Origin: Pseudomonadota bacterium
Lineage (GTDB): Bacteria; Pseudomonadota; Gammaproteobacteria; Burkholderiales; Rhodocyclaceae
DNA length: 33,074 bases
Direction: 5' to 3'
NCBI GenBank assembly: GCA_018241725.1
Contig: JAFEDI010000053.1
Span: forward strand, 1-33,074
The notes below the pieces were generated by a model, which saw only the letters and a list, made by a program, of their open reading frames with translations, made no database searches and was not told the DNA's origin. Of this stretch, positions 1 through 33,074 are shown piece by piece (positions within the stretch are counted from its first letter, which is position 1; the number at the start of each line of letters is the position of its first letter). A program made the translations under genes and the position numbers.

Positions 1-25
1 CCGGTTTGAACCGGGCGGCTTTTTC
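1..25 (+). terminator. Right part of an intrinsic terminator for a gene left of the window
   Basis: The first bases form a short hairpin, CCGGT-TTGA-ACCGG (1-14). It is followed by GCGGC and five T's (20-24). The GCGGC just before the T run suggests that the true stem continues to the left with GCCGC outside the window. It would serve a plus-strand gene ending before position 1. Only part of the structure is visible. Confidence 0.5.
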
Positions 26-63
26 ACTGCATGAGAAAGCTGCCCTAAGGGCTGCGACCTCTC

Positions 64-1098
64 TTAGGCCTTGCGGCGGCGCAGGGCGCCAGTCAGAGCG
101 AAACCAAGGCCAGCCAGGGCCAGGGAGCCGGGTTCCGGCACCTTGTATTGGAACGAGGTGACGTTGGTCGTCTGGAACTGGAAGTCGCTGTTGCGGGTAA
201 AGGTCGTGCCATCGTTCGCAGCAATAACGCCGTTGGTGTCGCCGAGGGCGCCACCGTATTGCGGCGTATAGCCGACGATTTGATCGGACGGGTTGGCTTG
301 CGAGAACGGATCAACCAGCTGGCCGGTATCGCTCACGTCGCCGCCGTCAACCAGGGACAGCGACGTGATGTTGGTCTTGAAGAAGTTGGTGTCGATGAAG
401 TCACCAACTGATTTGCCGATGTCGACCACCAGCGAGCTTTGACCGTTACCCTGGATGGATTGGATACCAGGGGCATCGTCGGCACCGAAATGATCCAGGT
501 TGGTGAGCGGAGTCGGGTTGGTAAAGATTTGTCCCAGCGAAACCAGCAGATCATTGATGAAGGTGCTGTTCTGGAAAGTCCCGGAGCCGCCGACGATCGT
601 GCCTTGCAGGATCTTGATGCCGTCGCTGTAGCCGGTGCCGGTGATGTCGTTGGCCGTCTTGACAGCGTTGTAGTAAATAGAAACCGTGCCGCTGATCGGG
701 CTCAGGGCAATGTTGGCGGCGCCGACGCTGGTGGCCGTGGCGGCTTCCTGGAAGCTGGCCTGGACAGTCCATTGGCCGACCGGGGTGTAAGTGCTGGAAG
801 AGCCACCATTGTTATACACAAAGGTGTTCAGCTGGGCTTGGTAGTAGCTCTGGAAGACAGCGGTGCCGCTGGACAGCGAGCTGTTCAGGGATGCGATCGT
901 TTGGCCCGCGGTGCCGCCGGCGCCAACGGTCACAGCGTTGCCGGCCAGCCAGTTCAGGGAGGTGACAGCAATATCGCCGAACGCACCACCGGCCCCATCG
1001 GGGTCGATGGTGACGGTCTGAGCGGAAAAATCTGCGTGTGCCTGGGACGCGGCCCCAATGACAGCCAGGGCTGCTGCGATTTTAAGCATTTTTTTCAT
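64..1098 (-). CDS. PEP-CTERM sorting domain protein, possibly flocculation-associated (PepA-like)
   Basis: Exported protein of 344 residues, predicted to be sorted and processed by the exosortase system and delivered to the cell surface or matrix. The start at 1098 gives MKKMLKIAAALAVIG, a typical signal peptide ending near SQAHA|DFS, and has a GGAGAG ribosome site 5-10 bases upstream; an in-frame ATG further upstream at 1242 lies in the promoter region and is rejected. The C-terminus has VPEPGS, a hydrophobic segment and the basic tail RRRKA, which are the three parts of a PEP-CTERM signal. The middle is rich in Gly, Ser, Thr, Asn and Asp and has no cysteine, as is common in these matrix proteins. 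The pattern of motifs (an IYYN segment, LDHFGADDAPG, DFQFQTTNVTSF before the sorting signal) recalls PepA-type floc proteins from memory; that subfamily call is tentative. No exosortase gene is in the window. Confidence 0.9.
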   Translation of the reverse strand: MKKMLKIAAALAVIGAASQAHADFSAQTVTIDPDGAGGAFGDIAVTSLNWLAGNAVTVGAGGTAGQTIASLNSSLSSGTAVFQSYYQAQLNTFVYNNGGSSSTYTPVGQWTVQASFQEAATATSVGAANIALSPISGTVSIYYNAVKTANDITGTGYSDGIKILQGTIVGGSGTFQNSTFINDLLVSLGQIFTNPTPLTNLDHFGADDAPGIQSIQGNGQSSLVVDIGKSVGDFIDTNFFKTNITSLSLVDGGDVSDTGQLVDPFSQANPSDQIVGYTPQYGGALGDTNGVIAANDGTTFTRNSDFQFQTTNVTSFQYKVPEPGSLALAGLGFALTGALRRRKA

Positions 1099-1175
1099 GG
1101 AAGCTCTCCAGTTGAAAACGGTGTTGCGTAAAGGGTTAGGCAGTCTCTTTTGTTCATCGCCTTGCGAAGACTTTA

Positions 1176-1191
1176 AGCGAGAGCCGTGCCA
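1176..1191 (-). promoter_or_regulatory. Sigma-54 (-24/-12) promoter of the PEP-CTERM gene
   Basis: Read on the minus strand the sequence is TGGCACGGCTCTCGCT. It matches the sigma-54 consensus TGGCACG-N4-TTGCW with one mismatch and has the invariant GG-N10-GC spacing. Transcription would begin near 1165 and leave a leader of about 65 bases before the start codon at 1098. PEP-CTERM genes are known to be linked with RpoN and the PrsK/PrsR two-component system, which fits. Confidence 0.85.
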
Positions 1192-1229
1192 GAAAAAAAA
1201 TTCCATTTGTTTACAGCTGTGTAGATATT

Positions 1230-1250
1230 GGGGGGGGCGCATGGGGGGGG
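1230..1250 (+). repeat. Two runs of eight G's separated by five bases
   Basis: G8-CGCAT-G8 lies about 40 bases upstream of the sigma-54 promoter. Each run could supply two G-triplets, so an intramolecular G-quadruplex is possible on the plus strand. Homopolymers of this length are also prone to length variation and to sequencing error. Confidence 0.7.
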
Positions 1251-1421
1251 TGTCCGACGGACGCTTGTAAAATTTTTCGACATGCTGACGACGTGCTGCC
1301 GGCCAAACAGGGACTGACTGTGAGCCCGCACGCTAGCGAGGTGCGGGTGGCCTTATGCTGTGCTGCCAGCCGTCGGTCGCTCCCGTCGGCCAGTAGTCAT
1401 GGGTATGGCGTGTGCAGCCTT

Positions 1422-1449
1422 GCTGGCATGCGCTATCCTGCATGCCAGC
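1422..1449. repeat. Perfect 10-bp inverted repeat with 8-base loop
   Basis: GCTGGCATGC (1422-1431) and GCATGCCAGC (1440-1449) are exact reverse complements around GCTATCCT. No T run follows on either strand, so it is not a standard intrinsic terminator. It may be a REP-like element, an operator or an RNA structure. Confidence 0.75.
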
Positions 1450-1572
1450 GTGCTTGGTGCGGCGGTCCGGAGGTTCGGGTTACCCGCGCTCGGGTGAGAG
1501 TGCAGGTGATGGGGCTGGTCAATTCGCCCGTGGCTTGACCTCGTATGACAAGGTGAGGTGGAAAGGAAGGCG

Positions 1573-2256
1573 ATGCGCAAAGTTACTGTTTTCCCAATTT
1601 TGGTTTTCTTTGCCTTGTTGTCTTTCCCGGTGCTGCTGACCGGAGGTTGTGCATTCCTCCTGATGAAATGGCTTGATGGTCGTTTCGGGGGGGAAATACT
1701 GCTCGCGTTGTCGGTGGTGTCCGTGTTTCTTGCACTGACAGTGTTGGTTTATCGGGCGTATATCCGTCTCTTCCCCTTTCCGGAGGGGGAACTCGCAGTT
1801 GGGTCCACGGAAGAGTTTCGTTACCTCGTGTACATCATGTTCTGGCTGATGATCTTCTTGCCCATTCTGCGCTTGTGCATCATTCCCGTGCCGCTGTCGC
1901 GGCTGGTCCTGATTGCATTGGGCGGCAAGGTAGGAGAGGGGACGTATTCGTCAGGACTTGTCTTCGACCCCCATCTGGTCAGTATTGGTGCCGGAACCCA
2001 GCTGGGTATCGATTGCTTGATCATTCCCCATGCGCAGGCGGCGGGGAGGCTGGCCCACCATCGGGTGTGCATTGGCGACAATGTGACGATTGGCGGCCGT
2101 TCCGTGATCATGGCTGGGGCGGTCATCGAAGATGGCGCCGTCGTTGGATTTTGTTCCCTGGTCACCAAGGGCACCCATATCAGGAAGGATGAAGTGTGGG
2201 GCGGGGTGCCGGCGCGCTTGATCCGGGCAGCCAGTACTTCAGAGCCCGATGCTTAG
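1573..2256 (+). CDS. Membrane-anchored hexapeptide-repeat acyltransferase
   Basis: Protein of 227 residues. The start at 1573 is preceded by AAGGAAGG at good spacing. The N-terminal half has three hydrophobic segments (about residues 7-32, 42-62 and 85-105), then a left-handed beta-helix built of hexapeptide repeats (about 120-215), seen in runs such as VSIGAGTQLGIDCLIIPHA and VCIGDNVTIGGRSVIM, and the ending WGGVPARLI that is typical of the acetyltransferase family. Such enzymes transfer acetyl or other acyl groups to sugars or lipids, often in polysaccharide synthesis; here the membrane anchor would place it at the inner membrane. The substrate cannot be read from the sequence. It converges with the glycosyltransferase gene 17 bases downstream. 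Its codons are visibly less GC-rich than those of the genes after 10 kb. Confidence 0.85.
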   Translation: MRKVTVFPILVFFALLSFPVLLTGGCAFLLMKWLDGRFGGEILLALSVVSVFLALTVLVYRAYIRLFPFPEGELAVGSTEEFRYLVYIMFWLMIFLPILRLCIIPVPLSRLVLIALGGKVGEGTYSSGLVFDPHLVSIGAGTQLGIDCLIIPHAQAAGRLAHHRVCIGDNVTIGGRSVIMAGAVIEDGAVVGFCSLVTKGTHIRKDEVWGGVPARLIRAASTSEPDA

Positions 2257-2273
2257 ATGGCGCTGGGCTGTGG

Positions 2274-3470
2274 TCATGGGATGAGTGTCCTGATGGCCGC
2301 CGATAGCCGGGCTGTGGGGTCGTAGCGGCTGATGGCCCTGGCAAAGACGGAGGCGTTCGATGCAAACTCGGGGGCTGCGAGCATCTGCTTGGCGAGTGTG
2401 CCAAGCTGCCCTCGGACGAGGGCGTCGTTGCGGATGACGGCCCCCAGGCCGTTCTTTTCCAGGTAGTGCATATTGAGGAACTGGTCCAGATTTCTCGGTA
2501 TGCCGAGGACGGGGGTTCCGCAGGCGATGGCTTGGTATGAAGTGGGGCTTCCGCCGTTGCAGACCACGAGATCGGCGCGGTTTGCGGCCAGAGTTCCAGG
2601 TAAATACTCGGCGCTGAATACACGTGGATGCTTGGGCAGGTGTTTGGCTCCGGCCGTTGCAACCATGATCTGTGCATCGGTGCAGCTTAGTTGCCTGACA
2701 ATTTCCGGCAACGTACTTTCATCGCCGGAACTACCCAGCGTGAGGTAGATGATTGGTCGCCCAGCATCCAATTCATCCCACCAAGGCGGAAAGGGGAGGT
2801 CGGGAGCCCACTGGATCGGACCTAGAAAAACGCCATCCGGCAGGTCGGTATCGAGCCCGTACACTTCGGGAATGTCGCTGAACAGGGCGAGGTCCGCATC
2901 CGTGTAAATATTGCGGAGATCGTGACCGAGGGATGGCAGGCCGTAATGACGGCGCAGCGCATTCATCGGTCGGCAGTGATAGGCGAAGGCGAATGGCCGT
3001 GCTATGTCGAAGAGAAGTTGGGAAAGGCCTATACCCAGATACCTGACCATTGGAAGGTCAGGTACGACGAAGCGTGGCGAGAAGGCCGGGCTCCAGTAGG
3101 CGTTTGTGATGGTTGCGTAAGGGATGTGCAGGCGACGTGCCGAGATCGAGAGCGTGATCCGGAAGTCTCCGATCACCATATCGGGGCGGTAGGCCGACAG
3201 TACTTGTTCGTCCTCTTCCGCGTATTGCCGCAGAGTGGAGAAATCGAATACCGGGCGTCCTTTGGCCAGATTGTCGATGAACTTCGCCTTGCCGGTGGGG
3301 TTGAGAAGGTGAGTCTGGCCGGAGAAGTTATGCAGGAAACGGGCGGAATCCGCAGAGGCTGCCAGGATGACTTTGTGACCAGCTTCCTGGAGATAGCGCG
3401 CCAGCTGCAGGGGGCGGCCCAGATGCGCCAGAGTGACGTCATGGGCCATCAACAGGATCTTCTTGGGCAT
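2274..3470 (-). CDS. Glycosyltransferase, family 1 (MGT/UGT-like)
   Basis: Protein of 398 residues. The start at 3470 gives MPKKILLMAHDV, the first beta strand of a GT-B fold; there is no strong ribosome site, and a GTG one codon earlier (3473) is an alternative. The N-terminal domain has HLGRPLQLARYLQEAGHKV, the usual acceptor-side Rossmann half. The C-terminal half has the family-1 donor signature CNGGSPTSYQAIACGTPVLG followed by IPRNLDQFLN, which corresponds to the nucleotide-sugar site with its Asp-Gln pair. These enzymes transfer a sugar from UDP or dTDP donors to lipids, polyketides or other small acceptors. The gene lies 119 bases after the secretion operon on the same strand, so it could be its last gene, but the gap and the unrelated function make independent expression as likely. 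The acceptor is unknown. Confidence 0.85.
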   Translation of the reverse strand: MPKKILLMAHDVTLAHLGRPLQLARYLQEAGHKVILAASADSARFLHNFSGQTHLLNPTGKAKFIDNLAKGRPVFDFSTLRQYAEEDEQVLSAYRPDMVIGDFRITLSISARRLHIPYATITNAYWSPAFSPRFVVPDLPMVRYLGIGLSQLLFDIARPFAFAYHCRPMNALRRHYGLPSLGHDLRNIYTDADLALFSDIPEVYGLDTDLPDGVFLGPIQWAPDLPFPPWWDELDAGRPIIYLTLGSSGDESTLPEIVRQLSCTDAQIMVATAGAKHLPKHPRVFSAEYLPGTLAANRADLVVCNGGSPTSYQAIACGTPVLGIPRNLDQFLNMHYLEKNGLGAVIRNDALVRGQLGTLAKQMLAAPEFASNASVFARAISRYDPTARLSAAIRTLIP

Positions 3471-3589
3471 CACGGCATGTCTTGGAAAGAAGTGCGGCTT
3501 GTGAGTCGTCCGCAAAATTCTGCAGGCTTGCGGCGTTTGATGTCCAGCGGGAGCGAGCCGGGGTGAGCGGTTCTCTGCCGGGTTTGCCT

Positions 3590-4180
3590 CTATCGGGAGA
3601 GCAGGGAAACCAGCATGAAGCGGCATTCCATGCCCAGGCCTTGAGTTTGGCTGGCCTTTCCATCGCCGATATCGGGGGCGAAAAGACTGCATTGCCGTGC
3701 AGTGGCCTTTCCGGTCTTCCGGATGGCTGCCAGCAACTCGATGAATTTTTCTTCATGGTCTACCGTGGCACGGATGCGTAGAGGGGTCAGACCGATCAGT
3801 GCTGGCGGTGCATTCCGTTGCCGTTCATCCAGAGCGACATCGGGGCTGAATTCATAGTCGGTGACAGCCAATCCCGGTCGTGCCGCCAGGGATTGGATGC
3901 TTTCGATCCAGCCCACCCGGTCGGGTGTCGTCGAAAGCTCTTCATGCAGGTAACGAGTCCATGAGGCCAGTGCGTCGTCGGTCGCCTGGTTTGTCTTCAA
4001 CACCTGCCGGTAACGGGCTTCGAGTTGAGCAAGGCGGGATTCAGCTGCGGTGCTTGCCTGTAGGGCCTCTGTGTACCACTGAAGGCTGACGGCCTGGAGG
4101 GCCACGCCTGCGGCAACGAGAAGGATTGCAACCGACAGGGGGCGCAGCAGTGGTCGGAGGTGCGGTGGCAGTGACCTCAT
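3590..4180 (-). CDS. PilO/GspM-like inner membrane assembly protein
   Basis: Protein of 196 residues. It has a short cytoplasmic N-terminus, one transmembrane helix (about residues 14-32), a coiled-coil stretch (about 38-65, ESRLAQLEARYRQVL) and a C-terminal alpha/beta domain. This layout is that of PilO and GspM, which form the inner membrane alignment complex of type IV pili and type II secretion. The assignment rests on topology and on gene position after a GspL/PilN-like gene; sequence identity to named families is low. Its start overlaps the previous stop by four bases (ATGA), so translation is probably coupled. It is the last gene of the tight five-gene run. Confidence 0.7.
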   Translation of the reverse strand: MRSLPPHLRPLLRPLSVAILLVAAGVALQAVSLQWYTEALQASTAAESRLAQLEARYRQVLKTNQATDDALASWTRYLHEELSTTPDRVGWIESIQSLAARPGLAVTDYEFSPDVALDERQRNAPPALIGLTPLRIRATVDHEEKFIELLAAIRKTGKATARQCSLFAPDIGDGKASQTQGLGMECRFMLVSLLSR

Positions 4181-5682
4181 GGTTTGGTGACCGGAAATTC
4201 CAGACGGATGACGAGATCGGCTGCTTGTGCGTTTTTCTCGAGCACAGCAGGGCTGAGAGGCCGATTGGCCATCATTTCAACGGGGACTTGTTCGGTGTGC
4301 AGGTGAGCGTAGGGAATTGTGCTGAGTGCTGTGAGAATGCGCTGCGTGTGGTCCGTCCGCTCTCGTGTTCCTTCACGGGGCAGGGCGAAGTGCAGGGTCA
4401 GCGTCTCGCGAGACGTTGGCGTTTCCTTTGTTGCACCCGCATTACTACTATTGGCACTCCAGTCGATCCTGCGTATCACGACGTCCGGTATCGGGTTCAG
4501 GGCGACGGCCAACTGGCGCAGGGCAGGCTCGGGGCCCGAGCTTGCCGTGTCCAGGTGTTGGAGGGTCTCCAGGGTGATCTGGAGCTGCGCCAGCGAATGG
4601 GGATGCGTCGGACTGGTCGCGACAAGTGTCGTCAAGGCTTGCTCGGCGGCGTCGCCACGGGCTTTGGCGGTACTGCTCCGCTGCTCCAAGGGTTGGATTT
4701 CCCGCATGTTGGCGATGGCAAATGCTGCGCAGGCGAGCAGGATGACGGCAGCGGTGGCCTGGAGTGCCCGGCCGATCTGGTGAAGCTGGTGGGTAAGCAG
4801 AAATCGACCGGGAGTGGCCTGCGGTAAGCGGGAGTGCCGCTGGAGCAGCGGCAGCAGCATGGGCAGGCAGCCTTCGGCACGAGAGGCGGATGAGGACGTG
4901 CCTGGGAGCAGGTGCGCAGGATCCTTCAGGATGAAATGCAGATCGCCGTGGGGAATGGATAACTCTGGTGCCGGGGACATATTGTCTTGCGGCGGTGTCA
5001 GCAGATAGCACGGGCATTGCGTGTCATGGGCGACGAGGCGTTGGCTGAGTAGGTGGCGGTGAGCTTCCTGGGCCTCTGCCATCCATTCGGACAGCTGTGG
5101 CGTGAGGTGGGAGGGCAAAGGGTGCAATCGGCTGAGCAGGAGCCTGCAACCATCAAAGCACGAAACCCGCAGACCGGCAGGTGTCCGCAGGGCCAGCAGG
5201 AATGTCCCCGGTGCGGCAGGAAGGTGAGGGATGACGGTGGCCGCGAGAAAAGGCATGGGAATGAGCCGTCTCAGGCGGTGGCCATGACGTTCAATGATGG
5301 CGAGCCAGGGATCGATGGTTGGGGGGCGGTTCAGGGCTGCGAACAGGACGCGCTCCTCTCGCCTCCCGGATGGCCTGGAGTCGAGGTACTGGTGGGCTAC
5401 GTAAGGGGTATCGGGGAAGATCTGCGCCTGTCGGCGTTCCCGTAAGCGCCTGCGGTCAGGGCCGCGAACATGGGGCAGGGTTTCGATCCTGAAGCGCTCA
5501 TCGGGCAGATCCACCAGGAGGGTGAATGCCGTATTCGCCCGGGATTCTTCCAGCCACTGTGAAAAGGCCTCCTGGCCGACAGTGTCGGGCGCGAACTGTC
5601 CGATATGTTCTATCGTGCGTCTGCGCAGGCGATAGCAGTGCAAGCCGTCGGGCGCGAGGTAAAGGAGTGGCGGGCGGCCCAT
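4177..5682 (-). CDS. GspL / PilM-PilN-like assembly protein
   Basis: Protein of 501 residues. The N-terminal 290 or so residues are cytoplasmic and alpha/beta, resembling the actin-like part of GspL or PilM but without a clear nucleotide-binding signature. A single transmembrane helix lies near 310-330 (LQATAAVILLACAAFAIANM), followed by a coiled coil and a small periplasmic domain (about 390-500) as in PilN and GspL. It would link the GspE ATPase inside the cell to the periplasmic scaffold. It starts two bases after the GspF stop and overlaps the next gene by four bases. Named mainly from layout and neighbours, so the exact family is uncertain. An alternative name would be an MSHA-type MshI-like protein. 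Confidence 0.7.
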   Translation of the reverse strand: MGRPPLLYLAPDGLHCYRLRRRTIEHIGQFAPDTVGQEAFSQWLEESRANTAFTLLVDLPDERFRIETLPHVRGPDRRRLRERRQAQIFPDTPYVAHQYLDSRPSGRREERVLFAALNRPPTIDPWLAIIERHGHRLRRLIPMPFLAATVIPHLPAAPGTFLLALRTPAGLRVSCFDGCRLLLSRLHPLPSHLTPQLSEWMAEAQEAHRHLLSQRLVAHDTQCPCYLLTPPQDNMSPAPELSIPHGDLHFILKDPAHLLPGTSSSASRAEGCLPMLLPLLQRHSRLPQATPGRFLLTHQLHQIGRALQATAAVILLACAAFAIANMREIQPLEQRSSTAKARGDAAEQALTTLVATSPTHPHSLAQLQITLETLQHLDTASSGPEPALRQLAVALNPIPDVVIRRIDWSANSSNAGATKETPTSRETLTLHFALPREGTRERTDHTQRILTALSTIPYAHLHTEQVPVEMMANRPLSPAVLEKNAQAADLVIRLEFPVTKP

Positions 5683-5684
5683 GG

Positions 5685-6890
5685 TCAGAATGGCATGTGG
5701 GTGATGATGTCGTACACCGGCATCAGGACTGCGCTCATGACGCCCAGGAGTAGGGCGCCGAGGACGAGCGTCAGTACCGGCTCTATGCTGGCCTGCAGAC
5801 GTTCGATCGCCTCACGGACGTCCCGGTCGTAAAAGTAGCTGACGTTGGCGAGGGCCGTGTCGATGGCGCCGGTGCTTTCGCCGACCCGCAGCATGCGGGT
5901 AACCAGGGGTGGAAACAGGTTCACGGCAATGAACGCCTCCGATACCTGCCGGCCATCCTCGATGGCTCGTCCGACCTCTTGTAGTCCGCGTTGCAGGGCT
6001 GTGTTGCCGACCACGTCTTCGGCGGTCTTCAGGGCATCGATGATGGTGATGCCGGATGCGTACATCATGGCGAACAGGCCGGTGAAGCGGGCCAGGATGA
6101 TCTTGTTCAGGATGGTGCCGATGATAGGCAGGTGCAGGAGTGCAGCATCGAAGTGCAGGCGCAGCCCGGCATGCGTGCGCAGTGCCAGCTGCACGCCCAG
6201 AACGCTGGCTGGCAAGCTGCCGAGCAGCAGCCAGCCGTACTCGGAGAGTAGGCCCGACAGGAGGATGAGCTGGCGGGTCTGCCATGGCAGGGGTTGGCCG
6301 GTGCTATGGAACAGGCGGGCGAGTTCGGGTACGACGTAGAGCAGCGCGACGCTGAGTGCGGCCAGGATGACCACGGTGACGATGGCCGGGTAGATCGCCA
6401 GGCGGCGCGAATGGGAAGCCAGTTCATCGTCTCGCTTGAGGGCGTCGGCGAGGGTGTGGAGGATGTCCGGCAGGCGGCCGGACAACTCGCCGGCCCGGAT
6501 CAGGTTGCAGAACACCGGATCGAAGACGCGGGGATGGCGGGCAAAGGCTTCCGACAGGGTGGCGCCGCCTTCGATGGCCTGTACCGTGTCGGCGATGACC
6601 TGCCGGAACGGCGGGTGGTGGATGGCGTCCCGCAGGTCGGTCAGGCTTTCGATGATAGGTACGCCGGCGCGCAGGAATTGCTCCAGGTGGAAGCACAGCT
6701 TGATCAGTTCCCGGCGGGAGACGGGGCGCTGACGACGAAGCACGCGGGAGGCTGCGGCCGGCTTGCCGTGAAGGAGTTCGAGACCCCGATCGTGCAGGCG
6801 TTGTTCGAGATCCGGAAGGTCAGTGGCCAGCAGGTGTCCGCGGATCCGCCGTCCGTCCGCATCCAGCGCCCGATAGGCAAAATTGATCAT
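5685..6890 (-). CDS. gspF: Type II secretion / type IV pilus platform protein, GspF family
   Basis: Protein of 401 residues, the usual length for GspF/PilC. It begins INFAYRALDADGRRIRG, the typical start of the family, and carries two repeated GspF domains: about residues 65-190 (LEQFLRAGVPIIESL, then EAFARHPRVFDPVFCNLIRAGE) and 265-390 (FAMMYASGITIIDAL, then EAFIAVNLFPPLVTRMLRVGE), with three or so membrane helices. It is the inner membrane protein on which the cytoplasmic ATPase acts to push pseudopilins or pilins out. The ATG at 6890 overlaps the GspE stop by four bases, showing co-translation in the operon. Confidence 0.95.
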   Translation of the reverse strand: MINFAYRALDADGRRIRGHLLATDLPDLEQRLHDRGLELLHGKPAAASRVLRRQRPVSRRELIKLCFHLEQFLRAGVPIIESLTDLRDAIHHPPFRQVIADTVQAIEGGATLSEAFARHPRVFDPVFCNLIRAGELSGRLPDILHTLADALKRDDELASHSRRLAIYPAIVTVVILAALSVALLYVVPELARLFHSTGQPLPWQTRQLILLSGLLSEYGWLLLGSLPASVLGVQLALRTHAGLRLHFDAALLHLPIIGTILNKIILARFTGLFAMMYASGITIIDALKTAEDVVGNTALQRGLQEVGRAIEDGRQVSEAFIAVNLFPPLVTRMLRVGESTGAIDTALANVSYFYDRDVREAIERLQASIEPVLTLVLGALLLGVMSAVLMPVYDIITHMPF

Positions 6891-8596
6891 GGCAAGGATG
6901 CTGTGGTCAGGTCGATCACCCGGGCCAGTTCCGCGAGCGTGGTACTGCCTTCAAGGACCCGTCTTGCGCCGTCTTCGGCAAGGCTGACGAAGCCGTGTTC
7001 CCGAGCCATGGCGAGGATTTCCCGTGCGGAGGCGCGACGGGCGATCAGTTCGTCCAGGCCGGCATCCATGCGCAGCAATTCGATGATCGCCAGCCGTCCG
7101 TGGTAGCCCTGGAAGTTGCATTGGGCACAGCCGGTGGCACGGTATAGAAGGGGATGAGGCTGGCTCGGGGCGAGGCCGAGCAGAGGCAGTTCGTGTGCCT
7201 CGGCGGGATAAGCTTCGCGGCATGTGGGGCACAGGCGCCGCACGAGCCGCTGGGCGATGATGCCGATCAGGCTGCCGGCCAGAATGTCCGGCAGGATGCC
7301 GATGTCGAGCAGGCGCGGGATCGCGCCGACCGCCGAGTTGGTGTGCAGCGTCGAATAGACCTGGTGGCCGGTCATGGCCGCCTGCAGGGCCATGCGCGCG
7401 GTATCGGTGTCACGGATCTCGCCGACCAGGATCACGTCGGGGTCCTGGCGCAGCATGGAGCGCACGCCATTGGCGAAGTCCAGCCGGGCCGCGTCGGCAA
7501 CGGCGGTCTGGCGGATCATCGCCAGCGGGTACTCGACCGGATCCTCCAGCGTCATGATGTTGACGTGCTCGGTGTTGAGGTGATTGAGGATCGAATAAAG
7601 CGTGGTGGTCTTGCCGCTGCCGGTCGGCCCAGTGACGAGGATCAGCCCTTCGGGGCGGGAGATCATCAGCTTCAACTGCTCGAAGGCGGCTGGCGCCAAC
7701 CCCAACTCGCCCAGGCTGACGATGCCCTTTTGGCGGTCGAGGACACGTAGCACGATGTTCTCTCCATGGATGGTGGGTTGGCTGGCGACGCGGAAATCCA
7801 CCGGGCGTCCGCTGACCTGCAGGGAGATGCGTCCGTCCTGGGGCGCGCGGGTTTCGGCGATGTTGAGGCCGGCCATTACTTTCAGACGGACGGCCATGGC
7901 AGGCCAGTGGGATTTGTGCAGGGCGCGGATCTGCCTCAGCAGGCCGTCCAGGCGATAGCGGATGCGCAGGAAGCCGGCTTCGGGTTCGAAATGAATGTCC
8001 GACGCGCCACGCTTGACGGCATCGGTCAGCAGGGAATCGACGAGCCTCACCACCGGCTGGGCATACTCGCCGCGGCTGTTGCTCCGGTTGTGCCCGTCCC
8101 GGATGCCGGTTTCGATCTCGTGCAGGATGCCGTCGATGGACAGGGTGTGGCCGTAGAACTGGTCGATGGCCCGGGCGATTTCCGATTCGCCGGCGAGGCG
8201 CGTCTCGATGGTCGTGCCGGGGGGAAGGACGCCGAGCAGCGGGTCGTGGGTGGCCGCATCGTTGCTGTTGCCGGTGGCGATGAGCAGGTGGCGACGGGCT
8301 GAGTCATAGCTGAGGGGCATCAGCTTGAGGCGGCTGGCCAGTTCATGGGGAATCAGGGCCAGGGCTTCGCCGTCCGGGATCTGGGTGCTCAGGTCGACGC
8401 TGGTCTGTTCCAGCGCGTCGGCCAGAGCATCGCGCAGCACGGCCTCGGACAGGAAGCCGAGGCGCACGAGGTGCTGGCCGAGCAGGCCGCTGTCGCGGCG
8501 TTGTTCATGCAGCGCGATCTGGAGCTGGTCCTGGCTGATCAGGCCGAGTTGTATGAGCGTCGCCCCGATGGGCAGTGAAATGGTGTCCGGTTTCAT
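6887..8596 (-). CDS. gspE: Type II secretion / pilus assembly ATPase, GspE/PilB/MshE family
   Basis: Protein of 569 residues when started at 8596 (MKPDTISLPIGATLIQLGL), ten bases after the secretin stop; no strong ribosome site is visible. The N-terminal MshEN-type domain (about 8-150; such domains bind cyclic di-GMP in some relatives) has the LGLISQDQLQIAL and LVRLGFLSEAVLRDAL repeats. The ATPase core has Walker A GPTGSGKTTT with the lysine at residue 329, the Asp box TLEDPVEYPL, Walker B DPDVILVGEIRD and the His box YSTLHTNSA. A tetracysteine zinc site CPTC...CAQC follows. All catalytic motifs are intact. It powers pilin or pseudopilin assembly at the inner membrane together with the adjacent GspF. 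Confidence 0.95.
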   Translation of the reverse strand: MKPDTISLPIGATLIQLGLISQDQLQIALHEQRRDSGLLGQHLVRLGFLSEAVLRDALADALEQTSVDLSTQIPDGEALALIPHELASRLKLMPLSYDSARRHLLIATGNSNDAATHDPLLGVLPPGTTIETRLAGESEIARAIDQFYGHTLSIDGILHEIETGIRDGHNRSNSRGEYAQPVVRLVDSLLTDAVKRGASDIHFEPEAGFLRIRYRLDGLLRQIRALHKSHWPAMAVRLKVMAGLNIAETRAPQDGRISLQVSGRPVDFRVASQPTIHGENIVLRVLDRQKGIVSLGELGLAPAAFEQLKLMISRPEGLILVTGPTGSGKTTTLYSILNHLNTEHVNIMTLEDPVEYPLAMIRQTAVADAARLDFANGVRSMLRQDPDVILVGEIRDTDTARMALQAAMTGHQVYSTLHTNSAVGAIPRLLDIGILPDILAGSLIGIIAQRLVRRLCPTCREAYPAEAHELPLLGLAPSQPHPLLYRATGCAQCNFQGYHGRLAIIELLRMDAGLDELIARRASAREILAMAREHGFVSLAEDGARRVLEGSTTLAELARVIDLTTASLP

Positions 8597-8606
8597 GGCG
8601 TGCGGC

Positions 8607-10451
8607 TCATGGTTGCGTTGCTTGCTCTGCAGTCGCGGATGGAAAGTTGCGTTCGCCGGGGCGGGGTGATTCCCTGAGGAAGTTCTCGTCGGGGAGCAGG
8701 CGTCGCAGGTGTTCGGTGGTGGCAACGACGTCGGGGCCGCGCATGACGACCGGCCGCAGGAAGATCACCAGCTCTGTCTTCTGGATGCCGTTGTCCCGGT
8801 TGGTGAACAGCTCGCCCAGCAGGGGGAGGCTGCTGATCAGTGGCACCCGGCCGGTCTTGTAGTCGATGCGGTCTTCCATCAGGCCGCCGAGAATGGCGGT
8901 TTCGCCGTTGGCGACGCGCAGGACAGACTCGATCTCACGGGTCCTGATCTGCGGGACCAGGTTGGCGATGCCGGTCGGGATGTTGGGGTTCGGGTCGCGC
9001 CGGAAATCGGAAATGCTGGAAATCGTCGGGCGTACGTTGAGGATGACTTCGCCGCTTTCGCTGATCTGGGCGGTGACGGTCATCACGAGGCCGACGGATA
9101 CCGCCTGAGGCGTCGTGCTGACGGTGGTCAGTGCGCCAGCGTTGGTGGTCTGCGTGGTGTCGGCCTTGACGTTGAAGTAGACGTATTCCTCGACGACCTT
9201 CAGCGCCGCGGTCTGATTATTGAGAACCGACAGTTTGGGGCTCGACAGCACCTTGACGGTCCCGAAGCCTTCGAGCAGCTTCACCGTCGCATCGACGCCG
9301 CCTGCACTCGAGAATGTGGCGCTGAAGGGCGTCACCGTGTTGCCGGCACTGCTGCCCAGATTCGGCCCGGTGATTCCGAAGTGGGTGCCGCTGGCCAGGA
9401 TCCGGCTCCAGTCGATGCCTTGCCGGAAGGTGTCCGACAAGCTGACTTCCAGGATGGTGGCCTCGATGAGTACTTGCCGACGTGCGGCCGCCATCACCTG
9501 CTCGATGAATTCGCGGACCTTTTCATGCTGACGCCCCGTGGCCCGTACGCTGAGAATGCCGCTTTCCCGATGGGCGACCACCGAGGCGGCCTCGCGGAAG
9601 GTCGATTTGTGGACCACCGTCGTACTGCTGTTCTGCGTTGCCGCTGGACCCGGGGTGGTGTTGATGCGCACGTTGTTGCGCGAGGGCTGCGCAGGTGTGT
9701 TCCGTGTGCGGGAGGCGGACGGGGTGCTTGTAGGGACAGTTCCGGTGGTGGTGCTCGTTTCGGTGTTTTCGATCAGTGTATCGCTCGAGCCCGGTGGCAG
9801 GATCTTGTCGGTCTCGTGCAGCAGATCGCGGATATTTTTCTCGACGGATTCCCAGAACTGGTTGCGGGAGGTGTTCTCGATGCGCGTGGCGGAGACGTTG
9901 CCGCCACCGACGACCGCCGTGCCGGGTGTGGCGGTGCCGCCAGCGTGGGCGACGCCGCTGGTGCTGGTGGCGATCTGTGTGTTGGTGGAGACAGTGCCGG
10001 AAACCGTGCGGCTGAGATTGACGTAATCGAGGCGGTAGTGGTGCAGGTAGGGGGCGTCGGGCATTACGAGCAGGGTCTGGTCATCGAGTTCGAAACGCAT
10101 GTCCACCTGCTTGGCGATGCGGGCGAGCAACTGCGGCAACGTCTGGTTGATGGCGTTGAGAGTGATCGTGCCGCTCAGTCCCGGGTGGATATCGATGTTG
10201 ATGCGGGCATCCCGCGCCAGGGCGAACAGCAGATCCTGGACGCGTACGTTGGTGACGACGACCGAATAGGTTTCCTGTCGTTGGGGCCGCGGTGGCGATA
10301 CGGCCGCTATGGGCGGTGTCGCAGTTGCGTCGCGGCGCTGACCCAGGCTGGCGGCGCCGATGTGCGTGCCGGCTCGTTGTTCGGGTGGAACGGAGGCGCA
10401 GGCGGCGAGGAGTAGGGCGGACGCCAGGAACGGGCTGGAACGACGCAGCAT
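8607..10451 (-). CDS. Lipoprotein secretin, MshL/PilQ/GspD family
   Basis: Protein of 614 residues forming an outer membrane channel. The N-terminus has a lipoprotein signal with lipobox LLAAC (cysteine about residue 18). A secretin/TonB N-terminal (STN) domain lies at about 60-135 (VRVQDLLFALARDARINI). Residues about 145-290 are a Ser/Thr/Asn-rich low-complexity linker. The secretin core at about 300-580 has VLIEATILEVSLSDTFRQG, VLSSPKLSVLNNQTAALKV, and the closing signature VPLISSLPLLGELF. An MSHA-type (MshL-like) secretin fits best because of the lipobox and the single N-terminal domain. As first gene of the operon it probably has the promoter just upstream; its ribosome site is weak. Confidence 0.92.
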   Translation of the reverse strand: MLRRSSPFLASALLLAACASVPPEQRAGTHIGAASLGQRRDATATPPIAAVSPPRPQRQETYSVVVTNVRVQDLLFALARDARINIDIHPGLSGTITLNAINQTLPQLLARIAKQVDMRFELDDQTLLVMPDAPYLHHYRLDYVNLSRTVSGTVSTNTQIATSTSGVAHAGGTATPGTAVVGGGNVSATRIENTSRNQFWESVEKNIRDLLHETDKILPPGSSDTLIENTETSTTTGTVPTSTPSASRTRNTPAQPSRNNVRINTTPGPAATQNSSTTVVHKSTFREAASVVAHRESGILSVRATGRQHEKVREFIEQVMAAARRQVLIEATILEVSLSDTFRQGIDWSRILASGTHFGITGPNLGSSAGNTVTPFSATFSSAGGVDATVKLLEGFGTVKVLSSPKLSVLNNQTAALKVVEEYVYFNVKADTTQTTNAGALTTVSTTPQAVSVGLVMTVTAQISESGEVILNVRPTISSISDFRRDPNPNIPTGIANLVPQIRTREIESVLRVANGETAILGGLMEDRIDYKTGRVPLISSLPLLGELFTNRDNGIQKTELVIFLRPVVMRGPDVVATTEHLRRLLPDENFLRESPRPGERNFPSATAEQATQP

Positions 10452-10489
10452 GGTTGCAGGGCTGAAAATTTATGTCGTCCGAGTTTATG

Positions 10490-10504
10490 ACAAAAGTATT
10501 TTGT
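10490..10504. promoter_or_regulatory. 15-bp palindrome, candidate operator for the secretin operon
   Basis: ACAAAA-GTA-TTTTGT is a perfect six-base inverted repeat with a three-base centre. It lies 39 bases upstream of the secretin start codon and between the candidate -35 and -10 of that operon, which is the position of a repressor site. The cognate protein is unknown. Confidence 0.45.
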
Positions 10505-10561
10505 TGCAAATGGGTGACGCGGGCTTGCAGGATTCGCTTCGGGATAAAGGAGCACTACGGG

Positions 10562-10588
10562 CTCCGGCCGTGCCAGCTCTGGCCGGAG
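10562..10588. repeat. 8-bp inverted repeat upstream of acs
   Basis: CTCCGGCC (10562-10569) and GGCCGGAG (10581-10588) are exact reverse complements with an 11-base spacer. No T run follows. It may be an operator or RNA hairpin in the region shared by the secretin operon and acs. Confidence 0.55.
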
Positions 10589-10617
10589 TGGGTGTAAGTC
10601 ATGTGTAAGATTGATAA

Positions 10618-10670
10618 CTTCTAATGGCGCCCGGAAGCAGGATCGGCCCGCCAGAAAAAGCCATTAGAAG
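10618..10670. repeat. 11-bp perfect inverted repeat upstream of acs
   Basis: CTTCTAATGGC (10618-10628) and GCCATTAGAAG (10660-10670) are perfect reverse complements separated by 31 bases. The second arm ends 91 bases before the acs start codon. Arms of this length spaced about four helical turns apart (centre to centre 42 bases) could be paired activator sites or the stem of a leader RNA. Confidence 0.75.
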
Positions 10671-10761
10671 CAGGCGCGCCCCGAAGGTCCTGTTCCCCAC
10701 CCAGCCAAGGTTTTATCGCAAGCTAAGTTGCACACTCAATAACACGAGGAGAGGTGAAAAA

Positions 10762-12720
10762 ATGACGAGCGAAACCACCCAGAAGTTCTACTATCCGTCC
10801 GAAGAGGTGGTCAAGAACGCTGCCGTGTCGGGCATGGAAGCGTACAAGGCGCTGTGCGCCGAGGCCGAGCAGGACTACGAGGGCTTCTGGGGCAAGCGCG
10901 CCAAGGAGCTGATCGAATGGCAGACTCCGTTCACCCAGGTTCTCGACGAGAGCCAGGCTCCGTTCTTCAAGTGGTTTGCCGACGGCAAGCTGAACGTCTC
11001 CTACAATTGTCTCGACCGTCAGGTCAAGAACGGTCTCGGCGACAAGGTCGCGCTGATTTTCGAAGGCGACAAGGGCGACATCACCAAGGTCACCTACTCC
11101 GACCTGCTGGGCCGCGTCAGCAAGTTCGCTAACGCGCTGAAGAGCCAGGGCGTCAAGAAGGGCGACCGCGTCGTCATCTACCTGCCGATGTCCATCGAGG
11201 GCGTCGTCGCGATGCAGGCTTGTGCCCGTATCGGCGCCACCCACTCCATCGTCTTCGGCGGCTTCTCCGCCCAGTCCCTGGCCGACCGCATCAACGATGC
11301 CGGTGCCGTGCTGCTGATCACCTCCGACGGCCAGAACCGTGGTGGCAAGGCCCTCCCGCTCAAGTCCATCGCCGATGAAGCGCTGGCCAGCGGCTGCCCG
11401 ACCATCAAGAGCGTTCTCGTCGTGAAGCGTACCGGTGGCGAAACCGCCATGGTCGCCGGCCGCGACATCTGGGCCGACGACCTGCTCGCCCAGCAGTCCG
11501 ACGTCTGCGAACCGGAATGGGTCGAAGCCGAGCACCCACTCTTCCTGCTCTACACCTCCGGTTCCACCGGCAAGCCGAAGGGCGTCCAGCATTCCACCGG
11601 CGGCTACCTGCTGCACGCCATCCTGACCATGAAGTACACCTTCGACATCAAGCCTGACGATGTCTTCTGGTGTACGGCGGATATCGGCTGGGTCACCGGT
11701 CACACCTACATCACTTACGGCCCGCTGGCCTGCGGCGCGACCGAAGTTGTCTTCGAAGGCGTGCCGACCTATCCGGACGCCGGCCGCTTCTGGAAGATGA
11801 TCCAGGACCACAAGGTCAACGTCTTCTACACCGCGCCGACCGCCATCCGCTCCCTGATCAAGGCCGCGGACAATACCCCGGCCGTGCATCCCAAGAACTA
11901 CGATCTGTCCAGCCTGCGTATCCTGGGTTCCGTCGGCGAGCCGATCAACCCCGCCGCCTGGGAGTGGTACTACGAAAACGTCGGCGGCAGCCGCTGCCCG
12001 ATCGTCGATACCTTCTGGCAGACCGAGACCGGTGGTCACATGATCACCCCGCTGCCCGGCGCCACCCCGTTGATCCCCGGTTCCTGCACGCTGCCTTTCC
12101 CGGGCATCCAGGCTGCGGTGGTCGATGAGACTGGTACCGAAGTGCCTTGGGGCCAGGGCGGCATCCTGGTCGTCAAGCGTCCGTGGCCGTCCATGATCCG
12201 CACCATCTGGGGCGATCCGGACCGTTTCGTGAAGTCCTACTACCCGGCTGACTTCCAGGGCAAGCTGTACTTGGCGGGCGACGGCGCGATCCGCGACAAG
12301 GACACCGGTTACTTCACCATCACCGGCCGTATCGACGACGTGCTGAACGTCTCCGGTCACCGCATGGGCACGATGGAAATCGAATCCGCCCTGGTGGCCC
12401 ACGAGAAGGTGGCGGAAGCCGCCGTGGTTGGCCGTCCGGACGATCTGACCGGCGAAGCCATCGTGGCCTTCGTGGTGCTCAAGGGTGCTCGCCCGACCGG
12501 CGACGAAGCCGCCAAGGTAGTCAAGGAACTGCAGAACTGGGTTGGCCAGGAAATCGGCCCGATCGCCAAGCCGAAGGACATCCGCTTCGGTGAGAACCTG
12601 CCGAAGACCCGCTCCGGCAAGATCATGCGCCGTCTGCTCCGTCAGCTGGCCAAGGGCGAGGAGATCACCCAGGACACCTCGACGCTGGAAAACCCGGCGA
12701 TCCTTGAGCAACTCAAGTAA
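10762..12720 (+). CDS. acs: Acetyl-CoA synthetase (AMP-forming)
   Basis: Enzyme of 652 residues, the normal Acs length, converting acetate, ATP and CoA to acetyl-CoA, AMP and pyrophosphate in the cytoplasm. The start at 10762 is set by GAGGAGAGG just upstream and by the alignment-typical N-terminus ([15 protein letters not shown]); upstream in-frame codons are leader. Visible motifs are the adenylation P-loop [20 protein letters not shown], the WWQTETG-like segment [10 protein letters not shown], the acetate/CoA site region [29 protein letters not shown], and [11 protein letters not shown], whose lysine (residue 620) is the conserved catalytic lysine that is acetylated in relatives. The downstream symporter-kinase and symporter genes match the known CrbS/MxtR-controlled acetate switch. 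Transcription likely ends at the hairpin near 12900, so acs is its own unit. Codon bias suggests high expression. Confidence 0.98.
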
Positions 12721-12889
12721 TTTCAGGCCCGGCAATTTGTCGGGCGCGACATCCCCGGCCGCGATGCCGGGCAGTCCGCAACAGGTGGCCCATGGGCTGC
12801 CGCAAAACTAAATACATGGAGACCGCGGACTGGTCGAAGAAAAAACAGGGGAGGAACCCGGTGCTGTTCGACCGGGGGTTGAGGGGGAG

Positions 12890-12918
12890 AAAAAGGCGCG
12901 TTCATCGCGCCTTTTTTT
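12890..12918 (+). terminator. Intrinsic terminator after acs
   Basis: GGCGCG (12895-12900), loop TTCAT and CGCGCC (12906-12911) form a perfect stem followed by seven T's (12912-12918). A's on the left side extend the pairing with the T run. It lies 170 bases after the acs stop and separates acs from the sensor cluster. Confidence 0.9.
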
Positions 12919-12999
12919 CGTCCATCGGTTCCATGTGCGCGGGACTGTGCCGGTCGTCGCCAGCGCTATCGCGACGTGCCGTGATGCGGCCCGAAAGGC

Positions 13000-13028
13000 T
13001 CGCCAAGTCTGGTATTTCGGTTTATAAA
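13000..13028 (+). promoter_or_regulatory. Candidate sigma-70 promoter for the sensor-symporter cluster
   Basis: TATAAA (13023-13028) would be the -10 box, with TCGCCA (13000-13005, four of six matches) as -35 at a 17-base spacing. It is downstream of the acs terminator and 38 bases before the next start codon. The match is modest. Confidence 0.35.
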
Positions 13029-13065
13029 AAGACCGCAAGCACAACCGCAGCATCGGGGAGGGGAG

Positions 13066-13257
13066 ATGATCAAGGCGACGTTGACCGCGCAGCGCCTGGT
13101 GGCGTTATTCCTTTTCGGCTGTATGGCGATCAATTACCCGATACTGGCCATTTTTGATATGCAAGCCAGTCTGGTGGGCATCCCCATCCTCTACTTTTAC
13201 GTGTTCGGGGTCTGGGCCGCGCTCATTGCGCTGATGGCCTGGATCATTGAACGGTAG
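13066..13257 (+). CDS. Small two-helix membrane protein, function unknown
   Basis: Protein of 63 residues with a good ribosome site (GGGGAGGGGAG) right before the start. Two hydrophobic segments are seen (about residues 10-30 and 36-60), so it should be an inner membrane hairpin. It ends 52 bases before the symporter-kinase gene. Its size and place suggest an accessory subunit of that transporter-like sensor, much as the DUF4212 protein accompanies the symporter further down, but it shows no DUF4212 similarity that I can see. I do not recognise a family. Confidence 0.75.
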   Translation: MIKATLTAQRLVALFLFGCMAINYPILAIFDMQASLVGIPILYFYVFGVWAALIALMAWIIER

Positions 13258-13309
13258 CCGGACAAACATCGATGTACGCGCCAGGCTTGTTTGTCGCGGG
13301 GGGGACGCC

Positions 13310-16063
13310 ATGACTGGCACCATGATCGTTGTCGTGTCCTTCCTGTACCTGCTGCTGCTGTTCGCGGTGGCCTACGCGGGGGACACGCGTGCCGATGCCG
13401 GGCGTTCGATCATTGCCAATCCGTCCATTTACGCCCTGTCCCTGGCGGTGTATTGCACGACCTGGACCTACTACGGCAGCGTAGGGCGAGCCGCCTCGTC
13501 GGGGCTCGGCTTCGTGCCGATCTTCCTGGGGCCAACCCTGGTCGTCGGACTGTGGTGGTTCGTGATGCTGAAGATGGTGCGGATCAGCAAGACATTGCGG
13601 ATCACGTCCATCGCCGACTTCATCGCGTCCCGCTACGGCAAGAGCCAACTGCTCGGTGGCCTGGTGACGGTCATCGCGGTGCTTGGCGTGATCCCCTACA
13701 TCGCGCTGCAGTTGAAGGCGGTGTCGACCAGCTTTGCGATCCTCATGCAGTATCCGGCGATCGTCATGCCGGCGAAGACGGCAAACTTGCCGTGGCTGAC
13801 GGACACGACGCTGTACATCGCGCTGATCATGGCCGCCTTCACGATCCTCTTCGGCACCCGCCACCTGGACGCCACGGAGCGCCACGAAGGCATGGTGGCT
13901 GCGGTGGCCTTCGAATCCCTGGTCAAGCTGCTGATCTTCCTGGCCGTCGGCGTTTACGTCACCTTCGGGATCTTCGACGGTTTCGGGGATCTGTTCTCCC
14001 GTGCGGCCGCCTATCCCGAACTGGCACGCCTGATGACCATGGGGGCGAACGGCAACAGTTATGGTAACTGGTTCGCAATGACCTTGCTGTCCATGCTGTC
14101 CGTAATGTTCCTGCCGCGCCAGTTCCAGGTGGCCGTGGTCGAGAACGTCAATGAGAACCACCTGCGCCGGGCGATCTGGCAATTTCCGCTCTACCTGCTG
14201 CTGATCAACATCTTTGTGCTGCCCATCGCGTTGGGCGGGCTGATGCATTTCGCAGGACAGGACGTGGATGCCGACACCTTCGTGCTGACCTTGCCGATGT
14301 CCTTCGGGGATGGCTGGCTGGCGGTGCTGGTCTTCATCGGCGGCCTGTCGGCGGCGACCGGTATGGTGATCGTCGAGACCATCGCGTTGTCGACGATGGT
14401 TTGCAATGACCTGGTGATGCCTCTCCTGCTGCGCTATCGCTGGTTGCCGCTGCAGGGGGAGGGGGATTTGTCCGGCTTCTTGCTGGGAGTCCGACGCTTG
14501 GCGATCGTGTTGATCCTGCTGTTGGGTTATCTGTATTTCCGCTTCGCTGGTGAGGCTCATGCGCTGGTGAGCATCGGCCTGATCAGTTTTGCCGCAGTGG
14601 CCCAATTCGCGCCGGCCATGCTCGGCGGCATGTACTGGCGGGATGCGACCAGGGGCGGGGCGCTGGCGGGCTTGTCCTGTGGTTTTGCGGTGTGGCTGTA
14701 CACGCTGTTGCTGCCTTCGTTTGCCAAGTCGGGTTGGTTACCGGCTGATTTTCCGCACTCCGGGCTGTGGGGCGTGGAAATTCTGCGTCCGCAGGAACTG
14801 TTTGGGCTACAAGGGATCGATCCGATCGCCCACAGCCTGTTCTGGAGTCTCTTCGCCAATATCGGCGCCTATGTCTGGATTTCTCTGCAGCGGCGCCCGA
14901 ATGCGGTGGAGGCGGGGCAGGCCACACTGTTCGTGGACGTCTTCAAGCAGTCCAGGCCCGATGGGGAGGCGTTCTGGCGAGGTCGTGCGCAAGTTGATGA
15001 CCTGCTGCCGCTGATCGGGCGTTTCATCGGACGGGAGCGGGCCTACAAGGTTTTTGCGGACTACGCGGAGAGCCGCGGAGTTGCCGGAGTGGAGGCCCTG
15101 CAGGCGGACGCGGGATTGGTGCACTTTGCCGAAACCACGCTGGCAGGGGCCATTGGCAGCGCATCGGCACGGGTCATGGTGGCTTCGGTCGTTCAGGAAG
15201 AACCGCTGGGGCTCGACGAGGTGATGGATATTCTCGACGAAGCATCCCAGATCCTGGCTTATTCCCGTCGGCTGGAGCAGAAGTCGCAGGAGCTCGAGGC
15301 CGCCACGCGTGAGCTGCGCGCGGCCAACGAACGTCTCAAGGAAGTGGACCGCCTGAAGGACGATTTCATGTCGTCGGTAACCCATGAGCTGCGTACGCCG
15401 CTGACCTCGATCCGGGCCTTTTCAGAGATGCTGCTGGAAGATCCCGACATCGACGTGGCCGACCGGACCCGTTTCCTGGGCATCATCGTCAGCGAGACCG
15501 AACGCCTGACGCGTCTGGTGAACCAGGTTCTCGACATGGCAAAGCTGGAGTCCGGTCACGCAGAATGGCACAACGGAGAGGTCAATCTGGTCGACGTGGT
15601 TGAGCAGGCTGTCGCTGCCACCAGTCAGCTGTTCAAGGACAAGAAGGTCGAACTCGACGTGCAACTGCCCGTCCAGGTGCCGCTCCTGCTGGCGGATAGG
15701 GATCGTCTCGTGCAGGTCGTGCTCAACTTGCTCTCCAATGCGGTGAAGTTCGTATTACAGGGGAAGGGACGGGTAACCGTCGTGTTGTGCGAGACGGAAG
15801 AAGGCCTGCGTGTCGATGTGCGCGACAATGGACCGGGGCTGAGTCTCGAAGAGCAGGCCATCGTTTTCGAGAAATTCCGTCAGGGAGGAGACGCGATGAC
15901 GGACAAGCCCCAAGGAACCGGCCTTGGGCTGCCGATCAGCCGACAGATCGTCGAGCACTACGGCGGCCGGTTATGGGTTGAGAGTTCGCTGGGGGCGGGC
16001 GCATGTTTCTCGTTTCTGTTGCCTTGCGGCAAATCAACAGAAACGAAAGATGAGGCACGATAA
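13310..16063 (+). CDS. Sodium/solute symporter-histidine kinase fusion, CrbS/MxtR type
   Basis: Sensor kinase of 917 residues. The start at 13310 has a G-rich ribosome site (GGGGGGAC) and avoids overlapping the preceding gene. Residues about 1-530 are a sodium:solute symporter domain with about 13 helices. Residues about 545-660 (VFKQSRPDGEAFWRGRA onwards) fit a STAC-type helical linker, then a coiled coil (ASQILAYSRRLEQKSQELEA). The kinase has the phosphoacceptor His at residue 692 (SVTHELRTPL), N-box LNLLSNAVKF, G1 DNGPGL, F-box FEKFRQ and G2 GTGLGL, all intact; no PAS domain is evident. CrbS of Vibrio and MxtR of Pseudomonas share this plan and control acs; CbrA is the more distant relative. 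Position next to acs and an acetate-type symporter supports a role in sensing acetate or a related acid. The partner is probably the receiver encoded next. Confidence 0.93.
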   Translation: MTGTMIVVVSFLYLLLLFAVAYAGDTRADAGRSIIANPSIYALSLAVYCTTWTYYGSVGRAASSGLGFVPIFLGPTLVVGLWWFVMLKMVRISKTLRITSIADFIASRYGKSQLLGGLVTVIAVLGVIPYIALQLKAVSTSFAILMQYPAIVMPAKTANLPWLTDTTLYIALIMAAFTILFGTRHLDATERHEGMVAAVAFESLVKLLIFLAVGVYVTFGIFDGFGDLFSRAAAYPELARLMTMGANGNSYGNWFAMTLLSMLSVMFLPRQFQVAVVENVNENHLRRAIWQFPLYLLLINIFVLPIALGGLMHFAGQDVDADTFVLTLPMSFGDGWLAVLVFIGGLSAATGMVIVETIALSTMVCNDLVMPLLLRYRWLPLQGEGDLSGFLLGVRRLAIVLILLLGYLYFRFAGEAHALVSIGLISFAAVAQFAPAMLGGMYWRDATRGGALAGLSCGFAVWLYTLLLPSFAKSGWLPADFPHSGLWGVEILRPQELFGLQGIDPIAHSLFWSLFANIGAYVWISLQRRPNAVEAGQATLFVDVFKQSRPDGEAFWRGRAQVDDLLPLIGRFIGRERAYKVFADYAESRGVAGVEALQADAGLVHFAETTLAGAIGSASARVMVASVVQEEPLGLDEVMDILDEASQILAYSRRLEQKSQELEAATRELRAANERLKEVDRLKDDFMSSVTHELRTPLTSIRAFSEMLLEDPDIDVADRTRFLGIIVSETERLTRLVNQVLDMAKLESGHAEWHNGEVNLVDVVEQAVAATSQLFKDKKVELDVQLPVQVPLLLADRDRLVQVVLNLLSNAVKFVLQGKGRVTVVLCETEEGLRVDVRDNGPGLSLEEQAIVFEKFRQGGDAMTDKPQGTGLGLPISRQIVEHYGGRLWVESSLGAGACFSFLLPCGKSTETKDEAR

Positions 16064-16137
16064 ACTACAAAGTCTCGCATCCGGCCGGAGCCGCGCGTCT
16101 GCGCTTCCAGCCTGGATGACGAAGAGGGAGGGGATAG

Positions 16138-16512
16138 ATGACTAAAAAAATACTGATTGCCGATGACGAGCAGAACATCGTCATTTCCTTGGAGTTCCTG
16201 ATGAAGCGCGAGGGCTTCACCGTGTGCATCGCCAGCGATGGGCAGGAAGCACTCGATCTGGTGCGCAGAGAAGTGCCTGATCTGGTGCTGCTCGACGTGA
16301 TGATGCCGCGCAAGAACGGCTACGAGGTGTGCCAGGAAATCCGCGCCGAGCCTGCGCTGCAGGGGACACGTATCCTGATGCTGACCGCAAAGGGGCGCGA
16401 GACCGAGGTGGCCAAGGGGCTGGCGATGGGCGCCGATGCCTATATGACCAAGCCGTTCTCCACGCGGGAACTGGTGGCCAAGGTCAAGGCCTTGCTGGAG
16501 CTCCCGGCTTGA
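16138..16512 (+). CDS. Single-domain response regulator (CheY-like)
   Basis: Receiver of 124 residues with no output domain. The acidic pair D9-D10, phosphoacceptor D53 (LVLLDVMMPRKNG), T83 and K105 (YMTKPFS) are all present, so it should accept phosphate from the CrbS-like kinase 74 bases upstream. The start at 16138 has GAGGGAGGGG before it. In Vibrio and Pseudomonas the matching regulators (CrbR, ErdR) are LuxR-type DNA-binding proteins; here the output must run through protein contact or another regulator elsewhere. The stop lies 44 bases before the start of the next gene. Confidence 0.93.
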   Translation: MTKKILIADDEQNIVISLEFLMKREGFTVCIASDGQEALDLVRREVPDLVLLDVMMPRKNGYEVCQEIRAEPALQGTRILMLTAKGRETEVAKGLAMGADAYMTKPFSTRELVAKVKALLELPA

Positions 16513-16556
16513 GCCCCGTCGAAGGGGACAAGGCGCGTCGTTCGGGAGGTTTCATC

Positions 16557-18722
16557 GTGAGTGTCAAATCCAGGCAGGGGCTGGCGATCCTGGCCGCCTG
16601 CGCATTGGTCGTGGGCGTTCTTGCGGTGACCGGCGTTGCCCTGTGGCGCGATCTCGCACCCGCCGAGCGTGAAGTGCTGGAGCCTATCCTCAACCCCCGC
16701 ATCGGCCTGCTGATCATGATCGGACTGGTGGGGGCCGGGGCCGCCGCTGCGCTGATGAGGTCCTTCGCAGAGGAGGCCTTCATGGCGCCGGCCAAGCTGG
16801 CCGACGAAGTCGGGTTGATCGTCGGCACCGATCCAGCCCGCCGGGTCAAGCCGATGGGGTCGCCGGAGCTGCAGCGCATCGCTGAGTCGGTCAATCAACT
16901 GGCGGACCAGCGGCGTAGCCTGCAGGAGGACGTGGAGGTGCGCATCGTCGAGGCCCGTCGCTCTGTGGAGGAGGAGCGCAACCGGCTGGCGGCGTTGATG
17001 TCCGAGCTCAACCAGAGCGTCGTCGTCTGCAATCTCGACGGCCGCATCCTGCTCTACAACAACCGTGCCCGCCTGCAGTTCAAGGCCATGTCGGACACCC
17101 CGACGGCGGCGGGGGGCGGGGAGATCATCGGGCTCGGTCGCTCGATCTACATGGTTTTCGAGCGCAGCCTGATCGCCCATGCCCTTGAAAGCGTGCAGGA
17201 GCGCATCCGCCAGCGCAGCGCCCAGCCGGTGGCGAATTTCGTGACCACCACCCGTGCCGGCCAGCTGCTGCGCGTGCAGATGGCGCCGGTGCTGGGCAGC
17301 GGGGAGGCGGAGGGCGAGCCGACCGTTTCAGGCTTCGTGTTGATGCTCGACAACATCACGCGCAACTTCGAGGTGGAAACCCGCCGCGACCAGATGCTGC
17401 ATACCCTCACCGAGGGCAGCCGTTCGGCGCTGGCCAACCTGCGGGCGGCGGCGGAGATGCTGGAATACCCGGACCTCGACGCCGAACTGAAGGACCGCTT
17501 CCTGAAAGTGATCCGTGACGAGGTGCAGGGCATGAGCACGCGCCTTGACGAGACGGCCAATGCCTTTGCCGACTCCCTCAAGACCCGCTGGCCCCTCGAC
17601 GAGATGCTGGGCGCCGACCTGATCGCTGCGGCTCAGCGGCGTATCGAGAAGAAGCTGGGGCTGCCTACCAAGCTGGAGGATGTGGACGCGCAGGTGTGGG
17701 TAAAGGTGGACAGCTTCTCGCTGCTTCAGGCCATCGGCTACCTGGCCAGCCGCCTGTCCGACGAGTTCGAGGTGCGCGAGGTGCGGTTCCGCCTCAGTGC
17801 CGCCGGGCGCCTGGCTCACCTGGACCTGATCTGGTCTGGCCAGGCGATGAGCACCGAGACGGTGATGGCCTGGGAACTGGAGCCCATGACCTTTGCCGGC
17901 GAGAACTCGCCGTTGACGGTACGCGACGTGATTGAGCGCCACGACGGCGAGATCTGGCTGCAGCGGGAGAAGACCCAGCACCGCGCCTTCTTCCGCCTGC
18001 TGCTGCCATCGGCGATCCCCCAGGAACAACTCGAGGCTGCGGCCTACCTGAAGGGCGACAGCCGGCCCGAATACTACGATTTCGACCTCTTCAAGCAGAC
18101 GCCGGCGAGCCACGAGCTGGACGACTGCCCGTTGTCGGAACTGACCTTCACGGTCTTCGACACGGAAACCACCGGGCTCAATCCCTCGGAAGGCGATGAG
18201 ATCATCCAGATCGGCGCGACCCGCATCGTCAATGGCAAGCTGCGCAAGTCGGAATCCTTCGACCAGTTGGTGGACCCGCAGCGTGAATTGCCGGAGGCGT
18301 CGACCAGGATTCACGGCATCACGCCGGACATGCTTGCTGGCCAGCCAACGATGGGCAAGGTGCTGCCGGCTTTTCACGCTTTTGCGGAAGACACCGTGTT
18401 GGTGGCCCACAACGCGGCCTTCGACATGCGCTTCCTGCAACTGAAGGAGGCGAGCACTGGCATCCGCTTTGCGCAGCCGGTGCTCGATACGCTGCTGCTG
18501 TCGGCTGTGCTGCATCCATCCCAGGAGTCCCACCGCCTCGAAGCGATCAGCGAGCGAATGGGGGTCAGCGTGATGGGGCGGCATACCGCGCTGGGGGACG
18601 CGATCGTCACCGGCGAGGTGTTTCTGCGCATGATCCCGCTGCTGGCAGAAATGGGCATCAGGACGCTCGGCGAGGCTCGCCGTGCGTCCGAGAAAACCTA
18701 TTACGCGCGGGTCAGGTACTGA
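16557..18722 (+). CDS. Membrane pseudokinase fused to a DEDDh 3'-5' exonuclease
   Basis: Protein of 721 residues with a GTG start at 16557 and GGGAGG seven bases upstream. In order: two transmembrane helices (about 8-28, 46-66) around a very short periplasmic loop, a HAMP-like region (70-120), a PAS-like domain (150-270, SVVVCNLDGRILLYNNRAR), a region aligning with a histidine kinase DHp/ATPase core (275-490), and a DnaQ/PolC-type exonuclease (530-700). The exonuclease residues D535, E537 (FDTETTG), D623 (HNAAFDMRF), H676 and D681 are all present. The kinase part looks dead: E286 stands where the phospho-His is expected (LTEGSRSAL for SHELRTPL), R399 replaces the N-box Asn, and the glycine boxes are lost. 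Genes annotated as DNA polymerase III epsilon-like with this layout occur near CrbS-type loci as far as I recall; no function is known to me. It probably degrades a nucleic acid or signal nucleotide under control of the receiver or sensor. Confidence 0.88.
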   Translation: MSVKSRQGLAILAACALVVGVLAVTGVALWRDLAPAEREVLEPILNPRIGLLIMIGLVGAGAAAALMRSFAEEAFMAPAKLADEVGLIVGTDPARRVKPMGSPELQRIAESVNQLADQRRSLQEDVEVRIVEARRSVEEERNRLAALMSELNQSVVVCNLDGRILLYNNRARLQFKAMSDTPTAAGGGEIIGLGRSIYMVFERSLIAHALESVQERIRQRSAQPVANFVTTTRAGQLLRVQMAPVLGSGEAEGEPTVSGFVLMLDNITRNFEVETRRDQMLHTLTEGSRSALANLRAAAEMLEYPDLDAELKDRFLKVIRDEVQGMSTRLDETANAFADSLKTRWPLDEMLGADLIAAAQRRIEKKLGLPTKLEDVDAQVWVKVDSFSLLQAIGYLASRLSDEFEVREVRFRLSAAGRLAHLDLIWSGQAMSTETVMAWELEPMTFAGENSPLTVRDVIERHDGEIWLQREKTQHRAFFRLLLPSAIPQEQLEAAAYLKGDSRPEYYDFDLFKQTPASHELDDCPLSELTFTVFDTETTGLNPSEGDEIIQIGATRIVNGKLRKSESFDQLVDPQRELPEASTRIHGITPDMLAGQPTMGKVLPAFHAFAEDTVLVAHNAAFDMRFLQLKEASTGIRFAQPVLDTLLLSAVLHPSQESHRLEAISERMGVSVMGRHTALGDAIVTGEVFLRMIPLLAEMGIRTLGEARRASEKTYYARVRY

Positions 18723-18732
18723 GGCCATGGAA

Positions 18733-20154
18733 ATGTCCGGGGCTGTAACGGGCGTGCGTACCGGCAGCCTGGGGGCTCTCTTGCGCCGTGTGCCGGTGGC
18801 CGTCTCGCCTGAAACCAGTGTCCGGGATGCTCTCGGCCGCATGTGCGTGGCGCGCGTCGGCACGGTGGTGGTGACCGATCCGCTGCGCAGCCTGCCGCTG
18901 GGCATCCTGACCCAGCGCGATGCGCTGCAGCGGGTGGCGCTGCCGGCTGGTAACCTCGACGAAGCGGTGGCTGGCGTCATGACTGGTGGCGTGGTTGCGC
19001 TGCCGCTCGACGCCAGCGTGCATCAGGCCCGGCTGACCCTCGCGCGCCATGGCCTGCGGCACCTGGTGGTGGTGGATGACGAGGGGCGTTTTGCAGGTGT
19101 GCTGTGCAGCGGCGACCTCTATGCGCGCGGGCGGCGGGTAACCGATGACCTGATCGAGACGATCCACGCTGTCGATGGCCCCGAGGCCCTCGCGGCGGCG
19201 GCGCAGCGCTTGCGCGCGGAGGCCGCAGGGCGCGTGGACACGGGTGAGGGAGCACAGCAGTTGGGGGAGTGGGTCTCCATCCTCAACGATCTGATCGTGC
19301 AGAAGGCCATCGAGCTGACCGAAGGCGAGTTCGAACTGCCGCTTGTGCGCTGGTGCTGGCTGGGTTTCGGTTCGGAAGGGCGGCTCGAGCAGACCCTGGC
19401 CACGGATCAGGACAATGGCCTGGTCTTCCTGCCGGGAGGGCGGGACGACACCGATGCGCTACGTGCCCGTTTCCTGCCGTTTGCGCAGCGCATCAATGGG
19501 CTGCTCGATGCCTGCGGCTATCCTCTGTGCCGTGGCGGGATCATGGCCGGTAACCCGCGCTGGTGCCTGTCCGTGGATGAATGGCGGGGACAGTTCGCCG
19601 AATGGATGTGCGCGGCCAGCCCGGAGAGCCTGCTCAACGGCACGATCTTCTTCGATCTGCGCGCGCTGGCCGGCGACGCCGCGCTGGCGTCCGGCCTGAT
19701 GCGCTGGCTGCTGGACAGTGCATCAGACAACGGGCTGTTCCTGCGCCATATGGCCGCCGATGCGCTGCGCAGCGGGCTTCCCCTGGGGCGGGTGCGTGAT
19801 TTCGTCGTCGATCGCCGTAGCGGCCTGCTCGACCTGAAGCGCGACGGCAGCCGGCCCTTCGTCGATGCGGCGCGCATCCTTGCCTTGTCGCTGGGGATTG
19901 GCGATACCTCGACGGTCGGGCGCCTGCGCGCAACGGGGGCCGCGCTGGGCTGGGCTCCGCGCGACGTGGAAGCCTTCGTGGAGGCCTTCGATTTCATCCA
20001 GCTGTTGCGTCTGCGCCGCCAGCGGGCGGCAACCCACCCGCCGAACCAGGTGGCGCCGGCCGAGCTCAACGAGATGGAGCGGGCCCGCCTGAAAGAATCC
20101 TTCCGCCAGGGGCGCCGCCTGCAGCAGTTGCTTGCGCTGCGCTACCAACTATGA
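18733..20154 (+). CDS. CBS-domain DUF294 putative nucleotidyltransferase
   Basis: Protein of 473 residues. ATG 18733 is chosen because GAGG lies eight bases upstream; ATG 18727 is the alternative. A pair of CBS domains spans about residues 10-125 (VSPETSVRDALGRM, then LRHLVVVDDEGRFAGVL); such pairs bind adenine nucleotides. A DUF294 nucleotidyltransferase-like domain follows, with G213-S214-EGRLEQTLATDQDN carrying the D225-x-D227 metal pair, and a helical DUF294 C-terminal domain (about 330-465). The set resembles the GlnD-type transferase fold, so it may nucleotidylate a protein or small molecule in response to ATP/AMP levels. It begins ten bases after the exonuclease gene, clearly in one operon. 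The substrate is unknown; the CrbR or exonuclease neighbours are guesses. Confidence 0.9.
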   Translation: MSGAVTGVRTGSLGALLRRVPVAVSPETSVRDALGRMCVARVGTVVVTDPLRSLPLGILTQRDALQRVALPAGNLDEAVAGVMTGGVVALPLDASVHQARLTLARHGLRHLVVVDDEGRFAGVLCSGDLYARGRRVTDDLIETIHAVDGPEALAAAAQRLRAEAAGRVDTGEGAQQLGEWVSILNDLIVQKAIELTEGEFELPLVRWCWLGFGSEGRLEQTLATDQDNGLVFLPGGRDDTDALRARFLPFAQRINGLLDACGYPLCRGGIMAGNPRWCLSVDEWRGQFAEWMCAASPESLLNGTIFFDLRALAGDAALASGLMRWLLDSASDNGLFLRHMAADALRSGLPLGRVRDFVVDRRSGLLDLKRDGSRPFVDAARILALSLGIGDTSTVGRLRATGAALGWAPRDVEAFVEAFDFIQLLRLRRQRAATHPPNQVAPAELNEMERARLKESFRQGRRLQQLLALRYQL

Positions 20155-20232
20155 GTCATATGGCCGGACGCTATACTCGGGCCTTGTCCGGGTCCGCCAG
20201 TCAGACGCCGTCGCCGCACAGGGGAGTGATGC

Positions 20233-20496
20233 ATGAGTGATATCGACGCGAGAAGGCAGGCCTACTGGAGGGCCACGCTGCGCCTCACCGGCGCCTTGCT
20301 GCTGCTGTGGGCCGCAGTCAGTTTCCTGCCAGCCTGGTTTGCTGGAGAGCTGAATACCGTCGACTTCATGGGCTGGCCACTCGGTTTCTACATGGCCGCC
20401 CAGGGAGCGTTGCTCATATTCCTGGCGATCGTCTGGGTCTATGCGAACTGGATGGATCGGCTCGATCGCCGGTTCGGTGTGCGCGACGATCGCTGA
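20233..20496 (+). CDS. DUF4212 small subunit of a sodium/solute symporter
   Basis: Protein of 87 residues with AGGGGAG before the start. It has two transmembrane helices (about 15-35 and 47-73) and the family pattern YWRATLRLTGALLLLWAAVS...PLGFYMAAQG...VYANWMDRLDRRFGV. Proteins of this family are encoded directly before VC_2705-type symporters and are annotated as their small subunit. It lies 12 bases before the symporter gene, so translational coupling is likely. Confidence 0.93.
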   Translation: MSDIDARRQAYWRATLRLTGALLLLWAAVSFLPAWFAGELNTVDFMGWPLGFYMAAQGALLIFLAIVWVYANWMDRLDRRFGVRDDR

Positions 20497-20508
20497 GGCC
20501 CCTGCCGG

Positions 20509-22545
20509 ATGACTTCCCTTGCCGCGTTCTCCCGCCGTCTGCGTCGTTATTACCTGCTCTATTCCCTCGGTTTCGTGGCCTTCGTCGGCTTGCTGGCGGT
20601 GGGGGAGCGTTTCGGGCTGACGCCCCACTGGATCGGACAGATCTTCCTGTTCGCGACGATTGCCATCTACGCGTCGATCGGCGTGATGAGCCGCACCTCA
20701 GACGTGTCTGAATACTATGTTGCCGGCCGGCGCGTTCCGGCAGTGTTCAACGGCATGGCTACCGCGGCGGACTGGATGAGCGCCGCGTCCTTCATCGGCC
20801 TGGCCGGCACCCTGTATTACGCCGGTTTCGAGGGCCTGGCCTTCGTGATCGGATGGACTGGCGGCTATGTGCTGGTGGCGATCCTGCTGGCGCCATACCT
20901 GCGCAAGTTCGGCCAGTTCACCATCCCGGACTTCCTCGGCGCACGCTATGAAGGGCATTTCGCGCGGGTTGTCGGTGTGTTCGCCGGCGTGCTGGCCAGT
21001 TTCGTGTATGTCGTCGCGCAGATCTACGGCGTCGGCCTGATCACCAGCCGCTTCATCGGCATCGAGTTCGAGATCGGCGTGTTCGTCGGCCTGGCCGGCG
21101 TGCTGGTGTGCTCCTTCCTCGGGGGCATGAAGGCGGTGACCTGGACCCAGGTCGCCCAGTACGTGATCCTGATCGTCGCCTATCTGGTGCCGGTGACCAT
21201 CTTGTCCTACAAGATCACCGGCGTGCCGGTGCCCCAGGCGGTGTATGGCCGGGTGCTGCAGGAGCTGGGCGTGAAGGAGCTCGAACTGTTTTCCGAGCCG
21301 CGGGAGAACGCCGTACATGCCCAGTACCGGGCGCGGGCCGACGAGTACGCGCGGAAGATCGCCGATCTGCCCGAGTCGCTGGCAGCCGAGCGCATCACGC
21401 AAGTCCAGCGCGTGAATGAGCTGCGCATCACCGGTGCATCGGCGCGGGAGATCGCCGCCGCCGAGCGCGCTTTGCGGGATCTGCCGCACTCGCCCGACGA
21501 GGCGCGTCTGAAGTGGGAGAAAGTCCGCCAGGACAGCCTTGCGAGATCCGTCAATCCGGTGGCCCATGCGGAGGCCTTTCCCGGCAACGATGCACAAAGC
21601 AAGGCAAGTGCGCGCAATAATTTTCTTGCGCTGGCTTTTGTGCTGATGGTGGGTACGGCGGCGCTGCCCCACATCCTGACCCGCTACTACACCACGCCGA
21701 CAGTTCGCGAGGCGCGCCACTCAGTGTTCTGGTCGCTGTTCTTCATCTCCCTGCTGTACCTGACTGCACCGGCCTACGCGGTCCTGGCGAAGTGGGAGGT
21801 GTACAGCAACCTGGTCGGCTCCAGCATCGCGACACTGCCCCATTGGGTGGCATCGTGGGCGCGCACGGGTCTGGTGCGGGTGGAGGACATCAATGGCGAC
21901 GGCATCCTGCAACTGGCAGAGTTGTCCATCAACAGCGATGCGATCCTGCTGCTGGTGCCCGAGATCGCCGGCCTGCCTTACGTGGTGTCGGGCCTGGTGG
22001 CGGCGGGCGGACTCGCTGCGGCGCTGTCCACCGCGGACGGGCTGCTGCTGACCATCTCCCACGCCCTGTCCCACGATCTGTACTATCAGATGATCAATCC
22101 CCACGCGTCCACCCAGCGCCGCCTGGTGATTACTAAGTCGCAGCTGCTGGTGGTGGCGGTGGTTGCTGCATGGGTGGCGTCGATGCGGCCGGACAGCATC
22201 CTGTTCATGGTCGGCCTGGCCTTCTCGATTGCCGCGTCGGCCTTTTTCCCGGCGCTGGTGCTCGGCATCTTCTGGAAACGGGCCAACAAGTGGGGAGCGG
22301 TGGCCGGTATGGTGGCCGGTCTGGGCGTCACGTTGTTCTACATCGCGCGGACCCATACCTTTTTCGGCGGCAGCATGGAGGCGGCCTGGTTCGACATCAA
22401 TCCGATTTCCTGCGGCGTCTTCGGCGTGCCGGTGGGCTTCATTGTCACCGCCGTCGTCAGCCTGCTGACCCCGCCTCCATCGGCCGAGGTGCAGGCTCTG
22501 GTGGACTTCGTGCGGCAGCCGGACGGGGAGGGCCAATCGAGATGA
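20509..22545 (+). CDS. Sodium/solute symporter, VC_2705 family (acetate-type uptake)
   Basis: Inner membrane transporter of 678 residues. It has the SSS family signatures (VSEYYVAGRRVPAVFNGMA, GLAALSTADGLLL-type segment) and about 13 helices; close relatives of ActP carry acetate and short monocarboxylates with Na+ or H+. Two unusual parts stand out. Residues about 258-360 are a charged helical insert between membrane segments (RADEYARKIADLPESLAAER). Residues 460-471 read DINGDGILQLAE, a full EF-hand calcium loop. The protein follows the DUF4212 subunit and completes the sensor cluster, which supports acetate or a similar acid as substrate. It is long for the family as I remember it, mainly because of the insert. 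Confidence 0.92.
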   Translation: MTSLAAFSRRLRRYYLLYSLGFVAFVGLLAVGERFGLTPHWIGQIFLFATIAIYASIGVMSRTSDVSEYYVAGRRVPAVFNGMATAADWMSAASFIGLAGTLYYAGFEGLAFVIGWTGGYVLVAILLAPYLRKFGQFTIPDFLGARYEGHFARVVGVFAGVLASFVYVVAQIYGVGLITSRFIGIEFEIGVFVGLAGVLVCSFLGGMKAVTWTQVAQYVILIVAYLVPVTILSYKITGVPVPQAVYGRVLQELGVKELELFSEPRENAVHAQYRARADEYARKIADLPESLAAERITQVQRVNELRITGASAREIAAAERALRDLPHSPDEARLKWEKVRQDSLARSVNPVAHAEAFPGNDAQSKASARNNFLALAFVLMVGTAALPHILTRYYTTPTVREARHSVFWSLFFISLLYLTAPAYAVLAKWEVYSNLVGSSIATLPHWVASWARTGLVRVEDINGDGILQLAELSINSDAILLLVPEIAGLPYVVSGLVAAGGLAAALSTADGLLLTISHALSHDLYYQMINPHASTQRRLVITKSQLLVVAVVAAWVASMRPDSILFMVGLAFSIAASAFFPALVLGIFWKRANKWGAVAGMVAGLGVTLFYIARTHTFFGGSMEAAWFDINPISCGVFGVPVGFIVTAVVSLLTPPPSAEVQALVDFVRQPDGEGQSR

Positions 22546-22549
22546 TTTC

Positions 22550-22571
22550 AAAAAAAGCTTTGACTTTTTTT
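22550..22571 (+). terminator. A/T-rich hairpin with T run after the symporter gene
   Basis: AAAAAAAG (22550-22557) and CTTTTTTT (22564-22571) are perfect complements with loop CTTTGA. It begins five bases after the symporter stop. The stem is weak (one G-C pair), so termination may be partial. It also contains the tRNA -35 box. Confidence 0.4.
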
Positions 22572-22587
22572 AAATCTAATATATATT
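22560..22587 (+). promoter_or_regulatory. Sigma-70 promoter of tRNA-Ser
   Basis: TTGACT (22560-22565) and TATATT (22582-22587) are spaced by 16 bases. Transcription would start near 22594, eight bases before the mature tRNA. The setting is strikingly AT-rich compared with the rest of the window. Confidence 0.8.
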
Positions 22588-22601
22588 GCCGCCTCCACTT
22601 A

Positions 22602-22692
22602 GGAGAGGTGGATGAGCGGTTTAAGTCGCACGCCTGGAAAGCGTGTTCAGGGTAATACCCTGACGCGGGTTCGAATCCCGCCCTCTCCGCCA
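22602..22692 (+). tRNA. tRNA-Ser (GGA)
   Basis: The 91-base gene has a perfect acceptor stem GGAGAGG/CCTCTCC (22602-22608 with 22682-22688), discriminator G and encoded CCA (22690-22692). The anticodon stem CACGC/GCGTG encloses loop CTGGAAA with anticodon GGA at 22636-22638. A long variable arm (TTCAGGGTAATACCCTGA region) and the T loop GGTTCGAAT mark a class II serine tRNA. It reads UCC and UCU codons. Confidence 0.98.
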
Positions 22693-22700
22693 AATTCAGA

Positions 22701-22724
22701 AAACGCCCCGGAAGGGGCGTTTTT
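22701..22724 (+). terminator. Intrinsic terminator of tRNA-Ser
   Basis: AAACGCCCC (22701-22709), loop GGAA and GGGGCGTTT (22714-22722) make a nine-base-pair stem ending in a run of T's. It begins nine bases after the tRNA CCA end. Confidence 0.93.
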
Positions 22725-22754
22725 GCTATGTACCGACCGAAGAGGCTTCCGTCC

Positions 22755-23210
22755 ATGCTGAGCGTCCGTGCGATCCTTCGAGCTTTACTGCTGTGTGTGT
22801 TCATATCGGGAATGGCGGTGCCGGCGTTCGCCAATGAACACGGTGGAGGAGAAGGGGGGGGCGGTGAGTTCGTGCCGCTGGAGGTGATCACCACCAATCT
22901 GGCGCCGGATCCGGGCGGGGAAAGCCATTTCATCCAGATCGCGATCACCCTCCGCCTCAGCGACCCGGCGATGGGGTCGATCATCACCGCCTACATGCCG
23001 ATCATCCGCCACAAGATCCTGCTGCTGCTCGGTTCCCATTCGGGGGCGGAGTTGAAGACGACCGAGGCTCGCGAAGACCTCGTCGAAGAGGTCAAGGATG
23101 CCGTCAACTCCACCATCGGCACTCCGGGCAGGATCGACAAGCAGGGGCGCCGCAAGCCGGCCGAGGGGCCAGTCAAGCACGCGCTGTTCACATCCTTCAT
23201 CGTCCAGTAA
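22755..23210 (+). CDS. Orphan FliL-domain protein
   Basis: Protein of 151 residues. The start at 22755 (MLSVRAILRALLLCVF) follows AGAGG; the earlier in-frame ATG at 22728 lies against the tRNA terminator and lacks a ribosome site. A signal peptide or single membrane anchor is followed by a Gly/Glu stretch (EHGGGEGGGGEF) and then a FliL domain: FVPLEVITTNLAP, HFIQIAITLRLSDPAM, YMPIIRHKILLLLGS and the ending ALFTSFIVQ. FliL supports the flagellar stator at the inner membrane; here the predicted cleavage site near VPAFA|NE hints at a periplasmic product. No flagellar gene is nearby, so its partner is unclear. It converges with the LysR gene, leaving six bases. Confidence 0.85.
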   Translation: MLSVRAILRALLLCVFISGMAVPAFANEHGGGEGGGGEFVPLEVITTNLAPDPGGESHFIQIAITLRLSDPAMGSIITAYMPIIRHKILLLLGSHSGAELKTTEAREDLVEEVKDAVNSTIGTPGRIDKQGRRKPAEGPVKHALFTSFIVQ

Positions 23211-23216
23211 TACGGC

Positions 23217-24113
23217 TCAGGCCGTCTCTTCCCGGTAGCGCTCCGCGGTATCGAGGAAGGCCGCCAGGATCGGCGACTGGTCGTCCTTGCGGTAAATGCA
23301 GCTGAGGTCCACATAGAAGTTCGGCGGTGTGTCGGCCAACTGCCGGTAGATCACGCCCGGAAACTGCAGCGTGGTGGCCGAGTCCGGCACCAGGCACACG
23401 CCGAAGCCGCCGGCCACCAGCGCCACGCCGGTAACCGCATCGCCCACCTCCTGGGAGATCAGCGGCTGGAAGCCGCTGTCGGTGCACAGGCCGATCACCT
23501 TGTCGATGAAGCTCGGCCGCGCGCCGGTAGGGAACAGCACCATCGGGTGATCCTGCAGTTCGGCGAAGTGGATCACCGGTTGGGCGGCCAGTGGATGTTC
23601 GGCCGGAACGGCCAGCAGCAGGGTTTCGGTGGTGACTTGCTTGATCTCCAGGTCGGCCAGCGGGGCCAGCATGCGGTTGAAGCCTACCGAGATGCGGCGC
23701 TGGCGCAGGGCCTCGATCTGCTCGGCCTTGGTCATCGTGTGCAGCACTACCTTCACGTCCGGATAGCGGTTGCGGAAAGCTAGCAGCAGCTTCGGAATCG
23801 CGTCCAGGATCGCCGATCCGAAAATTCCCACGTCCAGCCGCCCGAGCTTACCCTGGCCGGCGCGCTGGGTGCGCTCGGTGGCTTGTTCCACCAGCGCACG
23901 GATGTTGCGCGCCTCCTCCAGAAACAGCTCTCCCGCCTGGGTCAGCTCCATGCCCCGCGGCGTGCGGGTGAACAGCGTGACGCCCAGTTCTTCCTCCAGC
24001 TGCTGGATCTGGCGCGTCAGCGGTGGTTGCGAGATGTGCAGCCGCGCCGCCGCCCGCCCGATGTTCTCCTCCTCGGCAACGGCGACGAAGTAGCGCAGGT
24101 GACGTAGATCCAC
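23217..24113 (-). CDS. LysR-family transcriptional regulator
   Basis: Regulator of 298 residues, the normal family length, with a GTG start at 24113 preceded by AAGGGGGAA at good distance. The N-terminal winged helix-turn-helix (about 1-60) reads DLRHLRYFVAVAEEENIGRAA, then LHISQPPLTRQIQQLEEELG. The effector-binding domain follows from about 90. It is transcribed away from the DUF1302 operon and shares a 202-base control region that contains an ATAC-N7-GTAT site, so it very likely controls that operon. The start and site type resemble the BenM/CatM/CbnR branch. The inducer cannot be read from the sequence. Confidence 0.95.
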   Translation of the reverse strand: MDLRHLRYFVAVAEEENIGRAAARLHISQPPLTRQIQQLEEELGVTLFTRTPRGMELTQAGELFLEEARNIRALVEQATERTQRAGQGKLGRLDVGIFGSAILDAIPKLLLAFRNRYPDVKVVLHTMTKAEQIEALRQRRISVGFNRMLAPLADLEIKQVTTETLLLAVPAEHPLAAQPVIHFAELQDHPMVLFPTGARPSFIDKVIGLCTDSGFQPLISQEVGDAVTGVALVAGGFGVCLVPDSATTLQFPGVIYRQLADTPPNFYVDLSCIYRKDDQSPILAAFLDTAERYREETA

Positions 24114-24160
24114 GTTTCGATTCCCCCTTGTCATGTAGCGGCCAGCCTGTCCTTTTGATG

Positions 24161-24175
24161 ATACCTGTAGGGTAT
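24161..24175. promoter_or_regulatory. LysR-type operator, ATAC-N7-GTAT
   Basis: ATACC-TGTAG-GGTAT is a perfect palindrome containing the T-N11-A core of LysR boxes and exactly the ATAC-N7-GTAT form used by BenM/CatM-type regulators. A further GTAT lies at 24194-24197, 22 bases on, which is two helical turns and suits a second half-site. It lies between the regulator and the DUF1302 operon. Confidence 0.7.
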
Positions 24176-24315
24176 TGAGAAGGGGAAATAATGGTATTGG
24201 ACGGTAATCCTCCCGCTCGATAACTTGCGCACCAACCCGCTGCGATTCAGGCCCGCGCCCTTCGCCACCAGACGGGCAAGCAGACGCAAGACACATCACG
24301 CATGAGGAGGAAGAC

Positions 24316-26004
24316 ATGAACAAGCGTCCTTTCCGGACCGCCTACGCGGCCCCGTTTCGCCTGCGCCAAGCCAGGCTGCACCTCGCCACGGCGCTGGCGC
24401 TCACCTTGCTGGGCAGCGGTGGGGCGGAAGCGGTCACCTTCGACACGGGCAACCCCGATGTGGCCCTGACCTGGGACAACACCGTCAAGTACAGCGCCGC
24501 CTTCCGCGTGCGCAATGCCAACTCCTCGGTGGCCGACAATTCCATCGGCCCCCAGGCCAACACCAACGACGGTGACCTCAATTTCGGCAAAGGGCCGATC
24601 TCCAACCGCCTCGACCTGCTGTCCGAACTGGAGATGCGTTACAAGAAGGACTTCGGCTTCCGTCTCAGCGGCGCGGCCTGGTATGACGACGTCTACAACC
24701 GCGGCAACGACAATCCTGGCGCGCTCGGCGGGGCACTGGTCAATTCCCGCTCCGTCCGCTACGACGAGTTCACCCGTGGCACTGAGCAGCTGCACGGCCG
24801 CAAGGCCGAGCTGATGGACGCCTTCGGCTACATCAACTTCGCGCCCGGCGACATGAGCGTCAATGTGAAGGGCGGCCGCTTCACGCAGCTCTACGGCGAG
24901 AGCCTGTTCTTCGGCAACAACGGCATCGCCGGCGCGCAGACGCCCCTCGACCTGATCAAGGCCCTGTCGGTCCCCAACTCCCAGTTCAAGGAGATCGCCC
25001 GTCCGGTCGGCCAACTGTCCACTCAGGTTCAGCTCAGTCCGACCGTGTCGATCGGCGCCTACTACCAGCTCGAATGGCGCAAGACGCGCCTGCCGGCGGC
25101 GGGCAGCTACTTCAGCTTCGCCGACTTCGTGGACGTCGGTGGCGAATCCCTGATCCTCGGCCCCGGCGCGGTGCTCTACCGCAGCCAGGACATCGAGCCG
25201 CGCAACTCCGGCCAGGGCGGCTTCCAGATCAAGTTCAAATCGGGCGACGCGGAGTACGGCTTTTACGCCGCCCAGTTCCACGACAAGATGCCCCAGTTCT
25301 ACGCACGCCCCGGCGTCAATGTGCGCGCTGGCAGCGTCGGTGATTACGTGATGGTCTTCGGTGAGAACATCCGCACTGTCGGCGCCAGCGTCAGCACTCT
25401 GGTCGGCGAGACCAACGTGGCGGCCGAGCTGTCCTTCCGCGACAACATGCCGCTGGTGGCCTCCGGCAACGCCGTCATCACCGGCGCCGACTCCAACGGC
25501 AAGAGCCGTGCGGCTTATCCGGTCGGCAAGACGATGCACCTCAACATGTCGGCGATCAGCGTGTTCGGCGCCAGCGCCCTGTGGGAAGGCGCGTCCTTCC
25601 TTGGCGAGCTGGCCTACAACCGGCGCCTGTCGATCAGCGACAACGCCGACCAGCTCGACCCGCTCGCTACCAAGGACGCCAGCGCGTTGCAGTTCATCTT
25701 CCAGCCCGAGTACTTCCAGGTGGTGCCCGGCGTCGACCTGCAGGTACCGATCGGCATGAGCTATGGCATCAGCGGCCGCTCGTCGGTGAATGGCGCGCTG
25801 TTCCCGTCCGAGCACGGCGGCAACGTCAGCATCGGCGTCAAGGCCGACTACCAGAAGACCTGGCAGGGCAGCCTCAACTACACCCACTACATCGGATCCG
25901 CCGGCTCGGTGGTGCGCTATGGCACCGCGGTGCCCGAGCTGTCCTACCAGAACTTCCATGGAGACCGCGACTTCGTGTCTCTGTCGATCCAGCGCAGCTT
26001 CTGA
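24316..26004 (+). CDS. DUF1302 outer membrane protein
   Basis: Protein of 562 residues with a GAGGAGGAAG ribosome site. A long signal peptide ends near GGAEA|VTF (about residue 41). The mature part has the family start FDTGNPDVALTWDNTVKYS and many alternating amphipathic strands (for example ELEMRYKKDFGFRLSGAAWYDD), ending in the outer-membrane-type C-terminus FVSLSIQRSF with terminal Phe. DUF1302 proteins are predicted beta-barrels found with DUF1329 proteins and RND permeases in gene sets for uptake or handling of hydrophobic compounds such as steroids or long-chain substrates; a proven transport role is limited. It is the first gene of the operon facing the LysR gene. Confidence 0.92.
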   Translation: MNKRPFRTAYAAPFRLRQARLHLATALALTLLGSGGAEAVTFDTGNPDVALTWDNTVKYSAAFRVRNANSSVADNSIGPQANTNDGDLNFGKGPISNRLDLLSELEMRYKKDFGFRLSGAAWYDDVYNRGNDNPGALGGALVNSRSVRYDEFTRGTEQLHGRKAELMDAFGYINFAPGDMSVNVKGGRFTQLYGESLFFGNNGIAGAQTPLDLIKALSVPNSQFKEIARPVGQLSTQVQLSPTVSIGAYYQLEWRKTRLPAAGSYFSFADFVDVGGESLILGPGAVLYRSQDIEPRNSGQGGFQIKFKSGDAEYGFYAAQFHDKMPQFYARPGVNVRAGSVGDYVMVFGENIRTVGASVSTLVGETNVAAELSFRDNMPLVASGNAVITGADSNGKSRAAYPVGKTMHLNMSAISVFGASALWEGASFLGELAYNRRLSISDNADQLDPLATKDASALQFIFQPEYFQVVPGVDLQVPIGMSYGISGRSSVNGALFPSEHGGNVSIGVKADYQKTWQGSLNYTHYIGSAGSVVRYGTAVPELSYQNFHGDRDFVSLSIQRSF

Positions 26005-26031
26005 TTCGCTTCAAGCAACGAGGAGACAAAC

Positions 26032-27384
26032 ATGAACCAGACCAAGATTCTTGCCACCGCGCTGGTGGCCCTGCTGGCTGGCGGCCAGGCTGCCCACGCC
26101 GCGGTGAGCGCCGACGAAGCTGCCAAGCTGAAGAGCACGCTGACCCCGCTGGGCGGCGAGAAGGCCGCCAACAAGGACGGCAGCATCCCTGCGTGGAATG
26201 GCGGCATCACCAAGCCGTTGCCGGGCAAGAAGCTGGGCGTGATCCCGACCCAGATCTTCGCTGACGAAAAGCCGCTCTTCCAGGTCACCGCCAAAAACGC
26301 CGGCCAGTACGCCGACCTGCTTTCCGATGGCACCAAGGCGCTGCTCGCCAAGTACCCCGAAAGCTTCCGCGTCGACGTCTATCCGTCCCACCGTACCGCC
26401 GCTGCACCGCAGGAGGTGTACGACAACGTCTTCAAGAATGCCACCCGCTGCAAGACCAAGGACGGCGGCTATTCCCTCGAAGGCTGCATCGGCGGCACGC
26501 CCTTCCCGATTCCGAAGGAGGGCGTGGAGGTGATGTGGAATTACCTGATGCGTCTCGAAGCAGAGTCCATCGAGTACCGTTTCAAGAACATCGTCGGCAA
26601 CGCCGACGGCAGCAAGACCCTGGCGACCCGCAACGAGATCGCCTTCCAGTACCCGCAGTACTACAAGGACGCCACGCCGGAGAGCTGGTCCGGCGAGTAC
26701 GCGATGTTCCGCTTCAACACCCTGGAGCCGCCGTTCAAGGCCGGTGAATCGCTGGTCATCCGCGACAGCATCGACATGAAGCAGTCCCGCCAGGCCTGGC
26801 AGTACCTGGTCGGCCAGCGCCGCGTGCGCCGCGCGCCGACGGTCTCCTACGACACGCCCGACTTCGTGGCCTCCGGCGCCAATTACTTCGACGAGGTACA
26901 GGGCTTCTTCGGCGCCCTCGACCGCTTCCAGTGGAAGCTGATTGGCAAGAAGGAGCTGTTGATTCCGTACAACGACAACGGTTTCATCGGCACCAAGCTG
27001 GACGACGCGATCGGCAAGCACCATCTCAACCCGGACCATGTGCGCTGGGAAAAGCACCGCGTGTGGGTGGTCGAGGCCACCGTCGCACCGGGCAAGCGCC
27101 ATGCGGTGCCCAAGCGTCGCTATTACCTGGACGAGGACACCTGGCTGATCGCGCTGGCTGACGGCTTCGACGCCGAGGGCAAGCTGTGGCGCACCACCCA
27201 GGTCACCCCCTTCGTGGTGCCGGCGCTGCCGGGCACGATGATGAAGACTGCCACCGTCTTCAACCTGCAGGCGGGCACGATGAGCGTGATCCAGGCGCTC
27301 AACGACGAAGACTTCAAGATCGTGCCGCGCAAGAAGGAAACCTACTTCACCGGCGACGCGGTGGCGGCCGAAGCGGCCCGCTGA
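26032..27384 (+). CDS. DUF1329 periplasmic/outer membrane-associated protein
   Basis: Protein of 450 residues with GAGGAG before the start and a signal peptide ending near AAHAA|VSA (about residue 23). The family start is visible (LKSTLTPLGGEKAANKDGSIPAWNGG), as are NYLMRLEAESIEYRF, RVRRAPTVSYDTPDF and RRYYLDEDTWLIALAD. The fold is related to LolA/LolB-type lipid-binding half-barrels in structure-based annotation of the family, so it may ferry a lipid-like substrate between the outer membrane and the RND permease. It starts 27 bases after the DUF1302 gene. DUF1302 and DUF1329 genes are regularly paired. Confidence 0.92.
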   Translation: MNQTKILATALVALLAGGQAAHAAVSADEAAKLKSTLTPLGGEKAANKDGSIPAWNGGITKPLPGKKLGVIPTQIFADEKPLFQVTAKNAGQYADLLSDGTKALLAKYPESFRVDVYPSHRTAAAPQEVYDNVFKNATRCKTKDGGYSLEGCIGGTPFPIPKEGVEVMWNYLMRLEAESIEYRFKNIVGNADGSKTLATRNEIAFQYPQYYKDATPESWSGEYAMFRFNTLEPPFKAGESLVIRDSIDMKQSRQAWQYLVGQRRVRRAPTVSYDTPDFVASGANYFDEVQGFFGALDRFQWKLIGKKELLIPYNDNGFIGTKLDDAIGKHHLNPDHVRWEKHRVWVVEATVAPGKRHAVPKRRYYLDEDTWLIALADGFDAEGKLWRTTQVTPFVVPALPGTMMKTATVFNLQAGTMSVIQALNDEDFKIVPRKKETYFTGDAVAAEAAR

Positions 27385-27479
27385 GTTCTCCCTCCCCAGG
27401 AAGGCCGGCCCGGTGCGCAATCCGTGCCGGGTACGGCCGACCCCGGTTCTTCCCTTGGTTTCCCGGCGGCCTGCCGTGG

Positions 27480-27498
27480 CCGGTGTCGCGAACACCGG
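27480..27498. repeat. 7-bp hairpin in the operon gap
   Basis: CCGGTGT (27480-27486) and ACACCGG (27492-27498) form a perfect stem with loop CGCGA in the 149-base gap between the DUF1329 and Ycf48-like genes. No T run follows, so it is more likely an mRNA stability or processing element than a terminator. Confidence 0.5.
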
Positions 27499-27533
27499 TA
27501 CCGCGCGGCGGTGCCGCGGAACAGGTGTTCAAG

Positions 27534-28646
27534 ATGCGATCCTCTTTCTCCGGTCGTCGGTCGTTGCGCCTCGCCGCGACCATCTCCTTGCTCGCGTTGC
27601 TGACGCCGGCCGCTGATGCGGCTGACAGCCGTGCGGTGCCGGACCTGCTGGTGCAACCGGCCCAGCTCAATGCGCGCGCCGCCCATTCGTTGCAGCTCTC
27701 CGTCGGCCGGGCCGGCAAGCGCCTGGTGTCGGTTGGCGAACGCGGTCTGGTGCTGCTGTCCGACGACGACGGGCGCAGCTGGCGGCAGGCCAAGGGCGTG
27801 CCAGTCAGCGTGGCGCTGACGGCGGTGTATTTCGTCTCCGACAAGCTCGGCTGGGCGGTCGGCCACAGCGGTGTGGTGCTCAATAGCGCGGACGGCGGCG
27901 AGACATGGCAGCGCCAGCTCGACGGCCGCCAGGCGGCGCAGATCGTCGCCGAGAATGCCCGTGCGCAGCTCGCCACTGGCGGCGACGCGGCGGCCCGCCA
28001 TCTGCGCGAAGCCGAAGGCCTGCTGCAGGACGGACCGGACAAGCCCTTCCTCGGCGTGTTCTTCGCCGATGCCCAGCACGGCTGGATCGTCGGTGCCTAT
28101 GGCCTGGCGCTGGCCACCGCCGACGGCGGCAAGAGCTGGCAGTCCTTGATGACGCGCATTCCCAACCCGGGCGGCAAGCACCTCTACGCGGTCGGCCAGG
28201 ACGCCGGCGGCGTGCTGATCGCCGGCGAGCAGGGCGTGCTGTTCCGCTCCACCGACGGTGGCACCAGCTTCCAGCGCCTGCAGACGCCGTACGCCGGCAC
28301 CTTCTTCGGCGCGCTGGGCCTCGGCGGGCAGAGCCTGCTGGCCTACGGCCTGCGCGGCAACGTGTGGCGCGGCGACGGGGCCAGCTGGGCGCAGGTCGAG
28401 CTGGCCCAGCCCGTCACGCTGACCGCCGGCCTGAAACTGGCCGATGGTTCCGTGTTGCTGGCCGACGAAAGCGGCCGCCTGCTGCGCGGCGACGCGGCGG
28501 CAAGTCGCTTCACGCCGCTGGCCACCTCCCTGCCCACCGGCCTCACCGGCATGGTCCAGGCTGCCGACGGCGCCCTCGTCGTTTCCGGCACCCGTGGCCT
28601 GAGCCGCGTGGAGCCCGCCACCCTTACTGCGGAAGCAAAGAAATGA
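27534..28646 (+). CDS. Ycf48-like (BNR-repeat) beta-propeller protein
   Basis: Protein of 370 residues. The start at 27534 gives MRSSFSGRRSLRLAATISLL, a signal peptide ending near AADAA|DS; the ribosome site is weak and a GTG at 27525 is possible. The mature part carries repeated blades of the photosystem II stability factor type: VLLSDDDGRSWRQ, VVLNSADGGETWQRQ, LATADGGKSWQSL and LFRSTDGGTSFQRL, with Asp-box S-x-D-x-G-x-T/S-W motifs. In bacteria without photosystem II such proteins accompany RND permeases of this type and may act as a periplasmic partner. It overlaps the next gene by four bases (ATGA). Confidence 0.9.
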   Translation: MRSSFSGRRSLRLAATISLLALLTPAADAADSRAVPDLLVQPAQLNARAAHSLQLSVGRAGKRLVSVGERGLVLLSDDDGRSWRQAKGVPVSVALTAVYFVSDKLGWAVGHSGVVLNSADGGETWQRQLDGRQAAQIVAENARAQLATGGDAAARHLREAEGLLQDGPDKPFLGVFFADAQHGWIVGAYGLALATADGGKSWQSLMTRIPNPGGKHLYAVGQDAGGVLIAGEQGVLFRSTDGGTSFQRLQTPYAGTFFGALGLGGQSLLAYGLRGNVWRGDGASWAQVELAQPVTLTAGLKLADGSVLLADESGRLLRGDAAASRFTPLATSLPTGLTGMVQAADGALVVSGTRGLSRVEPATLTAEAKK

Positions 28647-31042
28647 GTCACGCCCACGATATTCCGGACGGCGTGGTGATCCGCGACCTCACGGCCTTCG
28701 ATCCCCGCTCCGGCTCCCTGCCCGAACGCCTGCTGTTCAACAACAGGCTCGTCATCGTCGTCCTCTGCGCGCTGGTCAGCGTCTTCCTCGGCTACAAGGC
28801 CTTCGGCCTGTCGCTGAACGCGGCCTTCGAGAAGATGATCCCGACGAAGCACCCCTACATCGTCAACTTCCTCGAGAACCGCAGCCAGCTGGCCGGCATG
28901 GGCAACAGCCTGCGCATCGCGGTGGAGGCCAAGGAGGGCACGATCTTCGATGCCGAGTACCTGGACACGGTGAAGAAGATCTCCGACGAGCTGTTCCTGC
29001 TGCCCGGCGTCGACCGCCCCTACATGAAGTCCCTGTGGGCGCCGTCGGTGCGATGGACCGGCGTCACCGAAGATGGTCTCGACGGCGGCCCGGTGGTGCC
29101 CGACGACTACGACGGCTCCGCCGAAAGCCTGGCCCAAGTGCGCCTCAACGTGGAGCGCTCCGGCGAGGTCGGCCAGCTGGTGGCGGCCAACTACAAGTCG
29201 AGCATCGTGCTGGTGCCGCTGCAGGACAAGGTTGCCGAAACCGGCGCGCGCATCGACTACCACGAGCTGTCCCAGCGCATCGAGGCGCTGCGCGCCAAGT
29301 ACGAGTCGGACAAGATCGCCATCCACGTGACCGGCTTCGCCAAGGTCGTCGGCGACCTCATCGAAGGCCTGCAGCAGGTGCTGCTGTTCTTCGCCGCCGC
29401 CATCGCCATCTGTACCGCCGTGCTTTACTGGTACACCCGCTGCCTGCGCAGCACGCTGCTGGTGGTGCTGTGCTCGATGATCGCGGTGGTGTGGCTGCTC
29501 GGCCTGCTGCCGACCCTCGGCTACGAGCTGGACCCGTACTCGGTGCTGGTGCCCTTCCTGGTCTTTGCCATCGGCATGAGCCACGGCGCCCAGAAGATGA
29601 ACGGCATCATGCAGGACGTGGGTCGCGGCACCCACAAGCTGGTGGCCGCCCGCTACACCTTCCGCCGCCTGTTCCTGGCCGGCATGACGGCGCTGCTGGC
29701 CGACGCGGTGGGCTTCGCGGTGCTGATGGTGATCGACATCCAGGTCATCCAGGATCTGGCCATCACCGCCAGCATCGGCGTGGCGGTGCTGATCTTCACC
29801 AACCTGGTGCTGCTGCCGATCCTGCTGTCCTACACCGGGGTCAGCCCGGAGGCCGCCCGTCGCAGCCTGCAGGCGGAGATCGCCGAGGCCGGCGACACCG
29901 CGCACCGCAAGCACCCGTTCTGGGCCTTCCTCGACCTCTTTACCCGGCGCAAGTGGGCGACCATCGCCGTGCTGGTCGGCACCGCGATGGGCCTCGCCGG
30001 TCTGGCTGTGAGCTCCCAGCTCAAGATCGGTGACACCGACCCTGGTGCGCCGGAGCTGCGTGCGGACTCCCGCTACAACCGGGACAACGCCTACATGGTG
30101 GCCAACTACGCGGCCAGCAGCGATGTGTACATCGTGATGGTGAAGACGCCGCAATATGCCTGCGCCCACTACGACACGCTGACCGCCGTCGATGCGCTGG
30201 AGCGCGAGCTGCAGCAGCTGCCCGGTGTCGAGGCCACCAGCTCGCTGGCCGGTCTGGCCAAGGTCGCCAATGCCGGTATGAACGAGGGCAGCCTGAAGTG
30301 GTTCGAGATTCCCCGCTCCCAGGACAACCTCAACGCCATCATCACCCGCGCCCCGCGCGAGATGTTCAACCAGAACTGCGACCTGCTGACGGTGTACGCC
30401 TACCTCAAGGACCACAAGGCCGACACCCTCGCCAGCGTGGTGAAGGTGGTCGAGGACTTCGCCGGGCGGCATGCCACCGACGATCTGCGCATCCTCAACG
30501 CTGCAGGCAACGCCGGCATCGAGGCGGCCACCAACATCGTCGTCAAGAAGGCCAACGTGGAGATGCTCGGCCTGGTCTATCTGGCGGTGGTGGTGCTGGC
30601 CTTCATCACCTTCCGCTCCTGGCGGGCGGTGATCTGCGCGGTGCTGCCGTTGATGCTGACCTCGGTGCTGTGCGAGGCGCTGATGGTGGCGCTCAACATC
30701 GGCGTGAAGGTCGCGACATTGCCGGTGATCGCCCTCGGCGTCGGCATCGGCGTGGATTACGCGCTGTACATCATGACCGTCACGCTGGCGCGCCTGAAGG
30801 GTGGCATGAGCTTGTCGGAAGCCTATTACAAGGCCCTCACCTTCACCGGCAAGGTGGTGGTGCTGACCGGCATCACGCTGGGCATCGCCGTCGCCACCTG
30901 GGCCTGGTCGCCGATCAAGTTCCAGGCCGACATGGGCATCCTGCTGGCCTTCATGTTCATCTGGAACATGCTCGGAGCGCTGATCCTGCTGCCGGCGCTG
31001 GGGCACTTCCTGCTGCGCCAGAAAAAGGCCGTGGTCGTCTAG
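28643..31042 (+). CDS. RND-superfamily (MMPL-type) permease
   Basis: Inner membrane protein of 799 residues with two repeats, each of one helix, a large periplasmic domain and five helices. The first helix is near 33-52 (LVIVVLCALVSVFLGYKAFG); the helix groups are at about 235-400 and 620-795. Motif GMSHGAQKMNG in the first group and GVGIGVDYALYIM in the second are typical of the hydrophobe-type RND permeases (MMPL/SSD-like), not of multidrug AcrB, and there is no adaptor gene. Such permeases occur with DUF1302/DUF1329/Ycf48-like genes. It would move a hydrophobic molecule or lipid between membrane and periplasm. GGAAG lies seven bases before the start, which overlaps the preceding stop. Confidence 0.93.
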   Translation: MSHAHDIPDGVVIRDLTAFDPRSGSLPERLLFNNRLVIVVLCALVSVFLGYKAFGLSLNAAFEKMIPTKHPYIVNFLENRSQLAGMGNSLRIAVEAKEGTIFDAEYLDTVKKISDELFLLPGVDRPYMKSLWAPSVRWTGVTEDGLDGGPVVPDDYDGSAESLAQVRLNVERSGEVGQLVAANYKSSIVLVPLQDKVAETGARIDYHELSQRIEALRAKYESDKIAIHVTGFAKVVGDLIEGLQQVLLFFAAAIAICTAVLYWYTRCLRSTLLVVLCSMIAVVWLLGLLPTLGYELDPYSVLVPFLVFAIGMSHGAQKMNGIMQDVGRGTHKLVAARYTFRRLFLAGMTALLADAVGFAVLMVIDIQVIQDLAITASIGVAVLIFTNLVLLPILLSYTGVSPEAARRSLQAEIAEAGDTAHRKHPFWAFLDLFTRRKWATIAVLVGTAMGLAGLAVSSQLKIGDTDPGAPELRADSRYNRDNAYMVANYAASSDVYIVMVKTPQYACAHYDTLTAVDALERELQQLPGVEATSSLAGLAKVANAGMNEGSLKWFEIPRSQDNLNAIITRAPREMFNQNCDLLTVYAYLKDHKADTLASVVKVVEDFAGRHATDDLRILNAAGNAGIEAATNIVVKKANVEMLGLVYLAVVVLAFITFRSWRAVICAVLPLMLTSVLCEALMVALNIGVKVATLPVIALGVGIGVDYALYIMTVTLARLKGGMSLSEAYYKALTFTGKVVVLTGITLGIAVATWAWSPIKFQADMGILLAFMFIWNMLGALILLPALGHFLLRQKKAVVV

Positions 31043-31052
31043 GAGAACTGTC

Positions 31053-32084
31053 ATGTACACGCATCTACTCGTACCCCTGGACGGTTCGGCACTGTCCTCC
31101 AGCCTGGTGACTCAGGCCGTCGATTTCGCCCGTGCGCTGAAGGCGCGGATCACTTTCTTCACCGCCCGCGAGGACGTGGGCGGCAGCGGCGACGGGGCGC
31201 TGCTGCGCACCCTGGCGCCAGAGGACTTTGCCGCCACGGTGGCCGGCGAGGCCAACGCGATCCTGGCCAAGGCCCTGGTGGCCGCGCGGGCCGTCGGGCT
31301 GGACTGCGAGGCACTGGCCCGCACTGGCGCACGGCCCTACGAACTGATCCTGTCCGTTGCCGCGGAGCGCGGCTGCGACCTGATCTTCATGGCCTCCCAT
31401 GGTCATCGCGGATTGCGCGGTCTGGTGCTCGGCTCACAGACCCAGAAGGTGCTGGCTCACAGCAGCCTGCCAGTGCTGGTGGCCAGCATCGAGAGCAATG
31501 TCGCTAGCGATGCGGCCCGCGCGGCCATCGACATCATCAAGGACGAGCACCGCGCCATCGCCGCCGTCGTCAATGGCCTGCGCCGCCAGGCCGCGCGCCT
31601 GAAGGCTGACACGGCCGACGCGCCGGATCTGGATTTCGTCGCGGCGTTGCTGCATTACATCCGCGCCTTTCCGGACGTGCTGCATCACCCCAAGGAAGAG
31701 CGTCATCTGTTCCGCCGGCTGGCCCAGCGTGACGGCGAGCTGGATGCGCTGATCGCCACGCTGGAGCACGAGCACAGGGACGGCGGCGCCCAGTTGGCGG
31801 CCATCGACACACTGCTCGCGGAGGTCCGCCAGGACGCCGCGCGACAGGGCGAGCTGGCCGCGGCGATCGAGCGCTTCGCCGACGCCCAGTGGCAGCACAT
31901 CAGCACTGAAGAAAAGCTGATCCTGCCGGCGGCGCGCCGCCTCCTCGGCGAGGAGGACTGGCGCGTCATCGAGAGCGCCTTCCGCCAGAACGGCGACTGC
32001 CGCGTCGGTAGCGAACAGGATCTGGCCTTCCGGCAGCTGTTCGTGCGCCTGATGAACGACGAGGCGGGCGGCGCGACGACTTGA
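31053..32084 (+). CDS. Universal stress protein fused to a hemerythrin-like domain
   Basis: Protein of 343 residues with AGGAGA before the start, ten bases after the permease stop. Residues about 1-145 are a UspA domain (YTHLLVPLDGSALSSSLV, then IFMASHGHRGLRGLVLGSQT, the GxxG-9-G-type nucleotide loop). Residues about 155-320 are a hemerythrin/HHE four-helix domain with the metal ligands in DEHRAI, LHHPKEERHLF, LEHEH and QHISTEEKLILP. The first part binds ATP in many relatives; the second would bind a di-iron centre and sense or carry O2, NO or iron. The fusion suggests a cytoplasmic redox or oxygen-linked stress sensor tied to the transport operon. Its precise function is unknown. Confidence 0.92.
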   Translation: MYTHLLVPLDGSALSSSLVTQAVDFARALKARITFFTAREDVGGSGDGALLRTLAPEDFAATVAGEANAILAKALVAARAVGLDCEALARTGARPYELILSVAAERGCDLIFMASHGHRGLRGLVLGSQTQKVLAHSSLPVLVASIESNVASDAARAAIDIIKDEHRAIAAVVNGLRRQAARLKADTADAPDLDFVAALLHYIRAFPDVLHHPKEERHLFRRLAQRDGELDALIATLEHEHRDGGAQLAAIDTLLAEVRQDAARQGELAAAIERFADAQWQHISTEEKLILPAARRLLGEEDWRVIESAFRQNGDCRVGSEQDLAFRQLFVRLMNDEAGGATT

Positions 32085-32128
32085 AGAGCCGCGAGGCGCA
32101 TTCCTGCTGAGTGAGTGCCGGTGATCCT

Positions 32129-32158
32129 GCGGGGGCGTGCCTACACGTCGGCCCCCGC
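32129..32158 (+). terminator. Possible terminator after the Usp-hemerythrin gene
   Basis: GCGGGGGC (32129-32136) and GCCCCCGC (32151-32158) form a perfect eight-base stem with a 14-base loop that contains GTG/CAC. It is followed by CTCTGTCATTCC, not a clean T run, so termination is likely but not certain. Confidence 0.5.
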
Positions 32159-32197
32159 CTCTGTCATTCCCATCCGCCGTCCCAAGGAAGGTATTTC

Positions 32198-33074
32198 ATG
32201 ACCACAGAACTTCTCGCCTCCGGGATCGGCCTGATCCTGGTGCTGGCCACCTGCGGGTTGGTGTTTGTGCTGGCGCGCCGCCCGCTGCGCCAGGTGCAGC
32301 GGCAACTGGACGACATCCGTGGCCTGCTCGACGACCCGAGCGCATCGGCCAGCGCCGCCGACTCGGTGCGCCGCCTCGAAGGTCTGCTGCAGCAGAAGGT
32401 TGCCGCCGCCCGCCGCATGGGCGAGCTGGCCCGCAACCTGATGGTGTCCTCCGGCACGCTGGTGTCGTCCTTCACCGACGTGGTGCAGACCGCCGACCAG
32501 CAGTCGGAGCTGGCGATTGCTGCGTCGTCGGCGGTCGATGGCATGGCGGCTGGCATCGGCGCGGTGTCGACGGAGGCCGGGCAACTGCTCGGCATCGCCG
32601 CCGACGCCCACGCGCGGGCCTCGTCCGGCGGCGGCCGGGTGGCCGAGATGTCGGACAGCGTGCGCGAACTGGCCGGCGTGGTTGGGGCCGTGGGGCAGGA
32701 ATTCGCCGGTGTGCACGCGCACATCGAGCAGATCGGCAAGATCGTGCAGATCATCCAGGGCATCGCCAGCCAGACCAACCTGCTGGCCCTCAACGCGGCC
32801 ATCGAGGCGGCACGGGCCGGCGAGCAGGGCCGCGGCTTCGCGGTGGTGGCCGACGAGGTGCGCAAGCTCGCCGAGCGGACCAGCGAAGCGACGGTCAGCG
32901 TCGGCGAGATCATCGCCGCCATCGAGAGCGGCAGCGACGGGCTCAACGAGCCGCTCAGCCGTGTGAAGGCCCAGGCCGGCGCCAGCGCCGACAGTACCGG
33001 CGAGGCGGCCCAGACCCTGGCGGCGATCGCCGACGGGGCCAGCCAGACGATGGCGGCGGTGGAGAACATCGTCA
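32198..33074 (+). CDS. Methyl-accepting chemotaxis protein, 3' end outside the window
   Basis: The frame is open from ATG 32198, after AAGGAAGG, to the window edge (292 codons seen). One N-terminal helix (about 5-25, [20 protein letters not shown]) has no periplasmic domain after it, so this is a membrane-anchored cytoplasmic sensor. The highly conserved hairpin tip is at about 185-225 ([35 protein letters not shown]). The region in between lacks a clear ligand domain and is mostly helical. It passes signals to CheA/CheW at the inner face of the membrane or to another chemosensory pathway. The ligand is unknown. Confidence 0.93.

Follow-up and report, generated by a model that had tools for sequence, protein, structure and literature searches.

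The window (the whole stretch of DNA analysed here, 33,074 nt from a Rhodocyclaceae contig) carries a series of genes that share a strand: acetyl-CoA synthetase (Acs), a transporter-fused histidine kinase, a receiver, a membrane pseudokinase-exonuclease that we refer to as PKexo, a CBS-DUF294 protein, a DUF4212 protein and a sodium/solute symporter. The features are as follows.

10624..12720, + strand: acetyl-CoA synthetase (Acs), from homology search
13247..16063, + strand: transporter-fused histidine kinase with intact HisKA and HATPase_c ("CbrA/CrbS type," a label given in this analysis)
16138..16512, + strand: single-domain receiver without an output domain
16557..18722, + strand: membrane pseudokinase-exonuclease (PKexo), 721 aa, from ORF and domain searches
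16578..16754, + strand: two membrane helices of PKexo, about residues 8–30 and 48–66, inside hydrophobic stretches of about residues 5–34 and 40–71 (hydropathy and long helices in the model)
17004..17354, + strand: PAS-like domain, residues 150–266
17358..17579, + strand: DHp-like helices, residues 268–341, with E286 replacing the phospho-His
17421..17459, + strand: putative receiver-docking positions on helix 1 (R289, A293, N294, A297, A298, M301)
17508..17519, + strand: putative receiver-docking positions on helix 2 (V318, D321), mapped via profile alignment to PDB kinases
17589..18011, + strand: CA-like domain lacking the usual ATP-site residues (W381 in 167/169 alignment rows, W426 in 168/169)
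18063..18092, + strand: linker motif RPEYYDFDLF, residues 503–512
18147..18719, + strand: DEDDh 3'-5' exonuclease domain (RNase_T, E 9.9e-35)
18727..20154, + strand: CBS-DUF294 nucleotidyltransferase-like protein, from domain search
20233..20496, + strand: DUF4212 small symporter subunit, from domain and homology searches
20509..22545, + strand: VC_2705-type sodium/solute symporter, from homology search

As the initial annotation had proposed, this is an acetate-type cluster with an adjoining receiver; Acs, the symporter, the live kinase and the receiver all lie on the PKexo strand. The transporter-like part of the kinase (residues 25–493) matches the solved chain 10ed_A, which is named as a histidine kinase, at E 1.4e-71. 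A short stretch of this part matches the window's own symporter weakly (33.5 bits), and the Pfam symporter model SSF was not reached. In joining an SLC5-type transporter part to a live kinase, and in belonging to an acetate cluster, the protein resembles CrbS/CrbR and CbrA/CbrB. CrbS is a hybrid kinase and CrbR a LuxR-type activator (accessible text of PMC9100948 and PMC5715377), whereas the kinase here is not hybrid, a domain search of 13247–16063 finding no receiver domain, and the neighboring receiver has no output domain. No LuxR-type regulator CrbR adjoins the kinase within the window, and the CrbR-type (ACTU) promoter motif, in a pattern derived from sites in the accessible part of PMC5715377, had 0 matches there. 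Counts of promoters and terminators in the window were near chance.

The PKexo frame opens with GTG, preceded by GGGAGG, a plausible ribosome site. From the N end it encodes two membrane helices, a HAMP-like region, a PAS-like domain, a kinase-like core, a linker and an RNase_T/DEDDh exonuclease. The membrane helices and the PAS-like and HAMP-like regions had been named in the initial annotation; they are borne out by hydropathy and by domain matches that are weak yet recurrent (PAS_4 in 51/66 PKexo relatives and HAMP in 5/66, both at E ≤ 0.1). The PAS-like domain is well conserved (mean JS 0.486). Within it, C158 and H208 (window 17028–17180) are near-invariant, occurring in 151/169 and 144/169 rows, and are possibly a cofactor or ligand site. 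A membrane protein that joins a dead kinase to an intact nuclease is thereby confirmed to exist. A literature search by titles and abstract openings, with most subscription papers outside its coverage, found no description of a PKexo-type fusion.

In its kinase-like core, the window protein falls below the HisKA cut-off (E 0.085). A profile of residues 268–518 built from 66 rows matched 13 PDB sequences at E ≤ 1 (best 1.5e-4), all of them named histidine kinases or photoreceptor-FixL kinase chimeras, and hhalign aligned the core to the neighboring live kinase over 213 columns (E 8.3e-9). The predicted structure of the core (pLDDT 77) matches DHp-CA structures, and its best 50 structural matches (Foldseek) were all kinases or proteins containing one; DivL ranked 13th. 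The core has a histidine kinase fold, a DHp two-helix hairpin followed by CA; the structural comparison suggested in the initial annotation came out on the side of kinases, and a non-kinase fold was not seen.

The catalytic residues of this fold appear to be gone. The alignment to the live kinase paired E286 with the phospho-His site and R399 with the N-box Asn site. In our alignment of 169 rows (window protein included), position 286 is Glu in 136, Asp in 13, Gln in seven, Arg in four, Ala in two, Thr in two and Val in one, with two gaps and two rows not listed, and it is His in 0/169. Position 399 is Arg in 127 rows and Lys in 20, with Asn in three, and position 426, the G1 Asp site, is Trp in all but one row and Asp in 0/169. 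Judged by its phospho-His, N-box Asn and G1 Asp sites, PKexo is probably not an active histidine kinase. The Glu and Arg replacements stood as originally read by eye; the accompanying statement that the glycine boxes were gone was only nearly right, since position 428, a G1 Gly, is still Gly in 163/169 rows.

The exonuclease end tells the opposite story. It scores 120.9 bits against RNase_T (PF00929; cut-off 24), and D535, E537, D623, H676 and D681 are complete in 101/101 rows of the first set and in 164/169 overall. By family score and catalytic residues it would be a DEDDh exonuclease, and one that looks alive, so the intactness first claimed for it is upheld. Of the five rows without the full set, L131 and L137 end before the nuclease, and L152–L154 are three genomes from a single family whose nuclease is dead as well. 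Among the large domains of PKexo, the nuclease is the best preserved (mean JS 0.62); the RPEYYDFDLF linker, which we chose after the alignment had been seen, outscores every domain compared for conservation (mean JS 0.739). The best solved relatives of the nuclease are PolC and DnaQ exonuclease domains (2p1j, E 2.3e-34; DnaQ epsilon, 2.1e-15). Those are proofreading domains that belong to polymerases, whereas the PKexo nuclease shares its chain with a membrane pseudokinase and is linked to signaling genes. An oligoribonuclease-like, dinucleotide-cleaving role had also been floated; with PolC and DnaQ as the nearest solved structures and oligoribonuclease (Orn) absent among the 14 PDB matches, such a substrate is unsupported.

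In an unrooted tree of 47 nuclease domains, the 25 fused domains fall on one side of a branch (support 95/76), and the stand-alone ones form a separate group. The tree has three groups and no root, and a derivation of the PKexo nuclease from the stand-alone, DUF294-linked one gains no support from it. A test of grouping fused with stand-alone domains (p 0.005) was not used, as L189, classed among the "others," sat inside the stand-alone group. An anti-phage defense reading was set aside; the matches were DEDDh models and PDC-S48, and covered the nuclease part only.

A search turned up 578 stretches encoding a relative, some of them perhaps matched through the nuclease part only. We compared PKexo neighborhoods at 120 loci (80 + 40), in which a few species appear twice (e.g., L082 and L177). 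Among the 114 loci having >1 kb upstream, 104 have a receiver no more than 0.9 kb upstream of PKexo on the same strand (the automated rule counted 102, to which L054 and L090, at distance 0, were added); the 10 loci without one are L102, L103, L106, L179, L180, L188, L191, L195, L213 and L215. Except in L052 and L210, the receiver frame stops within about 10 residues of the domain end, which argues that the linked receiver has no output domain. A transporter-kinase occurs within 5 kb, on the same strand and on either side, in 70 of the 84 loci having >4 kb on both sides. Gene order is mostly kinase-receiver-PKexo, with the kinase downstream of PKexo in 16 loci of class- and phylum-level relatives. 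That the linkage survives such rearrangement points to a functional unit. Acs, DUF294 and symporter genes are less regularly linked to PKexo.

The PKexo core was found at E ≤ 1e-10 in at least 24/349 genomes of the order, at least 20/369 of the class and at least 34/299 of the phylum (own genome counted in each), frequencies that are lower bounds because seven to nine candidates were scored per genome; a core-less variant in genome G135 was missed in this way. Two PKexo copies per genome were seen in G451, G581, G065 and G593, and in G451 only one of them adjoins the receiver and kinase.

The kinase appears not to be confined to genomes with PKexo. In the order sample, 21 of the 42 kinase-bearing genomes had no match to the PKexo core (seven candidates scored per genome). 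Among 17 loci from kinase-bearing, core-negative genomes, 16 lack PKexo in the stretch (two of these without a recognized receiver, and one ending 0.25 kb past the receiver), and longer stretches examined in G276, G056, G175 and G187 still showed none. At some of these loci unrelated genes come next. The receiver must therefore have other targets too. After four kinase-receiver pairs without PKexo (L256, L262, L269 and L271) comes an OmpR-type regulator encoded on the opposite strand.

In the G135 variant (L284:1235–2908), the PAS domain runs straight into the linker and nuclease, and the whole DHp-CA core is missing. The gene is still surrounded by the kinase, receiver, DUF294 and symporter genes, so the pseudokinase core is removable within an otherwise complete cluster.

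A docking face used by the receiver should persist on the dead kinase only while a receiver exists, a prediction that we tested. Docking positions came from DivL (+3, +7, +11, +12 and +15 from the His site; accessible text of PMC4211667) and from HK853 rewiring mutants in PDB titles (+8, +11, +15 and two on helix 2); the DivL helix-2 positions H579 and A582 were left out. The positions were externally sourced, but the general conservation of PKexo had already been seen before the test. The eight docking positions had a mean JS of 0.616 versus 0.391 elsewhere in DHp (permutation p 5e-5; 76 representatives, rows L131, L134, L137 and L152–L154 dropped). In the live kinase there was no such excess (0.686 vs. 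0.705, p 0.64), a control that is uninformative because its DHp is highly conserved throughout. With its docking face conserved and its kinase residues gone, PKexo would fit a DivL-like receiver-sensing pseudokinase.

The face deteriorates where its presumed partners are missing. The docking score was 0.77 in 11 copies without a receiver neighbor, compared to 2.66 in 52 representatives with one (p 3.4e-5), and the difference persisted (p 1.4e-4) once the score was regressed on the rest of the protein. A kinase orthologue is missing in 13 of 65 PKexo genomes, where "missing" includes partial matches over the transporter part (36%–41% in G434, G572, G676, G476 and G596; 48% in G980). Counting the face as lost at a residual cut of −1, picked from the result listing, and with G205 (a fragment) dropped from the by-genome test, it was lost in 10/13 kinase-less genomes versus 2/52 kinase-bearing ones (residuals p 2.6e-4). 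With the receiver as predictor, chosen after the relatedness-corrected kinase test and with G980 (ambiguous receiver) dropped, the face was lost in 9/10 receiver-less genomes versus 2/54 others; genome-wide searches for the receiver covered just 16 genomes, and four of the 54 (G065, G118, G581 and G593) showed none in the stretch. Three genomes with the kinase and receiver elsewhere in the genome (G1014, G451 and G692) kept the face. The genomes behind L102, L103, L129 and L132 gave neither a kinase nor a receiver match.

In kinase-less genomes, PAS and CA were not significantly lower (p 0.21 and 0.09, respectively); non-docking DHp positions decayed too (p 2e-5), so the loss is not confined to the docking face. 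Three kinase-less genomes keep the face: G790, with a receiver beside PKexo; G831, an 84% complete draft; and G476 (90% complete, 430 contigs), which has no kinase or receiver match, keeps the face regardless and is unexplained. Correction for relatedness left six supported independent pairs for the kinase, of which 3.8 on average went the same way and 2.2 showed no difference (median p 0.125), and four pairs for the receiver, with 3.5 and 0.5, respectively (median p 0.125). The pairs agree in direction but are too few, and relatedness weakens the statistics.

DivL of Caulobacter offers a precedent for the core, as a dead kinase with PAS domains. It binds DivK~P by the normal docking face and extends its life, neither phosphorylates nor dephosphorylates DivK, acts on another kinase and keeps the H-region, N, G1, F and G2 motifs save for a Tyr at the His site (accessible text of PMC4211667). 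PKexo, in contrast, has no N box or G1 Asp and carries a nuclease; with W426 at the G1 Asp site and Glu at the His site, it is probably not a DivL orthologue. For the nuclease end, the parallel is PP_0353 of Pseudomonas putida, a stand-alone RNase_T exonuclease whose operon also encodes a CBS-domain target of MxtR/ErdR (CrbS/R). It is required for normal pyruvate growth, and its authors speculate on mRNA decay (both from the accessible text of PMC9927547). PP_0353 shares with PKexo the type of nuclease and the same kind of regulon and neighborhood; it differs in having no membrane, PAS or kinase part, and stand-alone nucleases group separately from the fused ones in the tree. The system looks like a version of the CrbS-type regulon whose nuclease carries a receiver-reading pseudokinase.

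Two-component outputs are mostly DNA-binding proteins or second-messenger enzymes. We propose that PKexo instead gives a two-component circuit a nuclease as its output, an explanation that we rate at an even chance as a whole. It draws on sequence for the architecture, the loss of kinase residues, the intact nuclease residues, the linkage, and the docking face with its decay where the kinase or receiver is missing; from these we infer the signal, the phosphorylation, the docking, the sign of control and the substrate. The transporter-fused kinase would sense a carboxylate (acetate, perhaps pyruvate) or its flux and phosphorylate the single-domain receiver, and the phospho-receiver would dock onto the DHp helices of the pseudokinase. 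Having no residues for holding ATP or accepting phosphate, the pseudokinase may serve as a receiver sensor, as DivL does for DivK. Docking would shift the dimer, and the RPEYYDFDLF linker would pass on the change, switching the membrane-tethered exonuclease on or off, with the PAS domain supplying a second input. The most likely target would be single-stranded RNA close to the membrane, which would make the tuning of carbon-source use post-transcriptional. The mechanism suggested in the initial annotation survives in its dead kinase, intact nuclease and receiver (104/114) and in nuclease control as the likely theme; a dinucleotide substrate, though conceivable, lacks support.

Other readings give the same parts different roles. 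The PAS domain or the membrane helices could be the real input, with the pseudokinase merely a dimeric scaffold to the nuclease and the receiver acting elsewhere. The conservation of the PAS domain with its C158 and H208, the PAS-linker-nuclease protein of G135 and the half of kinase-bearing order-sample genomes without a PKexo core match would all suit this reading. We nevertheless consider it rather unlikely, as it leaves the receiver linkage unexplained, and it is the DHp and docking face, not PAS, that decay where the kinase or receiver is missing. That the nuclease is the best-kept large domain, with its residues intact in nearly all rows, and that G135 retains linker and nuclease after losing the kinase core, also speak against information flowing in reverse, with the pseudokinase holding or shielding the phospho-receiver or touching the live kinase, thereby tuning the kinase, and the nuclease serving a separate function. 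The lengthened life of DivK~P under DivL (accessible text of PMC4211667) and the likeness of the core to the neighboring kinase lend this arrangement some appeal, but it strikes us as improbable.

The adjacent DUF294 gene suggests yet another pairing, in which the nuclease trims 3' ends made by the nucleotidyltransferase-like protein and the two-component input sets the balance. The DUF294 gene has its nearest in-frame ATG 4 bases past the PKexo stop. Moreover, PKexo is absent from the stretch in 28 of 30 DUF294 loci (from the 44 of 143 class-level genomes with a match), and in 17 of those 28 a stand-alone DEDDh exonuclease sits beside DUF294. Against such a partnership, many PKexo loci have DUF294 far off or show none, and when the CBS-domain partner PP_0354 was deleted no phenotype on pyruvate appeared, unlike with PP_0353 (accessible text of PMC9927547). 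We regard this pairing as improbable too.

Returning to the nuclease-terminated circuit, its most specific form, in which a phospho-receiver binds a kinase-fold receptor that gates a membrane exonuclease and so sets RNA levels by carboxylates with no transcription factor, falls somewhat short of an even chance in our estimate. New here are the conserved kinase-receiver-PKexo unit and a docking face that tracks the kinase and receiver. If the proposal is true, this is a post-transcriptional two-component pathway, within and beyond its own class of Pseudomonadota, in which a further pseudokinase besides DivL reads a phospho-receiver, and a dead-kinase-gated nuclease lets nutrient sensing act directly on nucleic acid. 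A kind of exonuclease tied to pyruvate growth without a mechanism in the accessible text of PMC9927547 would also gain a candidate partner and input.

Natural mutants that are receiver-less, core-less or nuclease-dead make the pseudokinase idea testable. In one family (L152, L153 and L154; L191, L192), PKexo has lost both kinase and nuclease residues and is a double pseudoenzyme; searches for a receiver and a kinase orthologue in the L152–L154 family found neither. Elsewhere in the window, positions 31053–32084 encode a universal stress protein domain fused to a hemerythrin domain.
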